Shown: piece by piece, positions 1 through 64,000 of the stretch
Numbering within the stretch: the first letter of the stretch is position 1
Layout: the number at the start of each line of letters is the position of its first letter
Program-made: the position numbers and the translations under genes
Origin: Acetobacteraceae bacterium
GTDB lineage: Bacteria; Pseudomonadota; Alphaproteobacteria; Acetobacterales; Acetobacteraceae
DNA: 64,000 nt
NCBI GenBank assembly: GCA_025354865.1
Contig: JANXMB010000047.1
Location: 1-64,000, forward strand
Direction: 5' to 3'
The notes under the pieces: generated by a model
What the model was told of the DNA's origin: nothing
Databases searched by the model: none
What the model saw: the letters and a program-made list of their open reading frames with translations, nothing else

Positions 1-1082
1 TCCGCGCCCTCATCCAATTCGATCAGGGAAATCAGCGCATGCGTGGCGCCGGTCCGCGCCCGCACGGCGTTGGCCACGGCGGCGGCGGCTTCCTCGGTCA
101 TCGGCGCCTCCAACGCCACGCCTTGCAGGCCGAAAACGTCGTGCAAGTCCTTGAAATGCCGCACGATCGTGCCGCTGCGGAAAATGTGCTCGGCGTTCGG
201 CAGATGGCCCAGGCGGCCGGCGATCGCGCCGCTGGTGAAGGTCTCCACCACCGCCAGCGTCCCTTTTGCCGCCGTCAGCTCGGCCAGCACCACGCCTTCC
301 AGGGTGCGGTCGTCCTCCGCCATGATGAAGTTGCCCATGCGCTGGCGCACCGCCTCGGCGATCGGTGCCAGCTTGCGGTGCACGTCGTCCATGTCGGACC
401 CGCGCACCGTCAGCTTCGTTTCCAACTGCGGATAATGCGCTCGGAATCCCAGCTTCACCCCACCGGAGGGATCCAGGTCCTCGATCCCCTTCAGCATCTC
501 GTCGGCATGCGACTCGCCGATGCCGTACGAATGGAATCGTTTCAAATAGATCGAGGCCGGCGCACCGGAGCGGGCCAGAATGCGGGGAATGACCTGTTCT
601 TCCAGCATGCGGCGCATCTCGCGCGGCACGCCGGGGGTGAAGAAGAAGCGGGCCTTGCCGATATCGACGGCGAAACCGCAGGCGGTGCCGATCGGGTTGT
701 CGATCATTTCGGCGGTGGACGGCAGCATCGCCTGCTTCACGTTGTTCGGCGGCATGACCCGGGCGCGCTTGGTGAAAAACGCCTCCATCGTCGTGAGCCA
801 TTCCTGGTTCAGCGCAAGTTCGACCCCGGCGGCCTGGGCGGCGATTTCCTGCGACAGATCGTCCACGGTCGGGCCGAGGCCACCGTTCACGATCACCGCA
901 TCGGCGCGGGTGCCCGCCAGCTTAAAGGCCGCAAGCAAAGTGTCGCGATCGTCGCCCACGGTGGTTTCCCACACGACGGACAGGCCGACATCTTCCAGCT
1001 TCTGCGCCATGTAGGAAAAATTGGTGTTGGTAATCTTGCCGGTCAGCACTTCGTCGCCGGTGCAGATGATCTCGATGCGCAT
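1..1082 (-). CDS. cinA: CinA-like protein, 3' end outside window
   Basis: The minus-strand frame opens with ATG at 1082 (MRIEIICTGDEVLTGKI) and stays open to the window edge, giving 360 residues of a family usually about 410 long. The N-terminal MoaB/CinA-type molybdopterin-binding-fold domain (about residues 1-170) is clear, with NGGLGPTVDDLS at 66-77 and FFTPGVPREM near 135. The C-terminal part, from about residue 275, aligns with the PncC nicotinamide-nucleotide amidase domain. In place of the usual ESCTGG motif it reads ETFTSG, so the catalytic serine and the cysteine are replaced. Family role: competence/damage-inducible CinA, which in many bacteria deamidates NMN in pyridine-nucleotide salvage. 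Amidase activity is doubtful here. It lies 63 nt downstream of the solute-binding protein gene on the same strand and could be co-transcribed with it. Confidence 0.85.
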   Translation of the reverse strand, partial: MRIEIICTGDEVLTGKITNTNFSYMAQKLEDVGLSVVWETTVGDDRDTLLAAFKLAGTRADAVIVNGGLGPTVDDLSQEIAAQAAGVELALNQEWLTTMEAFFTKRARVMPPNNVKQAMLPSTAEMIDNPIGTACGFAVDIGKARFFFTPGVPREMRRMLEEQVIPRILARSGAPASIYLKRFHSYGIGESHADEMLKGIEDLDPSGGVKLGFRAHYPQLETKLTVRGSDMDDVHRKLAPIAEAVRQRMGNFIMAEDDRTLEGVVLAELTAAKGTLAVVETFTSGAIAGRLGHLPNAEHIFRSGTIVRHFKDLHDVFGLQGVALEAPMTEEAAAAVANAVRARTGATHALISLIELDEGA

Positions 1083-1145
1083 GGTTCCCCCCGTTCGGTC
1101 GGGCGGGAGGTTCGGGGATTGGGGGGCCGAGGGCAAGGGGGTGCC

Positions 1146-2759
1146 CTACGGCCGCCCCACCGCCGGCAGATCGAGCCATGCGTCTTCGAGCCGCCAGCCG
1201 GTATACATGCCGTTGCCGTTGATCGTTACGTTCTTCACCCAGGGTTGCTGGCAGGTCCCCGAGCGCGGGTGGAAGATAATGGGGCGGGCGAAATCCTGTT
1301 GGAGGCGTTTGTCGATGTCCCAGACCATGGCGCGGCGTTTCGCGAAATCGGTTTCCCGCGACTGCGCATCCACCAACGCATCGATCTCTTTGTTGCAATA
1401 GCCGGAGAAATTGCGACTCGCACCGCACACGTAATTTTCGTAAAATTGAATATCCGGATCGTCGCCGCCCGATCCCGTCAGGTTCAACGCCAAAGCGTAA
1501 TCTTTCTTCGTCAGCCGCACCGGCCAGATCGCGGTCTCGATCGGCTCCATCTCGGCATCGATATAGATGCTCTTGAGCTGGTCGATCAGAATGACCGAGG
1601 GATCGCGATGCTGCGGCACATTCCGCGCCGCCAGCTTCACCGCCAGCCGCTTGTCCGCCCCGTAGCCCCGCGCCTCCATCAAGCTTCGGGCTTTGGCGCG
1701 GTTTTGTGCGACATTGCCGTCGTAGCCGGGCAAGGCGCGCAGCATGTCCGGCGGCAGGCCCCAGACGCCTTCGGGCGGCGGCAGCAATGCGCCACCCTGG
1801 TCGCTTTTGCCCTCGGATAGGATGTCGATGAACGATTTCCGGTCGAGCGCCAGGGCCATCGCCTCCCGGATTTCGGGCTGGTCGAACGGGGGAACGGCGC
1901 GGTTGATCAGCAGGTTGACCGATAGATTGTTGGGCGACAGCACGCATTGCGCGGCCGGTGCCTGGGTCTGGATGTCCTTCACGATCGGTACCGGCATTTC
2001 GTACGGAAACGTCATATCGAACTTACCCGCCACGAATCCCAGCGCCGCCGTTGCTCGGTTTGGCACGATGGTGAATTCGATCCCGTCGAGATAGGGCAGG
2101 CCGGGCTTCCAATAATCGCGATTTTTCTCCAACCGGATATATTCGTTTCGCTTATATTCGACGAAACGATAGGGGCCGGTGCCGATCGGGGCGGTGCGCA
2201 TTTGCGCCGGCGTCGTATGGCAGGGGTAGACCGGCGAATAACCCGCCGCGAGGAAGGCCAGAAACGACGGTTGCGGCCGTTGCAGATGAAATACGACCTC
2301 CTGCGGGCCTTTCGCTTCGATACCGGTCACGTTGGTATACCAGCCCTGGCGCGGATTGATCCGCATCTTCTCCGCCGCGATGCCGCGAATGCGATCCCAG
2401 GTGCAGACGACATCGGCGGCGGAGAACGGTTTGCCGTCGTGCCATTTCACCCCCGCACGCAGTTTCAAGGTCAGATCGGTGCGGGTATCGTTCCACGCCC
2501 ACTCCGTTGCTAATTCAGGACGGATGGTGTCGGGGCGGTTCTGCGGAATGTGCTGATCGTATAGTATCAGGTTGTTGAACACGCCCATCGTCGGCGTGAT
2601 CACGGAGTTGCTGGTTTCCTCGTGGATCGACATGTCGCCGGGGCTGTCGCGATGCAGGATGCGCAAAATGCCGCCGTCGTGTTGCGCCATCGCGGGCACG
2701 GCCGACAGTGTCGCGACCAAAACCGACGCGACCAGCGCCACGAATAACCGACGCATCAT
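1146..2759 (-). CDS. Peptide-type ABC transporter solute-binding protein (SBP_bac_5)
   Basis: This 537-residue protein is predicted periplasmic. A Sec signal peptide (MMRRLFVALVASVLVATLSA, cleavage after AMA near residue 25) is followed by a full SBP_bac_5 (DppA/OppA-type) fold. Family-typical stretches are LATEWAWNDTRTDLTLKLR, GVKWHDGKPFSAADVV and a GTGPYRFVEY segment near residue 195. The family binds di/oligopeptides, nickel or opines and delivers them to an inner-membrane ABC permease. No permease or ATPase gene lies next to it, so the partner is elsewhere or just outside the window. It is divergent from the M20 amidohydrolase gene at 2861 with 101 nt between starts. That arrangement suggests uptake and hydrolysis of an N-acylated or carbamoylated amino compound, but the substrate cannot be read from the sequence. 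Confidence 0.9.
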   Translation of the reverse strand: MMRRLFVALVASVLVATLSAVPAMAQHDGGILRILHRDSPGDMSIHEETSNSVITPTMGVFNNLILYDQHIPQNRPDTIRPELATEWAWNDTRTDLTLKLRAGVKWHDGKPFSAADVVCTWDRIRGIAAEKMRINPRQGWYTNVTGIEAKGPQEVVFHLQRPQPSFLAFLAAGYSPVYPCHTTPAQMRTAPIGTGPYRFVEYKRNEYIRLEKNRDYWKPGLPYLDGIEFTIVPNRATAALGFVAGKFDMTFPYEMPVPIVKDIQTQAPAAQCVLSPNNLSVNLLINRAVPPFDQPEIREAMALALDRKSFIDILSEGKSDQGGALLPPPEGVWGLPPDMLRALPGYDGNVAQNRAKARSLMEARGYGADKRLAVKLAARNVPQHRDPSVILIDQLKSIYIDAEMEPIETAIWPVRLTKKDYALALNLTGSGGDDPDIQFYENYVCGASRNFSGYCNKEIDALVDAQSRETDFAKRRAMVWDIDKRLQQDFARPIIFHPRSGTCQQPWVKNVTINGNGMYTGWRLEDAWLDLPAVGRP

Positions 2760-2860
2760 GGCACAGACGCTCCCATTTGGATATTTCCTGGATCGACATC
2801 CACCTCGCCACAGGGGGCGGGGGTGGTCAAGCGAGCGGCATAAACCTAGGCTGCACGGCT

Positions 2861-4087
2861 ATGACCCCCACCGTAAATCCTGATCGCCTCTGGCAATCCA
2901 TCCTCGACATCGCGGCGATCGGCCCGACGCCGGATGGCGGCAGCAACCGCATGGCCCTGACGCCCGAGGACACCGCCGCCCGCCGGCTGTTCCAGGGCTG
3001 GTGCGACGATCTGGCGTTGCATCGGGAACAAGATGCTATCGGCAACATGTTCTTCCGCCGCGAAGGCACGGTGCCGACCGATGGCGCCGTCGCATTCGGC
3101 AGCCATCTGGATACGGTGCCGACCGGCGGGCGCTTCGACGGTATTTTCGGGGTGATGGCCGGTTTGGAAATCCTCCGCGCGCTGCACGACGCCGGGCATC
3201 GCACCCGAGCACCGCTGGAATTGGTGAACTGGACGAATGAGGAGGGAAGCCGGTTTCGCCCGGCCATGATGGGCAGCCGCGTGCATGCCGGCGACATGAC
3301 GCTGGAAGCCGCGCTGGCGATCGCCGACGATGCTGGCACGACCGTTGCCGAAGCGTTGCAAGCATCCGGTCAGGCCGGCCCGCTGACCCCGTCCCCGCGC
3401 GGTTGGGCCTGCTGGCTGGAAGCGCATATCGAGCAAGGCCCGGTGATGGAGGCGACCGCCACCGATATCGGTATCGTTACCGGCACCATGCACGCCCGCT
3501 ATTTCCAGATGGTCGTGACCGGGGAGCCGAGCCATGTCGGCCCGACAACGATGGACCGGCGTCGCGATAGCCTTGCGGCGGCGGCGGAGATCGTTCTGGC
3601 GGTGGAGAAAATCGGTCTGACGGCGGAGCCGGGCGGCCGTGCCTCGGCCTCGTGGATCGAGAATTATCCCAACGCGCGCGGCAATGTATCCAATATCACC
3701 CGGCTGCATTGCGATGTGCGGCACGATCGCGCGGCCGATGCCATCGCCATGGAATCCGCCCTGCGCGACGCCATCGCAGCCATCGCCGCTCGGCGTCTGT
3801 TGCGTATCGATATCGATCCCTACGCAACCTTCGGGCCGATCCATTTCGACGCCAACCTATGCAACCTGCTGCGCCGCAAAGCCGAGGCAAGGCAGTTGAC
3901 CGTGCGCGACATGACCGCTGCGGCCGGGCACGACTCGGTGCTGCTCGCGCCGTTGTGCCCAAGCGCGATGCTGTTCATCCCGAGTGTCGGCGGGATCACG
4001 CATAATCCGCTGGAATATTCGACGAAGGAGCAGGTGGCACGGGGCGCGCAGACGATGCTGGACGCGGTGCTCGACCTCGCGGGGTAG
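2861..4087 (+). CDS. M20 family Zn-dependent amidase (allantoate/N-carbamoyl-amino-acid hydrolase type)
   Basis: A 408-residue protein from ATG 2861; the frame extends upstream to 2708, but the conserved domain starts with NPDRLWQSILDIAAIG just after this ATG. It has the M20 hydantoinase/carbamoylase hallmarks: GSHLDTVPTGG (metal-binding His/Asp), NEEGSRF (Glu-Glu base and bridging ligand), EAHIEQGPVME, the dimerisation-domain stretch GEPSHVGPTTM, GHDS, and the C-terminal metal ligand in ITHNPLEYS. The family hydrolyses the amide of N-carbamoyl-L-amino acids, allantoate or ureidoglycolate using two Zn, Co or Mn ions in the cytoplasm. Which substrate applies cannot be decided from the sequence. 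It is transcribed divergently from an ABC solute-binding protein that may import the substrate. The upstream Shine-Dalgarno sequence is weak. Confidence 0.88.
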   Translation: MTPTVNPDRLWQSILDIAAIGPTPDGGSNRMALTPEDTAARRLFQGWCDDLALHREQDAIGNMFFRREGTVPTDGAVAFGSHLDTVPTGGRFDGIFGVMAGLEILRALHDAGHRTRAPLELVNWTNEEGSRFRPAMMGSRVHAGDMTLEAALAIADDAGTTVAEALQASGQAGPLTPSPRGWACWLEAHIEQGPVMEATATDIGIVTGTMHARYFQMVVTGEPSHVGPTTMDRRRDSLAAAAEIVLAVEKIGLTAEPGGRASASWIENYPNARGNVSNITRLHCDVRHDRAADAIAMESALRDAIAAIAARRLLRIDIDPYATFGPIHFDANLCNLLRRKAEARQLTVRDMTAAAGHDSVLLAPLCPSAMLFIPSVGGITHNPLEYSTKEQVARGAQTMLDAVLDLAG

Positions 4088-4200
4088 GGGTTCCGGCTGG
4101 CCGGGATAATTCCGCAGCGGACCAGATCGCTGGCCGAGGGCGCAACCGGAAGCAACGCCAGTCGGCGATATTTCGGGTTCTTTGTCATTAAAATGGTCAT

Positions 4201-4228
4201 TTGACATAAAAAGAAATTGGGCTATGAG
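4201..4228 (+). promoter_or_regulatory. Candidate sigma-70-type promoter for the PEP-CTERM gene
   Basis: TTGACA at 4201-4206 and TATGAG at 4223-4228 are separated by 16 nt in a locally AT-rich stretch. A start near 4235 would leave a leader of about 20 nt carrying AGGA at 4244-4247, 8 nt before the ATG at 4256. I saw no convincing -24/-12 (sigma-54) motif here, although the window encodes PrsR. Confidence 0.45.
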
Positions 4229-4255
4229 CGGGTTTCGCCATTCAGGATTAACACC

Positions 4256-4879
4256 ATGTTACGATCTGCTTTAAAATTCGGCATTGTCGCCTTGGCCGCC
4301 GCGACGGTGATGCTTGTGCAGCCTGCGCGCGCCACCATCACAACGCTGACCCTCGATCTGTCGTCGCTGCCGGTCGGCGCGTTCTCCGGCGCGCTCTCGG
4401 TGGACGGTTTCGTTCTGACCCCGGCGCTCGGGCAGTCCAGCATTCCGCAGATCGTCAATTCCGCTGGGGTCTACAACCTGCAAAGCACCAGCAGTGTCGG
4501 CGCCGGTGGCGCGGATACTTGGCTGACGCGGGTCGGTGGCGGCGTGTTCTCGATGGTGTCGGTGCAGTTGGCCGCGCTGGGCGGCGATCGCGGCTCCTAC
4601 GGGATCGCCATTTCGAACGGCGCTGCCGGGTTCGTCGTCGGGTCGCGGTACGGCTCGCCCGTATCCAGCACCTTCACGACCTACGACCTGACCGGGGTCA
4701 CGGCCCTGTCCGGCCAAGCGGCCATCGACCTCGATCCTGTCAGCGACAACGGCAACAACTTCGCCATCGCCGCAATCACGGTTTCGTTCGACAACGCTGT
4801 GCCGGAGCCCGCCACGCTCGGCTTGTTCGCCGTTGGCATCGGAATGGTTGGCATGATCCGCCGCCGCAAGCGGGTCTGA
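4256..4879 (+). CDS. PEP-CTERM sorting domain-containing secreted protein
   Basis: 207 residues. The start is ATG 4256, because it follows AGGA at 8 nt and begins a good signal peptide (MLRSALKFGIVALAAATVML, cleavage after ARA near residue 26). The mature part is low-complexity, rich in Ser/Gly/Ala/Thr with no recognisable enzyme motif. It ends in a textbook PEP-CTERM signal at about residues 182-207: VPEPATLG, a hydrophobic helix, then RRRKRV. Such tails are recognised by the exosortase encoded at 23285-24829 and removed during export to the cell surface or extracellular matrix. The gene stands alone, with its own candidate promoter and a strong downstream hairpin terminator. The function beyond being a matrix or surface protein is unknown. 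Confidence 0.85.
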   Translation: MLRSALKFGIVALAAATVMLVQPARATITTLTLDLSSLPVGAFSGALSVDGFVLTPALGQSSIPQIVNSAGVYNLQSTSSVGAGGADTWLTRVGGGVFSMVSVQLAALGGDRGSYGIAISNGAAGFVVGSRYGSPVSSTFTTYDLTGVTALSGQAAIDLDPVSDNGNNFAIAAITVSFDNAVPEPATLGLFAVGIGMVGMIRRRKRV

Positions 4880-4932
4880 CGCGATCCTGGGGACTTAGTA
4901 CAGCACGGCGCTCGGCCGGCTGGGATACGATC

Positions 4933-4957
4933 GGGCGGGGGCAACCCCGCCCGTTTT
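4933..4957 (+). terminator. Rho-independent terminator after the PEP-CTERM gene
   Basis: A perfect 8-bp stem, GGGCGGGG (4933-4940) with CCCCGCCC (4945-4952), closes a GCAA tetraloop and is followed by GTTTTG. It sits 54 nt after the stop codon of the PEP-CTERM gene. Confidence 0.8.
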
Positions 4958-5067
4958 GCATGCGGGCGACGCCAGCCGAGCACCGCAGTCGCAACGGCCC
5001 GTTGTCTTCCGCCGCCGAACACCCTATCCCGCGCGGCAACGCACTCCATCGCCGGGATATCTCGTTT

Positions 5068-6144
5068 ATGACGACGCCGCTTCTGTTCCAGCCGATCGCC
5101 TTCCGTTCGGTGACCGCACCCAACCGCATCGTGGTGGCACCGATGTGCCAATACAGCGCCACCGACGGGCTCGGCGACGATTGGCATGTCCAGCACCTCG
5201 GCGCGCGCGCGGCCGGCGGCGCGGGGATTGTGATGGTGGAGGCGACGCATGTGTCCGACATCGGGCGCATCACGCCGGGCTGCCTCGGCGCTTATAACGA
5301 CAGCCATCGCGCCCTGCTGACGCGGCTCGCGTCTATCATTACCAAATGCGGCGCGGTGCCGGCGATCCAGATCGCCCATGCCGGGCGCAAGGCGTCCTGC
5401 GCGGTGCCGTGGAATGGCGGCAAGCCGATCGCCCCGGCCGATGGCGGCTGGGTGCCGGTGGCGCCGAGCGCCATTCCGATGATTCCGGGGTCGGTCGATC
5501 CGCATCCGTTGTCCACGACCGAGGTCGCCGAAATCTCCGGCCAGTTCGCCGCGTCGGCCCGCATGGCGCGGGAAGCCGGCTTCAAGATCGTCGAAATCCA
5601 TGCCGCGCACGGCTATCTGGCGCATTCCTTCCTGTCGCCGATTTCCAACCACCGCAACGACCAATACGGCGGCGATCTGGCCGGGCGGTCGCGCTTCCTG
5701 ATGGAAACCATCGAAGCGGTGCGCGGCGAATGGCCGGACGAGCTGCCGCTGTGGGTGCGCCTGTCCTGCACCGATTGGATGCCGAACGGCCTGACCCTGG
5801 CCGACCAGATCGCGGTCGTGAAGCGCATCCAGGCGACGGACATGGTCGATCTGATCGATTGCTCCTCGGGCGGGGTGTCGAACGACCAGAAGATCCCGTC
5901 TCTGCACCCCGGCTATCAGGTGCCCTTCGCCGATGCGATTCGTCGCGAGACCGGCATGGCGACCGGCGCGGTGGGCATGATTACCGAACCGACCCACGCC
6001 GCCGAAATCCTGGCGAACGGGCGGGCGGACGTGGTTTTACTGGCGCGCGCCCTGCTCGCCGATCCCTCCTGGCCGTTGCGCGCCGCCAAGGCGTTGGGTG
6101 TGAAACCCGCGCTGCTGCCGCAATATCTGCGCGCTGCCCTGTAA
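5068..6144 (+). CDS. NADH:flavin oxidoreductase, Old Yellow Enzyme family (YqjM/NamA-like)
   Basis: A 358-residue FMN-dependent ene-reductase starting at ATG 5068 (MTTPLLFQPIAF). It belongs to the YqjM-like class: APMCQYSA near residue 25 carries the class-specific Cys and Tyr, HVQHLGARAAGGAGIVMVEAT follows, AHAGRKAS is the active-site segment, and EIHAAHGYLAHSFLSP contains the substrate-anion-binding His pair. The C-terminal TGAVGMIT and GRADVVLLARALLADP segments bind the FMN phosphate. The family reduces activated C=C bonds of enals, enones and nitro compounds with NAD(P)H. It is followed at 23 nt by the lipoprotein gene on the same strand, with no evident functional link. The longer open frame upstream of 5068 lacks homology and overlaps the PEP-CTERM gene. 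Confidence 0.92.
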   Translation: MTTPLLFQPIAFRSVTAPNRIVVAPMCQYSATDGLGDDWHVQHLGARAAGGAGIVMVEATHVSDIGRITPGCLGAYNDSHRALLTRLASIITKCGAVPAIQIAHAGRKASCAVPWNGGKPIAPADGGWVPVAPSAIPMIPGSVDPHPLSTTEVAEISGQFAASARMAREAGFKIVEIHAAHGYLAHSFLSPISNHRNDQYGGDLAGRSRFLMETIEAVRGEWPDELPLWVRLSCTDWMPNGLTLADQIAVVKRIQATDMVDLIDCSSGGVSNDQKIPSLHPGYQVPFADAIRRETGMATGAVGMITEPTHAAEILANGRADVVLLARALLADPSWPLRAAKALGVKPALLPQYLRAAL

Positions 6145-6167
6145 CACTCGGAACCGGAGTTCTCCCG

Positions 6168-6707
6168 ATGCGCCTGCTGCTTCTGACGACGCCCGCCATG
6201 GTGCTGACTGCGGCCCTGGCCGGCTGCGGGCCGGAAAAGAACGAATTTGCACCCCCGTGCCCCCGCCCCAGTCTGGTGCGCGGGCTGGAGGATTTGACCC
6301 GCTTCCGCCCGGATGGCGGCAAGGACCTGACCGACACCGTCGTCCAAGGCCGGCTTGTCAGCTTGGGCGGGGAGTGCCGGTTCGTCGAGCGCGGCAAGTC
6401 CCCGGTGGAAGTATCGGTTGCGATCTCCGCCGAGTTCCAGCGCGGCCCGTCGATGCAGGGGCGCCAGATCGCGGTGCCGTTGTTCATTGCGGTGACCGAG
6501 GGCGGAGTCGTGCTGGACAAGCAGATCATGCAGTTCCCGGTGGAATTCCCGGCCAATGTCGATCGGGTCGCGCTGACCAGCCAGCCGTTGCGCATGGTGC
6601 TGCCGACGACTCCGAGCAAATCGCCGGCAGCCTTCGGTGTTGTCGCCGGGTTTCAACTGACCCCGGCCGAAATCGAGACCAACCGCCAACGCGCGCCCTC
6701 GCGGTAG
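6168..6707 (+). CDS. Predicted outer-membrane lipoprotein of unknown function
   Basis: 179 residues from ATG 6168, preceded by CCGGAG. The N-terminus is a lipoprotein signal (MRLLLLTTPAMVLTAALAGC) with lipobox LAGC and predicted acylation at Cys20. The mature protein begins GPEKNEFAPPCPRP and contains an Ig-like beta-rich segment (VEVSVAISAEF, IAVPLFIAVTEGG, FPVEFPANVDRVAL). I do not recognise a named family. Comparable small lipoproteins are common in Acetobacteraceae. Its stop codon TAG (6705-6707) continues as TAGAGCGCGATGAC, identical over 14 nt to one end of the dispersed repeat described at 33649, so the gene end may be a remnant repeat junction. It is not obviously in an operon with the HtrA-like gene that follows at 71 nt. 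Confidence 0.7.
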   Translation: MRLLLLTTPAMVLTAALAGCGPEKNEFAPPCPRPSLVRGLEDLTRFRPDGGKDLTDTVVQGRLVSLGGECRFVERGKSPVEVSVAISAEFQRGPSMQGRQIAVPLFIAVTEGGVVLDKQIMQFPVEFPANVDRVALTSQPLRMVLPTTPSKSPAAFGVVAGFQLTPAEIETNRQRAPSR

Positions 6708-6778
6708 AGCGCGATGACTGTAGGCCGCATCGGAACGCCAACATTGCCCCAAACCGCAAAAGGTCGGATATTGGGGAC

Positions 6779-7804
6779 ATGAGCGATGATCCACCGAAAG
6801 ACCGTCCCAACCAGGGACGACGCCGGAGCAGCAAGAACCAGGACTGGGAAATCCCCCCGGCCCTGCGCCCGAATCCAGGCGATTACGCGTTCGACCTCGA
6901 ACATGCGCTGAAATCGGTGGTCGGTTTGAAGACCTACGTCCCCGCCGACGCCTTCACCGCGAATACTCTGGGCACCGAACGGGCGGGTAGCGGCGTGTTG
7001 ATCCGGGACACCGGGTTGATTGCCACGATCGGCTATTTGATTACCGAGGCCGAAACCATCTGGATTACCGGCAACGACGGGCAGGTGGTGCCCGGCCATG
7101 CGCTGGCGATGGACCAGGAAACCGGATTCGGTCTGGTGCAGGCGTTGGGGAAGCTCGATCTACCGCACCTCGAAATCGGGGACTCCGACAGCATTAAGGT
7201 CGGCGATCAGGCGGTGATCGCGGCGGGCGGTGGGCGTCACCATGCGGTGGAAACGCGGCTGGTCGGGCGGCAGGAATTCGCCGGCTATTGGGAATATGCG
7301 CTCGACGACGCGCTGTTCATCGCGCCCGCGCACCCGTTCTGGGGCGGCTGCGGCTTGATCGGCACCGACGGCAAGCTGATGGGCATCGGCTCGTTGATCC
7401 TGCAACAGGGCGATCAACGCGGTCGCCGGCTGGACATGAACATGGTTGTGCCGATCGGCATGCTGTCCCCCATCCTGTCCGATCTGTTGACCTACGGGCG
7501 GGTCAATCGCCCTGCGCGCCCCTGGCTGGGCATGTACGCGACCGAATCGGGCGACTCCATCGTCGTCGGCGGCATCGCCGATAACGGTCCGGCCGAGCAG
7601 GCGGGTTTGCGCCCAGGCGATAAGATCCTGACCGTCAACGATGAAGAAATTCCCGATCTCGTCGGCCTCTGGCGCCGGGTGTGGTCGTCGGGCAGTGCCG
7701 GGGCCGAGGTTCGGTTGCGGGTCGAGCGCGATGGCAATTCGCTGCGGGTCAGTATGCGGTCTTCCGATCGCGCCAGTTTCCTGAAATCCCCCCGCCTGCA
7801 CTGA
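6779..7804 (+). CDS. HtrA/DegP-like S1C protein with PDZ domain, catalytic triad lost
   Basis: 341 residues from ATG 6779. A trypsin-like half (residues about 40-235) and one PDZ domain (about 250-335, PARPWLGMYA and GPAEQAGLRPGDKILTVND) give the HtrA layout. Active enzymes have TNAHVV, TDLA and GNSGGP around the triad. Here the matching places read TIGYLIT (83-89), TGFGL (115-119) and PFWGGCGL (186-193), so His, Asp and Ser are all absent. No signal peptide or membrane segment is seen; the N-terminus is polar (MSDDPPKDRPNQGRRRSS), suggesting a cytoplasmic protein. It is probably a non-catalytic scaffold or peptide-binding protein. The reading frame is intact and codon use is normal, so this looks like a maintained pseudo-protease rather than decay. 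Confidence 0.8.
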   Translation: MSDDPPKDRPNQGRRRSSKNQDWEIPPALRPNPGDYAFDLEHALKSVVGLKTYVPADAFTANTLGTERAGSGVLIRDTGLIATIGYLITEAETIWITGNDGQVVPGHALAMDQETGFGLVQALGKLDLPHLEIGDSDSIKVGDQAVIAAGGGRHHAVETRLVGRQEFAGYWEYALDDALFIAPAHPFWGGCGLIGTDGKLMGIGSLILQQGDQRGRRLDMNMVVPIGMLSPILSDLLTYGRVNRPARPWLGMYATESGDSIVVGGIADNGPAEQAGLRPGDKILTVNDEEIPDLVGLWRRVWSSGSAGAEVRLRVERDGNSLRVSMRSSDRASFLKSPRLH

Positions 7805-7879
7805 CGCGGCTGGGGGCACGCCCCGGATCGCGCAAACGGCAGATCGAAAAGCGCCGATGAAGACGAAAGGTCGTGGTCG

Positions 7880-8515
7880 ATGGGCCAATTGCGGGGCGCG
7901 ATCGTGCCGGTCACTCCATTCCAGCAGAATTGCGCCATTCTGTGGGACGACGAAGCCATGCGGGCGATCGTGGTCGATCCCGGCGGCGATGTGGACCGCA
8001 TCCTGGCCGCCATCGAACAATGCAAGGTCGGGGTGGACCGCATTCTGCTGACGCACGGGCACCTCGATCATGCCGGCGGCGCCGCCGGTCTGGCCGAGGC
8101 GCTGCAAGTGCCGATCGAAGGGCCGGATATCCGCGATAAATTCCTTCTGGACGGGATCGCCGCGCAAGCCGCCGGCTACGGGTTCGATGCACGCAACTGC
8201 ACCCCCGACCGTTGGCTGACGGAGGGGGAGACGGTGACAATCGGCACCCATCGTTTCGACATCCTGCATTGTCCCGGCCACACACCCGGCCATCTGGTCT
8301 TCGTGAACCACGCCGCCAAACTCCTGCTGGCGGGCGACGTGCTGTTCCAGGGTTCGGTCGGGCGCACCGATTTTCCCTACGGCGATACGGCGGCGCTGAT
8401 CGACGCGATCAAGACCAAGCTGTTGCCGTTGGGCGACGATTTCGAATTCCTCTGCGGCCACGGCCCGGGATCGAGCATTGGCGCCGAGCGCGTCGGGAAC
8501 CCGTTTTTACGGTGA
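7880..8515 (+). CDS. MBL-fold metallo-hydrolase (glyoxalase II-like)
   Basis: A 211-residue single-domain metallo-beta-lactamase-fold protein. The metal-binding motif THGHLDHAGG is near residue 58, with further ligands in HCPGHTPGHLVF (His, near 133), LLAGDVLFQGSVGRTD (Asp) and CGHGPGSSIG at the C-terminus. This set is typical of YcbL-type glyoxalase II and persulfide dioxygenase-like enzymes, which hydrolyse thioesters such as S-lactoylglutathione. The N-terminal FQQNCAILWDD is typical of the YcbL subgroup. It overlaps the following DNA methyltransferase by 4 nt (GTGA, 8512-8515), so the two genes are probably translationally coupled, though their functions are not obviously related. Confidence 0.9.
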   Translation: MGQLRGAIVPVTPFQQNCAILWDDEAMRAIVVDPGGDVDRILAAIEQCKVGVDRILLTHGHLDHAGGAAGLAEALQVPIEGPDIRDKFLLDGIAAQAAGYGFDARNCTPDRWLTEGETVTIGTHRFDILHCPGHTPGHLVFVNHAAKLLLAGDVLFQGSVGRTDFPYGDTAALIDAIKTKLLPLGDDFEFLCGHGPGSSIGAERVGNPFLR

Positions 8516-9717
8516 GACCGATCGTCCGGGAGGATGGCCGAGCAGAGGCGTTCCTGGACGGCTTGCGCCAGTTCGCCGGGTTCGGGGCGGCGACGGTCGA
8601 ATTCGACGACGGCGGCCTGCGCTATTTCGTCAATGAATACTGGACATCCGCGCAACGCCGCAGCCACAGCCTGCACGAGGTCAGCTATCGCGCCTGCTTC
8701 AAAGCCCAGCTCCCGGAATTTTTCATCCAGCGCCTGACCGATGGCGGCGACACCGTCTACGACCCGTTTTCCGGCCGAGGCACCACCGCGTTGCAGGCCG
8801 CGCTGATGGGCCGACGCCCGGCAGCGAACGATATCAATCCCTTGAGCGCGATGCTGGTGGCGCCTCGGTTCGCCCCGCCGGAGGTCGCGGCCGTGCGCGA
8901 GCGGCTGGGCGCGATTCCGCCCGTGGATGCGCCCTTCGCCGACGAGCCCGATCTATCGGTTTTCTATCACCCCGAGACGTTACGCCGGCTTCGCGGGCTG
9001 CGGGCCTGGTTGCTGGATCGAGCGCCGGACCCGGTGGATGCCTGGATCCGCATGGTGGCGCTGAATCGGCTGACCGGGCACTCGCCGGGGTTCTTCTCCG
9101 TTTACACCCTGCCGCCCAATCAAGCGGCGTCAGTGGCGTCGCAGCGGCGGATCAACGCGACCCGCAATCAGGTGCCGCCGCCGCGCGACACCGCCGGCAT
9201 CATCCTGAAAAAGACCCGTTCCTTGCTGGCCGACGGCCACCCGCCGCCGCATCCGCAAGCCATGCTGACGACCGGGGTTGCCTGGGCGACGCCAGGCCTG
9301 ACCGACGCGTCGGTGGATTTGCTCGTCACCTCCCCGCCGTTTTTGGACATCGTGGATTACGAGGGCGACAACTGGCTCCGCTGTTGGTTCGCCGGCATCG
9401 ACCCCGCCACCGTCCCCATTGCGCGTCATGCCACAATCCCAGCCTGGGAGCGGTTCGTCCGATCCTGCTTCCAGGAATTCGCCCGCATCGTCCGCCCCGG
9501 CGGTTACGTCGCGTTCGAAGTGGGGGAGGTCCGTGGCGGCAAAGTGCTGCTGGAACGCAACGTCGCCGCAGCGGTCGAGGGGCTGCCGTTCCACATACTG
9601 GGCACGATGGTCAACCAGCAGGCGTTCACCAAGACCGCGAATTGCTGGGGCGTGGGCAATAACGCCAAGGGCACAAACACCAACCGGATCGTGCTGATGC
9701 AGCGGGTTGGGGGGTAA
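8512..9717 (+). CDS. Orphan site-specific DNA methyltransferase (N4-cytosine/N6-adenine type)
   Basis: 401 residues from GTG 8512, chosen because it overlaps the upstream TGA as GTGA and gives the full fold. Motif X/I region: SLHEVSYRACFKAQLPEFF, then DPFSGRGTT (84-92, SAM binding), then NDINPLS (acidic residue of motif II/III). The catalytic motif IV is TSPPF (273-277). About 180 residues separate motifs I and IV, leaving room for a target-recognition region between them (X-I-TRD-IV, alpha-like order). The C-terminal part carries RPGGYVAFEVGEVRGGK. No restriction endonuclease or Vsr gene is adjacent, so this is probably an orphan regulatory or epigenetic methylase. The recognition site cannot be read from the sequence. 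Confidence 0.85.
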   Translation: MRPIVREDGRAEAFLDGLRQFAGFGAATVEFDDGGLRYFVNEYWTSAQRRSHSLHEVSYRACFKAQLPEFFIQRLTDGGDTVYDPFSGRGTTALQAALMGRRPAANDINPLSAMLVAPRFAPPEVAAVRERLGAIPPVDAPFADEPDLSVFYHPETLRRLRGLRAWLLDRAPDPVDAWIRMVALNRLTGHSPGFFSVYTLPPNQAASVASQRRINATRNQVPPPRDTAGIILKKTRSLLADGHPPPHPQAMLTTGVAWATPGLTDASVDLLVTSPPFLDIVDYEGDNWLRCWFAGIDPATVPIARHATIPAWERFVRSCFQEFARIVRPGGYVAFEVGEVRGGKVLLERNVAAAVEGLPFHILGTMVNQQAFTKTANCWGVGNNAKGTNTNRIVLMQRVGG

Positions 9718-9788
9718 CACCGAGCCGCTGCTATGGCCCCATTCCCCAACCCTTGCTAGACGATCCTGCAAGCCAGGAGACCAACCGT

Positions 9789-10796
9789 ATGTCCGACGAA
9801 GCCACCCTGATCGCCCGCAAAGACGGCCGCATCGGCCGCATTCTGATGAACCGCCCGAAGGCGCTGAACGCGCTCGACAGCAATATGATCCAGGGTAGCC
9901 TCCGCGCCCTCAAGGAATGGGCCAACGATCCGCATGTGCATGCCGTCACGATCGAAGGGGCGGGCGACCGAGCGTTCTGTGCCGGCGGCGATGTGCGGGC
10001 GCTGCGGGAGTGGCAGACAACGGGAAACCGCCATTTGGCCGACCAATTCTTTACCGAGGAATACGAACTCAACCTGCTGATCGCCAACTACCCGAAACCC
10101 TATATCGCGCTGATCGACGGCATCTGCATGGGCGGCGGCATCGGTATGGCGGTGCACGGGGCCTATCGGGTGGCGACGGAACACGCCGATTTCGGCATGC
10201 CGGAGACCATCATCGGCTTCTTCCCCGACATCGGCGGGACCTATCTGCTGCCTCGGCTGCCGGGCGAGTTGGGCATGTATCTCGGGCTGACCGGCCTGCG
10301 CATCAAGGGCACCGACGCCGTGCATGCCGGTTTCGGCACCCATTTCGTGCCGCGCGCCGATCTGCCGGCTTTGTCCGCCGCCTTGGCGGAAGACGGCTTG
10401 CCCGCATTGGCGCGTTTCGCCCAGGCGCTGCCGGACTTCGCCCTCGCGCCGCATCGGGCGACCATCGACTATTGCTTCAGCGCCCCGACGATGCTGGATA
10501 TCGTGGCACGGCTGGAGGCGGATGGGTCCGATTGGGCCAAGGCGGCACTGAAAGGCTTGCGCGCGGTGTCGCCGACCGCCCTGTGTTTCACCCTGGAAGC
10601 GCTGCGGCGCGGGGCCAATTTGAACTTGGCGGACGCCCTTGCCGCCGAATTCGCGCTGACCAAAACCACCATGGCCTATCCCGACTTCGCCGAGGGCGTG
10701 CGCGCCATGGTCGTCGACAAGGATCGCACCCCCAAGTGGCAGCCGCCGCGGATCGAGGACGTGGACCAGACCGTCGTTGCGGCGATGTTCGGATGA
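9789..10796 (+). CDS. Enoyl-CoA hydratase/isomerase family, 3-hydroxyisobutyryl-CoA hydrolase-like
   Basis: 335 residues from ATG 9789, after the AGGAGACC Shine-Dalgarno (9775-9782). The crotonase fold is complete: NRPKALNALDSNMI, the oxyanion-hole segment FCAGGDVRALRE near residue 65, and GICMGGGIGMAVHGAYRVATE. The segment FGMPETIIGFFPDIGGTYLL carries the Glu and Asp typical of 3-hydroxyisobutyryl-CoA hydrolases (valine degradation) rather than plain hydratases, and the length fits that subgroup (about 340-360). The reaction would be hydrolysis of 3-hydroxyisobutyryl-CoA to the free acid in the cytoplasm. Its TGA overlaps the start of the MFS gene (ATGA), so the two are likely one operon. 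Assignment to hydrolase rather than hydratase is by motif only. Confidence 0.85.
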   Translation: MSDEATLIARKDGRIGRILMNRPKALNALDSNMIQGSLRALKEWANDPHVHAVTIEGAGDRAFCAGGDVRALREWQTTGNRHLADQFFTEEYELNLLIANYPKPYIALIDGICMGGGIGMAVHGAYRVATEHADFGMPETIIGFFPDIGGTYLLPRLPGELGMYLGLTGLRIKGTDAVHAGFGTHFVPRADLPALSAALAEDGLPALARFAQALPDFALAPHRATIDYCFSAPTMLDIVARLEADGSDWAKAALKGLRAVSPTALCFTLEALRRGANLNLADALAAEFALTKTTMAYPDFAEGVRAMVVDKDRTPKWQPPRIEDVDQTVVAAMFG

Positions 10797-12013
10797 ACGA
10801 CAGCGTCGAATCCCGCGCGTCCTGGGTCGTCGCGGTTGTCGCCCTGGTCATCCTGGCGGTGGCCTATGGCGGCCCCTTGCTGGTAGCGGTGGCGCTGAAA
10901 CCGATCGCGGCCGAGTTGGGGACGCCGCGTTCGGTGCCGACCCTGGCGACGTCGTTGTCGTTCGTCGGCGCGGGGGTCGGCGGTATCTTCATGGGCTGGC
11001 TATCGGAGCGGATCGGAATCCGCATCGTGGTAGCGTTCGGTGCGACGATGATCGGGGGCGGCTTGTGGTTGGCGTCCTCCGGCGGCGTCACCCAGCTTTA
11101 CGTCGGCTACGGCGTGTTCATGGGTCTGCTCGGCGCGTCCTGCATGTTCTCCCCGATCATGACCTATGTCAGCCGATGGTTCGATAAACGCCGCGGCACG
11201 GCGGTGGCGCTGATATCCTCCGGCCAATACGTCGCCGGCATTATCTGGCCGGCGATTTTCCAGATCGGGGTGGAAACCATCGGCTGGCGGCGCTGCATGG
11301 TGCTGTTCGGCGCGTTGGTCGCCGTGGTGGTGGCACCGCTGGCGCTGATATTCCTCCGCACCCCGCCGGTCGCCCCGGCGCATGGGTCCGTGCACCACGG
11401 TCCGGCCCGAGGCACCCTTGTCGCCGGCATGCACCCGGAATGGGCAATGGTCGCGCTGTCCGCCGCGATTTTCTGCTGCTGCATGACCATGTCCATGCCG
11501 ATGGGGCACGTGGTGGCGCTGTGCGGCGATCTTGGTATCGGCCCCGCCCACGGTGCCGCCATGCTGTCGGTCCTGCTGGGCTCCGCATTCCTGGCGCGGC
11601 AGTTCTGGGGCTGGCTGTCGGACCGGATCGGCGGGTTGCAGACGGTGCTGTGCGGATCGATCGCCCAGGCGGTGGCCATGTCGGGCTTTCTGACAACCAG
11701 CAACGAACTGGGGTTGTTCGCCGTTTCCGCCGCGTTTGGATTGGGTTACGCCGGCCTGATTCCGGCCTATGTGCTGACCGTGCGCGCACTCTATCCCGCA
11801 ACCGAAGCCGGTTGGCGCGTGCCGACCGTCTTGTTCGCCGGGCTGCTCGGCATGGCCGGCGGCGGTTGGGCGGCCGGGATGCTCTACGACTTCTTCGGCT
11901 TTTATACGCCGGCCTTCGCGGTCGGGGTTCTGTTCAACCTGCTGAATGTCGCGATCGTCGCACCGCTGGTGCTGCGCACCCGCCGTCTGGCGTTGCGCGC
12001 CGCATTCGGGTAG
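10793..12013 (+). CDS. MFS transporter (monocarboxylate/OFA-like)
   Basis: A 406-residue inner-membrane protein with 12 predicted hydrophobic helices and the MFS motif A-like loop MGWLSERIGIRIVV between helices 2 and 3, repeated as WGWLSDRIGG between helices 8 and 9. The overall pattern (WVVAVVALVILAVAYGGP, TYVSRWFDKRRGTAVAL, central loop of about 25 residues) is close to the OFA/monocarboxylate group that moves small organic acids. It starts at ATG 10793 inside the stop codon of the acyl-CoA hydrolase gene (ATGA overlap), implying coupled translation and perhaps transport of a branched-chain or hydroxy-acid related to that enzyme. The substrate is unknown. The repeat block begins about 50 nt after its stop. 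Confidence 0.88.
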   Translation: MNDSVESRASWVVAVVALVILAVAYGGPLLVAVALKPIAAELGTPRSVPTLATSLSFVGAGVGGIFMGWLSERIGIRIVVAFGATMIGGGLWLASSGGVTQLYVGYGVFMGLLGASCMFSPIMTYVSRWFDKRRGTAVALISSGQYVAGIIWPAIFQIGVETIGWRRCMVLFGALVAVVVAPLALIFLRTPPVAPAHGSVHHGPARGTLVAGMHPEWAMVALSAAIFCCCMTMSMPMGHVVALCGDLGIGPAHGAAMLSVLLGSAFLARQFWGWLSDRIGGLQTVLCGSIAQAVAMSGFLTTSNELGLFAVSAAFGLGYAGLIPAYVLTVRALYPATEAGWRVPTVLFAGLLGMAGGGWAAGMLYDFFGFYTPAFAVGVLFNLLNVAIVAPLVLRTRRLALRAAFG

Positions 12014-12066
12014 CGCCGAGGCCGGCAGACCGACCGATCCCGCTTTTCAGCAGTCTGCTGGATCGC

Positions 12067-12270
12067 GATGCGTTCGCTCTCGCTCACGTATCGCGATCTA
12101 GCCTATTGTTTGTTCGCGCGATTCAGACCTTCGGTGATTCCACCTTCGGTCATCGCGCTCTAGAGCACGATGCGTTCGCTCTCGCTCACGTCTCGCGCTC
12201 TAGCCTATTGTTTGTTCGCGCGATTCAGACCTTCGGTGATTCCACCTTCGGTCATCGCGCTCTAGACCAT
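12067..12270. repeat. Two tandem copies of a 102-bp dispersed repeat
   Basis: Copy 1 is 12067-12168 and copy 2 is 12169-12270, each starting GATGCGTTCGCTCTCGCTCA and ending near CATCGCGCTCTAGA. They differ at a few positions only (for example GTATCGCGATCTAG versus GTCTCGCGCTCTAG, and the last six bases). Diverged copies lie at 33649-33740 (opposite orientation) and 55997-56100. No open frame of interest crosses them. Confidence 0.9.
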
Positions 12271-12380
12271 GATCGTTTGAGGTTGCACGCAATCTCGGCG
12301 TTGGATCATGGTCTAAGCCTTTGTTTGAGAGGGTGATTCACGCCCGAGGTTGAAGTCAAGCTCAGGCGATCACGCTCTAA
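12263..12380. repeat. Palindromic continuation of the repeat block
   Basis: A perfect 12-bp inverted repeat, TAGACCATGATC (12263-12274) and GATCATGGTCTA (12304-12315), encloses 29 nt. It is followed by a segment (12316-12380) rich in GAGCGTGATC-like and GGTGATTCAC-like half-palindromes that ends TCACGCTCTAAAC. Read on the minus strand that end is TTTAGAGCGTGATC, and the TAG in it is the stop codon of the sensor kinase gene. Together with the tandem copies it fills the 363-nt gap between the convergent MFS and kinase genes and may act as a transcription or mRNA-end structure. Confidence 0.8.
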
Positions 12381-14821
12381 ACGGCGGGCTGGCTGGCTTT
12401 CGCTTGCGTCAGCCATTCCGTCAGCTTGGCGGTCAGCGCCGCCATGGTCAGCGGCTTGGTCAACTGATCGTCCATCCCGGCGGCGAGGCTGGTCTCTCGG
12501 CTGCCTGCCATGGCATGCGCGGTCAAGGCAACGATCGGGGTGCGCCGGTTCAGCGTGGGTTCGAGTTGGCGGATCGTGCGGGTGGCCTCGTAACCATCCA
12601 TCTCCGGCATCTGGCAGTCCATCAGCACCAGATCGAACGTACCCTTGCGGTAGGCCTCCACCGCTTCCAACCCGTTGAACGCCGGAACGACGGAACAGCC
12701 GAGGATCTCCAGCAGGGCCGTGGTTACCCGCATATTGGCGGGATTGTCTTCGACCAGCAGGATGCGCGCCTTGCTGTGTCCCGCCGCTTGCAGCGCCGCC
12801 TGGAATTCCCGAGCAACGGCGGATACGCCGACATCGGCCGAGCGGACGGGGGAGGGGGGGGCGGCCGGCGTGGGTACCGAGGGGGGCGGGGCGATGCGAT
12901 GCGGTTGCGCGACCGGTTCGGCCGGCATCGGGATGGTATCGCCGATTTCCATGCGGACCGTGAACCAGAAGGTGGAGCCGACGCCGGCTTTGCTGTCGAG
13001 GCCGATCTCGCCATCCATCATCCGGCAAAGCTGGCGCGCGATGGACAAACCGAGCCCGGTGCCGCCGAAGCGACGGGTCATCGAGGCATCCGCCTGGGAG
13101 AAGGCTTCGAACACCAGATCATGCTTATCGTCCGGCACGCCGATGCCGGTGTCGGTGACTTCGAACCGCACGGTCAGCATCTTGTCCTGCTGTTCCGCCC
13201 GAGACAAGGCGACTGCGATCGAGCCATGCTGCGTGAATTTCACCGCATTGCCGACCAGATTGCCCAGCACCTGCAACAACCGGTGCTTGTCGCCGATCAG
13301 TACGACATTCAGATCGTCCGGCACCGACACCGACAACGTCAGACCCTTGGCCCGCGCCTGCTCGGCGAACTGCACCCGCAAATCCTGCACCAGTGCCGGA
13401 AGGTGGAACGGCGCTTTTTCCAGCGTCAGACGCCCGGCCTCGATCCGCGAGAGGTCGAGGATGTCGTCGATCAGCCGCAGCAGCGCCTGGCTCGATTGCG
13501 AGGCCAGTTCGGTGTAGCTGCGCTGCGCCTCCGACATCTGGGTGGTCTGCATCAGCTCGATCATGCCGACCACGCCGTTCAGCGGCGTGCGGATTTCGTG
13601 GCTCATGTTGGCCAGGAATTGGGTCTTGGCTTGATTGGACAGTTCCGCTTGCCGCAGCGCCTGCAAGGTTTCCGCTGCCTTGCGCCGCAGATCGTCCAAC
13701 ATGGTGTTGAACGCGAGGCCGAGGCGACGGATCTCGCGCGGCACCGCACCGCGGAATGCCGGCACCGATACTTCGTCGTTGCCGTCCAGCACGGCTTCGG
13801 CGGTCGATGCGACCACTCGCACCGGGCGCGCGAGGTAAAGTGCCAGCAACCAACTGAACAAGGCGGCGGTCACGAAGGATGCGACCGCAATGATGCTCGC
13901 CATCTGGTTCACGGTGCTGGCCCGCCGCCGCAGTTCGGAGATCGGCTGCGGCACCATGACGCCCCAGCCGGTTTCTGGGACGACGGCGTAGCCTGCGATC
14001 ATGTCGTCGCGAAAGGCGGGCGAATAGAATTGATCGACCCCGGTTTCGCGGCGGATCATGGCAGCGACCACGTTCACCCCGGAAATATCGCGGGAGGCCG
14101 CGACCCAGTCCTTCAGCGGATGGCCGATAACCTGGCCCTTGGCATCGGTTATGACGGCATGTCCGTGATCGCCGAACGCGATGGCCTGCTGTAACGACAC
14201 GAGGTAGCGGGTGCGCACGATGCCCAGCGCCATGCGGCCATTGGGCAAGGGTTTCAGAATATAGAAGACCGGATTGTTTTTCGTGTCGTGATATAGATTG
14301 GACATCGTGACTTCCGACGAACCGCCGCGCGGCAGCGCCCGCAGGTCCCTCAGCAGCTTTTCGTTCACCGGTTGCACTTCGGATTCGGGCAGTCCGCGCA
14401 TCCAGCTTTCGATGCTGCCGTCGGCCGCCAGGACGCAGACGTGGACCACTTCCAACGATGTCAGCAGATCGGCCAGACCGGCGACAGGCTTGTCGAGCGC
14501 GCCGGATTCAATGGCCACGCCAAAGACCGCTTTCAGGTCCTTCACATAGCGCGACATGGTGGAGGTCAGGTTGCGGGCGACGAGCAGATGGCGTTCGCGC
14601 ACGGAGTCGAGTTCGTTCTGGAAGGAGGTACGGCCTTCCCACAGCGCAAGCACCCCGATGGGCACAGCGGCCACCAGGGTAAATGCGATAAACAGAAGAT
14701 GGTGCATCCGCAACGCAAACCACGCTCGGCGTCCCGTTGTCGGTCGGGCGATGTCCGCGCGTTTCGTTTTCTCGCTGTTCCGCGGTTCCCCTTCCGCAGA
14801 AGGGCGGTTATTCCGCTCCAT
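12377..14821 (-). CDS. Hybrid sensor histidine kinase/response regulator
   Basis: An 814-residue inner-membrane protein. Order: basic N-terminus; TM1 (about 39-60, HHLLFIAFTLVAAVPIGVLA); a periplasmic cache-type sensor region of about 250 residues; TM2 (about 313-335); HAMP linker (RPVRVVASTAEAVLDG); coiled linker; HisKA with FLANMSHEIRTPLNG (His408); HATPase with LGNLVGNAVKFT, DTGIGVPDDK and GGTGLGLSIARQL; a Pro/Ala linker; and a receiver domain with LLVEDNPANMRV, LMDCQMPEMDG (phospho-Asp near 735) and LTAHAM. There is no C-terminal Hpt domain, so phosphate probably passes to an external partner. The ligand is unknown and no cognate regulator is adjacent. The stop codon lies in the terminus of the dispersed repeat. 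Confidence 0.93.
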   Translation of the reverse strand: MERNNRPSAEGEPRNSEKTKRADIARPTTGRRAWFALRMHHLLFIAFTLVAAVPIGVLALWEGRTSFQNELDSVRERHLLVARNLTSTMSRYVKDLKAVFGVAIESGALDKPVAGLADLLTSLEVVHVCVLAADGSIESWMRGLPESEVQPVNEKLLRDLRALPRGGSSEVTMSNLYHDTKNNPVFYILKPLPNGRMALGIVRTRYLVSLQQAIAFGDHGHAVITDAKGQVIGHPLKDWVAASRDISGVNVVAAMIRRETGVDQFYSPAFRDDMIAGYAVVPETGWGVMVPQPISELRRRASTVNQMASIIAVASFVTAALFSWLLALYLARPVRVVASTAEAVLDGNDEVSVPAFRGAVPREIRRLGLAFNTMLDDLRRKAAETLQALRQAELSNQAKTQFLANMSHEIRTPLNGVVGMIELMQTTQMSEAQRSYTELASQSSQALLRLIDDILDLSRIEAGRLTLEKAPFHLPALVQDLRVQFAEQARAKGLTLSVSVPDDLNVVLIGDKHRLLQVLGNLVGNAVKFTQHGSIAVALSRAEQQDKMLTVRFEVTDTGIGVPDDKHDLVFEAFSQADASMTRRFGGTGLGLSIARQLCRMMDGEIGLDSKAGVGSTFWFTVRMEIGDTIPMPAEPVAQPHRIAPPPSVPTPAAPPSPVRSADVGVSAVAREFQAALQAAGHSKARILLVEDNPANMRVTTALLEILGCSVVPAFNGLEAVEAYRKGTFDLVLMDCQMPEMDGYEATRTIRQLEPTLNRRTPIVALTAHAMAGSRETSLAAGMDDQLTKPLTMAALTAKLTEWLTQAKASQPAV

Positions 14822-14962
14822 CCGTTCGATCCTCTGCTACCGGCATGTTTTCCGGCTTAAACCGAACGGAGCTTGCACCGGTTGGGCGGTGGCAGTCCAG
14901 GGGGCACGACGCAGCCCATATTCGCCACGAACCGCGTGGAGGACAGGAACGGTTCGACTGCA

Positions 14963-16744
14963 TCAATAGGCCGAACCGACTATCCCCTGCGCCGCGCGCC
15001 GACGCATCAGGCCGATCCCCGCGAGGCCAACGGTCAACAGGGCGAACGTGCCCGGTTCCGGGATGTTCGGATTGTTCGAGATGCCGGCGTTTTGCGACAC
15101 GATCACCCCGATCGCATTGCCCAGCGCCAGCGCATCGTCCACCGCTTGCGGTGTATGGATGCCGCCGACGACACGGCTGAAGGTGGAACCCAGGTCGCCG
15201 CTGGATGCTGCCTGGAAGCCGGCGAAGGTTTCGGAGATCGGGCAGATCAGCGGGCTGCCGTTATAGAGCGGGTTGGCGGTGAAATCGGCCAGCAACGGCG
15301 CCTGCGTGCCGGCGTTGTTGCAGTCGCCCGCGTTGGAGATCGAATAGGTGGTGGCACCGACGGTGCAGGCGATGGTATCGCCAGCCGCGTTGCGGGTCGT
15401 CGAACCGCCGTTGCAATAGGCCTGCGACGCCACGGTGACCTGGACCGCATCGGTGCCGAAATACGTTGCCAGCACCGTCGCCGCCGCGCCGCTGAACGCG
15501 GGGTGCCCGGCCACGTAGTCGGGATGCGGCGGTGTTGCGATAAGCGAGTTCCATGTCGGGTCGCACGTCGTGAAGTTCGTATTCAGCGTCGCCCAATCGG
15601 TATTGCAATCCCGAATGGCGGTGATCGGGCGCCACCGGTTGTTGGAATACTTCGCGTTCCAGGCCGCAGCCCCGGCATCCGACATCGCGGCGGCGACCAA
15701 CGCGTCCTCCTGGCTATGCTGCAAAAGGCTCAGGCCGGTCTGCAAGGCTGCGGCATCCGCGATTTGCAGAAAATGGCCCGGCGGCTGATAGGTGCCGCCC
15801 GGATCGTTCCAATAAAGCGCGGCCGTCGCCTGTGCTGCGGTCTGCGGCGCGAAGCCAGCCGTCGTGCACTTCGCCGCGATCGACGGCGAGAGCGCCACCG
15901 ATGAGCCTTGGCACTCGGTTTGCAGCAGTTGCAACGCGTAGGCGGCGGAATCGAGTGCTGCCGGACCCGGCACGGTCGCCGTCAGTGCCGTCGCCATCTG
16001 CGCCGAGGACGCAACGAACGGCGTGACGCTCTGCGCCGCCGGTTCGAGCGCCGGCCGGCCGGCGGGCGGAATGTAAACGCCCGGCGCCTGCGGACCGACA
16101 GGCGCGGTATACGTCAAAGTCGATAACATCGCCGCGTTGCCATTATCCGATGCGCGGGCTGCTATCATGGCGCTTGCTGCCGCGACACCGGCCGTGGTGC
16201 CGTTGGTGACCTGTGTGCTGGCGGTCAAAGCGCTGAGCTGGCTGGCAATCGACGCGATGTCCGCCTGGATGGCGGCATATTGCGATGTCGTCGGCCCGAC
16301 GATGGTCCCGGCATAGGGCGAGGCACCGCCGTACAACGCCGCGCCCGTCACGCCGGCGTATGTCGCATAGAGCGAGCCGGCGCCGTAAAGGCTGTTCATC
16401 ACCGTATATGCAGCCGACAGCGCGGCCGCCTGCGCTGAAGCATTCGCAATCGATCCGGTGTAGCTGATTGCCTGATAGGGGCTGCCGCTCACCGCATTGA
16501 CCGCGTCGAACATGGCGCCGTTCACCATGGCGATTTCTCGGGCCACATTCGGCGGTCCGTCGATCAACGCCGGGGAGGTGTTGGCGATAATGTTCAGCAA
16601 CTGCGCGTTGACGTCGGTGATGACATCGGCGCGACTGGCGCTAGAAACAATAAAACCCCCTGCCGCGACGGCCGCGAGCAGAAGGGATTTCCGAAAACGA
16701 GGCTCCGGACGACACAAAACAGTACTGGTGCCAAAATGACGCAT
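14963..16744 (-). CDS. Vanadium-haloperoxidase/PAP2-like secreted protein with PEP-CTERM tail
   Basis: 593 residues from ATG 16744, chosen for GAGG at 9 nt upstream; a frame-compatible start at 16789 would be TTG. A signal peptide ends at ASRA. The all-helical vanadium-dependent haloperoxidase/acid phosphatase fold is supported by ligands at the spacing of fungal chloroperoxidase: Lys365 with Arg372 (KYSNNRWRP), His414 in PHPDYVAGHPAFSG, and Arg524 with His530 (SRVVGGIHTP). The C-terminus from about 560 is PEP-CTERM: NIPEPGTF, hydrophobic helix, MRRRA. The protein should be exported, processed by exosortase and left at the surface, where it may oxidise halides or hydrolyse phosphate esters. 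Which of the two it does is unknown. Four Cys in the middle may form disulfides. Confidence 0.85.
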   Translation of the reverse strand: MRHFGTSTVLCRPEPRFRKSLLLAAVAAGGFIVSSASRADVITDVNAQLLNIIANTSPALIDGPPNVAREIAMVNGAMFDAVNAVSGSPYQAISYTGSIANASAQAAALSAAYTVMNSLYGAGSLYATYAGVTGAALYGGASPYAGTIVGPTTSQYAAIQADIASIASQLSALTASTQVTNGTTAGVAAASAMIAARASDNGNAAMLSTLTYTAPVGPQAPGVYIPPAGRPALEPAAQSVTPFVASSAQMATALTATVPGPAALDSAAYALQLLQTECQGSSVALSPSIAAKCTTAGFAPQTAAQATAALYWNDPGGTYQPPGHFLQIADAAALQTGLSLLQHSQEDALVAAAMSDAGAAAWNAKYSNNRWRPITAIRDCNTDWATLNTNFTTCDPTWNSLIATPPHPDYVAGHPAFSGAAATVLATYFGTDAVQVTVASQAYCNGGSTTRNAAGDTIACTVGATTYSISNAGDCNNAGTQAPLLADFTANPLYNGSPLICPISETFAGFQAASSGDLGSTFSRVVGGIHTPQAVDDALALGNAIGVIVSQNAGISNNPNIPEPGTFALLTVGLAGIGLMRRRAAQGIVGSAY

Positions 16745-17390
16745 GGTATGGAACCTCAAAAGCGACGGGCCAGCTAGCGATTGCATCAAAATATATCCTG
16801 TTCCCAGAGATTGGGCAATCCCCTTAACCGACGCCTGAAATTATGCGATGAAGCAATGTTTATAAGATTGTATTTCATATATAAAAACAACCTTTAGTTG
16901 TAGTTCCTAACTTCATCACATCGCGGCAGGAGACGTGAACGCCATTCCGACGCAAACCCCCGAGGCTCGGCATCCCTACCAGTCGATAAACCCTGCGCCA
17001 TACGCGGCTGGCCGGACAACATTCCCTCAGCGGTTTGTGTCGGACGCCCGACTCGCCTATTTTTGCCCGAATGCCGCTTTACCGCGTTCCGAGTTCCATC
17101 GTTTGGCAAGGATCCGGAACGACTGCCGGGCCCCACCTGCGTAAGAAACACGCCTGCACGGCCCTTTGCAATGCAATTGCGATCGTGAGTTCGCACAAGA
17201 CACGAAAAATACCATTGCGATGAACAATGTCGAGCGCGCCTACGGGCAGTCGAAGGACCTCGGAACTATTCTAAATGCCTGTTTTCAATGAAAATATCGA
17301 GCATAGTCGGCTGCCAACCGGCATCGCCGCCCCGTGGCCGGTCGCGTCCAGCGATCAGCGAACGTAACATGCCGGTTGGGGCGGGAACGC
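16745..17390. other. 646-nt gap without a supported gene
   Basis: The first part (about 16790-16920) is markedly AT-rich for this genome (runs such as TTTATAAGATTGTATTTC) and probably carries the promoter and leader of the minus-strand haloperoxidase-like gene. I could not fix a single -35/-10 pair, nor find a -24/-12 motif. The remainder (16930-17390) has only short frames with no homology I recognise, no tRNA-like fold and no strong terminator. Confidence 0.6.
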
Positions 17391-18569
17391 CTATCGCACC
17401 GATTTCGCCGCGCGCAGCTCCGCGATCTTTTCAGGGCTGTAACCCAGGGCGCCCAGGATGGAGTCGGTGTGCTCCCCGGCCATCGGCGGTTGCAGGCGCA
17501 GGCCCGGCGCTTCGTCGTCGAAGCAAATCGGGGTTCCCGGCAACTTGGCATAGCTGCCGTCGGGCATGCGCACGTCCATCATGCGCCCGTGCGCGTTCAA
17601 TTGCGGGTCGTCGAACAGATCGGACGGGGTCCGCACTGGGGAGAACGGAATGGCGATCTCGTCCATGATGCGTTCCAGCGTGGCGATATCGTAGCGCGCC
17701 ACGATCTCCGTCACGTAGGGTCGCAGCGCATCGCGGTTCGTCGCCCGCTCGGGGTTCGTCAGAAAGCGCGGATCGGTCAGCAAATGTTCGCAATCGAAGT
17801 GCTTGCAGAAATTGCGCCAGTGGTTGTCGGACGTGATGCCGATGAACAATTTCTCCCCGTTCAGGGTGGAAAATGTCTCGTAAATGCCCCAGGCGCCGCT
17901 GCGCGCCGGCATCGGCGGGGACGGGGTGCCGGTCGCGGCCTCTCCGGCCATGTGTTGAGCCACCAGAAAAGCGCAGGATTCGTACAGCGAGCTGGTGACC
18001 TTGCGGCCCAGCCCGTCTTTGTCGCGCTGGCGCAGTGCGGCGAGGATGCCGATCACCCCCATCACCCCGCCCATGATATCGACGACGGAACTGCCGGCGC
18101 GCAGCGGTTGGCCGGGCGGGCCGGTCATGTAGGCCAGCCCGGTCATGTACTGTACTATCTCGTCCAGCGCCGGCCGGTGCTCGTAAGGCCCGGGCAGAAA
18201 GCCCTTCATGGCGCAGTAGATCGTGCGTGGGTTGACCGCATGCACCGCGTCCCAGCCCATGCCGAGCTTGTCCATGGTGCCGGGGCCGAAGTTTTCGATC
18301 AGGACGTCGGCGGTGCGCACCATATCCAGCGCGATGCTGCGCCCGGCCTCGGACTTCAGATCCAGGCAGACGCCGCGCTTGTTGCGGTTGAAATAGCAGA
18401 AAAATCCGCTGGCGAAGCCGCGCAGCGCGCGGGTGTGATCGCCGTTCGGGGCAGGCTCGATCTTGATGACATCGGCACCGAGGTCCGCCAGCACGACGCC
18501 GCAGGACGGCCCCATAACGGTATGGGTGAATTCGAGAACGGTCACGCCCTCGAGTGGCAACACCGACAT
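17391..18569 (-). CDS. CaiB/BaiF family CoA-transferase (class III)
   Basis: 392 residues from ATG 18569, preceded by CAGGAG at a good distance; the longer upstream frame overlaps the palindrome and the MFS gene. Family features: LEFTHTVMGPSCGVVLADLGADVIKIE at the N-terminus, GDHTRALRGF, NRNKRGVCLDLK, LIENFGPGTMDKLG, the segment AGSSVVDIMGGVMGVIG carrying the expected catalytic Asp, and the C-terminal PFSPVRTPSDLFDDPQL. Class III enzymes move CoA between organic acids (for example formyl, succinyl, carnitine, benzylsuccinate or mesaconyl) through an aspartyl-CoA thioester, usually as interlaced dimers. The substrate is not predictable from sequence. It is the last gene of a two-gene minus-strand run behind the MFS exporter, separated from it by a 19-bp palindrome. 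Confidence 0.9.
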   Translation of the reverse strand: MSVLPLEGVTVLEFTHTVMGPSCGVVLADLGADVIKIEPAPNGDHTRALRGFASGFFCYFNRNKRGVCLDLKSEAGRSIALDMVRTADVLIENFGPGTMDKLGMGWDAVHAVNPRTIYCAMKGFLPGPYEHRPALDEIVQYMTGLAYMTGPPGQPLRAGSSVVDIMGGVMGVIGILAALRQRDKDGLGRKVTSSLYESCAFLVAQHMAGEAATGTPSPPMPARSGAWGIYETFSTLNGEKLFIGITSDNHWRNFCKHFDCEHLLTDPRFLTNPERATNRDALRPYVTEIVARYDIATLERIMDEIAIPFSPVRTPSDLFDDPQLNAHGRMMDVRMPDGSYAKLPGTPICFDDEAPGLRLQPPMAGEHTDSILGALGYSPEKIAELRAAKSVR

Positions 18570-18610
18570 GGGGACTCCTGGGTTATGGCAGGCGGGGGTT
18601 ATGGCGTCCC

Positions 18611-18664
18611 GATCCTTTCGGTGGGGCGGGGGGGTGTCAAGCCATCCGCCCCACCGAAAGGATC
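18611..18664. repeat. Perfect 19-bp palindrome (stem-loop) between MFS and CoA-transferase genes
   Basis: GATCCTTTCGGTGGGGCGG (18611-18629) is exactly complementary to 18646-18664, with a 16-nt loop. It starts 14 nt after the MFS stop codon on the minus strand and ends 41 nt before the CoA-transferase start. There is no T-tract, so it is either a REP-like element or an mRNA-end stabiliser/attenuator rather than a classical terminator. Confidence 0.8.
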
Positions 18665-18678
18665 CGCGCGCCGTCGCC

Positions 18679-20271
18679 TCAGGGATCGAAGGCGAGATAC
18701 CGAGCGGGGCGGTTGGTGTCGTGCTGGTAGGCGGCGGCGCGGGCGAGCAGGGTGCGGTCGGTGTCGGACAGGCGCCCGGCTTCCCGCAGATGGTCGGTCC
18801 AGCTTTCCATCGACCAGATCTCCACCCAGCCCTCGGGATGGGCGACGTTTTCGTAAATCTGCCAGAATTGCGCCCCGGCCCGGCCGCGCAGCAGCCGCAC
18901 TTCCCGCATGATCGCCATAAACGCCTCCCGCTCGGCTGGGCTGACCGCATAATGCGCGGTCTCCATCACCCGGCCACGGGCGTTGCGCAGCAGCGGCACC
19001 AGCTCCGCTGCCGGGGCTTCCGGGGTCAGCGCGGCTTCGCTGCGAACCGGGGCGGCGGCGGGGGCAATCGCCTCGATCCGGTAGGCCAGAGCGGCAACGG
19101 CCAGCGCCGCGCCGACACCGGCCGCGATGCCCAGTGTCGAGGGCATACCGATCTGCCCCGCGAGCCAGCCCCATCCGAAGGACCCGACGGTCAATGCCCC
19201 GTTTTGCGCCAGTTGGTAGATCGACAGCGCGCGCGCCCTGACCCAGGGGGGGCAGGCAAGCTGGGCCGCAGCCTGCATCGTGGCATAGGCCGAGGTCCAG
19301 CCGATCCCGAACAGCAGCATCCCGAAGGCTGCCAGGGTCCAGTGGTGCGCGAACGACAGCAGCGCCATGCCAACGCAGGAGGAGAATGTGCACAACAACA
19401 CCGTGCGCCCACGGCTGAAATGCTTGCGGAACATCGGCAGCAGCATGCCGGACGCCACCCCGCCGGCGCCCATCGCCCCCAGAATGACGCCGTACATCCC
19501 GGCGCCCAGGCCCAGTTCCTGTCGCACGAACAGCGGCAGCAGCCCCCAGGGCGCGGCGCAGGGGATGGAGTAGGCGATCGTCCGCATCATCGCCGACCGA
19601 ATGGCCGGGGTATTGCGCACGAACCGCATCCCCGCGCGCATCGCCGACAGCAGATGTTCGCGCGGCAGCCCGGTGAAGTGGCGGGTGTTGCGGCGCCAGA
19701 CCACCAGGGACGCAATGACCGTGGTGATCGACACGGCATACAGGCTGAACGCCAAACTCGGCCCGCCCAACAGGATCAAAAACCCCGCCAACGCCGGCCC
19801 CACCGCTCGGGTCAGGTTGAAGCCGATGCCATTGAGGGCGATGGCCTGCACCAAGTCCTCGCGCGGGACGAGTTCGGGTACGACCGCGCTCCAGGCGGGG
19901 TTGTTCAGCGCGGTGCCGATGCCGATGACGAAGGTCAGGATCAACAGCCACGACGCGGTCATCGCGCCCGACAGGGTTAGGATCGCCAGCAAGGCAGCGG
20001 CGGCGAAGGTCCAGACCTGGCAGCCGATCAGGAACACCCGGCGATCGACGATATCGGCCATCGCACCACCGGGGATCGCCAGCAGGAACACCGGCATGAT
20101 GGTGGCGGCCTGCACCATCGAGACGATCAGCGGATCGGGGGCCAGGGTGGTCATCAGCCAACCCGCGCCGGTGTTCTGCAACCACATGCCCAGCCACGCG
20201 ATCACCCCCGCGCCCCACAGCGAGCGGAACGTCGCGTTGCGTAGCGGCACCAAGGCGGCGGGAAGCATCAT
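18679..20271 (-). CDS. MFS exporter with C-terminal ABM-like domain (MFS_3, transmembrane secretion effector)
   Basis: 530 residues. The first 410 are an MFS transporter of the MFS_3/EntS group: LRNATFRSLWGAGVIAWLGMW, the motif AIPGGAMADIVDRRVFLIG between helices 2 and 3, NPAWSAVVPELVPREDLVQA, and about 12 hydrophobic helices. After a linker (PAAAPVRSEAALTPEAPAA), residues about 435-530 form a soluble dimeric alpha/beta barrel-like domain (AHYAVSPAEREAFMAIMREV, RAGAQFWQIYENV, WVEIWSMESWTDHLRE) as seen in this family. Members export siderophores, antibiotics or other small molecules; the substrate here is unknown. It is divergent from the deacetylase-like gene at 20407, with 135 nt between the starts. 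Confidence 0.88.
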   Translation of the reverse strand: MMLPAALVPLRNATFRSLWGAGVIAWLGMWLQNTGAGWLMTTLAPDPLIVSMVQAATIMPVFLLAIPGGAMADIVDRRVFLIGCQVWTFAAAALLAILTLSGAMTASWLLILTFVIGIGTALNNPAWSAVVPELVPREDLVQAIALNGIGFNLTRAVGPALAGFLILLGGPSLAFSLYAVSITTVIASLVVWRRNTRHFTGLPREHLLSAMRAGMRFVRNTPAIRSAMMRTIAYSIPCAAPWGLLPLFVRQELGLGAGMYGVILGAMGAGGVASGMLLPMFRKHFSRGRTVLLCTFSSCVGMALLSFAHHWTLAAFGMLLFGIGWTSAYATMQAAAQLACPPWVRARALSIYQLAQNGALTVGSFGWGWLAGQIGMPSTLGIAAGVGAALAVAALAYRIEAIAPAAAPVRSEAALTPEAPAAELVPLLRNARGRVMETAHYAVSPAEREAFMAIMREVRLLRGRAGAQFWQIYENVAHPEGWVEIWSMESWTDHLREAGRLSDTDRTLLARAAAYQHDTNRPARYLAFDP

Positions 20272-20406
20272 CGGCGTGTCTGTCGGTTGGCCATACCGGT
20301 CTTATACGGTGCAATCGCGGCGGTTTCATGGGAAACTCATATGAACCAACGACATCCGGTACACCGCTCCGGCAATAAGCAACGATCGACGGCAGGAGAC
20401 CGAGGC

Positions 20407-21438
20407 GTGAAAGTTTTTTGGAACCCTGTGCAATTCGCCCACGCTCCCGATTTCTTCCTGGCGCGCGGCACAGTCCGGCCGAATTACGAAATCCCGGTCC
20501 GAGCGGAAGCGTTGTTGGCGGCGTGCGAGGATATGGGGCTGGCGGTGGTGGCGCCGCCGCCGATCGATATCGCCACGCTGCTCGCGGTCCACGAGCCCGA
20601 ATATCTGGCCTTCCTGCGCGACGGTCATGCCGCCTGGAGCGCAATGGCGGACACCGGGCCGGAGATCGTCGCCAACCACCACCCCTCCCCCGAAATGATG
20701 GCCAACGGTGCTCGGCTACCCAGCGGCATTGTCGGGCAGGCCGGTTGGTTTGCCGCCGATGCCGCCTGCCCGATCGGGCCGCATACCTGGGAAGCGGCGT
20801 TCCATGCCGCCGCCGGTGCGGCTGCGGCCGCCGAAGAAGCCGCCCATGGCCGCAACGCCTACGCCCTTGCTCGCCCCCCCGGCCATCACGCCTATCGCGC
20901 TCGGGCCGGCGGGCATTGCTATCTGAACAATGCCGCGATCGCCGCCGAGCGGCTGCGGGCCAAAGGGGCTGAGCGGGTGGCGATTCTGGATATCGACAGC
21001 CATCACGGCAACGGCACCCAGGGCATTTTCTGGAACCGCCCCGATGTGTTGTTCGTGTCCGTGCACGGCGATCCCAATCGCTATTATCCCTGGTTCGTCG
21101 GCCACGCGAACGAACGCGGCGGCGGCGATGGGGCCGGCTGCAACATCAATTTCCCGCTGGCGATCGGGACCGGGGACGATGGTTGGCTGGCCGCGTTGCA
21201 GGCCGGGATCGGCGCGATCGGCATGTTCGGGGCCGAGGCCTTGGTGGTCAGCCTGGGCTTCGATGCCTCGATCGACGAACCGCTGAATGCGCTTTCGGTG
21301 ACCGCCGACGGCTTCGCCCGAGCCGGGGCGGCGATCGGGACGCTTGGCCTTCCGACCGCGATCGTGCAAGAGGGGGGCTATAACGTGGATGTCATCGGCG
21401 GGCTGCTGAAGCGGTTCCTGCATGGCTTCGGCGGATAA
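20407..21438 (+). CDS. Histone-deacetylase-fold amidohydrolase (acetylpolyamine amidohydrolase-like)
   Basis: 343 residues from GTG 20407, preceded by GGAG 8 nt upstream; an in-frame ATG at 20341 exists but its extra residues look non-conserved. The arginase/deacetylase fold is clear: ARPPGHHAYRARAGGHCYLNN (tandem active-site His pair), ILDIDSHHGNGTQ (Zn-binding Asp and His), SVHGDPNRYYPWFVG, LVVSLGFDASIDEPLN (third Zn ligand Asp), and QEGGYNVDVIG (Gly-Gly-Tyr transition-state segment). The length and the YYPWFVGHANERGGGDGAG loop match bacterial acetylpolyamine amidohydrolases, which remove acetyl groups from small amines in the cytoplasm. It is followed 19 nt later by an enoyl-CoA hydratase gene and may share its transcript. 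Confidence 0.9.
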   Translation: MKVFWNPVQFAHAPDFFLARGTVRPNYEIPVRAEALLAACEDMGLAVVAPPPIDIATLLAVHEPEYLAFLRDGHAAWSAMADTGPEIVANHHPSPEMMANGARLPSGIVGQAGWFAADAACPIGPHTWEAAFHAAAGAAAAAEEAAHGRNAYALARPPGHHAYRARAGGHCYLNNAAIAAERLRAKGAERVAILDIDSHHGNGTQGIFWNRPDVLFVSVHGDPNRYYPWFVGHANERGGGDGAGCNINFPLAIGTGDDGWLAALQAGIGAIGMFGAEALVVSLGFDASIDEPLNALSVTADGFARAGAAIGTLGLPTAIVQEGGYNVDVIGGLLKRFLHGFGG

Positions 21439-21457
21439 CAGTTAAGGTAATAGAATC

Positions 21458-22252
21458 ATGAATCTCACGTCCGGACTCGTCGGCGCCGAAGTCACCGGTG
21501 CCATTGGCTGGCTCATCTGGGACAATCAGTCGAAGCTGAACGCTTTGTCCCCGGGCATGTACGAAGATGCGCTGGAGGTCGTGAAGACCTTCGAAGAAAC
21601 CGACTCCATCAAAGTGGTGGTGATGCGTGGCGCCGGTCGGCGGGCGTTCATCTCGGGTGCCGATATCTCCAGCTTCGGCAAGACCCGCAACTCGCCGGAG
21701 GCACTGGCCGCCGCGCAGGTCGCGCCGACGCTGCTGCGGCAGAAGCTGATCGATCTGGAAAAGCCGTTGATTGCGATGATCTACGGGTATTGCCTCGGCG
21801 GCGGCATGGGCATGGCGTTGAACGCCGATATGCGCTTCGCCTCCACCGATTCGCAGTTCGGCGTGCCGGCGGCGCATCGCGGCGTGGCCTATGCGCCGGA
21901 CGGGTTGAAGCAATTGGTCGATGTCGTCGGACCGAGTTCGGCGAAGGACATCATGTTCTCCGCTCGGCGGTTGAAATCGGATGAGGCGCTGCGCATCGGC
22001 CTGATCAATCGCGTTGTCGATGCGGAAGACCTGGAAAAGGACACGATTGCCTACGCCGAAGTGCTGGCCGGCAACGCCCCGCTGTCGATGAAGGCGTCGA
22101 AATACTTCATCAACCAGTTGGGCCTGGAGCGTGCCCAACGCAACGAGGCGCGGATGGAAGCGATGCAGAAGGAAGCCGCCGCGAGCGAGGATTTCAAGGA
22201 AGCGACGCGGTCCTTCATGGAAAAGCGCCGCCCGGTGTTTACCGGTCGATAA
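21458..22252 (+). CDS. Enoyl-CoA hydratase/isomerase family protein
   Basis: A 264-residue crotonase-fold protein. WLIWDNQSKLNALSPGMYEDAL starts the fold, RRAFISGADISSFG forms the first oxyanion-hole segment, and IYGYCLGGGMGMALNADMRFAS the second. At the catalytic positions, SQFGVPAAHRGVAYAPDGLKQL has no Glu in the usual hydratase places, so the reaction may be isomerase- or decarboxylase-type rather than hydration. The C-terminus KASKYFINQLG and FKEATRSFMEKRRPVFTGR is ordinary for the family. It follows the deacetylase-like gene by 19 nt. Its 3' end overlaps the convergent ACR3 gene by 14 nt (22239-22252). Confidence 0.85.
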   Translation: MNLTSGLVGAEVTGAIGWLIWDNQSKLNALSPGMYEDALEVVKTFEETDSIKVVVMRGAGRRAFISGADISSFGKTRNSPEALAAAQVAPTLLRQKLIDLEKPLIAMIYGYCLGGGMGMALNADMRFASTDSQFGVPAAHRGVAYAPDGLKQLVDVVGPSSAKDIMFSARRLKSDEALRIGLINRVVDAEDLEKDTIAYAEVLAGNAPLSMKASKYFINQLGLERAQRNEARMEAMQKEAAASEDFKEATRSFMEKRRPVFTGR

Positions 22253-23288
22253 TCCCCGGGTCGGTAATTCCCCTCTCGTACCAACCGCGCGAACGACGGA
22301 CGATCCGCACGACCGACAGCATGACCGGCACTTCCACCAGCACACCGACCACGGTGGCAAGTGCCGCGCCGGACTGGAAGCCGAACAAGGCGATCGCCGT
22401 CGCAACCGCAAGCTCGAAGAAGTTGCTGGCCCCGATCAGGGCGGAGGGGCCGGCGACGCACCATTCCTCCCCCAAACGCCGGTTCATCCAATAGGCCAGC
22501 CCGGCGTTGAAGTAGACCTGGATGACGATCGGCACTGCCAACAAAGCGATGACCACCGGCTGCGCGACGATTTGTTCCCCTTGCAGCCCGAACAGCAGCA
22601 CGAGGGTGGCGAGCAGCGCGCTCAAGGACATCGGCGCCAGGGCGGCCAACAGCCGGCCCAGCGCCGCCGGCCCGCCGGACGCCAACACCAGATGCCGCCA
22701 CCCCTGCGCGGCGGCGACGGGGACCACGATATACAGCAGCACCGAAAGCAGCAGCGTGTCCCAGGGCACCACGATCGACGACAGGCCCAGCAACAGGCCG
22801 ACGATCGGGGCGAAGGCCACGACCATGATGCTGTCGTTCAGCGCCACCTGACTGAGGGTGAAGTGTGGCTCCCCCTCCACCAGGTTCGACCAGACGAATA
22901 CCATCGCGGTGCAGGGCGCCGCAGCGAGCAAGATAAGCCCCGCCGTGTAGCTATCGATCTGGTCCGCCGGCAGATAGGGGCGGAACAGATGGGCGACGAA
23001 TATCCAGGCCAGCGCCGCCATCGAAAACGGCTTCACCAGCCAGTTGACCCCGACGGTCGAGGCGATGCCGCGCCAATGCCGCCCGACTTGTCGCAGCGCC
23101 GCCGGATCGATTTTCAGTAGCATGGGGACGACCATCAGCCAGACCAGCACCGCGACGGGGATGTTGATCTGCGCGACGGTGGCGTTGCCGATGGCGTGAA
23201 ACAGCCCGGGCACGCGCTGCCCCAGAGCGATGCCGGCGAGAATGCACAGCCCGACCCAAAGCGTCAGATAGCGTTCGAACCGGGTCAT
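22239..23288 (-). CDS. acr3: ACR3-family arsenite efflux transporter, last gene of the exosortase operon
   Basis: 349 residues from ATG 23288, ten predicted membrane helices. Family hallmarks: WLMVVPMLLKIDP in helix 2, VNWLVKPFSMAALAW, AAPCTAMVFVWSNL with the conserved functional Cys, LNDSIMVVAFAPI, and GASNFFELAVATAIALFG with the conserved Glu. ACR3 proteins expel As(III) (some Sb(III)) using the proton-motive force. The start overlaps the exosortase stop (ATGA, 23285-23288), so it is co-translated with xrtA. No arsR, arsC or arsenate-reductase gene lies nearby. It could serve arsenite efflux or have been recruited for another small solute; the sequence itself looks like an ordinary ACR3. 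Confidence 0.9.
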   Translation of the reverse strand: MTRFERYLTLWVGLCILAGIALGQRVPGLFHAIGNATVAQINIPVAVLVWLMVVPMLLKIDPAALRQVGRHWRGIASTVGVNWLVKPFSMAALAWIFVAHLFRPYLPADQIDSYTAGLILLAAAPCTAMVFVWSNLVEGEPHFTLSQVALNDSIMVVAFAPIVGLLLGLSSIVVPWDTLLLSVLLYIVVPVAAAQGWRHLVLASGGPAALGRLLAALAPMSLSALLATLVLLFGLQGEQIVAQPVVIALLAVPIVIQVYFNAGLAYWMNRRLGEEWCVAGPSALIGASNFFELAVATAIALFGFQSGAALATVVGVLVEVPVMLSVVRIVRRSRGWYERGITDPGIIDR

Positions 23289-24829
23289 GGCCGCGCGGCA
23301 AGCGCCTCGATCTGTTGCACAAGTTCCGGATGTTGGCTCAAGAACGCGGTCAGGTCGTTCTGCACCTTGTTGCGCATCGGCGGCTTCATATGCTCCCACT
23401 CGACAACCGGCATGACTGAAACGACGATCGGGGCGAAGGATCCGCCAGTCAGGCTGTGCCATGCCATGCTGCCGCGCACCGACAGGCCCCCGAGGCTGGG
23501 GCGGCCATCGATCCATAAGCCGATCGCCATGGCCAACGCCTCCTCGGTGCCGACGAACAGCCGCCAATTATGCGGTTCCGGTTCGATCCAATTGTCGCTG
23601 GTTTCCTCCACCCAGATCGGGCGAGCCAGCCGGCGCCGCTCCGCCAGGACCGGACCGGCGGTGCTGCGGGGGGAAAACGCGACGATATGCACGTCGTAGC
23701 GGGCGCCATCGTCGCAGGTCAGGCGCCGGTCGATCGCCCAACCGCCGACCGGCGGGCGTTTGCGCTCCGGCGGTGCGCCTGGGGTGCTGGTGCAACCGCC
23801 GTCGAGTGTCAGCGGTTGCAGTTGCACGCCGTCGGATGCGGCAGAGCGGTCCAACAGCATCGCCGCGCCGGGGCTGACCGCTGCGATCGCCAGCAGCAAC
23901 GCGGCGGCGAACATGCCGGGGCGCGCATAATGCCCGTCCGGCATGGGCGATGCCGTGGGAACATCGGGGCGATGATCCTCCCGGAACGGCAGACCGCAGG
24001 CCAGCAGCAGCAGGATCACCAGCGAGAAAAACATCCAGCCATACAGCACATGGTCGGCTGCGGCGGCCTCGGCACTGCCCAATATATGCCCCAGCGAAAC
24101 GATCCCGAGGGCTCGGAACCCATTGGCAACGATTGGCACCACGATCGAGACGGCGATGAAGGCGGCTCGCCGAATGGGGCTGCGATACATCAGAATGGCA
24201 TACAGCGCGCCGAACGCGATCGAGGCGATCAGGAAGCGCAGCCCGGCGCAGGCTTGCGCGATGAAGAACGTGCCCTCGGCGATTTCAATCACGTAGCCAT
24301 CGACATAGGCCGGGATTTGCACCGCATCCAGTCCGTGACGCACGAAGACGGCGGTGATGTCCTGCAGATGCGGGGTGAGGAATTCCCCGAACGGCACCAG
24401 AAAATATAGATAGAGCAGCGGACCCGACATCGCTTTCCACAGCCGCCACCCGAACACGCCGAGGAACAACAGCTCCAGAAACGACACCGCCACGAGCTGC
24501 CGTCCCTCCATGATCCCCAGCCGCTCGGCGAACAACCACACAGCGGCGAGCGGCAGGCCCAGCAGCCCGACCAGCGGCATCGGCTTTGCCGCCAGACCGA
24601 GCAAGGCGCCACGCCGGTCCCACAGCAGATAGACGGCGATGGGCAGGACCAAGAAGCAGTGGTTGTAGGCGGTGGAATCGTCCCAGGTTTGCACGGCGGT
24701 CACCGCTTCCGTCCGGAACAACCCGCCCAGCAGCAGAATGCCGACGATCAGGCTGCCACCGGTGCCGCGCATCGCGGCCCAGGCCTGGGGCAGGCCTTGT
24801 AGCGCCAGATTCGCTTTGGCAACGCTCAT
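23285..24829 (-). CDS. xrtA: Exosortase A with C-terminal EpsI domain
   Basis: 514 residues from ATG 24829, overlapping the upstream glycosyltransferase stop (ATGA). The N-terminal 300 residues are a polytopic exosortase: LVPFGEFLTPHLQDIT, the catalytic cysteine in FIAQACAGLRFL (Cys194), the conserved Arg in NGFRALGIV (Arg239) and His248 in LGHILG. Residues about 315-514 form an EpsI-type periplasmic domain after a further helix (PGMFAAALLLAIAAVSPGA). Exosortase A cleaves PEP-CTERM tails at the inner membrane and is thought to transfer the protein to an extracellular polymer. The two PEP-CTERM proteins at 4256 and 14963 are likely substrates. It sits in the minus-strand exopolysaccharide operon. 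Confidence 0.95.
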   Translation of the reverse strand: MSVAKANLALQGLPQAWAAMRGTGGSLIVGILLLGGLFRTEAVTAVQTWDDSTAYNHCFLVLPIAVYLLWDRRGALLGLAAKPMPLVGLLGLPLAAVWLFAERLGIMEGRQLVAVSFLELLFLGVFGWRLWKAMSGPLLYLYFLVPFGEFLTPHLQDITAVFVRHGLDAVQIPAYVDGYVIEIAEGTFFIAQACAGLRFLIASIAFGALYAILMYRSPIRRAAFIAVSIVVPIVANGFRALGIVSLGHILGSAEAAAADHVLYGWMFFSLVILLLLACGLPFREDHRPDVPTASPMPDGHYARPGMFAAALLLAIAAVSPGAAMLLDRSAASDGVQLQPLTLDGGCTSTPGAPPERKRPPVGGWAIDRRLTCDDGARYDVHIVAFSPRSTAGPVLAERRRLARPIWVEETSDNWIEPEPHNWRLFVGTEEALAMAIGLWIDGRPSLGGLSVRGSMAWHSLTGGSFAPIVVSVMPVVEWEHMKPPMRNKVQNDLTAFLSQHPELVQQIEALAARP

Positions 24830-26040
24830 CGCGCGTTCTCCGACGGTCGCAGAATGGCGTCGTAACGGCTCAGGCGAGCGGGCCAGTCGTAGCGTTGCAA
24901 CACACAACCGCGTGCCGCTCGGCCGATCTCCGCACCGCGCTCCCCCGACGCCAGCGCCACACAGGCGGCGGCAAAACCGTGAATATCGTCGGCCAGCAGC
25001 ACTTCGGTTCCGGGCACGGCGTCGATCCCCTCCAACGCGCCGGAGGTTACCACGACGGGACGCGCGAGCGACATGGCTTCCAGGACCTTGTTTTGAATGC
25101 CGCGGGCGATGCGCATGGGGGCGACGGATGCGGTTGCGTGCCGGACGTACGGGCGGACATCGGCGACACGGCCGGTGACATGCACGCCATCGCGTTGCGC
25201 GAGGCGGCGCACCGTCTCGTTGGGGCTATGCCCGACGATATGGAACTGCGCTGCGGGCAGGGATTGCCGGACGATCGGCAGGATTTCGGTCGCGAACCAA
25301 ACCACCGCGTCGGCGTTCGGCGGGTAGTCCATCGTGCCGGTGAATACATAGTTGGGTACATTGGTGTCGTAGATCGGGGCGCAAGGCAGGTCGGGATCGA
25401 AATACCGGTGATCGACCCCGTTGCTGACGCCCAGAACGGTCGCGGCATGGTTCGGCACCAAGGTTTCGAACAATGCGGCCTCGGCATCGGACACGAAGCT
25501 GGCCATGTCGGCTTCCTGCGCGATGCGGCGCTCCAACGCGGCGACCTTATTCCATTCGCGCCGGTAAACCCAACGGCGCAGGCCGGTCAGCTTGTCCGCA
25601 TACGCCCGCCATTTTTCCGAATCGACATCGACCAGATCGATCGCCAGGGGCGCCGAGCGCGGCAGGTCCAAAAGGTAGGGTGCCATGTTGGAGGAGTAGA
25701 CGAACACCATCGCCGGCTTCACCCGCGCCATGACGTCGCGCACCCAGCGGCGCAGACCGCGATCCTGGAAATACGCGACACTCAGGGCCTCCCCCGTCAG
25801 CAATCCGCGCAGGCACAGGATCGTGGCGATCCGCCGGTTCAACGGCGCGATATGGGTGCTGGCGCACATTGCCCGCATGGTATCGACATGTTCGGCGTCG
25901 GCAGGATCGTCCAGCAGGCAGCCCAGATGCATCTCGTACCATTGCGACAAATAGGAAAAGATTTGCAGCGCCCGGATTTTCTCGCCCTTGGTCGGCGGGT
26001 AGGGCAGGCGCTGGATCAGGAACAAAAGGGGTGGCTTCAC
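24826..26040 (-). CDS. Glycosyltransferase, PEP-CTERM/exosortase A-associated (TIGR03087-like)
   Basis: 404 residues, GT4 fold without signal peptide. The N-terminus FLIQRLPYPPTKGEKIRALQIF and the stretch PAMVFVYSSNMAPYLLD are characteristic of the sugar transferase that accompanies exosortase A loci. The nucleotide-sugar half contains GTMDYPPNADAVVWFATEILP, FHIVGHSPN, HVTGRVADVRPYV and the donor-binding AMSLARPVVVTSGALEGID. It should add a sugar to the growing exopolysaccharide repeat unit on the cytoplasmic face of the membrane. Overlaps: its start lies inside the FemAB-like gene's stop (26037-26040) and its stop overlaps xrtA, so three genes are read as a coupled block. Confidence 0.9.
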   Translation of the reverse strand: MKPPLLFLIQRLPYPPTKGEKIRALQIFSYLSQWYEMHLGCLLDDPADAEHVDTMRAMCASTHIAPLNRRIATILCLRGLLTGEALSVAYFQDRGLRRWVRDVMARVKPAMVFVYSSNMAPYLLDLPRSAPLAIDLVDVDSEKWRAYADKLTGLRRWVYRREWNKVAALERRIAQEADMASFVSDAEAALFETLVPNHAATVLGVSNGVDHRYFDPDLPCAPIYDTNVPNYVFTGTMDYPPNADAVVWFATEILPIVRQSLPAAQFHIVGHSPNETVRRLAQRDGVHVTGRVADVRPYVRHATASVAPMRIARGIQNKVLEAMSLARPVVVTSGALEGIDAVPGTEVLLADDIHGFAAACVALASGERGAEIGRAARGCVLQRYDWPARLSRYDAILRPSENAR

Positions 26041-27068
26041 CCCAACCCCCGCACGATATGCGGCCCGACCGCATTGGCGACGAACAGCGGCAGGCGTTTC
26101 CAGGCGGCAATGAACAGCGCGTATTTCGGGTTCAGCGGGTTATGGTCGGGAATATGCGAACCCGGCGCCAGGAGATACCGATAGGGCAGGCGGGCCGGCT
26201 CGAACCCCCAATTGTGTTTGAACGCAAAGGCGCCGGTTCCCAGCTTGCTGCGGCCGAAATCGAACAGCCGATAGCCCCGGTCGGCGGCGCGGCGCATCAC
26301 CTCCCAATACATGAAGTCGTTGCCGGCGACCTGCCGCGCAGCCGACGTGCCGCCGCCGTAATAGGGCAGGACCTCGTCGCGAAAGTAGAAATTCATCACC
26401 GACGCCACCGGTTCTTCGCCGTTCATGATGGTCGCGATATCGGCGCAATCGCGGAATGTGTGCATCAGCGACGCGAACCAGCGGGCGGAAAACACCGGCG
26501 TGCCGAGGTTTCGCACACTCTCGGCATAGATGCGGTGCAGCCGGCGGGAGTCATGTTCGACCACCGATGTCAGGCCGTTCTGGACGCCTTTGCGCACCAT
26601 CGCCCGCTGCTTGCGCGGGATGGCTTTCATGTTGGTGTCGTGGTTGCCGACGATCGGCTTGCGGAACGTCACATACAGATCGGGCCGTTCCACCCAATCG
26701 CTTTCGACCGCGTCGCGATGGCGGAATTCCACCGCCGAGGCCCCGGTCTCCGCCATCGTCTCGGTCGCATAATCGGCCAGCGCCGCCGCTGTTTCCGCAT
26801 CCGCCGCCAAGGGGCCGCCATAGACGCAGAACGGGGCCGAAATCAGCGTATTGCCGAACAGCGCGGTCTTTACATGCACCAGCGGCATGATGCCGACGAT
26901 GGCCCCGTCGCGTTCGGCATAGGTATAGTAGCTGAGGTGGCCGAATTCCTCGGCGATCAGGCGGCGCCACGCCGCGCGGTGGAAGAACGTTCCTGTCGGC
27001 ATGGCATCGACGAACGCATCCCACGCGGGTTCGCTGGCAATATCCAACGGGCGGAATTTTAAAGGCAT
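26037..27068 (-). CDS. FemAB-like protein, XrtA/PEP-CTERM system-associated (TIGR03019-like)
   Basis: 343 residues with the double-GNAT FemAB fold: FHRAAWRRLIAEEFGHLSYY near residue 30, FGNTLISAPFCVYGGPL, KAIPRKQRAMVRKG (near 150), LGTPVFSARWFASLM, VASVMNFYFRDEVLPYYGGG, and the C-terminal YRLFDFGRSKLGTGAFAFK, which is a signature of the group. FemAB proteins normally transfer aminoacyl groups from tRNA. In exosortase A loci the substrate is unknown, and acylation or aminoacylation of the polysaccharide is the usual guess. It lies 6 nt after the deacetylase gene and overlaps the next glycosyltransferase gene, so it is firmly within the operon. Confidence 0.9.
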   Translation of the reverse strand: MPLKFRPLDIASEPAWDAFVDAMPTGTFFHRAAWRRLIAEEFGHLSYYTYAERDGAIVGIMPLVHVKTALFGNTLISAPFCVYGGPLAADAETAAALADYATETMAETGASAVEFRHRDAVESDWVERPDLYVTFRKPIVGNHDTNMKAIPRKQRAMVRKGVQNGLTSVVEHDSRRLHRIYAESVRNLGTPVFSARWFASLMHTFRDCADIATIMNGEEPVASVMNFYFRDEVLPYYGGGTSAARQVAGNDFMYWEVMRRAADRGYRLFDFGRSKLGTGAFAFKHNWGFEPARLPYRYLLAPGSHIPDHNPLNPKYALFIAAWKRLPLFVANAVGPHIVRGLG

Positions 27069-27074
27069 CGGCTG

Positions 27075-27962
27075 CTATTGCGCGGCCAGGACGTCGGCGT
27101 AAACCCGGTCCATGCGATCCCAGGCGAAATCGAGCAACAACCGGTCGAGCGCGGGGCCCATGCGCGACAGGTTGGTATAGTGCCGCACCCGCGATTTCCA
27201 GCCGCAATTGGCAATGCGCGGTTGTTCCGGATCGACCTCCCACGGGTGGAAGTAGAAAATACCGGGTCGTTTTTCTTCATTATTGACTTTATTCAAGCCC
27301 ATATAATACAAAAACGTCGGCAGCAGGCGGAAGTACCCGCCTCCCGAGCAGGGCCAGTTGCGACCGAAAGCGCGCACGGCTGTCATGGGAATTTCCCACA
27401 AAGCGCAATCCTCGGGATGGAACGGCACACGCGGCGCGTCCGGCATCCCGTACAAATCGTGCCGGATCGGATTGATCGAGGAACTGTAACGGTACCCCGC
27501 GTCCTGCAACGCCCGAAACGCCCACAGGTTCTTCGCGCCGATAGAAAACGTCGCCGCGCGGTAGCCGGTGATCGGCACGCCACCGATATCTTCCAGCACC
27601 AGCCGGGTCTTCAGCACGTCGGCGCGGAAGGTGGCGGGGTCCTGGGTGTCGGCGCGGATATGCGCCCAGCCATGGCTGGCCAGTTCGTGCCCGGCAGCGA
27701 CGATCCGCCGCACCATCGCGGGGTGGCGTTCGGCAACGCAGCCCAGAGTGAAGAAGGTCGCCCGCACATCGGCGGCGGCGAACTGGGCGAGGATGCGATC
27801 GACATTGGCCTCGACCCGGGATTCGAAGCCGTTCCAATCCGCCCGATCGACGCAATGGGCGAAGGCCTGGACTTGGTAATAGTCCTCGACATCCACCGTC
27901 ATGGCATTCCATTGGGCATTCCACTGGACGTTAGGCGCAATGCTGGTTCGGTCTTCGGTCAC
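27075..27962 (-). CDS. Polysaccharide deacetylase, XrtA-associated (TIGR03006/DUF3473-like)
   Basis: 295 residues if started at GTG 27962, which overlaps the ATPase stop as GTGA; the alternative ATG at 27902 would give 275. The NodB-type domain reads NAMTVDVEDYYQVQAF (metal-binding Asp-Val-Glu-Asp), RATFFTLG, HELASHGWAH (metal His pair), and YRAATFSIGAKNLWAFRAL. The C-terminal DUF3473 part has SSINPIRHDLYG, SGGGYFRLLP and FYFHPWEVDP. It would N-deacetylate a hexosamine in the exopolysaccharide. No signal peptide is evident, as is usual for this subgroup. A short near-duplication, QWNAQWNAM, lies just before the domain. Confidence 0.9.
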   Translation of the reverse strand: MTEDRTSIAPNVQWNAQWNAMTVDVEDYYQVQAFAHCVDRADWNGFESRVEANVDRILAQFAAADVRATFFTLGCVAERHPAMVRRIVAAGHELASHGWAHIRADTQDPATFRADVLKTRLVLEDIGGVPITGYRAATFSIGAKNLWAFRALQDAGYRYSSSINPIRHDLYGMPDAPRVPFHPEDCALWEIPMTAVRAFGRNWPCSGGGYFRLLPTFLYYMGLNKVNNEEKRPGIFYFHPWEVDPEQPRIANCGWKSRVRHYTNLSRMGPALDRLLLDFAWDRMDRVYADVLAAQ

Positions 27963-28987
27963 TGCGGCACCTTGGCTTCCATGATATCCAACATCCGCTT
28001 CAACAGCCGTTCCTGGCGCAGCGCGCCCTGCTCCAGCGCCAGAATCCGCCCGGCGAGCGCATCGAGTTCCTGCGAACTTACCGCTGGAGGCGGCGGTGGC
28101 GGCGGCGGTGCGACCGGCGCCTGTTGTAGGTACGGCCCGGCCTCGGCCGGCGCCAGGGCAACACCGCCCGCGCCAAGGTCGTCGTTCAGTTCGTTCGCCG
28201 TCGTCTCCACCATCTCGGCGGTGATCGCGTGCACTTCCTCCAACGCCCCCAGCAGCAGCACGCGGGAGCACAACGTATTGATCCGGCGCGGAATGCCGCC
28301 GCTATTTTCGTGCATCGCTCGGAATGCGTCGGGCTCCCAGGCCGGATCGTTCTTCCAGCCGACCAGGCGCAGGCGGTGTTCGATATAGCCCCGGGTTTCC
28401 GCCTCCGACAGCGGCCCTAGATGGAACGACGCCAGCACCCGCTGCCGCAGTTGCTCAGCGTCCTTCATCGCCAGCATCGGACGGAATTGCGGTTGGCCCA
28501 ACAGGATGGTTTGCACCGACGCCTTGCCGTCCACGGTGATGTTGGACAACATCCGCAGTTCTTCCAACGCGCTCAAGGGCAGGTTCTGCACCTCATCCAC
28601 CAGCAGCAAAAGGCGCCGCCCGGCCTTGCGGTGTTCCCTGACCCGATGTTCGAACCGCACCAGCAGCGTCGCCTTGTCGGACGCCATTTCCGCTTCCAGC
28701 CCGAACCCGGCCATCGCTAGCCGCAACAGATCGTCGCCCGACACCCGGGTCGTGACCACGCGCGACATGACATAGGTGCTGCGGTCGAGCTGGGTCCATA
28801 ATTGTTCCACCAGCGTGGTTTTGCCGGCCCCCACCTCCCCGGTGATGACCACGAAACCTTCTTCCTGCGACAGGCCGTAGACCAGATGCGCGATGGCGCG
28901 GCTATGCCCGCTGGACCCGAAGAAAAACCGACGGTCCGGCGTCAGCAGGAAGGGCAGCGCTGTCAGATGGTAAAATTTTTCGTACAC
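27959..28987 (-). CDS. XrtA-associated ATPase (ExeA/TIGR03015-like)
   Basis: 342 residues. N-terminus YEKFYHLTALPFLLTPDRRFFFGS is the family signature. AAA-type ATPase core: Walker A GEVGAGKTTL near residue 50, Walker B LLLLVDEVQNLP near 128, a sensor segment SVQTILLGQPQFRPML, and the helical lid PRRINTLCSRVLLLG. The tail (about 275-342) is Pro/Ala-rich followed by a short coiled coil (SQELDALAGRILALEQGAL). Homologues energise or regulate exopolysaccharide assembly; the exact role is unknown. It is 9 nt after the outer-membrane protein gene and overlaps the deacetylase gene by 4 nt. Confidence 0.92.
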   Translation of the reverse strand: MYEKFYHLTALPFLLTPDRRFFFGSSGHSRAIAHLVYGLSQEEGFVVITGEVGAGKTTLVEQLWTQLDRSTYVMSRVVTTRVSGDDLLRLAMAGFGLEAEMASDKATLLVRFEHRVREHRKAGRRLLLLVDEVQNLPLSALEELRMLSNITVDGKASVQTILLGQPQFRPMLAMKDAEQLRQRVLASFHLGPLSEAETRGYIEHRLRLVGWKNDPAWEPDAFRAMHENSGGIPRRINTLCSRVLLLGALEEVHAITAEMVETTANELNDDLGAGGVALAPAEAGPYLQQAPVAPPPPPPPPAVSSQELDALAGRILALEQGALRQERLLKRMLDIMEAKVPQ

Positions 28988-28996
28988 GACAATCCG

Positions 28997-30748
28997 TTAA
29001 AACGATTTTGTTATACCGACGACGAAAATATCCTCGAACAGGTTCAGCTGTGTCGAGGACGACGTGCTCCGGAAATAGGTATACCGCGCGGAGGCCTGAA
29101 GCTTCTCGTTGATCGTATACAGCAAGCCGGAGTTGAAAGCGAAGGTTTGGCTCGTTCCCAGGGTGCCGCCCGCGTTGGTGTTGTAGGACGCCGAGGTCGT
29201 CCAGCGCAGATCGGCCCGCAGTTCGTGCGTCCATTGCATGATCAGGCCGTTGGTTTGGGACGAAGATTGTTGCGATGCCGCGCCGCCGGTGGACACTTGG
29301 TTCGAGGTGTTCAGCGTCAGACTGATTGTGTCGCGGTTCAACTGCGTCGTCATGGTCGCGGTCAGCGTCTTGAAATGGAACACCCCGCCCTGGATCGGCG
29401 CCGCGTTCGTCGCGCCGAACAACTGCCCGCCGGTCTGGGCGTTGACGAAGGACCCGGTGGCCGACACCGTTCCTCGGTTCAACTGCTGTTGCAGGTTTTC
29501 CAACTGGGTGCCGAGCGTGTCGGAGTAGGTGGCGGTAATCGTGGTGCGCGGTGTCAGCTGGTAATGGCCGTTGAACGATAACGAATCGGACCCTTGCTGA
29601 TGGCCGTAACTGACGGTGATCGAACTGTTCTGGTTCGGCGTGTACGTGCCGCCGAACGACCATGTCATGTCGTCGATCGTTTGCGCGTTGGACCCGCTGT
29701 AGACGATCTTTTCGTGTCCGGCCGAAACGGTCAGGGTCAGCGAATGGCTGATCGCGTAGTTCACCGAATCGCTGATAATCTCGCGCGTCGAGGTCGATTT
29801 CTGCGCCGCAACCGAGATCGATCCGACGCCGCCGAGGGTACTGGTAGAAGTCGATTGGGTCAGATCGACATTGAGCACATCCTGGAAATCGTTCAGGAAA
29901 TCGCCCGATTTATACTCGAACGTTTGCTCGTTCGACATCAGCTTGCGCGCCCCGCCGCCGGTCGGGAATGGGACGTAGTTGAACCCTGTCGCTGCGGTGC
30001 TCTGCGACATATTCACCGAATAGCCGAGCCGGACGGTGCCGTAATCGCGGAATTTCTTCAGCAGATAGGGCGAAATCCCGACGCTGACCGTCTGCACCGT
30101 ATCCTGTTGCGACACCCCCGGCTGTCTTGTGGTGCCGAGCCCGGTGGTTGACCCCGCGCTGATCCCGCCGGAATCGCTGGCGCCGATCGATCCGCTACCG
30201 CCAGCCGCGCCCCGGGCCGATTGCACGCCGGACACCGCGCGCAGGTCGAGAAAGGCGAGCTCCTCGATGGCAACGATCGAAGCATTGGTATTGAGCTGCT
30301 GGTTCAGCGCATTCTGCGAGCCGGTGCGGGCATTCATGATCAGCACCGGTGCGTAATCCAGGCGCAATTGCGTCCGCTGCGTGTTGCCCGAAATCTGAAT
30401 CCCCGGCGACACGGATGTCGTAAGGTCCCAACGCATCGGGCTGTGGACCTGCAGCACGTTATCGGTCAGCGCCTCCTCGAACCCAATCCTTGGCACAAAC
30501 GTCCAACCGAACGGCGAGGTTTTGCTCGGCATTCCGTTGGCGATCTGCAACTGATGCGTCAGGTCCTGCGCGTCGGGCGCTGCCAGATCGCTCAGCCCCG
30601 ACCCGCTGCCCAGCAGGCCGGTGTCGATGGCAGGGAAGGCCCGCGCCGCTGTCGGGGCGCCGACACTGAGGCCGGCGGCCAGCGCGGTGGCGACCGCCAG
30701 ACCGGCAACCCGCCTTTGGGCAGAAGAAGGCGTGGGTTCGGAATCCAT
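28997..30748 (-). CDS. PEP-CTERM system-associated outer-membrane beta-barrel protein (TIGR03016-like)
   Basis: 583 residues from ATG 30748 (MDSEPTPSSAQRRV), followed by a signal-like helix ending TAARA. The mature protein begins with the family-type segment FGWTFVPRIGFEEALTDNV and continues as many alternating amphipathic strands rich in Thr, Ser, Gln and Asn (for example TQLRLDYAPVLIMNA, KFRDYGTVRLGYSVNM, SLTLTVSAGHEKIVYSG). It ends in Phe (VGITKSF), as outer-membrane barrels do. A Gly/Ser insert (RGAAGGSGSIGASDSGG) looks like a long loop. It is the probable outer-membrane pore or receptor of the exopolysaccharide export path. It lies 17 nt after the kinase gene and 9 nt before the ATPase gene. 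Confidence 0.88.
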   Translation of the reverse strand: MDSEPTPSSAQRRVAGLAVATALAAGLSVGAPTAARAFPAIDTGLLGSGSGLSDLAAPDAQDLTHQLQIANGMPSKTSPFGWTFVPRIGFEEALTDNVLQVHSPMRWDLTTSVSPGIQISGNTQRTQLRLDYAPVLIMNARTGSQNALNQQLNTNASIVAIEELAFLDLRAVSGVQSARGAAGGSGSIGASDSGGISAGSTTGLGTTRQPGVSQQDTVQTVSVGISPYLLKKFRDYGTVRLGYSVNMSQSTAATGFNYVPFPTGGGARKLMSNEQTFEYKSGDFLNDFQDVLNVDLTQSTSTSTLGGVGSISVAAQKSTSTREIISDSVNYAISHSLTLTVSAGHEKIVYSGSNAQTIDDMTWSFGGTYTPNQNSSITVSYGHQQGSDSLSFNGHYQLTPRTTITATYSDTLGTQLENLQQQLNRGTVSATGSFVNAQTGGQLFGATNAAPIQGGVFHFKTLTATMTTQLNRDTISLTLNTSNQVSTGGAASQQSSSQTNGLIMQWTHELRADLRWTTSASYNTNAGGTLGTSQTFAFNSGLLYTINEKLQASARYTYFRSTSSSTQLNLFEDIFVVGITKSF

Positions 30749-30765
30749 CGGCTCGGTCGCGCGCG

Positions 30766-31992
30766 TCAGGAGGAGTAGTACGAAGAATACGCGCCGAACG
30801 TGTAGCGCGAGGAGATTTGCTGCTTGTTCAGAACCATCGCAATGGTCGGGCAGGCTTGAATGAGATCGAGGGAGGCTTCGACCTCGTCGCGCTGGGTGCG
30901 ATCCGCTTCGACCACGAACACGATCTGCCCAACGACCGGCGCGAGCACGGCGGGATCGCTGGTGGACAGGCACGGCGGCGCATCGAGGATCAGTAGGCGA
31001 TCCGCATAGCGCCGCCCCAGGCTTTGGATCAGTCGCGTCATTTCCTTGGTCGAAAACAATTCCGCGCTACGCTCGCGCTCCCGCCCGACGGGGAGGATGG
31101 AAAGCCGCTCGATCGGCGTTTTGACGATCAGCGGCGCCGGGTCGAGCTTGGGGTTCGCCACAAGGTCCAGAAGACCGCGGGATTCTGCCAAACCCAGCGA
31201 ATAGCAGAACGAGTCGCGCTTGGAGTCGGCGTCGACCAACAGCACGTGGTGATCGCCCTGGCGCGCGATACTGCCGGCGAGGTTGACCGAGGTGAAGCTT
31301 TTGCCCTCCCCCGGACGCGCACTGGTCACCATCAGCAGGTTGGAGAAGCCCGGATCGGACCCGGGGCCGAACGCGGTGCGCAGGATTTGCCGCTGTACAA
31401 GGCGGAATTCTTCGGAAATGCGGCTGCGGGTGCGAGACCAATCGACCATGCCGCCGCGTTCCAACGCCACGGCGTCGATCGCCGAGCGCCCTTGCAACAG
31501 GTCGGGATTGGTCGGGCTTTCCGGCTGGTTCGGATCCCGCGTGATGATCGAAGGCGCCATTGGCCGTACCGACGCATCCGGCGGCGGGGCGGCTGCCGCT
31601 GCGCGGCGCGATCGTGCCTCGGTGACGGTCGCGGACGGCATGTCGTTCAGGGCTGGTTCCGCGGCCGGCCGTGGCGCGACCGGCAAGAGCTTTATAGCGG
31701 GGATCGGCACAGCCGCCGGCATGGCGTCGGCCTCCGCCCTCGGGGCGAACAGGGCGGAGCGGCCGGACCGACGACGTGCGGGTGGCGGGGCTGGCGGGGC
31801 AGCGGCCGGCATGGCGACGGGGGCAGCGGCCAAGGACGCCACTGCCACTAGGGGGATCGCGGCGCTGGCATCCGCCTCGTTCGGCGGGCGATCCGGATCG
31901 AGCAGTTGCGCCGCCGAATCTTCGAGCGCGCCGGAGCGCAGAAGCTTCTCGGCTACCCGTTCGACGAGGTGGGATGCTTTAGGTCTGAGCAT
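30766..31992 (-). CDS. XrtA-associated tyrosine autokinase (BY-kinase, TIGR03018-like)
   Basis: 408 residues. The first 200 are a Pro/Ala-rich linker with no membrane helix, so the membrane partner is the separate chain-length protein encoded directly upstream. The BY-kinase domain has Walker A SARPGEGKS near residue 230, Walker A' VLLVDADSKRD, and Walker B LLILDAPP. The C-terminal cluster RYTFGAYSSYYSS supplies at least four phosphorylatable tyrosines. Cycles of autophosphorylation normally control polysaccharide chain length and export through interaction with the Wzc-like protein. The gene starts on the nucleotide next to the stop codon of the chain-length gene (31993/31992), indicating tight coupling. 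Confidence 0.92.
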   Translation of the reverse strand: MLRPKASHLVERVAEKLLRSGALEDSAAQLLDPDRPPNEADASAAIPLVAVASLAAAPVAMPAAAPPAPPPARRRSGRSALFAPRAEADAMPAAVPIPAIKLLPVAPRPAAEPALNDMPSATVTEARSRRAAAAAPPPDASVRPMAPSIITRDPNQPESPTNPDLLQGRSAIDAVALERGGMVDWSRTRSRISEEFRLVQRQILRTAFGPGSDPGFSNLLMVTSARPGEGKSFTSVNLAGSIARQGDHHVLLVDADSKRDSFCYSLGLAESRGLLDLVANPKLDPAPLIVKTPIERLSILPVGRERERSAELFSTKEMTRLIQSLGRRYADRLLILDAPPCLSTSDPAVLAPVVGQIVFVVEADRTQRDEVEASLDLIQACPTIAMVLNKQQISSRYTFGAYSSYYSS

Positions 31993-33633
31993 TCAGATGA
32001 GCGCCGCAGTACGAAGGATTTGAACCATCAGTCCACCATATACACCGACAAGGATCGCGACAGCGAAACCGAAGCGCAACACCGTCATCAATCGCTGCCG
32101 CAACGGCGCCATGCCAAGCACGGATATGCCGCCGAGCACGGGCAGACCGAGGGTGCGGAGGTCGTCGACGGTAGAGAAGGACCGGTCCATCTGCCCAAAC
32201 AGGACGGTCACGCCTGCGCCGGCGCCCATGCCGGCCAACAATACGCCGGTGATCAGCAGCATCCGATTGGGTGCCGTCGGCAAGCGCGGGATTTCCGGCG
32301 GATCGATCACTTGCAGCTTGACCTTGTCGGCCTGGGTGTCGGCGGCCTGGGCGATGTTGGCCGATTGCAGGCGGGACAGCAGTTCCTCGTAGTTGCGCCG
32401 CAACACGCCGTAGTCGCGATCCATATTTTGATACTCAGCCAGCAGACCGGGCTGCTCGCGCTGCATTTTCTCCAGCCGCTCGCGGTAGCGCACGGCGTCG
32501 TCGCGTTGGCGCTGCAGCGACACGATTTGGGTATCGGTTTCGATCAACTTCACTTTCAATTGATCGTAAACCGGATTGGGCACCGAGCGTTTGAGTTGGG
32601 CGGGATCGGCAGCCGCTGCGGCAGCGGCGGCGGCAGCGATGGCAGCGCCTGGGGTGCCCGACGCGGCGGCAGCCTTCGCGGCGGCGGCGGCCACGGCGTT
32701 GGCGCCTTTGACTTCCTCGCCCTTGAGGGACGCGATCAGTTTGCGTTGGGCGATCACATCCGGATGGTTTTCGGTGTCTTTCAGCAGCAGGCCGCGCAAC
32801 TGATCCTCGGCCTCCATCAACGGCGATCTGGCGGCGACTGGCATGCCGGCGGCGATCGCCTGGGCCTGGGTCATCGGCGCCGGCCCGGATTCCACCACCA
32901 ACATCGGCGGGGTGTTTTCGACTTCCTGTTTCAGGGCGTCGCGGCTGACCATGGCATCCTGCAACCGGCCTTCCAACGCCGAGGCCGTGCCGCGCGCACC
33001 TTCCAGCGCCGGCACATTCGGGTTCCCGTCGCTCGGCAGTACATCGACATAGCGGGCTCGGAATTCCGCCCGCCGCTTTTCGGCGCCGCGCAATTGTTGT
33101 TCGTAGGAAGCGATCTGGCGTTCCAGGAAGCGCCGCGCGTTTTCCATGTCGGTGCGGTTCGACCCGGTCGCGCTTTCCACGAAAATGGTCAGCAATGTCT
33201 GCACCACGTCGTGCGCGACCTTGGGACTTCTGTCGCGGTAGTTGATGGTGAACAGGTTCTTGGTCTGCGGCACGACTTTGATGTCGGTCGCCAGCCGGGT
33301 CATCATCCGCTCCCGATCGGACTGGCCGTTCAGCGTCAGATCGAGATCGGTCTTGGAGATCAGTTTTTCCAGATTGGGCCGGCTGAGCAGGGTGCGTTGC
33401 AGGATTTCCAACTGCGTCGTCGGCGCTGAATCCGCCGCGATCCCGCGCAGCAGCGGGGTCAAGATCGCATCGGCATCGACGAACAGGCGGGCACCGGATT
33501 CATAGCTGTTGGGGATGGTGTAGACGCCGACCCAGCCCACGCCGCAGGTCAGCCACGCGACAATAACGCCCGTCCACCGACGGCGCCACGCAGCGCGCAG
33601 GTATTGGGTGATAAGATTGCGAAGCGAGTCCAT
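31993..33633 (-). CDS. XrtA system polysaccharide chain length determinant (Wzc-like, TIGR03007)
   Basis: 546 residues. A basic N-terminus leads into TM1 (WTGVIVAWLTCGVGWVGVYT, about 20-40) and the Wzz signature NSYESGARLFVDADAILTPLL. A large periplasmic coiled-coil region follows (MENARRFLERQIASYEQQLRGAEKRRAEF; RDALKQEVENTP), containing an Ala-rich stretch near residues 315-350. Then come SANIAQAADTQADKVKLQVIDPPEIP and TM2 (RMLLITGVLLAGMGAGAGVTV); a last hydrophobic segment near the C-terminus may be TM3. There is no kinase domain, since the kinase is the next gene. Shine-Dalgarno AGGAG lies 12 nt before the ATG. The copy of the dispersed repeat at 33649-33740 separates it from the export lipoprotein gene. 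Confidence 0.92.
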   Translation of the reverse strand: MDSLRNLITQYLRAAWRRRWTGVIVAWLTCGVGWVGVYTIPNSYESGARLFVDADAILTPLLRGIAADSAPTTQLEILQRTLLSRPNLEKLISKTDLDLTLNGQSDRERMMTRLATDIKVVPQTKNLFTINYRDRSPKVAHDVVQTLLTIFVESATGSNRTDMENARRFLERQIASYEQQLRGAEKRRAEFRARYVDVLPSDGNPNVPALEGARGTASALEGRLQDAMVSRDALKQEVENTPPMLVVESGPAPMTQAQAIAAGMPVAARSPLMEAEDQLRGLLLKDTENHPDVIAQRKLIASLKGEEVKGANAVAAAAAKAAAASGTPGAAIAAAAAAAAAADPAQLKRSVPNPVYDQLKVKLIETDTQIVSLQRQRDDAVRYRERLEKMQREQPGLLAEYQNMDRDYGVLRRNYEELLSRLQSANIAQAADTQADKVKLQVIDPPEIPRLPTAPNRMLLITGVLLAGMGAGAGVTVLFGQMDRSFSTVDDLRTLGLPVLGGISVLGMAPLRQRLMTVLRFGFAVAILVGVYGGLMVQILRTAALI

Positions 33634-33648
33634 GGCGGGCCGATCTCC

Positions 33649-33740
33649 TTAGAGCGCGATGACCGGAGGTCCGGATCGCGCGACCAAACAGAGAATGAGA
33701 TTGCGAGATGGGAACGAGAGCGAAGCCATCGTGCGCTAGA
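33649..33740 (-). repeat. Dispersed repeat copy inside the exopolysaccharide operon
   Basis: Read on the minus strand, 33740 to 33649 runs TCTAGCGCACGATGGCTTCG ... GGTCATCGCGCTCTAA and aligns along its length with the 102-bp units at 12067-12270, with substitutions and small deletions (about 92 nt here). Its first CTAG provides the TAG stop codon of the export lipoprotein gene (33736-33738), and its other end stops 15 nt before the chain-length gene. It may act as an intercistronic mRNA structure between the first two genes of the operon. Confidence 0.8.
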
Positions 33741-34425
33741 ACCAGGATTGCGGGATGATGAGGATATCGCCGGGGGCCATTTCGATATTCTGGCCGATGT
33801 CGCCGTCTTTGATCAGATCGTTGATCCGCACGTGGATGGAAAGCTGTTTGCCGTCGGGCAGCAGTCGCACAACAAGCGAGCGATTGCCGGACGCGTATTT
33901 CGTCAGCCCCTTGATCGCGATCATGACGTCGAGCAGCGACATGTGATCGCGGTAGGGGATGGCGATCGGATCGGTCGCCTCCCCGATCACGCGCACCTGC
34001 CGGTCGGGCGGCCCGATGAAGTTGCGCACGATGATGGTGACGTTCGGGTCCTGGATGAATTTTTTCAGCCGCTCTTCGATTTCGCGCGCGAGGACGGTCG
34101 GGGTTTTGCCGGCAGCGACGATATCTTCGATCAGCGGGGTCGAAATCCGGCCGTCCGGACGCACGGAAACACCGCCCTCGCTCAGGTCGGGGTTGCGGTA
34201 GACGAAGATGCTCAGGGTGTCGCCCGAACCGATGACGTATTCTTCAGCGAGCTTGACCTCGGATTTTTTCTCCAGCGCGCTGGCGTCGATCGTGCCCTCG
34301 TTCTTGCCGGAGAACATCGAACAGCCGGCAACTGGAATGGCCAACAGTAGCAGCAATGCCAACGCGACCCGGCGCAGCGGCAGGACGAATGCCTCGATGG
34401 CGCGGCAAAAAGCTCGTTCGGTCAC
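33736..34425 (-). CDS. XrtA-associated polysaccharide export lipoprotein (Wza/OPX, TIGR03027-like)
   Basis: 229 residues from GTG 34425, which follows AGGAG and starts directly ahead of a lipoprotein signal (VTERAFCRAIEAFVLPLRRV, hydrophobic core, lipobox VAGC with acylated Cys near 36). Longer frames would run back through the tRNA. The Poly_export domain reads EYVIGSGDTLSIFVYRNPDL, VSVRPDGRISTPLIEDI, GKTPTVLAREIEERLKKFI, and the SLBB region reads VRVIGEATDPIAIPYR and MAPGDILIIPQSWF. It should form the periplasmic/outer-membrane channel for the exopolysaccharide. It is the first gene of the minus-strand operon, and its stop codon lies in the dispersed repeat. Confidence 0.9.
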   Translation of the reverse strand: MTERAFCRAIEAFVLPLRRVALALLLLLAIPVAGCSMFSGKNEGTIDASALEKKSEVKLAEEYVIGSGDTLSIFVYRNPDLSEGGVSVRPDGRISTPLIEDIVAAGKTPTVLAREIEERLKKFIQDPNVTIIVRNFIGPPDRQVRVIGEATDPIAIPYRDHMSLLDVMIAIKGLTKYASGNRSLVVRLLPDGKQLSIHVRINDLIKDGDIGQNIEMAPGDILIIPQSWF

Positions 34426-34454
34426 GTTGGGGTCAACTCCTGCAAGTTCGGTCG

Positions 34455-34500
34455 TGGGTCGGTATAGGCGCTGGGTCGGTGTAGGCGCTGGGTCGATTGA
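34455..34500. repeat. 17-bp tandem repeats in the operon leader
   Basis: TGGGTCGGTATAGGCGC (34455-34471) and TGGGTCGGTGTAGGCGC (34472-34488) are followed by a partial third unit, TGGGTCGAT, from 34489. They lie between the tRNA-Val 3' end and the export lipoprotein start, that is, in the untranslated leader if the tRNA and the operon share a transcript. Confidence 0.75.
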
Positions 34501-34536
34501 TGCGGACGAGTGGGTCGCGGGCGAAAACGGTGAAGC

Positions 34537-34610
34537 TGGTAGGCGCGGAAGGAATCGAACCCCCTCATCTGCCATGTGATAGCAGCGCTCTGCCAATGAG
34601 CTACACGCCT
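34537..34610 (-). tRNA. tRNA-Val (anticodon CAC)
   Basis: Read on the minus strand from 34610 to 34537 the sequence folds as a 74-nt cloverleaf. Acceptor AGGCGTG pairs with CGCGCCT; D-arm GCTC-ATTGGCA-GAGC; anticodon stem CTGCT/GGCAG closes the 7-nt loop ATCACAT with anticodon CAC; variable loop ATGA; T-arm GGGGG-TTCGATT-CCTTC. ACCA follows, so the CCA end is encoded. CAC reads the GUG valine codon. The T-stem has two G-U pairs and the acceptor one. It is placed between the two divergent arms of the exopolysaccharide locus, 111 nt upstream of the export lipoprotein gene on the same strand. Confidence 0.9.
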
Positions 34611-34900
34611 TCCGTTGTTCGTGCTGTCGCTCGGCCCCGGGGAAGTCCGAGCCTTGACGTTTTTTGCACGCAGCTGGCTTTATACCGATTTCGCGGCGTC
34701 CTTTCAACCGAAGGGTAAGCTGGTTACCGGCGAATATCACCTATCGATGGGACGTTTAGCCACGATTCGATGATAATATCATTTTTTACACATAAATTAT
34801 GTCGCGGACCTGGCCCAATCATGGTAAGCACAACCTTCTGAACCCGATGCTGCCCCGAACCATCCGGACCGGGACGCACCCCGAAATTGCAGGAGGTCGA

Positions 34901-36256
34901 ATGCCGAGCGCGGTCGCACATCGTGTCAGAAAAGACATGGCGCTGCTGGGGGCCAGCGAACTCGTGCTTTCCGCTACGGCCGTCTACTTCCTCTCGCGCT
35001 CCAACGATAACGCCCGCCCACCGCTCGCCGCGCTGCTGGCGCCATCGTGGAACGAAATACACCTTGCATTGGCCGTCGCGCTGGCAATTGTCGGGATGGC
35101 GGCGACCATCGGGCTCTATCGGCCGCAAATCTGCCAGGACCCCAGGCGCTTGGCGATCTCTGCAACCATAGCGGGTGTCATCGCCTCCCCGATCGCAGTG
35201 TGGATCCACGGCACCCCCCTCACCGACGTCGGCCCCGACCACATCCTCTGGTTCGGCAAAGTCGTGGTCGGATGGCTGCTGGCAGTCATGGCGACCCGGC
35301 TGATGTTCGGTGCCATCCTGCGCCACGGCCGGGTGCCGCGCCGCATTCTGTCGATCGTCGGCGACGGCCCGACAAGCAGGATGGACGAACTGCTGCAACG
35401 CCATCACGGCCCGCTGTTCGAACGCCTCGCCATCCCGGCCAACCAGACCGAACGCATCGCCGTTGCCATGCAGGACGGCCGCCTATGGGGTGTCGTTGTC
35501 GCGGACGACGTGGCGGATGCCGCGCTGGTGCCGCAAGGCGCGGTGCGTGGTTTGCGAATGTTCCGCGAAGCCCGTTTTCAGGAGGCTTATCTGGGTCGCA
35601 TCGACCCTGCCGGCGCCCTCGCCGCCAGCCTGCAAGACGATCGGGCCGGCGCGGTGGCGGTCGGCCGAGCGACAGGATGGCTGGAACGGGCGTTCGATCT
35701 GACGGTCAGCCTGGGGTTGCTGGTCGCCACCGTGCCGCTGATGGCGGTCGTCGCCGTCCTGATCGCCGTCGACAGCCCCGGCGGCGTGCTCTATCGCCAG
35801 GAGCGCATCGGCCGACACGGGCAGGCCTTCCTGCTGCTGAAATTCCGCAGCATGCGCGCCGACGCGGAAATTGGGGGCACCCCCCGCTGGGCGCAAAAGC
35901 ACGATCCCCGCGTCACCCGCATCGGCCATTTCATCCGCCAGACCCGGATCGACGAGCTGCCGCAACTGCTGAACGTTCTGCGCGGCGACATGAGCATCGT
36001 CGGCCCCCGGCCGGAACGCCCCGGCTTTGTCGAGGAACTCATCCGCGCTATTCCCTGTTACGCCAAGCGTGCCGCCGTCAAACCGGGGATCACCGGATGG
36101 GCGCAGGTGAATTACCCCTACGGCGCCTCGGTGGAGGATGCCCGAGAAAAGCTGGCCTACGATCTGTATTATGTGAAAAACAAAAGCATTCTGTTGGATC
36201 TCGTCATCCTGTGTTCCACCGTGCGGGTCATTCTGTTTCGCGAGGGCGCGCGTTGA
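34901..36256 (+). CDS. XrtA-associated initiating sugar transferase (polyprenyl-phosphate glycosyl-1-phosphate transferase, TIGR03013-like)
   Basis: 451 residues from ATG 34901, which is preceded by AGGAGG at 4 nt; an in-frame start at 34799 is possible. Four N-terminal hydrophobic helices (ELVLSATAVYFLSR, LALAVALAIVGMAATIGLY, AISATIAGVIASPIAVWIH, VVVGWLLAVMATRLMFG) are followed by a CoA-binding-like domain (RRILSIVGDGPTS). Another helix and the bacterial sugar-transferase domain come next: VLYRQERIGRHGQAFLLLKFRSM, RQTRIDELPQLLNVLRGDMSIVGPRPERPGFV, KPGITGWAQVNYPYG. It would load the first sugar-1-phosphate on undecaprenyl phosphate. It is the first gene of the plus-strand arm. In the 290 nt before it I see only an AT-rich segment (34765-34800) that may hold the promoter. 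Confidence 0.92.
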   Translation: MPSAVAHRVRKDMALLGASELVLSATAVYFLSRSNDNARPPLAALLAPSWNEIHLALAVALAIVGMAATIGLYRPQICQDPRRLAISATIAGVIASPIAVWIHGTPLTDVGPDHILWFGKVVVGWLLAVMATRLMFGAILRHGRVPRRILSIVGDGPTSRMDELLQRHHGPLFERLAIPANQTERIAVAMQDGRLWGVVVADDVADAALVPQGAVRGLRMFREARFQEAYLGRIDPAGALAASLQDDRAGAVAVGRATGWLERAFDLTVSLGLLVATVPLMAVVAVLIAVDSPGGVLYRQERIGRHGQAFLLLKFRSMRADAEIGGTPRWAQKHDPRVTRIGHFIRQTRIDELPQLLNVLRGDMSIVGPRPERPGFVEELIRAIPCYAKRAAVKPGITGWAQVNYPYGASVEDAREKLAYDLYYVKNKSILLDLVILCSTVRVILFREGAR

Positions 36257-36312
36257 TCCCAGCGTTGGGACCGACGGCGCGGTAGGGCAAGGTTGTTAGG
36301 AAACCGATTGTG

Positions 36313-38385
36313 ATGTTCGACCTCCCGGCCGTCGTCGGGCTGCATGCGCTCTGCGCATTGGCATACGGTTTTCTGTCCGCGTTGATCCTGGCGCGGCAGG
36401 TCGGGCTTGCGCGGCAGGTCGGCACCGCTGCCAGCGTCAACCGTACCGGCCTGTGGCTGGCGGCGGCCTGTGCGGCAACGGCAATCTGGGCCGGGGCGGT
36501 CGCCGTGCTGTGGGGCACCCGCCACATGGGCTGGGCGTCCTGGCTGGAACTGGCACGGATCGTCGCCTGGTATGGATTTATCCTCCATCTCTATCGCCAA
36601 ACGATCACCGCGCGGCGGCAGATGTTGCAGGCCTTCGCGACCATGGGGTTGCTGGCCTTGCTGATGGTGGGCGGATTGCCGCTCCTGGAATCGCTTTTCC
36701 ACCAACAGGTTGTCTCCATCGCCACGCTTGGTCCCGTCATTCGCCTCGGCTTCGCGGTGTCCAGCCTGTTGCTGCTGGAGAACCTGTATTTCAACACCGC
36801 CCCCGACGCGCGCTGGCACATCAACCTGCTCTGCATCGCGCTCGGCGGCCTGTTTCTCTACGACGTCATGATGTACTCCGACGCGCTGCTGTTCCGCCGC
36901 CTGTCGCTGCCGTTGTTCGAAGGCCGAGCACCGGCGACGATCGTGGCAGCACCGCTGATCGCGCTGGCGGCGGCTAGGGCGCGTCGATGGAAGATCGACA
37001 TCCACATCTCCCGCGACGTGGTTTTCCATAGCTTCACCTTGATCGCCGCCGGCATCTTTCTGGTGTCGATCGCCGCGACCGGGGAAATTGTCCGCCGAGG
37101 CGGGGCCGAATGGGGCTACGTGGCGGAGGTCACGATGATCTTCGCCGGATTGCTGACCGTGGCCGTGCTGGTCACCTCGGGGTCGGTGCGATCCCGGCTG
37201 CGCATCCTGTTCGTCGATCATTTTTTCAGCGCCCGCTACGATTATCGGCGGGAGTGGATCCGCTGCATCGAAACCCTGACCGCATCCGACGCTTATGTCG
37301 GGCTGCACAAGCGGGCCATCCAGGCGGTCGCGCAGGTGGTGGACAGCCCCGCCGGCGCCTTGTTCGTGCGGGCGCCGGAAGATGTGGCGTTCCAATGGGC
37401 GGGCTCGTTGAACATGCCCGCCGCGACCGAACCGATCCCGCCCGGCGATGCGCTGGTGCCGTTGTTTCGCGACGGCGATTGGATCGTGGTCCTGGACGAC
37501 TATCCCGGCGCTCGGGCCGGCCTCGGCGCCTTGCCGCGCACCTGGCTGGCGGTGCCGCTGAACCATTTCGGCAATCTGATCGGCTTCGTCGTGCTGGCGG
37601 AATCCCGCGCTCAATTCCGCCTCGACCGGGAGGCGTACGAACTGCTGCGCGTCGTTGGGCGAGAAGTCGCGAGCCGCGTCGCCGAACAGCGGGCCGCGCA
37701 GATCCTGGATCAAACCCGGCAGTTGCGCGAATACAGCCAGCGTTTCGCGTTCGTGATCCACGACATCAAAAACGTCGCCGGCCAATTATCGATGCTGCTG
37801 ACCAACGCGGAGGTGCATGCCGACAACCCCGAATTCCAACGCGACATGCTGGTGACGGTGCGCGCATCGGTCGGCAAGATCGGCCGCTTGCTGGCGCGGT
37901 TGCAGGTCGATCGGCAGGAACGCAACCACACCCTGGTGGCGCCGCTCGAACATGTGAAAGCCGTCGTCGAAGCCTGCCAGATCGCGCGCAATGCGTCGAT
38001 AGCGCTGCACGACGACGGCAGCAACGCCGGTATCGCGATCGATCCGGAGGCTTTCGACGCGGTGCTGACCCATCTGTTGAACAATGCACTGGAAGCCTCG
38101 GCCGACGCCCCGGTGCGGATCGATGTGCGGCAGGAAAACATGCGCATCGTGGTCGATATCGTCGATAGCGGCCCGGGCATGGCGCCGGAATTCGTGCGCG
38201 ATGCCTTGTTTCGCCCCTTCGCCAGCACAAAAGGCGACGGGCATGGCATCGGTGCCTTCCAGGCGCGGGAATTGTTGCGTGACGCCGGGGGCGATCTGCT
38301 GGTACTAACCCGGATGGGCGAAGGCACCACGATGCGTGTATTATTGCCCGCAGTGCCGGCGGCCATGCCGCTGCTGGCGCGCTGA
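36313..38385 (+). CDS. prsK: XrtA system sensor histidine kinase PrsK
   Basis: 690 residues from ATG 36313; a GTG lies one codon upstream. Eight or nine hydrophobic helices (residues 1-300, e.g. GLHALCALAYGFLSALILA, LAAACAATAIWAGAVAVLW, LIAAGIFLVSIAATGEIV) are followed by a GAF-like segment (RCIETLTASDAYVGLHKRAI). The kinase core then has the H-box FAFVIHDIKNVAGQLSML (His483), an N-box HLLNNALEAS, G1 DSGPGM and G2-like GHGIGAFQARELL. This architecture is that of PrsK (TIGR02916), which partners the sigma-54 activator PrsR encoded 12 nt downstream. Its signal is unknown. It controls exopolysaccharide and PEP-CTERM gene expression in the systems where it has been studied. Confidence 0.93.
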   Translation: MFDLPAVVGLHALCALAYGFLSALILARQVGLARQVGTAASVNRTGLWLAAACAATAIWAGAVAVLWGTRHMGWASWLELARIVAWYGFILHLYRQTITARRQMLQAFATMGLLALLMVGGLPLLESLFHQQVVSIATLGPVIRLGFAVSSLLLLENLYFNTAPDARWHINLLCIALGGLFLYDVMMYSDALLFRRLSLPLFEGRAPATIVAAPLIALAAARARRWKIDIHISRDVVFHSFTLIAAGIFLVSIAATGEIVRRGGAEWGYVAEVTMIFAGLLTVAVLVTSGSVRSRLRILFVDHFFSARYDYRREWIRCIETLTASDAYVGLHKRAIQAVAQVVDSPAGALFVRAPEDVAFQWAGSLNMPAATEPIPPGDALVPLFRDGDWIVVLDDYPGARAGLGALPRTWLAVPLNHFGNLIGFVVLAESRAQFRLDREAYELLRVVGREVASRVAEQRAAQILDQTRQLREYSQRFAFVIHDIKNVAGQLSMLLTNAEVHADNPEFQRDMLVTVRASVGKIGRLLARLQVDRQERNHTLVAPLEHVKAVVEACQIARNASIALHDDGSNAGIAIDPEAFDAVLTHLLNNALEASADAPVRIDVRQENMRIVVDIVDSGPGMAPEFVRDALFRPFASTKGDGHGIGAFQARELLRDAGGDLLVLTRMGEGTTMRVLLPAVPAAMPLLAR

Positions 38386-38397
38386 TCGGAGCGAGGA

Positions 38398-39807
38398 ATG
38401 GCGAAACCCAAGTTGCTGATCGTTGAGGACGACGAAGGCCTATGCTCGCAGTACCGTTGGGCCTTCCCGGCCTGCGATGTGCTGATGTCGCATTCCCGCG
38501 AGCAGGCCGTCGCCCTGGTCCGGCGGGAGGAACCGCCGGTCGCGATCATGGACCTCGGACTGCCGCCCGATCCCGATGGGGTCAGCGAAGGGTTCGCGAC
38601 ACTGGACGAAATTCTCACGCTGGCGCCGAAAACCAAGGTCATCGTCGTCACCGGCAACGGCGAGCGGCGCAATGCGCTCAAGGCGATCGCGTCCGGCGCT
38701 TACGATCTCTGTGAAAAACCGGTCGAAATCGAATTGCTGCGCACCATCATCGAACGGGCGCTGAACCTCTATCGGCTGGAGGAGGAAAACCGCGCTTTGG
38801 CGGCAACCCCGGCGCGGTCGCCGATCGAGCGGATCGTCACCGCCAATCCGGGCATGCTGAAACTGTGCCGCGACATCGAAAAACTGGCGACCACCAATGT
38901 GCCCGTGCTCCTGCTGGGCGAGAGCGGCACCGGCAAGGAAGCTTTGGCCCAGGCGCTGCACGATCTCGGCCCACGCAAGCGCGAACCGTTCGTTGCGATC
39001 AATTGCGGCGCGATTCCGGAAAATCTGCTGGAAAGCGAATTGTTCGGGCACGAGCGCGGTGCCTTCACCGGCGCGGTGAAGCAGAGCATCGGCAAGATCG
39101 AAACCGCCAACAAGGGCACCTTGTTCCTGGACGAAGTCGGCGACCTGCCGCATCCGTTGCAGGTCAAGCTGTTGCGTTTCCTGCAGGATCAGATCGTCGA
39201 ACGGATCGGCGGGCGGCAGAAAATCCAGGTCGATGTCCGCATCGTTTCGGCCACCAATGCCAGCCTGGAAGATAAGATCGCCCAGGGCGTGTTCCGTGGC
39301 GATCTGTTCTACCGCATGAACGCTGTCACGGTGCGCATTCCGCCGTTGCGCGATCGCGGCGGCGACACCGCTTTGCTGGCAAACTATTTCCTCAGCCGGT
39401 TCAATGTGGAATTCGGCCGCAACATTCGCGGCTTCACCGAAACGGCAAATGCTGCCATCGCCGCGCATGCTTGGCCGGGCAATGTCCGGGAATTGGAAAA
39501 CCGCATGAAGCGGGCGGTGGTCATGGCCGAACGCCGGGTGATCGATGCCGGCGATCTCGAACTGGCGCCGCCCGTCGAAGGTCCGCCCGACCTCGATCTG
39601 CGAGCCGCGCGGACGCGTGCCGAGCGGGAGGTGATACATATTGCGTGGGCGCGCAGCAATCATACGTTATCGATCGCCGCACGCCTTCTCGGCATCAGCC
39701 GCCCAACGTTGTATGGGTTGCTGGAGGCACACGGGATCGACGTGGACGTCGGAAAAAACAACGAGGCAGCGACCGAAGCCGCCGACGGCAACGTGCGGGT
39801 CACATAG
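38398..39807 (+). CDS. prsR: PEP-CTERM-box response regulator, sigma-54-dependent activator PrsR
   Basis: 469 residues. Receiver domain: LLIVEDDEGL with acidic pocket, MDLGLPPD (phospho-Asp52), VVTGNGERRNA, EKPVEIE. AAA+ domain: Walker A LLLGESGTGKE near residue 178, ERGAFTGAV (the sigma-54-contact loop, near 220), Walker B GTLFLDEVGDLP, FYRMNAVTVRIPPLRDR. C-terminal Fis-type helix-turn-helix: NHTLSIAARLLGISRPTLYGLLEAHGI. It should bind enhancer sites and activate RpoN promoters of exopolysaccharide and PEP-CTERM genes after phosphorylation by PrsK. The kinase gene ends 12 nt upstream and prsT begins 12 nt downstream. I did not find a convincing -24/-12 motif at the obvious target genes. Confidence 0.95.
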   Translation: MAKPKLLIVEDDEGLCSQYRWAFPACDVLMSHSREQAVALVRREEPPVAIMDLGLPPDPDGVSEGFATLDEILTLAPKTKVIVVTGNGERRNALKAIASGAYDLCEKPVEIELLRTIIERALNLYRLEEENRALAATPARSPIERIVTANPGMLKLCRDIEKLATTNVPVLLLGESGTGKEALAQALHDLGPRKREPFVAINCGAIPENLLESELFGHERGAFTGAVKQSIGKIETANKGTLFLDEVGDLPHPLQVKLLRFLQDQIVERIGGRQKIQVDVRIVSATNASLEDKIAQGVFRGDLFYRMNAVTVRIPPLRDRGGDTALLANYFLSRFNVEFGRNIRGFTETANAAIAAHAWPGNVRELENRMKRAVVMAERRVIDAGDLELAPPVEGPPDLDLRAARTRAEREVIHIAWARSNHTLSIAARLLGISRPTLYGLLEAHGIDVDVGKNNEAATEAADGNVRVT

Positions 39808-39819
39808 CAACTGGGGTTT

Positions 39820-42588
39820 ATGTTCATGCGTTACAGGTCTCTCGGCTGGATCGTCCTCGGTGCCTGGCTAGGCGTTTGGCCGATGGCTGCGCATGCGGAC
39901 TACATGTCGAACGCGCGCGCGTCGTTGAAGAAGGGCGATTTGAAGTCGGCGCAGATCGATCTGCGCAACGCCGTCCGCAACGATCCGCAAAACGCCGAGG
40001 CCCATTACCTGCTCGGTCGCGTCGCGATGGAACTGGGCGACCCGGTGGCGGCCGAGCGGGAAGCGACCGCGGCGCGGGAACGGGGATTCGACCCGCATCA
40101 GACGGTGCCGCTGCTGGCGCAAGCGTTGTTGACGCAGAACAAGAACGCCGAGTTGCTGGAAAAACTGAAGCCCGAGGGCAAGGACGGCCCGCTCGATGCC
40201 GCCATCCTGGTCAATCGGGGTTACGCCCAGATTGCGCTGCGCTTGCCGGAGGATGCGCAAAAATCCTTTGCCGACGCCGAAACCGCCGCGCCGAACGCGG
40301 TCGAACCGTTGCTGGCCGACGCTCGCCTTTCGGTCGCGCGCAACGATATGCAAGGGGCGCGGGAGAAGATCGATCGGGCGATCGCCGCGCAGCCGAAAGC
40401 GCCCGAGGCGTTGATGGCCAAGGCGCAATTGCTGCGGTTGATGAACGATGCGGCGGGCGCGATGACCGTGCTCGATACCTTGGTCGCCGATCAGCCATCT
40501 ATCACTCAGGCGCGGCTCGATCGCGCCGATCTGGCGCTGGCGATGGGTAAGGCCGATGTCGCGCGCGCCGATGTCGATACCGTGCTGAAGGGCACGAAGG
40601 GCAACATCCAGGCGCTGTATCTGGACGCCGTCATCAAGGCGCAGGCGAAGGATTTTAAAGGCGCCGACGACGGATTGCAGCGCATTCAGTCCTACCTCAA
40701 TCGTATCCCGCGCGCCTTCTTCCTCCAGGCGGTGGTCAAGGAACAGCTCGGCAACTACGAAGAAGCCGAGGATGCGGCGCGCAAATACCTCGCGAAGGCA
40801 CCGAACGATCTCGGCGCCTATAAGGTCTTGGCCCGCATTCTGTTCGTCAAGCGCCGCCCCGACTTGGTGGTCGAAACCCTGGCCAAAGTGACCGAATCCG
40901 GCAAAGCCGATGCCGAAGCCTACGATCTGCTCGGCCGTGCCTATGCGGCAACCAATCGCCCGCAGGACGCGATCGTGAACTTCCAGCGGGCCGAGGCGCT
41001 GGCGCCGAACGACGTGGGGCTACAAACCCGCCTCGCCGCCGTGCGGATGGGGCAGGGCGATGTCGAAGCTGCGGTCGGCGACCTGGAACATACGTTGGAA
41101 TTGGCGCCGAAAATGCCGGCCGTGGGGGAGACATTGTTCTTCGCCGCCATGGCAACCGGCGATCTCGATCGGGCGGCCGGGGTGCTGGTCAAGATCAAGG
41201 CGGCACAGGGCGAGACCGACGTGGTCGGCAATCTCGAAGGCCTGTACAAAATGGCGCAGCTCGACATGGTCGGCGCCGAGGCCTTTTTCCGCGCCCAGAT
41301 CGCGAAATTCCCCGAGTTCACGCCGGTCCAGGTCAACCTCGCCCGCGTGCTGGCGATGACCGGCCGGCAGGACGACGCGGAAAAATTGCTGAAGGACCTG
41401 GTCGTCAAGCAGCCGACGGGCGAACCGGCCCTGAGCATGCTCGCCTCGACCTATGCCCAGAGCAACCGCATGCCGCAGGCGCTCAACCTGTTGGACAATG
41501 CCCATCGCGCCGATCCGAAGAACGTGCGGACCACCACCAGCCTCGGCGATCTGTATATCCGGTCCGGCGCCCCGCAAAAGGCGCTCGACCTGATCGGCAC
41601 CGAAACCAGTGCCATCGCCCTGACCACTGAAATGTTGAGCCTGCGGGCCTCGGCCCAATTGGCGCTCGGGCAGAAAAAGGACGCCCGCGACACCTATAGC
41701 GACCTGCTGAAAAAGGACCCTAGCGTCATCGGCGCGCGGCGTCAGTTGGTCGCCTTGCAGATCGAGGCCGGGGATTTCGAATCCGCCCGATCACTGCTGA
41801 CCGCCGGCATCGCGTCCAGCCCGCGCAACTATCAATTGTATCAGGACCTCGCGATGATCGATCTACGGGCGACCGGGATCGACGCGGCGCTGTCCACCGC
41901 CGATCGGTTGATGTCGCAGGATCGGGATTTCGCCATGATCCGCGCCTTGAAGGGCGACATCTTCATGGCTGCCAACCGGGCGCAGGATGCGATCAACGCC
42001 TATAAAGACGCTATGAACACGGCACCGTCGAGCGTACTGGCAGCCCGCCTGTCGGCCGCCCAGTTGCGCGGGCAGGCCCCGGACGACGCGGTCAAGACGC
42101 TGACCGACTGGGTCGGCAAGAACAAGGACGACCTGTCGGCGACCGAGCAGTTGGCGGAAATCCAGATCGGGTTGAACAAATTGCCCGAGGCCGCCAAAAA
42201 CCTGGAGGCCATCCTGAAGGTGAAGCCGCACGATGCGGTGGCGCTGAACAACGTTGCCTGGGTCTACCAGCAACTGGGCGACCCCCGGGCCACCGATATG
42301 GCGCGGCAGGCCTATATCCTCTCGCCGGGCGCGCAGACGGCCGACACGCTGGGCTGGATCCTGACCACCACGGGACGCCCCGATACCGGCGTCACGCTGC
42401 TGCGTCAGGCAGTGGCCGAGGCCGCGAACGATCCCCGCGTGATGTACCACTACGGCGTGGCGTTGAAGGAAACCGGCAAAAAGGACGAGGCGATCAAAGC
42501 CCTGACCGGCGTTGTCGAAAACAAGGCCGAGTTCAAGGAAAAGGGCCTGGCGCAGACGCTGCTGGACGAGTTGAAAAAAGGTTCCTGA
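39820..42588 (+). CDS. prsT: PrsT-like TPR protein of the XrtA/PEP-CTERM system
   Basis: 922 residues, almost entirely tetratricopeptide repeats (about 20 units, e.g. NARASLKKGDLKSAQIDLRN, EAHYLLGRVAMELGDPVAAE, ATDMARQAYILSPGAQTADTLGWIL). The N-terminus is an export signal (MFMRYRSLGWIVLGAWLGVW, then PMAAHA|D). TIGR02917 proteins are usually lipoproteins, but no lipobox cysteine is present here, so the mature protein is probably soluble in the periplasm. It follows prsR by 12 nt in the same operon. TPR scaffolds of this type are thought to organise the exopolysaccharide secretion complex. The protein is Asp/Glu/Lys-rich in the repeats, consistent with a soluble superhelix. Confidence 0.93.
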   Translation: MFMRYRSLGWIVLGAWLGVWPMAAHADYMSNARASLKKGDLKSAQIDLRNAVRNDPQNAEAHYLLGRVAMELGDPVAAEREATAARERGFDPHQTVPLLAQALLTQNKNAELLEKLKPEGKDGPLDAAILVNRGYAQIALRLPEDAQKSFADAETAAPNAVEPLLADARLSVARNDMQGAREKIDRAIAAQPKAPEALMAKAQLLRLMNDAAGAMTVLDTLVADQPSITQARLDRADLALAMGKADVARADVDTVLKGTKGNIQALYLDAVIKAQAKDFKGADDGLQRIQSYLNRIPRAFFLQAVVKEQLGNYEEAEDAARKYLAKAPNDLGAYKVLARILFVKRRPDLVVETLAKVTESGKADAEAYDLLGRAYAATNRPQDAIVNFQRAEALAPNDVGLQTRLAAVRMGQGDVEAAVGDLEHTLELAPKMPAVGETLFFAAMATGDLDRAAGVLVKIKAAQGETDVVGNLEGLYKMAQLDMVGAEAFFRAQIAKFPEFTPVQVNLARVLAMTGRQDDAEKLLKDLVVKQPTGEPALSMLASTYAQSNRMPQALNLLDNAHRADPKNVRTTTSLGDLYIRSGAPQKALDLIGTETSAIALTTEMLSLRASAQLALGQKKDARDTYSDLLKKDPSVIGARRQLVALQIEAGDFESARSLLTAGIASSPRNYQLYQDLAMIDLRATGIDAALSTADRLMSQDRDFAMIRALKGDIFMAANRAQDAINAYKDAMNTAPSSVLAARLSAAQLRGQAPDDAVKTLTDWVGKNKDDLSATEQLAEIQIGLNKLPEAAKNLEAILKVKPHDAVALNNVAWVYQQLGDPRATDMARQAYILSPGAQTADTLGWILTTTGRPDTGVTLLRQAVAEAANDPRVMYHYGVALKETGKKDEAIKALTGVVENKAEFKEKGLAQTLLDELKKGS

Positions 42589-42601
42589 GCCGGAGCTCGA
42601 C

Positions 42602-43828
42602 GTGCCGCCGATCCGTCTACTGACGTTCTCCACGCTTTACCCCAACGCCGCGAGGCCGAATCACGGGGTATTCGTGGAGAACCGGCTGCGCCATCTCCTG
42701 GCAAGCGGCGCGGCCACCAGCACGGTGGTGGCGCCGGTGCCGTATTTTCCCAGCCGCAATCCGCGCTTCGGGGAATGGGCGCGGCATGCCACCGTCCCGG
42801 CGCAGGAAACCCGGCATGGGATCGCGGTGCGGCATCCCCGCTACCTCGCAATTCCCAAAATCGGCATGTCGATCGCGCCATATTTGCTGTACCGAGCGAT
42901 GGTGCCGGTGGTGCGGGGGATGTTGGCGGCGGGGCAGCGGTTCGATGCGATCGACGCCCATTACTTCTACCCCGACGGCGCCGCCGCTGTTTGGCTCGGG
43001 CAACATTTCGGCCTGCCTGTGGTGGTGACCGCCCGTGGCAGCGATGTCACCCAATTGCCGGACTTCCCGATCCCGCGCCGGCTGATCGGCCGGGCGATCG
43101 CCAGCGCGAACGCCATGATAACCGTCAGCGCCGCGTTGAAAGACTGCCTCATCGCGCTTGGCGCCCCGGCCGAGAAGGTCACGGTCCTGCGCAACGGGGT
43201 CGATACCGCATTGTTCCATCCGCCGGCGGATCGCGATGCGCTGCGGCGGGATTTGGGGCTGACACGGCGCACGCTGATCTCGGTCGGCCTGTTGATCGAA
43301 CGCAAGGGCCATCACCGCACCATCGCGGCGATGACCCAACTGCCCGACTACGAACTGCTGATCGCGGGGGAGGGACCGGAACGCGATCGGCTGGCGGCGC
43401 TGATCGTCAGCCTCGGCCTGTCCGATCGGGTGCGTCTGCTGGGCGCCCGCCCGCATGCCGAGCTGCCGGCGCTGTACGGCGCGGCCGATGCCTCGGTGCT
43501 GGCGTCGTCGCGCGAAGGCTGGGCCAATGTGCTGCTGGAATCGATGGCGTGCGGCACCCCGGTCGTCGCCAGCAACATCCCCGGCAACCCCGAGGTCGTG
43601 CAGACCCGCGCCGCCGGCACGATCGTCGCCGCGAACACGCCGGACGGCATCGCCGCCGGGGTCCGTGCCTTGTTCGATCCGTTACCGGCGCGCGCCGACA
43701 CCCGCGCCTATGCGGAACCCTTCGGGTGGGAGGAAACGACCCAAGGCCAATTGCAGGTGTTCCGGCAGGTCATTGCCCACGCCACACCGGCGGGCGCTTC
43801 GTCAGGAACGCCTCCATCCCCTCTTTGA
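42602..43828 (+). CDS. Glycosyltransferase family 4, end of the exosortase locus
   Basis: 408 residues from GTG 42602. GT4 fold: RLLTFSTLYPNAARPNHGVFVENRL at the N-terminus, ARGSDVTQLPDFPIPRRLIGRAI, RNGVDTALFHP, SVGLLIERKGHHRTIAAMTQL, VRLLGARPHAELPALYGAAD, and the donor-binding EGWANVLLESMACGTPVVASNIPGNPEVV. Enzymes of this sequence type commonly accompany exosortase A loci and add hexoses to the repeat unit. It begins 13 nt after prsT, so it is probably the last gene of the plus-strand operon. Its 3' end overlaps the convergent enoyl-CoA hydratase gene by 59 nt (43770-43828), so its last 19 or so residues (from about HATPAGASS) are read antisense to that gene. Confidence 0.9.
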   Translation: MPPIRLLTFSTLYPNAARPNHGVFVENRLRHLLASGAATSTVVAPVPYFPSRNPRFGEWARHATVPAQETRHGIAVRHPRYLAIPKIGMSIAPYLLYRAMVPVVRGMLAAGQRFDAIDAHYFYPDGAAAVWLGQHFGLPVVVTARGSDVTQLPDFPIPRRLIGRAIASANAMITVSAALKDCLIALGAPAEKVTVLRNGVDTALFHPPADRDALRRDLGLTRRTLISVGLLIERKGHHRTIAAMTQLPDYELLIAGEGPERDRLAALIVSLGLSDRVRLLGARPHAELPALYGAADASVLASSREGWANVLLESMACGTPVVASNIPGNPEVVQTRAAGTIVAANTPDGIAAGVRALFDPLPARADTRAYAEPFGWEETTQGQLQVFRQVIAHATPAGASSGTPPSPL

Positions 43829-44534
43829 AATCGGCGCTGGTGTAACAAAGGCGGATCAGGTCTTCGTCCGGCGGCAGATTGTCGCGCAGCCGGCGCAGCG
43901 CTTCTTTGGTGGCCCGCAGTGTCAGCGGGGCATGGCTCGCGACCAGGGTTGCCAGTTCCACAGCCCGAGCGGCGAGGGCTTCCGGATCGGCCAAAACCTC
44001 CCCGACCAATCCAGCGGCTTGCGCTTCCTGCGCGTTCAGCAGGCGGGCGGTGAAGATCATGTCGGCGACCCGCGCCGGCCCGATCAGGGCGGACAGGCGG
44101 GCGATATTGCCCATCGACAGGCAGTTGCCCAGGGTGCGGGCGATCGGGAAGCCGAAACGGGCGTTGGCGGCGGCAATCCGCAGGTCGCAGGCGGCGGCGA
44201 TCCCTGCGCCCCCGCCGGTGCAGGCGCCCGCGACGGCGGCGATGGTCGGCACGGCGCAGCGTTCCAATGCGCCCAGCACGCGGTCGAGCTTGGCTTCGTA
44301 GCCGATCGCGTCCTCGGCGGTGGCGAAGGCGCGGAACTGGGCGATATCGGTGCCGGCCGCGAAGGCTTTGTCGCCCATGCCGGTCAGGATCAGGGCGCGC
44401 GCGCCACCGGGATTGGCGGCGATTTCGGCCAACCGCTCGTACATCGGGAAGGTCAGGGCGTTGCGAGCGTGCGGCCGATTGAGCACGATGTGCCCGATGC
44501 CGTCGCGGATGTCGTAGAGGAGTTCTTCGGTCAT
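43770..44534 (-). CDS. Enoyl-CoA hydratase/isomerase family protein
   Basis: A 254-residue crotonase-fold protein from ATG 44534. NRPHARNALTFPMYERLAEIA, KAFAAGTDIAQFRAFAT (first oxyanion-hole segment) and ACTGGGAGIAAACDLRIAAANARFG (second) are all present. The position that carries the first catalytic Glu in hydratases lies in the segment AKLDRVLGALERCAVPT and is not clearly conserved, and the second is PIARTLGN without Glu. Either an isomerase/other crotonase activity or an unassigned one is therefore possible. It is convergent and overlapping with the glycosyltransferase gene, and its start lies 72 nt from the divergent S1/P1 nuclease gene. It may belong to general acyl-CoA catabolism unrelated to the polysaccharide locus. 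Confidence 0.85.
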   Translation of the reverse strand: MTEELLYDIRDGIGHIVLNRPHARNALTFPMYERLAEIAANPGGARALILTGMGDKAFAAGTDIAQFRAFATAEDAIGYEAKLDRVLGALERCAVPTIAAVAGACTGGGAGIAAACDLRIAAANARFGFPIARTLGNCLSMGNIARLSALIGPARVADMIFTARLLNAQEAQAAGLVGEVLADPEALAARAVELATLVASHAPLTLRATKEALRRLRDNLPPDEDLIRLCYTSADFKEGMEAFLTKRPPVWRGQ

Positions 44535-44606
44535 CGCGCGATTATGCCGCCATTGCGTGGCTTTGACGAGGTTGGATCGTGCGGCAACGACAGGATGGGG
44601 CATGCC

Positions 44607-45608
44607 ATGAACAGGATCGCCGTTGCCGCGCTGAGCATCGCACTCTGGTGCCTCGGCTGTGGGGAAGCTGCGGCCTGGGGGCGGGACGGGCATCGGGTGG
44701 TCGGCGCGATCGCGGATATCGTGCTCGAACAGCATCCGGCCACCCAGGCCAAAATCCGCAAGCTGCTGGGCGCGTCCTTGTCGGAGGCCGCGACCTGGGC
44801 CGATTGCGCCAAGGGGTTCACCTATTGCCGGCGGCCGCCGTCCGCGCGCGAAGCGGCGTATGTCGGCAACAACCCGCACAATCACGCCTATCATTACACC
44901 GACGTGCCCATACAGCAGACTCGCTATCGGCTGGGTTCTGCGGGCACCAGCGCGGAAGATATCGTCCAGGTATCGAAATACGCGATCGACGTGCTGCGCG
45001 GCGTGCCGGCGCGGGCGTCCGATCCGGCGCATTTGCGCCCAGACGAGGCCCTGTGGCTACTGGCCCATCTGGTCGGCGACATTCATCAACCGCTGCATGT
45101 CGGGGCCCTGTATTTCGACGCGACCTGCCGCAAACCGGTCGATCCGAACAAGACCGGTCGCGCGCCCGATTTCGGCATCGGTGCCCGATTTGCCGACACG
45201 ACCGGCGGCAACGACCTGCTGCTGCGCGGCGGTGAGACCAATTTGCATCATTACTGGGACGATGTCGTGGTCCTGCACGCCGCCGGCCTGTCCGCCAAAA
45301 CCGAACTCGACGTGCAGCGCTTTGCGCGCCAACTTCTGGCCAACCCACCGCTCGGCACCGCGCCGCAGGGGGATGCCGCGACATGGCCGGAAGCTTGGGC
45401 GACTGAGATTCTGCCTCTGGCGCGGGAGGCGCTGGACCGCGTTATGATCGTCGATCGGCGCCGGATGGAGGCACCCACGCTGAAATGCCGCTGGCATGTG
45501 TCGCACGATCAGGCCTATGCCGATTGGGCGGCGCAGCGCACGGCGGAGCAACTGGCCAAGGCCGGCCATCGGCTGGCGGCGCTGATGGTGGCACTGCTGG
45601 GACCCTGA
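44607..45608 (+). CDS. S1/P1-type secreted Zn-dependent nuclease
   Basis: 333 residues from ATG 44607; ATG 44595 in the same frame is an alternative. The signal peptide ends at EAAA, leaving Trp24 as the mature N-terminus, which in this family is itself a Zn ligand. Other ligand segments: GRDGHRVVG, EAATWADC, NPHNHAYHYTDVP, LLAHLVGDIHQPLHVG and NLHHYWDDVV, so all trinuclear-Zn positions appear conserved. Cys residues in ADCAKGFTYC and CRKP/CRW may form disulfides. The enzyme should degrade single-stranded DNA and RNA and 3'-nucleotides outside the cytoplasm, probably for phosphate or nucleotide scavenging. It is not obviously co-transcribed with a neighbour and is followed by a palindromic element. 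Confidence 0.92.
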   Translation: MNRIAVAALSIALWCLGCGEAAAWGRDGHRVVGAIADIVLEQHPATQAKIRKLLGASLSEAATWADCAKGFTYCRRPPSAREAAYVGNNPHNHAYHYTDVPIQQTRYRLGSAGTSAEDIVQVSKYAIDVLRGVPARASDPAHLRPDEALWLLAHLVGDIHQPLHVGALYFDATCRKPVDPNKTGRAPDFGIGARFADTTGGNDLLLRGGETNLHHYWDDVVVLHAAGLSAKTELDVQRFARQLLANPPLGTAPQGDAATWPEAWATEILPLAREALDRVMIVDRRRMEAPTLKCRWHVSHDQAYADWAAQRTAEQLAKAGHRLAALMVALLGP

Positions 45609-45652
45609 TGGCCTCGATCGGGGGTTTCGGTTTGCCTGCGGCGGGCAACCTG

Positions 45653-45766
45653 CCTAGTGGTCCGATCCGAACGCTTGAATCCCAAGCGTTCGGTGAATCG
45701 GCCCACCAAATCAAAGCCTAGTGGTCAGAATCTGACGGTTCTTTTCGTCAGATTCTGACCACTAGG
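45653..45766. repeat. Palindromic MITE-like element
   Basis: The 114-nt element begins CCTAGTGGTC and ends in the reverse complement GACCACTAGG, so it has about 10-bp terminal inverted repeats ending in CTAG. Inside it are two hairpins. The first is imperfect with a perfect 11-bp core, CCGAACGCTTG (45667-45677) and CAAGCGTTCGG (45683-45693). The second is a perfect 21-bp stem, 45717-45737 with 45746-45766, and an 8-nt loop. CTAG-ended, non-coding palindromes of this kind resemble miniature elements mobilised by IS630/Tc1-type transposases. No transposase is in the window. It may also end transcription of the nuclease gene. Confidence 0.65.
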
Positions 45767-45801
45767 GTTTTCCCGAAACCGGCGACGAAAAGGGCAAAAT
45801 C

Positions 45802-46143
45802 ATGCGCCAGACCCGCTACAAACGCGCCGCAGTTACAACCGCCCTGGCCGCTCTGGCCCTGATGTGCGCCGCCGCCCCAGCGCGGGCCGATGCCATCGAC
45901 GGGCATTGGTGCGCACCCGATGGTCGGCGCATCCAGATCGACGGCGCCTCGGCCGCCATCCCCGGCGGGCGCCGCGTCCAGGGGGACTACGATCGGCACC
46001 ATTTCGCCTACGTTGTCCCCGCGCCCGAAGCTGGGGCGGGGCAGACCGTCGCGATGGCGCTGATGGGGGAAACGGCGGTGCGGGTGCAGTTCGGCGACGC
46101 CGCCCCGCAAATCTGGAACCGCTGCGCCCCGCCGTTGAGTTAG
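45802..46143 (+). CDS. Small secreted hypothetical protein
   Basis: 113 residues with a clear signal peptide (MRQTRYKRAAVTTALAALAL, cleavage near PARA|D) and a mature domain of about 84 residues (IDGHWCAPDGRRIQIDG, RRVQGDYDRHHFAYVVPAPE, VQFGDAAPQIWNRCAPP). Two mature cysteines, in HWCAP and NRCAP, could form a disulfide linking the two ends. The pattern resembles small periplasmic lipocalin-like or DUF-type beta-proteins, but I cannot name the family. It stands alone between the palindromic element and the carboxylase gene, with no recognisable partner. Confidence 0.7.
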   Translation: MRQTRYKRAAVTTALAALALMCAAAPARADAIDGHWCAPDGRRIQIDGASAAIPGGRRVQGDYDRHHFAYVVPAPEAGAGQTVAMALMGETAVRVQFGDAAPQIWNRCAPPLS

Positions 46144-46242
46144 CCGCTCGCTGAGCTGGCCGACCGTTGAGCTAGCCGCAGCGATTTGCGTCCGAACGCA
46201 ATCCTTCCTACCGTCCCGGCCAAAGGTAAGGACAGGAAACCG

Positions 46243-47865
46243 ATGGCCGACGACAGCATGTTGCAGACCCCGCAGGCGAAGCCGCCGCCGGAAAAAGCCC
46301 ATCCCGACAGCTGGGAACCGGAACTCGCGGAACTGCGGCAGCGGCAGGCCCTCGCGCGCCAGATGGGCGGGCCGGAGCGGGTGGAGCGCCAACACAAAGG
46401 CGGCCGCCTGACGGTGCGGGAGCGGATCGATGCCATGCTCGATCCCGGCACGTTCAAGGAAATCGGCTCCATCGCCGGCAAGGCAACATACGATGCCAAG
46501 GGCAATATAACGGAATTCATGCCAGGCAATTGCGTCTTCGGGCGCGGCACGGTCGATGGCCGACCGGTGGTGATCGCGGGCGACGATTTCACCCTGCGCG
46601 GCGGTTCGGCGGATGCCTCGATCAAAGGCAAGCCGAAAATGTCGGAACAACTCGCCACCGAGTTCCGCATGCCGATCATTCGCCTGATCGAGGGTTCGGG
46701 CGGCGGCGGTTCGGTGAAAACCATCGAAACCACCGGGCGCGCCAATCTGCCGGGCGGATTGACCGAAACGACGTCGTTCGATCTCGTGGCCAACCAGATG
46801 GCGCAGGTGCCGGTGGTCGGCCTGGGTCTGGGGTCGGTTGCCGGCCTTGGCGCGGCGCGGTTGGTGGCGTCGCATTACTCGGTGATGGTGAAAGAAATGG
46901 CGGCGGTGTTCGTCGCCGGCCCGCCGGTGGTGGAGCGTCTGGGCGAACCGCGCACCAAACAGGAACTCGGCGGGTGGGAAATCCAGGTGGGATGCGGCGC
47001 CGTCGATCACGCCGTTGAAACCGAGGCCGAAGCCTTCGACGCCACTCGGCGATTCCTGTCGTACCTGCCCAGCAGCATCCACGAAGCACCGCCCCGGGTG
47101 CGCGGATGGGACGATCCCAACCGGTCGGATGAGAAGCTGATCGCGGTCATTCCCCGGGTGAAGAAGCAGGCCTACCACATGCGCCGGATCGTCGAATCCG
47201 TGGTGGACCAGGGCAGTTTCTTTGAAATGGGCCGCATGTTCGGCCGGTCGATTATCACCGGCTTCGCCCGCCTCGACGGCTGGCCGGTCGCGATCATGGC
47301 CGGCGATCCGCTGTTCGAGGGCGGTGCCTGGACCGCCGATACGTGCAGCAAGATCATCCGTTTCGTCGATATGGCGCAGACGTTCCATCTGCCGATCGTG
47401 CATCTCGTGGATTGCCCCGGCTTCCAGGTGGGGCTGCGCGCGGAAAGCTCCGCCGTGATCCGCTGGGGCGTGCGGGCGCTGTCGGCGATCAACCAGACGA
47501 CGGTGCCCTGGTGCTCGATCGTGGTGCGCAATTGCTACGGTGTCGGCGGCCTGGGACACCAACCGGTCGGGCGGCTGGCGCTGCGGTATGCGTGGCCGAG
47601 CGCGAGTTGGGGTTCGTTGCCGCTGGAAGGGGGGATCGAGGCGGCGTATCGCGCGGATATCGATGCCGCCGACGATCCTGTCGCGAAGCTGGAGGAAATC
47701 GAGGATCGCCTGAACCGCCTGCGCTCCCCGTTCCGGACGGCAGAACCGTTCTGGGTGGATGAGATTATCGACCCGCGAGACACACGGAAGCTGCTGTGCG
47801 ATTTCGCCAATTTGGCGGGACCGCTGCGGACGCCGGGGGAATCGAAGTTCGGCATGCGGCCGTAG
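46243..47865 (+). CDS. Acyl-CoA carboxylase carboxyltransferase subunit (propionyl/methylcrotonyl/acetyl-CoA type)
   Basis: 540 residues from ATG 46243, after AGGAAAC. The biotin-dependent carboxyltransferase fold is complete: RQALARQMGGPERVERQHKGGRLTVRERIDAMLDPGTFKEIGSIAG at the N-terminus, CVFGRGTVDGRPVVIAGDDFTLRGGS, then MPIIRLIEGSGGGGSVKTIE with the glycine-rich oxyanion-hole loop. The C-terminal half has GRMFGRSIITGFARLDGWPVAIMAG and VHLVDCPGFQVGLRAE. The subunit transfers carboxyl from carboxybiotin to an acyl-CoA. No biotin carboxylase or biotin carrier gene is next to it. The acyl substrate cannot be assigned with confidence. A G/C-rich hairpin with a short T run lies just downstream (47876-47911). 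Confidence 0.9.
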   Translation: MADDSMLQTPQAKPPPEKAHPDSWEPELAELRQRQALARQMGGPERVERQHKGGRLTVRERIDAMLDPGTFKEIGSIAGKATYDAKGNITEFMPGNCVFGRGTVDGRPVVIAGDDFTLRGGSADASIKGKPKMSEQLATEFRMPIIRLIEGSGGGGSVKTIETTGRANLPGGLTETTSFDLVANQMAQVPVVGLGLGSVAGLGAARLVASHYSVMVKEMAAVFVAGPPVVERLGEPRTKQELGGWEIQVGCGAVDHAVETEAEAFDATRRFLSYLPSSIHEAPPRVRGWDDPNRSDEKLIAVIPRVKKQAYHMRRIVESVVDQGSFFEMGRMFGRSIITGFARLDGWPVAIMAGDPLFEGGAWTADTCSKIIRFVDMAQTFHLPIVHLVDCPGFQVGLRAESSAVIRWGVRALSAINQTTVPWCSIVVRNCYGVGGLGHQPVGRLALRYAWPSASWGSLPLEGGIEAAYRADIDAADDPVAKLEEIEDRLNRLRSPFRTAEPFWVDEIIDPRDTRKLLCDFANLAGPLRTPGESKFGMRP

Positions 47866-47875
47866 GATGCGGCGG

Positions 47876-47911
47876 CGGGGGCAGGGCACCCGCTTTGCGC
47901 GCCCCCGTTTT
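47876..47911 (+). terminator. Probable terminator after the carboxyltransferase gene
   Basis: CGGGGGC (47876-47882) pairs with GCCCCCG (47901-47907), with an 18-nt loop, and is followed directly by TTTTGC. It lies 10 nt after the stop codon. Confidence 0.55.
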
Positions 47912-48052
47912 GCCCCCCGCAAGGCCGGTCCCCCCGGTTGCCGAACGGCTGGCCTGCGAATAGGGTAGTTGACTGCGTGCGCTAGGGGTCTCAGAAGCCG
48001 CCGCGCGCGTTGGGTCGGGATTCGAACCCGGCCGGAGGAAAAGGAGTCCGAC

Positions 48053-49840
48053 TTGCAGCCGACCGACATCAGCGACCCCGACTACTTCCACAAGGTTGTC
48101 GACTGCCAATGGGCCTGCCCGGCACACACGCCGGTGCCGGAGTATATCCGGCTGATCGCGGATGGGCGTTACGCCGACGCGTTCATGATCAATTGGAAGT
48201 CCAACGTGTTCCCCGGCATCCTCGGCCGCACCTGCGACCGACCGTGCGAGCCTGCGTGCCGCCGTGGCCGGGTGGAGGACGAACCCGTCGCGATCTGCCG
48301 CCTCAAGCGCGTGGCCGCCGACTTCAAGGGCGACGTCTCCGATCGCATGCCGCCGAAGCCAACCGCTCGTAATGGCAAAAAGATCGCCATCATCGGCGCC
48401 GGGCCGGCATCGCTGACCGTGGCGCGCGATCTGGCGCCGCTGGGCTACCATCTGGTGGTGTTCGATTCCGAAGCCAAGGCGGGCGGCTTCATCCGCAGCC
48501 AGATCCCCGCCTTCCGCCTGCCGGAATCGGTGATCGACGAGGAGATCGGCTACATCACCGACCTCGGCCCGGAAATGCGCCTGGGCCAGCGAATCGACAG
48601 CCTGAAGGCCATTCTGGCGGAAGACTACGACGCCGTGTTCGTCGGCACCGGCGCCCCGCGCGGCCGCGACCTGCCGATTCCCGGCCGCGAGGAAGCCGCC
48701 GCCAACATCCATATCGGCATCGATTGGCTGTCGTCGGTGTCGTTCGGACATATTACCAAGATCGGGAAGCGCGTCATCGTCCTCGGCGGCGGCAACACCG
48801 CGATGGATTGCTGCCGGTCCGCCCGGCGTCTGGGCGGGGACGACGTGAAGGTCATCGTCCGCTCCGCCTTCGAGGAAATGAAGGCCTCCCCCTGGGAGAA
48901 GGAAGACGCGATGGGGGAAGACATCCCCATCCTGAACATGCTGGTGCCCATCGCCTTCGTGCACGAAAGCGGCAAGCTGGTCGGCATGACCTTCGACAAG
49001 GTGAAAGCCGAATACGACGCCCGCGGCCGGCGCAAACTGGTCTCCACCGGCGAAGAACCCGTGTTCCACCCCTGCGACGATGTGTTGGTCGCGGTCGGCC
49101 AGGAAAACGCCTTCCCCTGGATCGAGCGCGATATCGGCCTGACCTTCGACGACCGTTGGGACATGCCGGTGGTCGACGAAAACACCTTCCAGTCCACCCA
49201 CAAAAGGGTCTTCTTCGGCGGCGACGCGGCGTTCGGACCGAAGAACATCATCTGGGCGGTGTCGCACGGCCATCAGGCGGCGATCTCGATCCATAAGCTC
49301 TGCCAGGGCGACGATGTCGCCGTCCGCCCGCCGCCGGGCGTGACCATCGTCAGCCAGAAGATGGGCATCCACGAGTGGAGCTACGACAACAACGTGTCGC
49401 TGGACCTCCGCTTCAAAGTGCCGCATCGCGATAAGTTCGCGGCACTGGCCGACATCAAGGCCGAGGTCGAGCTTGGCTTCGACCTCAAACAGGCTTTCGC
49501 GGAAGCGCAGCGCTGCCTGAACTGCGACGTGCAGACGGTGTTCGACGACAAGCTTTGTATCGAATGCGATGCCTGCGTCGATATTTGCCCGGTGGACAGC
49601 ATCAGCTTCACCGGCAACGGCGCCGAAGTCGAACTGCGCACCCATCTGAGCGCGCCGGCCACCAACCTCACCCAGTCGCTGTATATATCCCAAGACCTGA
49701 AAACGGGTCGGGTCATGGCAAAAGACGAAGACGTCTGCCTGCATTGCGGGCTGTGCGCCGAACGCTGCCCGACCGGGGCCTGGGATATGCAACGGTTTCT
49801 TATCGACGTCGCACAGGCGGAGAGCGCATGCTGCAAGTAG
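48053..49840 (+). CDS. FAD/Fe-S NAD(P)H-oxidoreductase subunit of a 2-oxoacid oxidoreductase
   Basis: 595 residues if started at TTG 48053, the first good start after AAAAGGAG at 7 nt; a frame-compatible ATG-like start at 47969 would add an unlikely basic leader. Domains: N-terminal Fe-S segment (CQWACPAHTPVPEYI, then RTCDRPCEPACRRGR), FAD-binding GAGPASLTVARDLAPLGY, NAD(P)-binding VLGGGNTAMDCCRSARRLGG, GDAAFGPKNIIWAV, then two [4Fe-4S] ferredoxin motifs, CIECDACVDICP and CLHCGLCAERCP. This architecture matches the electron-transfer subunit of NAD(P)-linked 2-oxoglutarate oxidoreductases, which passes electrons between the KorAB core and NADP. It overlaps the alpha subunit gene by 13 nt. Confidence 0.85.
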   Translation: MQPTDISDPDYFHKVVDCQWACPAHTPVPEYIRLIADGRYADAFMINWKSNVFPGILGRTCDRPCEPACRRGRVEDEPVAICRLKRVAADFKGDVSDRMPPKPTARNGKKIAIIGAGPASLTVARDLAPLGYHLVVFDSEAKAGGFIRSQIPAFRLPESVIDEEIGYITDLGPEMRLGQRIDSLKAILAEDYDAVFVGTGAPRGRDLPIPGREEAAANIHIGIDWLSSVSFGHITKIGKRVIVLGGGNTAMDCCRSARRLGGDDVKVIVRSAFEEMKASPWEKEDAMGEDIPILNMLVPIAFVHESGKLVGMTFDKVKAEYDARGRRKLVSTGEEPVFHPCDDVLVAVGQENAFPWIERDIGLTFDDRWDMPVVDENTFQSTHKRVFFGGDAAFGPKNIIWAVSHGHQAAISIHKLCQGDDVAVRPPPGVTIVSQKMGIHEWSYDNNVSLDLRFKVPHRDKFAALADIKAEVELGFDLKQAFAEAQRCLNCDVQTVFDDKLCIECDACVDICPVDSISFTGNGAEVELRTHLSAPATNLTQSLYISQDLKTGRVMAKDEDVCLHCGLCAERCPTGAWDMQRFLIDVAQAESACCK

Positions 49841-51660
49841 TGGATCGCATCGAGGGCCTGCAACGGGTCAACGAATTCGTCGTTAAATTCGCCAATGTGA
49901 ACGGATCCGGCTCGGCCAGCGCCAACGCGTTGTTCGCCAAATCGGTCCTGCGCATGGGCATTTCGGCGACACCTCGGAATATTTTTCCGTCCAACATTCA
50001 GGGCCTCCCCACTTGGTATGAGGTCCGGATTTCCGACGCCGGCTACCTCGGCGCGCGCGGTGGCGGACCCGACCTGATGGTGGCGATGAACCCGCAAACC
50101 TGGGACTCGGATGTCAAAGGGATCGAGCCCGGCGGATACTTGTTCTACGACAACACCAAGCCGATGCCGTCGTCGAAGTTCCGCGACGACATAACCGTCG
50201 TCGGCGTGCCGCTGACCCGCATGACGAACGAGGCCTACAGCAACCCGCGTCAGCGCCAGTTGTTCAAGAACATCGTCGGCCTCGGCGCGCTCGCCGCCCT
50301 GCTCGACATGGATGTGCCCTGTGTCGAAGAACTGCTCGGCGAACAGTTCAAGGGCCGCGACAAGCTGATCGAGGCCAATGTGCAGGCGCTGCACATGGGG
50401 CTGGATTGGGTGAAAGCCAATCTCGGCGATCCCGTCGGGTTGAAGCTGCGCAAGGCGAACTCGGTCGGGGATCGCATCTTCATCGACGGCAACAGCGCCG
50501 CCGCGCTGGGTGCGGTGTATGGCGGGGCCACCGTCTGCGCCTGGTACCCGATCACCCCGTCGTCCTCCGTCGCCGAAGCCTTCACCAGCTATTGCAATCG
50601 CATGCGGGTGGACAAAGCGACCGGGAAGAAGAATTTCGCGATCGTCCAGGCCGAGGACGAATTGTCGTCGATCGGCATGGTCATCGGCGCCGCCTGGAAC
50701 GGTGCCCGTTCGTTCACCGCGACGTCCGGTCCCGGCGTCTCGTTGATGTCGGAATTCGTCGGTCTGGCGTATTTCGCCGAAATCCCGGCGGTGATCATGG
50801 ACGTGCAGCGGTCCGGCCCTTCGACCGGCATGCCGACGCGCACCCAGCAAACCGACCTGACGATCTGCGCCTACGCCAGCCACGGCGACACCAAGCATGT
50901 CATGCTGATCCCCGAAGATCCGTTCGAGTGCTTCGAATTCGGCGCTTTGGCGTTCGATCTGGCCGACCGGCTGCAAACGCCGATCTTCGTCATGCTCGAT
51001 CTGGAAATCGGCATGAACGACCGGCTCACCCGCCCCTTCGTCTGGGACGACAGCCGTAAACTGGATCGCGGCAAGGTCATGACCGCCGAACAGTTGGAAG
51101 CCGGCGCCAAGTTCGGCCGGTATCTGGACGTGGACGACGACGGCATTACCTACCGCACCTACCCCGGCACCCACCCGACCAAGGGCGCCTTCTTCACCCG
51201 CGGCACCTCGAAAGACTCGATGGCCCGCTATTCCGAAGAAGGCCACGACTACCAGGAGAATATGGAGCGGCTGCTGAAAAAGCACCGCACCGCCGCAACC
51301 CTGGTGCCCAAGGCGATCGAGACGAAAGCGAAGCAGCCGACCGCATACGGCGCGATCTATTTCGGCTCCACCAGCCCCGCCATCCCGGAAGCCGAGGAAC
51401 AATTGGCCCAGCGCGGCGTCTCCCTCGATCTGCTGCGTCTGCGGGCCTTCCCCTTCGGTCCCGAAGTCGAAGCCTTCATCGACGCCCATAAAACGGTGTT
51501 TGTGATCGAGCAGAATCGCGACGGCCAAATGCGGTCGCTGCTGATCAACGAATTGGAAATCGATCCGAAGAAGCTGGCCAAGGTGGTGCATTACGACGGC
51601 ACCCCGATCACCGCCCGCTTCATCTCCGGCGCGATCGCCAAGCATCTGAATATCCAATAG
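49828..51660 (+). CDS. korA: 2-oxoacid:acceptor oxidoreductase, fused gamma-alpha subunit
   Basis: 610 residues from ATG 49828, overlapping the preceding gene by 13 nt. The N-terminal 190 residues are the gamma (POR/KOR) domain (VNEFVVKFANVNGSGSASAN, YEVRISDAGYLGARGG). Residues from about 215 are the alpha pyrimidine-binding domain: FIDGNSAAALGAVYGGATVCAWYPITPSSSVAEAF, VQAEDELSSIGMVIGAAWNGARSFTATSGPG, GLAYFAEIPAVIMDVQRSGPSTGMPTRTQQTDL. The gamma-alpha fusion is usual for the KorA type acting on 2-oxoglutarate. With KorB (next gene) it decarboxylates the oxoacid to acyl-CoA, with thiamine pyrophosphate on the beta subunit. The exact oxoacid (oxoglutarate is favoured) is an inference. Confidence 0.9.
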   Translation: MLQVVDRIEGLQRVNEFVVKFANVNGSGSASANALFAKSVLRMGISATPRNIFPSNIQGLPTWYEVRISDAGYLGARGGGPDLMVAMNPQTWDSDVKGIEPGGYLFYDNTKPMPSSKFRDDITVVGVPLTRMTNEAYSNPRQRQLFKNIVGLGALAALLDMDVPCVEELLGEQFKGRDKLIEANVQALHMGLDWVKANLGDPVGLKLRKANSVGDRIFIDGNSAAALGAVYGGATVCAWYPITPSSSVAEAFTSYCNRMRVDKATGKKNFAIVQAEDELSSIGMVIGAAWNGARSFTATSGPGVSLMSEFVGLAYFAEIPAVIMDVQRSGPSTGMPTRTQQTDLTICAYASHGDTKHVMLIPEDPFECFEFGALAFDLADRLQTPIFVMLDLEIGMNDRLTRPFVWDDSRKLDRGKVMTAEQLEAGAKFGRYLDVDDDGITYRTYPGTHPTKGAFFTRGTSKDSMARYSEEGHDYQENMERLLKKHRTAATLVPKAIETKAKQPTAYGAIYFGSTSPAIPEAEEQLAQRGVSLDLLRLRAFPFGPEVEAFIDAHKTVFVIEQNRDGQMRSLLINELEIDPKKLAKVVHYDGTPITARFISGAIAKHLNIQ

Positions 51661-51668
51661 GTGGCGTC

Positions 51669-52724
51669 ATGACCTTCATCCCGAAGCCCAAACTCCATCA
51701 CCCCGACCTGCAAAAGAACGCGCTGGGCTATACCCGCCGCGACTACGAAGGGCCGGTTTCAACCTTGTGCGCCGGCTGCGGCCACGACAGCATCAGCGCT
51801 GCCATCGTGCGCGCCTGTTTCGAGCTGGATATCGCCCCGCACCGCGTCGCCAAGCTGTCCGGCATCGGCTGCTCCTCGAAGACGCCCACCTACTTCCTGG
51901 GCGCCTCGCACGGGTTCAACTCGGTCCACGGGCGTATGCCGTCCGTCGCGACCGGGGCCAATCTGGCGAATAAGGAGCTGATCTACCTCGGCGTATCCGG
52001 CGACGGCGACAGCGCGTCCATCGGTCTGGGCCAGTTCGCCCATGCCATGCGGCGCGGCGTCAACATGGTCTACATCGTCGAGAACAACGGCGTGTACGGC
52101 CTGACCAAGGGCCAGTTCTCCGCCACGTCCGACAAGGGCGCGAAATCCAAGCGCGGCCTGATCAACAGCGACGAGCCGATCGATCTGGTCGGCATGGCCC
52201 TGCAACTCGGCGCCACCTTCGTCGCTCGCAGCTTCTCCGGCGACAAGGCCCAGCTCGTGCCGCTGATCGAAGCCGCGCTGAAGCACCAGGGTGCCGCGTT
52301 CATCGACTGCATCTCCCCCTGCGTGGCGTTCAACAACCACGAAGGCTCCACCAAGTCGTTCGACTACGTGCGCGAGCACAACGCCGCCCTCAACACCCTC
52401 GATTTCATCTCCGGCCGCTCGGAAATCACCGTCGATTACGCCCCGGGCACGCTGGAAACGGTCACCCAGCACGACGGTTCGGTGCTGCAACTGCGCAAGC
52501 TGCACACCAGCTACGACGTCAACGACCGCGTCGCCGCCATGACCTACATGCAGCAGCGCGCGGCGGAGGGCGAGATCGTCACCGGCCTGCTCTACGTCGA
52601 TCCCAACCCGCGCGACCACCACGCCCATCTGAACACCGTGGACCGCCCCCTCAACGAACTGACCGAGGACGTTCTCGTCCCCGGTGCTCGGGCACTCGAG
52701 CGCATCAACGCCGGGCTGCGGTAA
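51669..52724 (+). CDS. korB: 2-oxoacid:acceptor oxidoreductase beta subunit
   Basis: 351 residues, 8 nt after korA. It carries the thiamine pyrophosphate-binding fold: STLCAGCGHDSISAAIVRACFEL, KLSGIGCSSKTPTYFLG, the TPP motif VSGDGDSASIGLGQFAHAMRRGVNMVYIVENNGVYGLTKGQ, and IDCISPCVAFNNHEG. The two cysteines of CAGCGH, plus Cys in GIGCSS and SPCVAF, are in the places that ligate the [4Fe-4S] cluster of this family. It pairs with KorA to give the catalytic core of the oxidoreductase and ends the three-gene operon. The HAD-family gene starts 7 nt later and may be read from the same transcript. Confidence 0.92.
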   Translation: MTFIPKPKLHHPDLQKNALGYTRRDYEGPVSTLCAGCGHDSISAAIVRACFELDIAPHRVAKLSGIGCSSKTPTYFLGASHGFNSVHGRMPSVATGANLANKELIYLGVSGDGDSASIGLGQFAHAMRRGVNMVYIVENNGVYGLTKGQFSATSDKGAKSKRGLINSDEPIDLVGMALQLGATFVARSFSGDKAQLVPLIEAALKHQGAAFIDCISPCVAFNNHEGSTKSFDYVREHNAALNTLDFISGRSEITVDYAPGTLETVTQHDGSVLQLRKLHTSYDVNDRVAAMTYMQQRAAEGEIVTGLLYVDPNPRDHHAHLNTVDRPLNELTEDVLVPGARALERINAGLR

Positions 52725-52731
52725 GCGCTGC

Positions 52732-53418
52732 ATGGACGGTGTTAAAGTTTGCATGTTCGACCAGTACGGTACGCTGGTCGATATGCAGGGCGGCTTGATC
52801 GCGGTCGCGACGCCCTACCTTGCGTCGAAGGGCTGGAAGGGCGACCCGAACCAGTTCGTCACCTGGTGGCGCCGCACCCACTACGAAAACTCCATGATCG
52901 ACGCCCTGCTCGGCCGCCAGCACATCCCGTATCGGGAGATCGGGCATCTGTCCGTCACCCAGGTGCTAAACCGAGCGGGGATCGTGCACACGCGGGCGGA
53001 GGTCGAAGCGTTGGTGGAATCGATCGTCCGCCTAAAACCCTTCCCGGAAATCCCCGCCGCGCTGGACCGGTTGCGCACGCGCTTCAAAATCGCGGTCCTG
53101 TCCAACGGCGACCCCGACATGCTGGAAGCCGCCAAGGCGCATCACGGGCTGCACTACGACGCCACGATTTCCGTCGCCGAGGCCAACGCCTTCAAGCCGC
53201 ATGTCGCGACATACACCAAGGCGGCCGAAATCCTCGGTCTGCGCATGGATGAAATCCTGTTCGTCGCCAACCACGAATTCGACTGCGTCGGCGCCAAAGC
53301 CGCAGGCATGCGCACCGCCTTCATCGACCGGCGCCAGCGGCCGTTCGCGGCATGGCCGTATCAGCCGGACACGATCGTGCGGGACATGACGGCGCTGGCG
53401 GATTTGTTGGTGGGGTAA
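52732..53418 (+). CDS. HAD-family hydrolase, type II haloacid dehalogenase-like
   Basis: 228 residues from ATG 52732. HAD motif I FDQYGTLVD (Asp10 nucleophile), motif II LSNGDPDML, motif III with Lys in AFKPHVATYTKA, and motif IV FVANHEFDCVGAKAAGM. The helical cap (residues 15-100) and the ANHEFD pattern match (S)-2-haloacid dehalogenases, which hydrolyse 2-haloalkanoic acids to 2-hydroxyacids via an aspartyl ester. Annotations of this group often turn out to be phosphatases, so activity on haloacids is unproven. It starts 7 nt after korB, possibly in the same operon. The following 90 nt contain nothing recognisable. Confidence 0.85.
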   Translation: MDGVKVCMFDQYGTLVDMQGGLIAVATPYLASKGWKGDPNQFVTWWRRTHYENSMIDALLGRQHIPYREIGHLSVTQVLNRAGIVHTRAEVEALVESIVRLKPFPEIPAALDRLRTRFKIAVLSNGDPDMLEAAKAHHGLHYDATISVAEANAFKPHVATYTKAAEILGLRMDEILFVANHEFDCVGAKAAGMRTAFIDRRQRPFAAWPYQPDTIVRDMTALADLLVG

Positions 53419-53509
53419 GGCGCCCGGGGGTTCGGTCTACTCGGACTTATGCTAATATCTCCCGATACCGCTAAGACACCATGTCTCTGCCGGGAATGGA
53501 TACGCTGGC

Positions 53510-54886
53510 ATGGCGCTCATGAAGGAACAACTCGAATTTTTGAAGGCGATGCACGGCAAGCTCAAGGACGAGCCGCTGTTGCCCGACGACCCCATGCGCG
53601 TGCAACTGCGTGAAGAACTAAGCGATGCCGACCCGGTCCAACTCATGGCCACCGAAATCTATTTCAGTGGCGACCGCAGCACGCAGTTCTTTTCCGGTTT
53701 CAGCGGTTCGGGCAAGACCACCGAGCTATTCCGTTTACGACGCAATCTAGAGGCGGATGGCGCGCTCGTGCTGTATGCCGACGCGATGCTCTATCTCAAT
53801 CAAGCCGAGCCGCTTGTACTGTCCGAGATGCTGATGGTGCTGGCTGGCGCGTTCAGCGATGCCATTGAGGATCACCCCGATCTCGGTGATCAGGTCGCGG
53901 CCGAGAGCTATTGGGATAGCGTGTGCAATTTTGTGAACGAGACGAACGTAAGACTTACCGGTGTCGATGCCGATGTGGGATGGGTTAGCCCAGGCCGGGC
54001 GGTGGCGGGTGGCTTGAAAGCCGGGGTGCGGATCAAGACGGAGATCAAAACAGCCACGACATTCAAACAAGACCTTGCGAAATTTCTGTCCGGCCATATC
54101 TCGGCATTGAAGGCCGATGTCGACAAATTCATTACCGATGCTGTCGAGGCCATCCGCCACAAGATCGGCGCCGACCGAAACATCGTCTTCATCTTCGACT
54201 CCCTGGAAAAAATCACCGGCACCCCGTCTGGCTGGAATGCGCTGATCCGTAGCGCGGAACTGCTGTTCACCGCCCATCGCGATCAATTGGAATTGCCCGG
54301 CGTCCACGCGATCTACTCCGTCCCCGCATGGATGAAGTTCCTGGCGCCAGCTTCGATGAACATGCGCATCCTGCCCACCGTGCATCTGTGGGTCTACGAT
54401 CCGGACCGGATCGACGACCAAAAATCCTGGGACATGCTTCGAACTCTGATCGACAAACGCCTCGGCCCCGATGGGGAGGCGCGCCTGTTCCACTCCGGGG
54501 AGACCGGGCAGCGCATGATACGCGACCTGATACGGGCATCCGGCGGGCACATCCGGGATTTGCTGCGGCTGTTCCAGGAAACGCTCCTCCGAGCGACGAC
54601 ATTGCCGATCCAGGAAACGGCAGTGCGAGGTGCCATTAACGCGACCAAGCGCAACCTACTGCCATTGTCGCTGGAGGACGCGGTTTGGCTGCGCGACATC
54701 GCCCGAACGCGCGACATCTCATTTGCCGAAGTAAACGACCGCACGATCGAACGCGCCAGCCGTTTCCTGAATACGCATCGGGTCATCTATTTTACCAACG
54801 GCTCCGACTGGTACGACATCCATCCGTTGTTGCGCGATGAAATCGCTCGGGTCATCGACGCGTCTGCCCCCGATAAACCGGCCTGA
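53510..54886 (+). CDS. P-loop NTPase of an NTPase/TPR two-gene cassette
   Basis: 458 residues. Walker A FSGSGKTTE (residues 65-71 region), preceded by YFSGDRSTQFFSG, and Walker B NIVFIFDSLEKI near residue 224. The C-terminal part contains RMIRDLIRASGGHIRDLLRLFQ, a sensor-type helical segment, and a winged-helix-like end (SFAEVNDRTIERASRFLNTHRVIYF, DIHPLLRDEIARVI). I do not recognise a named family; it is closest in style to STAND/AAA-type signalling ATPases used as switches. It is followed after 1 nt by the TPR protein, so the two are surely co-translated. No signal peptide or membrane segment is seen. Base composition looks slightly less GC-rich than that of neighbours. Confidence 0.8.
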   Translation: MALMKEQLEFLKAMHGKLKDEPLLPDDPMRVQLREELSDADPVQLMATEIYFSGDRSTQFFSGFSGSGKTTELFRLRRNLEADGALVLYADAMLYLNQAEPLVLSEMLMVLAGAFSDAIEDHPDLGDQVAAESYWDSVCNFVNETNVRLTGVDADVGWVSPGRAVAGGLKAGVRIKTEIKTATTFKQDLAKFLSGHISALKADVDKFITDAVEAIRHKIGADRNIVFIFDSLEKITGTPSGWNALIRSAELLFTAHRDQLELPGVHAIYSVPAWMKFLAPASMNMRILPTVHLWVYDPDRIDDQKSWDMLRTLIDKRLGPDGEARLFHSGETGQRMIRDLIRASGGHIRDLLRLFQETLLRATTLPIQETAVRGAINATKRNLLPLSLEDAVWLRDIARTRDISFAEVNDRTIERASRFLNTHRVIYFTNGSDWYDIHPLLRDEIARVIDASAPDKPA

Positions 54887-54887
54887 C

Positions 54888-56000
54888 ATGGATACACCGG
54901 GCCTGTCGCCGGATTGGAATCCGATCGTCGCACGGTTCGGCGTTGCGGCGGGACAGGAATGGCAGACATTCCTCAATCGGTTCATTCTCGGTACGGGCTT
55001 CGCGTTGCTGTCCTTGTCGGTACCGGAACCCGCTGTCGCCGCCCTCTGCCGTAACGAACTAGACCGGTTCCTTCGGGCACGCGGCGAGCATCTGAAGATC
55101 GTATCGATTTCAGAGCCAAACGACCTCCGTTCTCTGGTGTTGCAATTATTGGCGTTCCCGACCGAGGATGGGATCGGTGCCCTGTGGATCGAAGCTGTGG
55201 TTGGGCTGGACGCACCGGGCTATCCCGAATGGCACGCCGCGTGGTTCGTCGCCTTGACCGAACTGAACCAACATCGCAATCCGATCCGCCGTCATTTTTC
55301 TTACCCGCTGGTGTTGGTCGGTGCGCCGTGGGTCAGCACGACGATGCGCGACGAAGCCCCGGATTTGTGGTCGATCCGATCGCTGGCGATTCAGTTGGAG
55401 CCAGACTTTTCTGCCGGTGCGATCGAACAGCGCAAGCTGGAACTGTTGCCGGACGATCCATTGCCGCGCACCCCAATCGACGCGCGGTTGTTCGATCCGG
55501 ATGCCGCGCTCCGAGCGATCGAACGTGCCCGTTCCGCACCTGGACGGGAAGCCAATCTGGTCGCGCTATTAAGCCGCGCCGGCAGAGGTTTCGCCGCCAC
55601 CGGGCAGTGGGTGCAAGCGGAGGCGTTGACGCAAGAGGCTATCGAACTGGCGCACCGGATCGGCGATTTAAGGGCGGAGGCTGTCGCGTTGGTCCGACTC
55701 GGCGATATCGCGACGACCGTTGGCCGGGTCGATGCTGCCCTCGCCGCATTCAAGGCGTCGCAGGTTATCTTCGAGCGTCTGGCGGCATCGGACCCTGGCC
55801 ACGCGGGGTGGCAGCGGGATTTGTCGGTTTCGCACATCAAGATCGGCGACGTGCTGTGCACGCGCAACGAACATTCCGATGCCCGGCAGCACTTCCAAAC
55901 GGCGCGGGACATCGTGGCGCAGTTGGTCGAGGCCCATCCGCGGCCCGAATGGCAACGAGATCTGGCCTATATCGACCAAGCGCTCGCGTCGGTGTCCTAG
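54888..56000 (+). CDS. TPR protein partnering the P-loop NTPase
   Basis: 370 residues from ATG 54888, 1 nt after the NTPase stop. Residues 1-190 form an alpha/beta region that lacks an obvious P-loop (FLRARGEHLKIVSISEP, LVLQLLAFPTEDGIGALWIEA, WFVALTELNQHRNPIRRHF, PLVLVGAPW, EAPDLWSIRSLAIQLEP); the LNQHRNPI/APDLWSIRS pattern recurs in proteins coupled to STAND-like ATPases. Residues about 215-370 are TPR repeats (GQWVQAEALTQEAIELAHRIG, GRVDAALAAFKASQVIFERLA, PGHAGWQRDLSVSHIKIGDVL); the last unit type is usually found in long tandem arrays, but here there are only about four. Its stop TAG is the first part of the dispersed repeat at 55997. Confidence 0.75.
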   Translation: MDTPGLSPDWNPIVARFGVAAGQEWQTFLNRFILGTGFALLSLSVPEPAVAALCRNELDRFLRARGEHLKIVSISEPNDLRSLVLQLLAFPTEDGIGALWIEAVVGLDAPGYPEWHAAWFVALTELNQHRNPIRRHFSYPLVLVGAPWVSTTMRDEAPDLWSIRSLAIQLEPDFSAGAIEQRKLELLPDDPLPRTPIDARLFDPDAALRAIERARSAPGREANLVALLSRAGRGFAATGQWVQAEALTQEAIELAHRIGDLRAEAVALVRLGDIATTVGRVDAALAAFKASQVIFERLAASDPGHAGWQRDLSVSHIKIGDVLCTRNEHSDARQHFQTARDIVAQLVEAHPRPEWQRDLAYIDQALASVS

Positions 56001-56100
56001 ACCGCGATGCGTTCGCGTCCTTTCACGCCTCGTGGTTCAGCACTTTGTCCGATCGCGCGATCCAGACCTCTGGTGATTCCACCGGTCGTCATCGCGCTCA
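55997..56100 (+). repeat. Diverged copy of the dispersed repeat at the end of the TPR gene
   Basis: CTAGACCGCGATGCGTTCGC at 55997, followed by CGCGCGATCCAGACCTCTGG and GGTGATTCCACC...CATCGCGCTCA up to 56100, aligns with the 102-bp units at 12067-12270. The opening CTAG provides the TAG stop of the TPR gene (55998-56000). The rest of the gap to 56238 has no recognised feature. Confidence 0.75.
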
Positions 56101-56238
56101 AGCCACCCGGCTCGGCGTGTCGCAGGTGACGATCGTGGTGCCCGCATCGGACTCGGCCGAACGGACGCCTTACCAGTATCGTTGGCGCGCGCACCGCCGC
56201 ACGCTACAATCGCGTGCTACATCCGGAACCCCGTTCTC

Positions 56239-56481
56239 ATGAACGCCCCCGTCTCCATCCGCCTCAACGACGACGTACGCCAAACCCTCGAAGCCGAGGC
56301 CAAGGCGCGCGGTCTGGGCCTCGCGACCTTGCTGCGGGAAATTGCATCCGCCGCTGCCCGCGACGTCAGGCGGGCACGCATCAAAGCCGAAAGTGCAGCG
56401 GTCGGGCGTTTCGTCGCGGCCGACCCGGAGGCGCGGGCGTTCCTCGATCGCCTCGGACATCCGCCAGTCGAGGGTCTCTGA
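56239..56481 (+). CDS. RHH-type antitoxin of a MazEF/PemIK-like pair
   Basis: 80 residues from ATG 56239 (MNAPVSIRLNDDVRQTLEAE). The N-terminal SIRLNDDVRQTLEAEAKARGLGLATLLREI is a ribbon-helix-helix DNA-binding pattern; the C-terminal tail (RRARIKAESAAVGRFVAADPEARAFL) would wrap the toxin. An ATG in the same frame at 56182 exists but its extra residues look uninformative. The toxin gene starts 4 nt after the stop, the usual order for antitoxin-toxin operons with autoregulation. It lies just outside the NTPase/TPR cassette. Confidence 0.8.
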   Translation: MNAPVSIRLNDDVRQTLEAEAKARGLGLATLLREIASAAARDVRRARIKAESAAVGRFVAADPEARAFLDRLGHPPVEGL

Positions 56482-56485
56482 CCCC

Positions 56486-56839
56486 GTGGCGACATTCGAA
56501 GCCGGGCAGATCGTCATCGCCGATTGGCGTGACGCCATTCCGCGCGAACCCAACAAGCTGCGTCCGGCGATCGTCATCGAGGACACCGGCCTGTTCGACC
56601 CCGCTTACCCCGCCGTCATCCTGGTGCCGTTGTCCGATCGGGCAGATTTTGTGATTCCGAGCCTCGCCGTGCCGATCGAACCGACAGAGGAGAACGGTTG
56701 TGCCAAGCCATGTTGGGCGATCTCCCACTTCGTCGCCACGATGTCCACCGCCCGGGTAACCGGAACCCGGTCGCGGATCACCCAAGCCCAACTGTCGCAA
56801 ATCCGCCGGCAGGTGGCCGAGGCCATCGGCCTAGCCTAA
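56486..56839 (+). CDS. MazF/PemK-like growth-inhibitor toxin
   Basis: 117 residues from GTG 56486 (VATFEAGQIVIADWRDAIP). The PemK/MazF fold is indicated by GQIVIADWRD, then KLRPAIVIEDTGLF (RPxVV motif with the catalytic Arg region), VILVPLSDRAD, and a C-terminal SRITQAQLSQIRRQVAEAIG helix. MazF toxins are sequence-specific endoribonucleases that cleave mRNA or tRNA and are held by the cognate RHH or AbrB-type antitoxin. Relative to typical MazF, the GSEQxKxRP loop reads PREPNKLRP. It is convergent with nothing; the hydroxyacid dehydrogenase gene begins 32 nt downstream on the same strand. Confidence 0.8.
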   Translation: MATFEAGQIVIADWRDAIPREPNKLRPAIVIEDTGLFDPAYPAVILVPLSDRADFVIPSLAVPIEPTEENGCAKPCWAISHFVATMSTARVTGTRSRITQAQLSQIRRQVAEAIGLA

Positions 56840-56871
56840 GATCGGCCAAAACCAAGCCGAGGAAACCCGCC

Positions 56872-57885
56872 ATGACCGTCACCGTCCTCTACACTGATCG
56901 TGTCTACCCCGACGACAGCGTCGAACGCCGCATTTTCGGCCCCGATGTCCGGGTGATCTTCCCGGCCAATCCCACCAACTCCGTCGCCGACCTGTCGGAC
57001 GCGGATTGCGCCGCCGCCGATGGCCTGATGACCCTGCGCCACCGCGTCACCGCCCAGGATTTCGAGCGTTTTCCGAAGCTCCGCGCCGTGTGCCGGATGG
57101 GCGTGGGCTACGACAGCATCGACCGCATCGCTGCCAACGGGCGCCAGATCATGGTGCTCAATGTGCCGGATTACGGCACGACCGAGGTCGCGGACCACGC
57201 CATCGCCCTGACCATGGCACTGCGTCGCGGCCTGTTCATGCATCTGGAGGCACAGCGCGCCGATCCGCCGGCGCCCTGGAAATACATCGACGACCCGCTG
57301 GTGCGGCGGAGCAGCGTGCAGACCTTCGGCATCGTCGGCATGGGCCGCATCGCCACCGCCGTCGCCCTGCGCGCCAAGGCGTTCGGCTTCAAGGTCGTGT
57401 TCTTCGATCCGCTGCTGCCGAACGGGGTGGAACTCGGCCTGGGCATCGGCCGCGCCCCGACGCTGGAGGCACTGTTGGAACAATCCGATGTGCTGTCGGT
57501 GCATGTGCCTCTGACCCCGGACACGCGCAACCTGATCGACGACCGAGCGCTGTCGTTGCTGCCCAAGGGGGCGGTGCTGGTGAACACCGCGCGCGGTCCG
57601 ATCGTCGATATCGACGCCGTGGCGAAACACCTGAAATCCGGCCATCTGGCGGGCGTCGGCCTGGACGTGGTGCCGGTCGAGCCGCCGGTCGAGCCGGTCC
57701 CGGAACTGATCCGCGCCTTCCGCGCCCGCGAACCCTGGACGATCGGCCGGCTGATCATCACCCCGCACTCGGCTTTCTATACGCCGCAAGCGTGGGACGA
57801 TATCCGCTCCAAATCCGCAGAAACGATGCGCGCGGCGCTGCTGGGCCCGAAGCCGCAAAACGTGATCCCGGCGGACTCCTACTAG
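56872..57885 (+). CDS. D-isomer-specific 2-hydroxyacid dehydrogenase (CtBP-like)
   Basis: 337 residues from ATG 56872. The substrate-binding domain (residues 1-110, LMTLRHRVTAQDFERFPKLRAVCRMGVGYDSID) and Rossmann NAD domain (FGIVGMGRIATAVALRAKAFGF) give the family fold. The catalytic triad segments are NTARGPIVDIDAV (Arg), a Glu in LDVVPVEPPVEP, and ITPHSAFYTPQAW (His). The C-terminal PEP/PHSA form is that of the CtBP-type C-terminal-binding/phosphoglycerate-dehydrogenase-like group that reduces or oxidises 2-oxo acids with NAD(P)H. The substrate is unknown. A 10-bp palindrome lies just after the stop, between it and the convergent beta-helix gene. Confidence 0.9.
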   Translation: MTVTVLYTDRVYPDDSVERRIFGPDVRVIFPANPTNSVADLSDADCAAADGLMTLRHRVTAQDFERFPKLRAVCRMGVGYDSIDRIAANGRQIMVLNVPDYGTTEVADHAIALTMALRRGLFMHLEAQRADPPAPWKYIDDPLVRRSSVQTFGIVGMGRIATAVALRAKAFGFKVVFFDPLLPNGVELGLGIGRAPTLEALLEQSDVLSVHVPLTPDTRNLIDDRALSLLPKGAVLVNTARGPIVDIDAVAKHLKSGHLAGVGLDVVPVEPPVEPVPELIRAFRAREPWTIGRLIITPHSAFYTPQAWDDIRSKSAETMRAALLGPKPQNVIPADSY

Positions 57886-57896
57886 GACACGCCACC

Positions 57897-57930
57897 CACC
57901 GGGCGCCCGCTACTCCAGCAGCGCCCGGTG
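57897..57930. terminator. Palindrome between convergent genes
   Basis: CACCGGGCGC (57897-57906) and GCGCCCGGTG (57921-57930) form a perfect 10-bp stem with a 14-nt loop, 11 nt after the dehydrogenase stop and overlapping the last codons of the convergent beta-helix gene. There is no T run on either side, so if it ends transcription it would be by a mechanism other than a classical intrinsic terminator. Confidence 0.4.
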
Positions 57931-58893
57931 CTCGGGATCCACCATGCCGATGCCGTCCAGCGGCGCCACCCGCCCAACCAGGCTGTTGCCGGTGAGGGTG
58001 GCCGGCGTCAGGGTGCTGTTGCGCACGAAGGTCGTGGGGTCCTTCAGCAGGCTGGCGAAGCGGTTCTCCCGCACCAGCAGCACGTTGGTTGGGTTGGTCG
58101 TGCCCTCGACCCCGATCGAGATCGCTGCCGCCGGGTTGCTGCTATTGGCGCCCTTGCCCAGATTGTTGCGCTGAATCAGCACGTTGCCGCCGTTCGGCAC
58201 ATCGATCAGGTAGCTCGACGTGCCGCTGTCGCCATCGGCGATTTCGTTGTCCACGATCTCCGTCGTCAGCGCCCGCGATTTCACATGATGCGCCGTGCGG
58301 GTGTCCAGGAAGCGGCACCGCTCGATATGCAGCAGGGCGATATGGGTGCCGGCATACACCCCGTGCGCGCAGGCCCCCTCGCAGGAGCCATTGCCGCGAA
58401 AGGCGCTGTCGAGGATCCGCACCCGGCTGTTCGGCCCGCCGCCGAGCAGGATCCCGTTCTCGTTGTTTAGGAACCGGCTGTTGACGACTGTGAGGTTCGC
58501 GCCCTCCCCCAAAATGCCGGCAGCGGTGTGGAAGCGGCCGCGCGCGCCGGAAAACGCGATGTTGCGGATGGTGGTGCCATCGCCGACGACGACGAAGATG
58601 CCGCGCTCCAGGCATACTTTGTCGGCGACGATCACGCCGGGGCCGTGGCCCTCGATGGTCAGGTTGGCGGCGAGCCAGATGGCGCAATCGCGATAGACCC
58701 CTGGCTCGATCACGATTTTGTCGCCGTCGCGCGCGACCGAGGCCGCCTGGCTGGGAAGCTGGAATTGCGCCTTGGGGCCGACCTGCAACACCCGCGCGCA
58801 GGCGTCCCGCCCGCCCAGCCCCAACAGCAGCAGCGTTGCGAGAGCGAAAGCGACTGCGCTATGCCGGGTTGTCGCGCGCTTGTCGTGGTTCAT
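57910..58893 (-). CDS. Secreted right-handed parallel beta-helix protein
   Basis: 327 residues from ATG 58893, with a signal peptide ending DACA|R (MNHDKRATTRHSAVAFALAT and following hydrophobic core). The mature part starts with DGDKIVIEPGVYRDCAIWLAANLTIEGHGPGV and continues as repeated beta-helix rungs (GTTIRNIAFSG, ANLTVVNSRFLNNENGILLGGG, SRVRILDSAFRGNG, IALLHIERCRFLDTRTAHHVK, NVLIQRNNLGKG), a pattern of pectate lyase/NosD-like and carbohydrate-active periplasmic folds. No catalytic lyase residues can be assigned. It is divergent from the glycosyltransferase gene at 58931 (37 nt between starts). Together they form the start of a second polysaccharide-type cluster. Confidence 0.8.
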   Translation of the reverse strand: MNHDKRATTRHSAVAFALATLLLLGLGGRDACARVLQVGPKAQFQLPSQAASVARDGDKIVIEPGVYRDCAIWLAANLTIEGHGPGVIVADKVCLERGIFVVVGDGTTIRNIAFSGARGRFHTAAGILGEGANLTVVNSRFLNNENGILLGGGPNSRVRILDSAFRGNGSCEGACAHGVYAGTHIALLHIERCRFLDTRTAHHVKSRALTTEIVDNEIADGDSGTSSYLIDVPNGGNVLIQRNNLGKGANSSNPAAAISIGVEGTTNPTNVLLVRENRFASLLKDPTTFVRNSTLTPATLTGNSLVGRVAPLDGIGMVDPEHRALLE

Positions 58894-58930
58894 GGCGCAG
58901 GCATCGTCCGAGGGGTCACCGTACGTCAAG

Positions 58931-60022
58931 ATGTCCGTTTCCGTTCCTCCGCTGGTCCTGCATGTCTTCCCCAGCTTCGCGGTGGGCGGGGCGCAGGTGC
59001 GTTTCGCCGCGATCGCCAACCATTTCGGGCCGGCCTTCCGCCATATCGTGGTCGCATTGGATGGCAATTACGAATGCCGGGAACGCCTGCGCCCCGATTT
59101 GCTGGCCGAATTCCCCACCATCGACGCACCCAAGGGCGCCATGTTCGCCAATGCGCGGCGCTTTCGCCGGCTGCTGAAGCAGTGGCGGCCGGATGTGCTG
59201 GTGACCGGCAATTGGGGCGCCATCGAATTCGCCATGGCCAACATCCCCCCCGTCGCCCGCCACATCCATGTCGTCGACGGGTTCGGGCCGGAGGAACGAT
59301 CGACCCAGATCCCTCGACGCATTTGGACTCGCCGGCTGGTACTGGCGCGCAGTCCGGTGGTGCTGCCGTCGCGCAATCTGGTGCGCATCGCGACCGAGGT
59401 TTGGAAGCTGAACCCGCGTTTCGTGCATTACGTGCCCAATGGGATCGACCTCGGGCGTTTTGCCGCCGCAGAACGCGCGCCGCACGATGGGCCACCGACG
59501 ATCGGGACGGTGGCGGCGTTGCGGGCGGAAAAGAACCTCGGCCGGCTGATTCGCGCCTTCGCCCTCGTGCTGCAAGACACCCAAGCGCGGCTGACGATCG
59601 TCGGCGACGGGGAAGAACGGGCGATGCTGGAAGCCCTGGTGGCGGAGCGGGGGATTGGCGCGCATGTGCAGTTCGCCGGCCATCGCAGCGACACCCCGGC
59701 GTTGTATGCCGGCTTCGATGTCTTCGCCCTGTCGTCCGACACCGAACAAATGCCGCTGTCGGTGATCGAGGCCATGGCCAGCGGCCTGCCCGTCGCCGCC
59801 ACCGATGTCGGCGATGTCCGCGCGATGGTGGCCGAGAGCAATGACCCGTTCGTGGTGCCGCTGGACGACGCCGCTTTCGCCGCCGCCTTGACGGCGTTGC
59901 TGCGGGACAAGGCACGGCGCGACGGCGTGGGGGCCGCCAACCTGGACAAAGCCCGCCGCGATTTCGCCGAAGCCGCGATGTTCGAACGCTACCGCGCGCT
60001 TTGGATGGGGGAGGCCGGTTGA
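58931..60022 (+). CDS. Glycosyltransferase family 4 protein
   Basis: 363 residues from ATG 58931. GT4 fold: VLHVFPSFAVGGAQVRFAAIANHFG, YVPNGIDLGRFAAAERAP, TIGTVAALRAEKNLGRLIRAF, LTIVGDGEERAMLEAL, VQFAGHRSDTPALYAGFDVFALSSDTEQMPLSVIEAMASGLPVAATDVGDVRAMV. It should transfer a hexose from a nucleotide sugar, presumably in assembly of the same glycan as the neighbouring acyltransferase-like genes. The stop TGA is overlapped by the TTG start of the next gene (TTGA, 60019-60022). The N-terminal SVSVPPLVL start is chosen for the ATG after CGTCAAG; no strong Shine-Dalgarno sequence is visible. Confidence 0.9.
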   Translation: MSVSVPPLVLHVFPSFAVGGAQVRFAAIANHFGPAFRHIVVALDGNYECRERLRPDLLAEFPTIDAPKGAMFANARRFRRLLKQWRPDVLVTGNWGAIEFAMANIPPVARHIHVVDGFGPEERSTQIPRRIWTRRLVLARSPVVLPSRNLVRIATEVWKLNPRFVHYVPNGIDLGRFAAAERAPHDGPPTIGTVAALRAEKNLGRLIRAFALVLQDTQARLTIVGDGEERAMLEALVAERGIGAHVQFAGHRSDTPALYAGFDVFALSSDTEQMPLSVIEAMASGLPVAATDVGDVRAMVAESNDPFVVPLDDAAFAAALTALLRDKARRDGVGAANLDKARRDFAEAAMFERYRALWMGEAG

Positions 60023-61044
60023 TCCAGGTCGCCGTCTCCGGGGTGCGCGACTTCGCGGCCCTGGGCGCGCAATGGCGTGCGCTGGAGGAACGCGCCGATC
60101 CCTCCTTCTTCCAAAGCTGGACCTGGACCGGATGCCTGGCCGAGGAACGCTTCCCCGACCCGATCCTGGCCGAGGCCTACGATGGCGGGCAAATCGTCGG
60201 CCTCGGGCTGTTCAATCGCCGGCGCGGCTTCGGGCGCGATGTGGCCTATCTCGGCGATACCGGCGGTTCCCCCTGGGATCGCCTCGCGGTCGAGCACAAC
60301 GGGCCGCTCGTTGCGCGCGGCAGGGCGGACGCCGCCGCCGCGATCCTGCATGCGGTGCTGCGGCGGGCGGATGCGATCCTGCCCGGGATGGATGCGGCCG
60401 AACCGGGACTGCCGTACAAGTCCCAGCCCGCGCCGTTCGCGATCGCCGACGCCGCCTATTTGGACCGCCGCAGCGCCAACACCCGTCAGCAAATCCGCCG
60501 ATCGGATCGCGCCTATGGCACCCCGGCCATCCTGCGCGCCGAAACCGAGGCCGAGGCGCATGCTTGGCTGGACGAGATGGCGGTGCTGCACCAGGCCACC
60601 TGGATCGCGCGCGGCGTCCCCGGCAGCTTCGCCGATCCGTCTTTCGGCCGCTTCCACCACGCTTTGATCGATCGGGGCCTGCCGCGCGGGGAAATCGACC
60701 TGTGGCGGATCGCTGCCGAGGCCGGGCCGGTCGGCATCCTGTACAATTTCCGCCTGCGCGGGCGTGCCAGCGCCTATCAGAGCGGCTTCGCCTACGATCC
60801 GACCGATGCCCGCCGCAAGCCGGGTCTGACATGCCATCGCCTCGCCATCGAGGCCAGCGCGCGCGACGGCGTTGCCGTCTACGATTTCCTGGCCGGCGAC
60901 GATCGCTACAAGCGCAGCCTTGCCGATGGGGCGCAGACGATGCACTGGTTGCTGGCGGGACCCTGGTGGTCGCCGCAGATTCTGGCGCATCGGGCGCGCC
61001 GACTGGCCGCCGGGTGGCGCAATGCATGGGTGGGGAGGCGATGA
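60019..61044 (+). CDS. GNAT-fold acyltransferase (CelD/FemAB-like)
   Basis: 341 residues from TTG 60019, which overlaps the glycosyltransferase stop and follows GGGGAGG. The two-subdomain GNAT fold is indicated by FFQSWTWTGCLAEERF near residue 30, GLGLFNRRRGFGRDVAYLGDTG, LPYKSQPAPFAIADAAYLDRR, SANTRQQIRRSDRAYG, and the CelD-type signature YNFRLRGRASAYQSGFAYD followed by PGLTCHRLAIEASARDGVAVYDFLAGDDRYKRSLAD. Such proteins (BioF2-like/CelD family) are found in polysaccharide clusters and may acylate sugars or amino sugars. Its stop is overlapped by the next gene (ATGA, 61041-61044), so the glycosyltransferase, this gene and the unknown membrane-anchored protein form one operon. Confidence 0.85.
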   Translation: MIQVAVSGVRDFAALGAQWRALEERADPSFFQSWTWTGCLAEERFPDPILAEAYDGGQIVGLGLFNRRRGFGRDVAYLGDTGGSPWDRLAVEHNGPLVARGRADAAAAILHAVLRRADAILPGMDAAEPGLPYKSQPAPFAIADAAYLDRRSANTRQQIRRSDRAYGTPAILRAETEAEAHAWLDEMAVLHQATWIARGVPGSFADPSFGRFHHALIDRGLPRGEIDLWRIAAEAGPVGILYNFRLRGRASAYQSGFAYDPTDARRKPGLTCHRLAIEASARDGVAVYDFLAGDDRYKRSLADGAQTMHWLLAGPWWSPQILAHRARRLAAGWRNAWVGRR

Positions 61045-62264
61045 AGCGGCCGCTGGTTTCCACGACCTCGGCCCTGGCGCTGCTTATGTGCGGCGGCGGC
61101 AGGCTGGCGGCGGCGCCGGTGGCAGGGGTGTCGGATTCCCTGCTGTTCGGCACCACCGACCAGACCGATGTCGTGCGGGAGGCACTGTCCCTCGGCGAGG
61201 CAGCAACGCCGTTGATCGCGGGCGTCGTTCGGCTGCCCAGCGCCGTGTCGGACAAGCCGACGATCGCCGATCCCAGCGCCCAATCGCCTAGCGCGACCTT
61301 CACCTATCGGCCGGCCGTGTTGGTGCGTGGCGATAGCGGGCCGGTGGGATCGACAGCGCCGCTCAGCCGGCGGAATCCGGGCAATGTCAGCAACCTCAAA
61401 GGCACGGTCGCGGCGTCGCAGGGCGGGATTTTCTCCGTGCCGGCGGGCGCGATCCTGGTGAACGACACCCCGGCGGCGGCCTACAACTACATTTTCCGCC
61501 CGACCATGGCGTTGGCTGCGGTGGTGCAGCCGGTGGATTTCAGCCAGATCGTCCCGCGCATCGAGCCGGCGGAAAGCCCCAGCCATTCGGTGTTCATCGG
61601 CGTAAGGCCCGCCATCCCGACCGAGGACGCGGATGCCGCCGCGCGCCGGGTTTCGACCCTGAGCGCCACCGGTTCGGCCACGCCCACCGTGGTGCTGCCC
61701 ATTCCGCGCAAGGTCAGCGCGTTGGATGCCGAGAGCGCGGCCAATCTGGGCTACCGGATGGATGCGGGGCTGACGACGACGATCGGCTTTTCGACCCAGC
61801 ATGTGCGCCCGACGCTGCTGCCGCGCGGTGCGGCTGCGACCTCGACGCTTGGCTACACCTACGTTCCGCGCCCGATCGCACCCCAACCGGCGACCCTGCC
61901 CCCGAGCATCGCGGTTGGCGTGGAGGAGGGGGCCGGGCGGGCCTCGTTCGGAACGGCCGGGCTGGCGCTCCCGCCGGCTGCCGAGGCCGCGCAGCAATTT
62001 CCCGCCGACAGCTTCGCAATCGCTCGGCCCGGTCGCACCCCCGAATTGGTGCCCGTGCCGATCGCGATCGGGAACAACCTGCTGGAACAGGCGGCCGCGG
62101 TGCGGTCGCTGATCTCGGCCGCCGAAACTGCGGAGTCGGACAGCGAATACAGCCTGCTAGGGTATGTGGCGCTGGTGCTGGCCGTGCTGGTGCCGGGCGG
62201 GCTGGCGTTCCTCGGGTTCCGGATGATCCGTCGCGCAGCACTGCGCCGACTGATCGGAGGGTGA
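61041..62264 (+). CDS. Unknown secreted protein with C-terminal membrane anchor
   Basis: 407 residues from ATG 61041. Signal peptide MKRPLVSTTSALALLMCGGG (cleavage near LAAA). The mature region is Ala/Pro/Thr/Ser/Val-rich, with repeated short motifs of the form (F/Y)xx(R/Y)P (TFTYRPAVLV, YNYIFRPTMALA, GYTYVPRPIAP) and no enzyme signature. At about residues 370-395, LLGYVALVLAVLVPGGLAFLG, is one hydrophobic helix followed by a basic tail, RMIRRAALRRLIGG. The tail resembles a sorting signal in outline but has no PEP motif. It is translationally coupled to the acyltransferase gene (ATGA overlap). It could be a surface or periplasmic structural partner of the glycan; I do not recognise a family. 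Confidence 0.65.
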   Translation: MKRPLVSTTSALALLMCGGGRLAAAPVAGVSDSLLFGTTDQTDVVREALSLGEAATPLIAGVVRLPSAVSDKPTIADPSAQSPSATFTYRPAVLVRGDSGPVGSTAPLSRRNPGNVSNLKGTVAASQGGIFSVPAGAILVNDTPAAAYNYIFRPTMALAAVVQPVDFSQIVPRIEPAESPSHSVFIGVRPAIPTEDADAAARRVSTLSATGSATPTVVLPIPRKVSALDAESAANLGYRMDAGLTTTIGFSTQHVRPTLLPRGAAATSTLGYTYVPRPIAPQPATLPPSIAVGVEEGAGRASFGTAGLALPPAAEAAQQFPADSFAIARPGRTPELVPVPIAIGNNLLEQAAAVRSLISAAETAESDSEYSLLGYVALVLAVLVPGGLAFLGFRMIRRAALRRLIGG

Positions 62265-62276
62265 TGCCGGGGGGCA

Positions 62277-63293
62277 TCATCCCCGCCGCCGCAAAACCCG
62301 CCCGATATCGTGCCGCAGCACCGCCGCCAATCCGCTCGGCAGCCATGGATTGGCCAGCAGCAAGCCGATGCGTTGCCGGCGTTCGGTCGCCCAATCCCGC
62401 TTATAGGCGTCGTCGCCACGGCCGAAATCGATACGCGCGACGTGTTCGACATCCAACAAATGCCGCAGCATGATCGCGGTCAGCACCGTGCCGGGGGAGT
62501 GTGCTTTGAACGCCTCGTCATGCGCGAGTTTCAGCACCGTGGCGTGGCCGGCCTCCACGATCCAAAATTGTGCGGCGACGGGTTGTCCGGCCAAAGACCA
62601 CAGGCCCAGGCGCAGCGACCCCATGTGCGCGGCGGTGCGCATCAGCGCGGCGTTGAAGCGGGGGAAGGGTTCGGGTTCCTTCCAGCTTTTGGCGTAGACG
62701 GTTTCGAAGCCGGCGATCGCGGCTTCCAGCGCCTCGGCCGTATCCTCACCGGTCGTCAGGGTGAACCGCGCCTCTGCCAGCCGCTCGGCGCGACGCAGGC
62801 GGCGGCGGATCGTTTCGCGCAACGCGCCGGGACGGCTGGCAAGGTAGCGGTTCCAATCCAGCCCGGCGACCGATTCGTGCCAGTTGCCGAAATGCTCGAA
62901 CCGGCGCACCGCCAGCCCGGCGGCGGCGGCGCCCTGGATCAAGGCCGGCAGATGCGGCCATTCCGCCGGCAACGCATCGATCCGGGTCACCCCGTGGCGG
63001 CGGCAATGGCGGGCGAAGGCGGTGCAGACGCCGACGATGTCCTCGCCCACGAACGACGGCGCATAGCGGCAGGTATAGGGGGTGGTGAAGCTGTCGCGGC
63101 CCAGCATAGGGAACAGGCCGACGGAGGAACCGGCGCGGCAGACGACGAAATGGGCGTCGGCGTCGGGCGGCGTTGCGTCGGCCAGCACCGTGCGCCACCA
63201 GGGGGCGGTGGCGAAGAACGAGTCCGCGGCGGCGAACAGCGCGTCCGGCAGTGCGTCGATCGAGCGGACGACCTCGGCTTCAGAAGAGCGCAT
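62277..63293 (-). CDS. GNAT-fold acyltransferase (CelD/FemAB-like), second copy
   Basis: 338 residues from ATG 63293, which overlaps the YdcF-like gene's stop (63280). Fold segments: FFATAPWWRTVLADATPPDAD near residue 27, GLFPMLGRDSFTTPYTCRYAPSF, FEHFGNWHESVAGLDWNRYLASRPGALRETIRRRLRRAERL (a region typical of CelD/BioF2-like proteins), AQFWIVEAGHATVLKLAHDE, and HSPGTVLTAIMLRHLLDVEHVARIDFGRGDDAYKRDWA. The same family as the protein at 60019, but only distantly related to it. It may acylate a sugar of the glycan. It is in the opposite orientation to the 58931-62264 operon and ends 12 nt from it. Confidence 0.85.
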   Translation of the reverse strand: MRSSEAEVVRSIDALPDALFAAADSFFATAPWWRTVLADATPPDADAHFVVCRAGSSVGLFPMLGRDSFTTPYTCRYAPSFVGEDIVGVCTAFARHCRRHGVTRIDALPAEWPHLPALIQGAAAAGLAVRRFEHFGNWHESVAGLDWNRYLASRPGALRETIRRRLRRAERLAEARFTLTTGEDTAEALEAAIAGFETVYAKSWKEPEPFPRFNAALMRTAAHMGSLRLGLWSLAGQPVAAQFWIVEAGHATVLKLAHDEAFKAHSPGTVLTAIMLRHLLDVEHVARIDFGRGDDAYKRDWATERRQRIGLLLANPWLPSGLAAVLRHDIGRVLRRRG

Positions 63294-64000
63294 ACCACAC
63301 ATTGCCGATCCACTCGTGCAGTGCGAAGTAGCTGACATTCCAGGTGGAAGCGCGCGGCAGGAAATCGTCCAGGATCGCGCCGTCGCGTCGATCGGGCGGC
63401 GTCGGCGCGGGCACCACCGCGATCCCGGTGCCACGAAACGACAGAATGGCGCGCCGCATGTGCCAGGAATGGGTGACGACGTAGACCGAGGAAATCCCCT
63501 CCTGCCTGAGGATTTCGGCACTGTACTGGGCATTTTCCCAGGTGGTGCGGGACCGGCCTTCTCGCCATTTCACCGGCACCAGGAAGTCGTCGCGCATACT
63601 GTCGGCCATGACATCGGCGATCGATGGCAGATCGGGTTGCAGGGCGCCGCCGGAAATCATCACCGGCAGGCCGGTCTGGCGCTGCAATCGGGCGGCGGTG
63701 GCCAGACGTTCCAGCGACAACCGGCCGACGACGACCGGGGGGTTCGAGCTGGTGCGGCGGATTTCGGCGCCGAGCACGACGATGGCGCCAGGGGGAGGGG
63801 TGCCAGCGGGGAGGGTGCCGGCGGGGAGGGTTCCGGCGGGGAGGGTGGGAATATCGGCCTCCAGCGCGTCCAGCAGCCGGTCGGCGAACACCGGCATGCC
63901 CAGCAGGATCAGCCCGGCCACGGACACGCCGACCAGCGTGCGGCGCAGGCGCAGATGCCTGCGCGGCAGCAGCAGGGCGGCAAAGGCCAGCGTCACGAAC
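63280..64000 (-). CDS. YdcF/DUF218-family protein, 5' end outside window
   Basis: About 240 residues are visible; the frame is open through the window edge, and an in-frame GTG at 63996 is probably internal because members of this size start with two to three membrane helices and the residues shown begin within the first helix. One helix is visible (LVGVSVAGLILLGMPVFADR), then the DUF218 core: GAIVVLGAEIRR, SLERLATAARLQRQTGLPVMISGG, WREGRSRTTWENAQYSAEIL, YVVTHSWHMRRAIL. In E. coli and others, members bind S-adenosylmethionine or act in envelope processes; no exact role can be given. The linker between helix and core encodes PAGTL repeats (see 63801-63845). It overlaps the acyltransferase gene by 14 nt. 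Confidence 0.85.
   Translation of the reverse strand, partial: FVTLAFAALLLPRRHLRLRRTLVGVSVAGLILLGMPVFADRLLDALEADIPTLPAGTLPAGTLPAGTPPPGAIVVLGAEIRRTSSNPPVVVGRLSLERLATAARLQRQTGLPVMISGGALQPDLPSIADVMADSMRDDFLVPVKWREGRSRTTWENAQYSAEILRQEGISSVYVVTHSWHMRRAILSFRGTGIAVVPAPTPPDRRDGAILDDFLPRASTWNVSYFALHEWIGNVWYALF
63801..63845. repeat. Three 15-bp tandem repeats in the YdcF linker
   Basis: TGCCAGCGGGGAGGG (63801-63815), TGCCGGCGGGGAGGG (63816-63830) and TTCCGGCGGGGAGGG (63831-63845) are direct repeats. Read on the minus strand they encode consecutive PAGTL units in the linker between the membrane helix and the YdcF core, so copy number changes would alter linker length in frame. Confidence 0.85.

Follow-up and report, generated by a model that had tools for sequence, protein, structure and literature searches.

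An inserted NTPase/partner gene pair of Acetobacteraceae is a candidate split, STAND-like mobile conflict switch

Within a window of 64,000 nucleotides (the whole stretch of DNA analysed, from an Acetobacteraceae draft genome of 4.76 Mb in 190 contigs), we identified a pair of adjacent genes for a P-loop NTPase and a TPR-bearing partner. Since this pair moves between phyla and the C-terminal arm of its partner can be exchanged for immune death domains that are already known, we are probably dealing with an undescribed relative of the bacterial immune receptors that is split over two proteins. With moderate confidence, we read it as a two-protein, STAND-like mobile conflict switch, the inactive subunit of which would carry the sensor or effector; a defence role is suggested by these associations. 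The first-pass annotation of the window had already likened the pair to the STAND-like NTPase/TPR modules of conflict systems, and this likeness has gained support from the folds that resemble the NTPase (ORC/Cdc6, TnsC, CED-4, resistosomes and RdrA) and from the TIR, SIR2 and NACHT-FGE arms found in homologues. No published description of the exact pair was found in the literature searched, which covers few subscription journals.

The features of the locus are collected in Table 1. The 458-residue P-loop NTPase annotated at first was recovered as an open reading frame with both Walker motifs, and the ORF coordinates agree with the 1-nt spacing that had been reported between its stop codon (ending at 54886) and the partner ATG (54888), a gene layout that would indicate co-expression of the two proteins. 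Each gene is present as a single copy within its own draft genome, and the nearest relatives in the public genome scan are uncultured Acetobacteraceae. The slightly lower GC noted earlier was also borne out, as the pair displays 60.4% GC where the window averages 64.8% (rank 2 among 246 equal-sized segments, ~2.1 s.d. low), and its third-position GC (0.72-0.73) is likewise low when compared to the flanking core genes (0.84-0.90).

Table 1. Coordinates of the NTPase/partner pair, its domains and motifs, and its neighbours in the window
Feature	Positions	Strand	Description and basis
HAD dehalogenase-type gene	52732-53418		Upstream flank
3.4-kb insertion	53419-56860	.	Between HAD dehalogenase-type and D-2-hydroxyacid dehydrogenase-type genes; alignment to relatives
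NTPase gene	53510-54886	+	458 aa; ORC/Cdc6-STAND clade; ORF, motifs, AF2 model, fold matches
Walker A, G63-T71 (GFSGSGKTT)	53696-53722	+	K69 kept in 50/50 homologues
Walker B strand, I225-E233 (IVFIFDSLE)	54182-54208	+	D230 in 50/50; E or D at 233 in 50/50
Sensor-2-like motif, residues 345-350 (GGHIRD)	54542-54559	+	R349 in 49/50
Partner gene	54888-56000	+	370 aa; probable decayed P-loop-like domain and TPR array; ORF, AF2 model, conserved pairing
Partner N-terminal domain, residues 1-175	54888-55412	+	Five-stranded alpha/beta core without Walker motifs; conserved N127, R130, D159, R164
TPR array, residues 196-370	55473-55997	+	Pfam TPR; structure matches Z 16-21 over residues 195-370
Dispersed repeat copy	56001-56104	+	Directly 3' of the partner stop; 46 matches in genome; neighbour
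Putative RHH antitoxin	56239-56481	+	Weak RHH/NikA-like matches, E 0.004-0.02, below curated cut-offs; neighbour, not part of the module
PemK/MazF-like toxin gene	56486-56839	+	PF02452, E 3e-15; neighbour in the same insertion, not part of the module
D-2-hydroxyacid dehydrogenase-type gene	56872-57885		Downstream flank

The AF2 model of the NTPase (pLDDT 90.4) displays a P-loop core, a helical lid and a C-terminal winged-helix-like segment, and its best structural neighbours (Z 12-15) are ORC/Cdc6, TnsC, archaeal ATPase_2 proteins, CED-4 and plant resistosomes, with RdrA and BrxC also among the Foldseek matches. The Walker A and B motifs, the P-loop core and the C-terminal helical bundle, as seen in the model and fold matches, place the protein in the ORC/Cdc6-STAND clade of AAA+ proteins; Pfam matches of the homologues are to AAA_16, AAA_22, ATPase_2 and NACHT, and to DAP3 in only 3 of 50 members. 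In addition to the motif residues of Table 1, R317 is invariant across the 50 homologues. No arginine is conserved in these homologues between residues 266 and 292 (strands 4-5), the stretch in which AAA+ proteins carry their arginine finger and STANDs their ToR motif, and strand 4 ends in T/S-V/I-P-P. Because the arginine at the end of strand 4 (hhhhToR) is absent, we do not file the NTPase with the classical STANDs (NACHT, AP-ATPase, SWACOS). Its motifs nevertheless suggest that it would be the active, ATP-binding switch subunit that binds and hydrolyses NTP. A TnsC-like transposition helper was considered given the good fold match and was set aside, as no transposase recurs beside the pair. 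PDB sequence searches with either the NTPase or the partner domain gave nothing significant.

The partner model (pLDDT 88.9) shows five strands (residues 39-44, 68-73, 96-103, 140-145 and 166-169) that alternate with helices in the order b-a-b-a-b-a-b-a-b, followed by a disordered linker (176-197) and the TPRs, which had been proposed from the first reading and match Pfam TPR_12 (E 7.7e-9, residues 227-290). None of the Walker A or B residues is kept in this N-terminal domain, and no Pfam family, BREX models included, covers it. Its conserved positions are R130 (74/74), D159 (72/72) and R164 (62/71), the last of which lies just before the final strand, presumably the usual arginine-finger position of AAA+ proteins. 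Moreover, hhalign aligns the domain to the stretch of the NTPase from Walker B to strand 4 with P values of 0.0009-0.003 and a probability of only 11-23%. It is therefore likely, from the modelled strand-helix order and this profile alignment to the NTPase core, that the domain is of P-loop descent, its Walker motifs having been lost, a reading that replaces the 'non-P-loop' label given to it at first pass. Note that a fold search with the whole partner returned TPR matches only, and since the TPRs filled the list, the missing P-loop matches are uninformative on the N-terminal domain.

Using a three-sequence NTPase profile, we scanned 84,980 species genomes and found 76 NTPase loci in ~7 phyla, which are, by record titles, Pseudomonadota, Acidobacteriota, Verrucomicrobiota, Actinomycetota, Myxococcota, Thermodesulfobacteriota and Cyanobacteriota; as many of these records are metagenome-assembled genomes, single odd taxonomic placements are unsafe. 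One of the loci, L044, comes from a cultured strain of Roseomonas nepalensis. The partner domain follows the NTPase in 72 of the 74 testable loci (L045, which ends too early, and L061, which is masked, were left out), mostly overlapping it or within 200 nt, so that the two-gene pairing seen in the first reading exceeds chance. The two exceptions are L046, in which a remnant of the partner persists, and L051, in which the NTPase is fused at a contig end. In this last locus (Archangium violaceum, 7001-9061), an AAA_15/AAA_21-like ATP-binding domain, fused to the NTPase, stands where a separate partner would be expected. An independent search for the N-terminal domain in 398 genomes of the phylum retrieved it in 8, all of them NTPase-positive; in G321, they come from separate contigs, one of which breaks off within the NTPase. 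In addition, pairwise identities of the NTPases correlate with those of their partners (r 0.93 over 62 loci, 0 of 999 permutations), a correlation that partly reflects shared host history. The NTPase tree mixes phyla, and the cyanobacterial homologues display only 17-25% identity to the NTPase of the window. A phage origin was also considered and rejected, with no relative in IMG/VR contigs and no PHROG match.

The N-terminal domain of the partner thus stays with the NTPase, while its C-terminal arm varies. TPR models match 48 of the 53 partners scanned, and the TPR-only arm is by far the commonest form; no effector is visible in the TPR-only form of the window, nor does a third gene recur with TPR-only loci. 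In L074, a TIR (TIR_2) arm occupies the place of the TPR-arm start seen in the rest of its clade, and its NTPase is the sister (100/100) of that of L064, whose contig ends shortly after the domain. Other partner arms are SIR2_2-NACHT-FGE (L048), SIR2_2-nSTAND5-TPR (L056), NACHT-FGE (L084) and, on cyanobacterial plasmids, an nSTAND-like NTPase with WD40 repeats; on a Calothrix plasmid, the NTPase is followed by another NTPase gene of its type, this one carrying a TIR fusion. GT4 or HEPN arms were found neither in the members read singly nor among the 25 families listed of 142. In L048 (5733-12718), the SIR2-NACHT-FGE arm resembles a separate SIR2 gene that starts 0.55 kb downstream, a likeness that suggests either capture of the arm from this neighbour or a joint duplication of the two. 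The number of repeats is variable as well: four Accumulibacter loci (L058, L062, L063 and L086) have N-terminal domains that are 88-96% identical, yet they carry ~2, 5, at least 7 and 9 repeat units, counts in which an assembly collapse of repeats may play a part.

These arms bear on the possibility that the pair is a STAND-type signalling or transcription switch of the MalT/AfsR kind, in which a winged-helix-like NTPase would control genes and the partner TPRs would read a ligand, with no conflict role. Indeed, the last part of the NTPase model, a helix-helix-strand-strand-helix segment, would fit a winged helix, and TPR_MalT, AfsR and HaaT models weakly match the partner TPRs. We nevertheless consider such a switch unlikely, since the TIR, SIR2 and NACHT-FGE arms at the same position are of effector rather than regulator type, and since no neighbouring target gene recurs.

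The window pair itself appears as a guest of its site when compared with genomes of the same genus, in which the alignment of the flanks stops at 53403-53415 and resumes at ~56861. The stretch in between holds the pair together with the PemK-type toxin gene and its putative RHH antitoxin. The two flanking genes are only ~27 bp apart in G662, 30 bp in G661 and 162 bp in G659, and these near-empty sites support the lateral acquisition of the pair as a mini-island, as had been proposed. In G062, of the same genus, the flanking genes are 697 bp apart and hold a different insert (~0.7 kb), a 191-aa gene on the other strand that is Uma2-like by eye (L178, contig C64, 63500-67500). The presence of a different single gene there hints at a possible small hotspot of insertion between the HAD and dehydrogenase genes. 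The G062 copy of the pair (51% identity) lies elsewhere, downstream of the slt and pgpA genes, as do those of two more Acetobacteraceae records. A distant second copy of NTPase and partner (28% identity) occurs in G062 as well (contig C16, 73701-75002; L003 and L010), its partner having a similar alpha/beta domain and TPRs. Over the whole order, a match was found in only 1 of 250 genomes besides the genome of the window. Empty sites within the genus, low GC, copies elsewhere and patchy occurrence in the order together indicate that the pair moves.

The first-pass annotation had described an RHH/MazF-like toxin-antitoxin pair as bordering this cassette. The toxin half stands, with a PF02452 match (E 3e-15) of PemK type, while the antitoxin half relies on RHH matches below the curated cut-offs. 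As no such family recurs beside the homologues, we rejected the toxin-antitoxin pair as a part of the module.

More generally, no third gene recurs beside the pair across lineages, the recurring ones being lineage-specific housekeeping genes only. The pair is usually co-directional with the preceding gene. In several Burkholderiales and in Tepidiphilus, hom and thrC enclose it; in Methylococcaceae it follows greA, in Acetobacteraceae it follows pgpA, and in G286 it lies between lipA and lipB (gene names assigned by eye from sequence). The location between the homoserine dehydrogenase and threonine synthase genes (L067, L068, L078, L080, L082 and L088) spans several distinct tree branches, and this placement could reflect either a recurrent target or old vertical inheritance. 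Many loci are in housekeeping operons and not in defence islands; in L043, however, a gene for a type IIG restriction enzyme already begins before the partner stop, and L048 has a further SIR2 gene of like kind beside the pair. Consistent co-occurrence with a housekeeping operon, which the first-pass annotation had regarded as speaking against a conflict role, was thus observed in part, namely with hom/thrC in several Burkholderiales, but the operons are unrelated in other lineages.

Given the co-directional and tight spacing within these operons (hom/thrC, greA, lipA/lipB and pgpA, by eye), the pair could instead be a housekeeping helper, an assembly or metabolic ATPase tied to its host operons; this is improbable, as the operon varies between lineages and as neither the empty sites within the genus nor the scarcity of the pair in the order would be expected of such a helper. 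It is just as improbable that the two proteins form a selfish addiction module, a large toxin-antitoxin-like pair in which arm swaps only change the poison, since the commonest arm is TPR only, toxin and antitoxin roles are not evident from the genes and L046 has lost the partner rather than the NTPase, even if two overlapping co-mobile genes, a patchy distribution, effector-type arms and the co-inserted PemK pair would suit it.

Among known systems, bacterial NLR-type STAND proteins (NACHT and Avs proteins, SIR2- or TIR-headed) carry all their parts in one chain. They share with our pair an NTPase switch, a repeat sensor and TIR- or SIR2-type effectors, whereas here the switch and the sensor/effector are separate genes, and the second has a domain of no Pfam family. 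The closest published plan, likened from its description, would be the nSTAND2 two-gene operon, a mobile unit in which both proteins have a STAND-type core, the catalytically eroded one carrying variable effector modules, and for which an arginine finger working between the subunits of a heteromer has been proposed (PMC8195603, Fig. 6C). Two genes and a variable arm are common to both, the eroded core depending on our reading of the partner N-terminal domain. In contrast, the published arms are mostly GT4 or HEPN while ours are TPR, WD40, TIR and SIR2-NACHT-FGE, and the published kinship is with CR-ATPases/DAP3 while ORC/Cdc6-like matches lead here; no nSTAND2 model was among the Pfam hits. 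In the iSTAND/iSTAND2 ternary systems, an inactive STAND module is the proposed sensor and the partners are MoxR and vWA proteins (PMC7159879, PMC8195603). TPR, TIR and FGS domains are common to both, as would be an inactive STAND module as proposed sensor on the same reading of the partner domain, but no adjacent MoxR/vWA recurs here and the active protein is a single ORC/STAND-type NTPase. Finally, BREX combines an ORC-clade ATPase, BrxC, with an inactive STAND protein, BrxB (PMC12839542), which resembles our ORC-type ATPase with its putative inactive-STAND-like partner, BrxC being among the NTPase fold matches, but no PglZ, methylase or BrxL lies beside the pair. PADLOC gave no system-model match for either window protein, with generic TPR matches and a chance-level PifA only.

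Read as a split conflict switch, the pair may work as follows. The NTPase would act as the ATP-binding switch, while the dead P-loop-like domain of the partner would dock on it and may supply the arginine finger that the switch is without, completing the active site with R164 or R130; the complementary conservation of the two proteins argues for this step, which we propose tentatively. The fast-changing TPR array would then sense a ligand or recruit an effector, and a TIR, SIR2 or NACHT-FGE arm takes its place in relatives. For the class as a whole, these arms make it fairly probable that invaded cells kill themselves or stop growing, an abortive-infection-type defence. A wider hypothesis, which we regard as rather doubtful, is that such pairs are widespread, undescribed split NLR-like receptors in which the arginine finger given in trans by the dead subunit lets ligand binding by the exchangeable arm directly gate ATP hydrolysis by the other protein, and which spread by co-directional insertion into housekeeping operons instead of defence islands.

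If the split-switch reading is right, a two-protein architecture would be added to the bacterial immune receptors of ~7 phyla, and current defence catalogues would miss it, since there is no family model for the partner domain and most loci are outside defence islands. As the subunits are separate, the long-standing question of how NLR-type switches couple sensing by a repeat domain to the hydrolysis of nucleotides would become directly testable, with ready-made comparisons in the near-identical Accumulibacter orthologues (~2 to 9 TPR units) and in the sister NTPases with TPR-type and TIR arms.

Lastly, the dispersed repeat that had been described at the border of the cassette was found there, one copy directly following the partner stop. 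This non-coding element of ~100 bp has 46 matches in its own genome (74-90% identity). A search for RNA elements returned only a tRNA, far away. The repeat is predicted to fold into two stem-loops, and its copies are sometimes neighbouring, as in the window, where an adjoining pair (12064-12163 and 12168-12265) and a partial copy (33659-33731) were also found.
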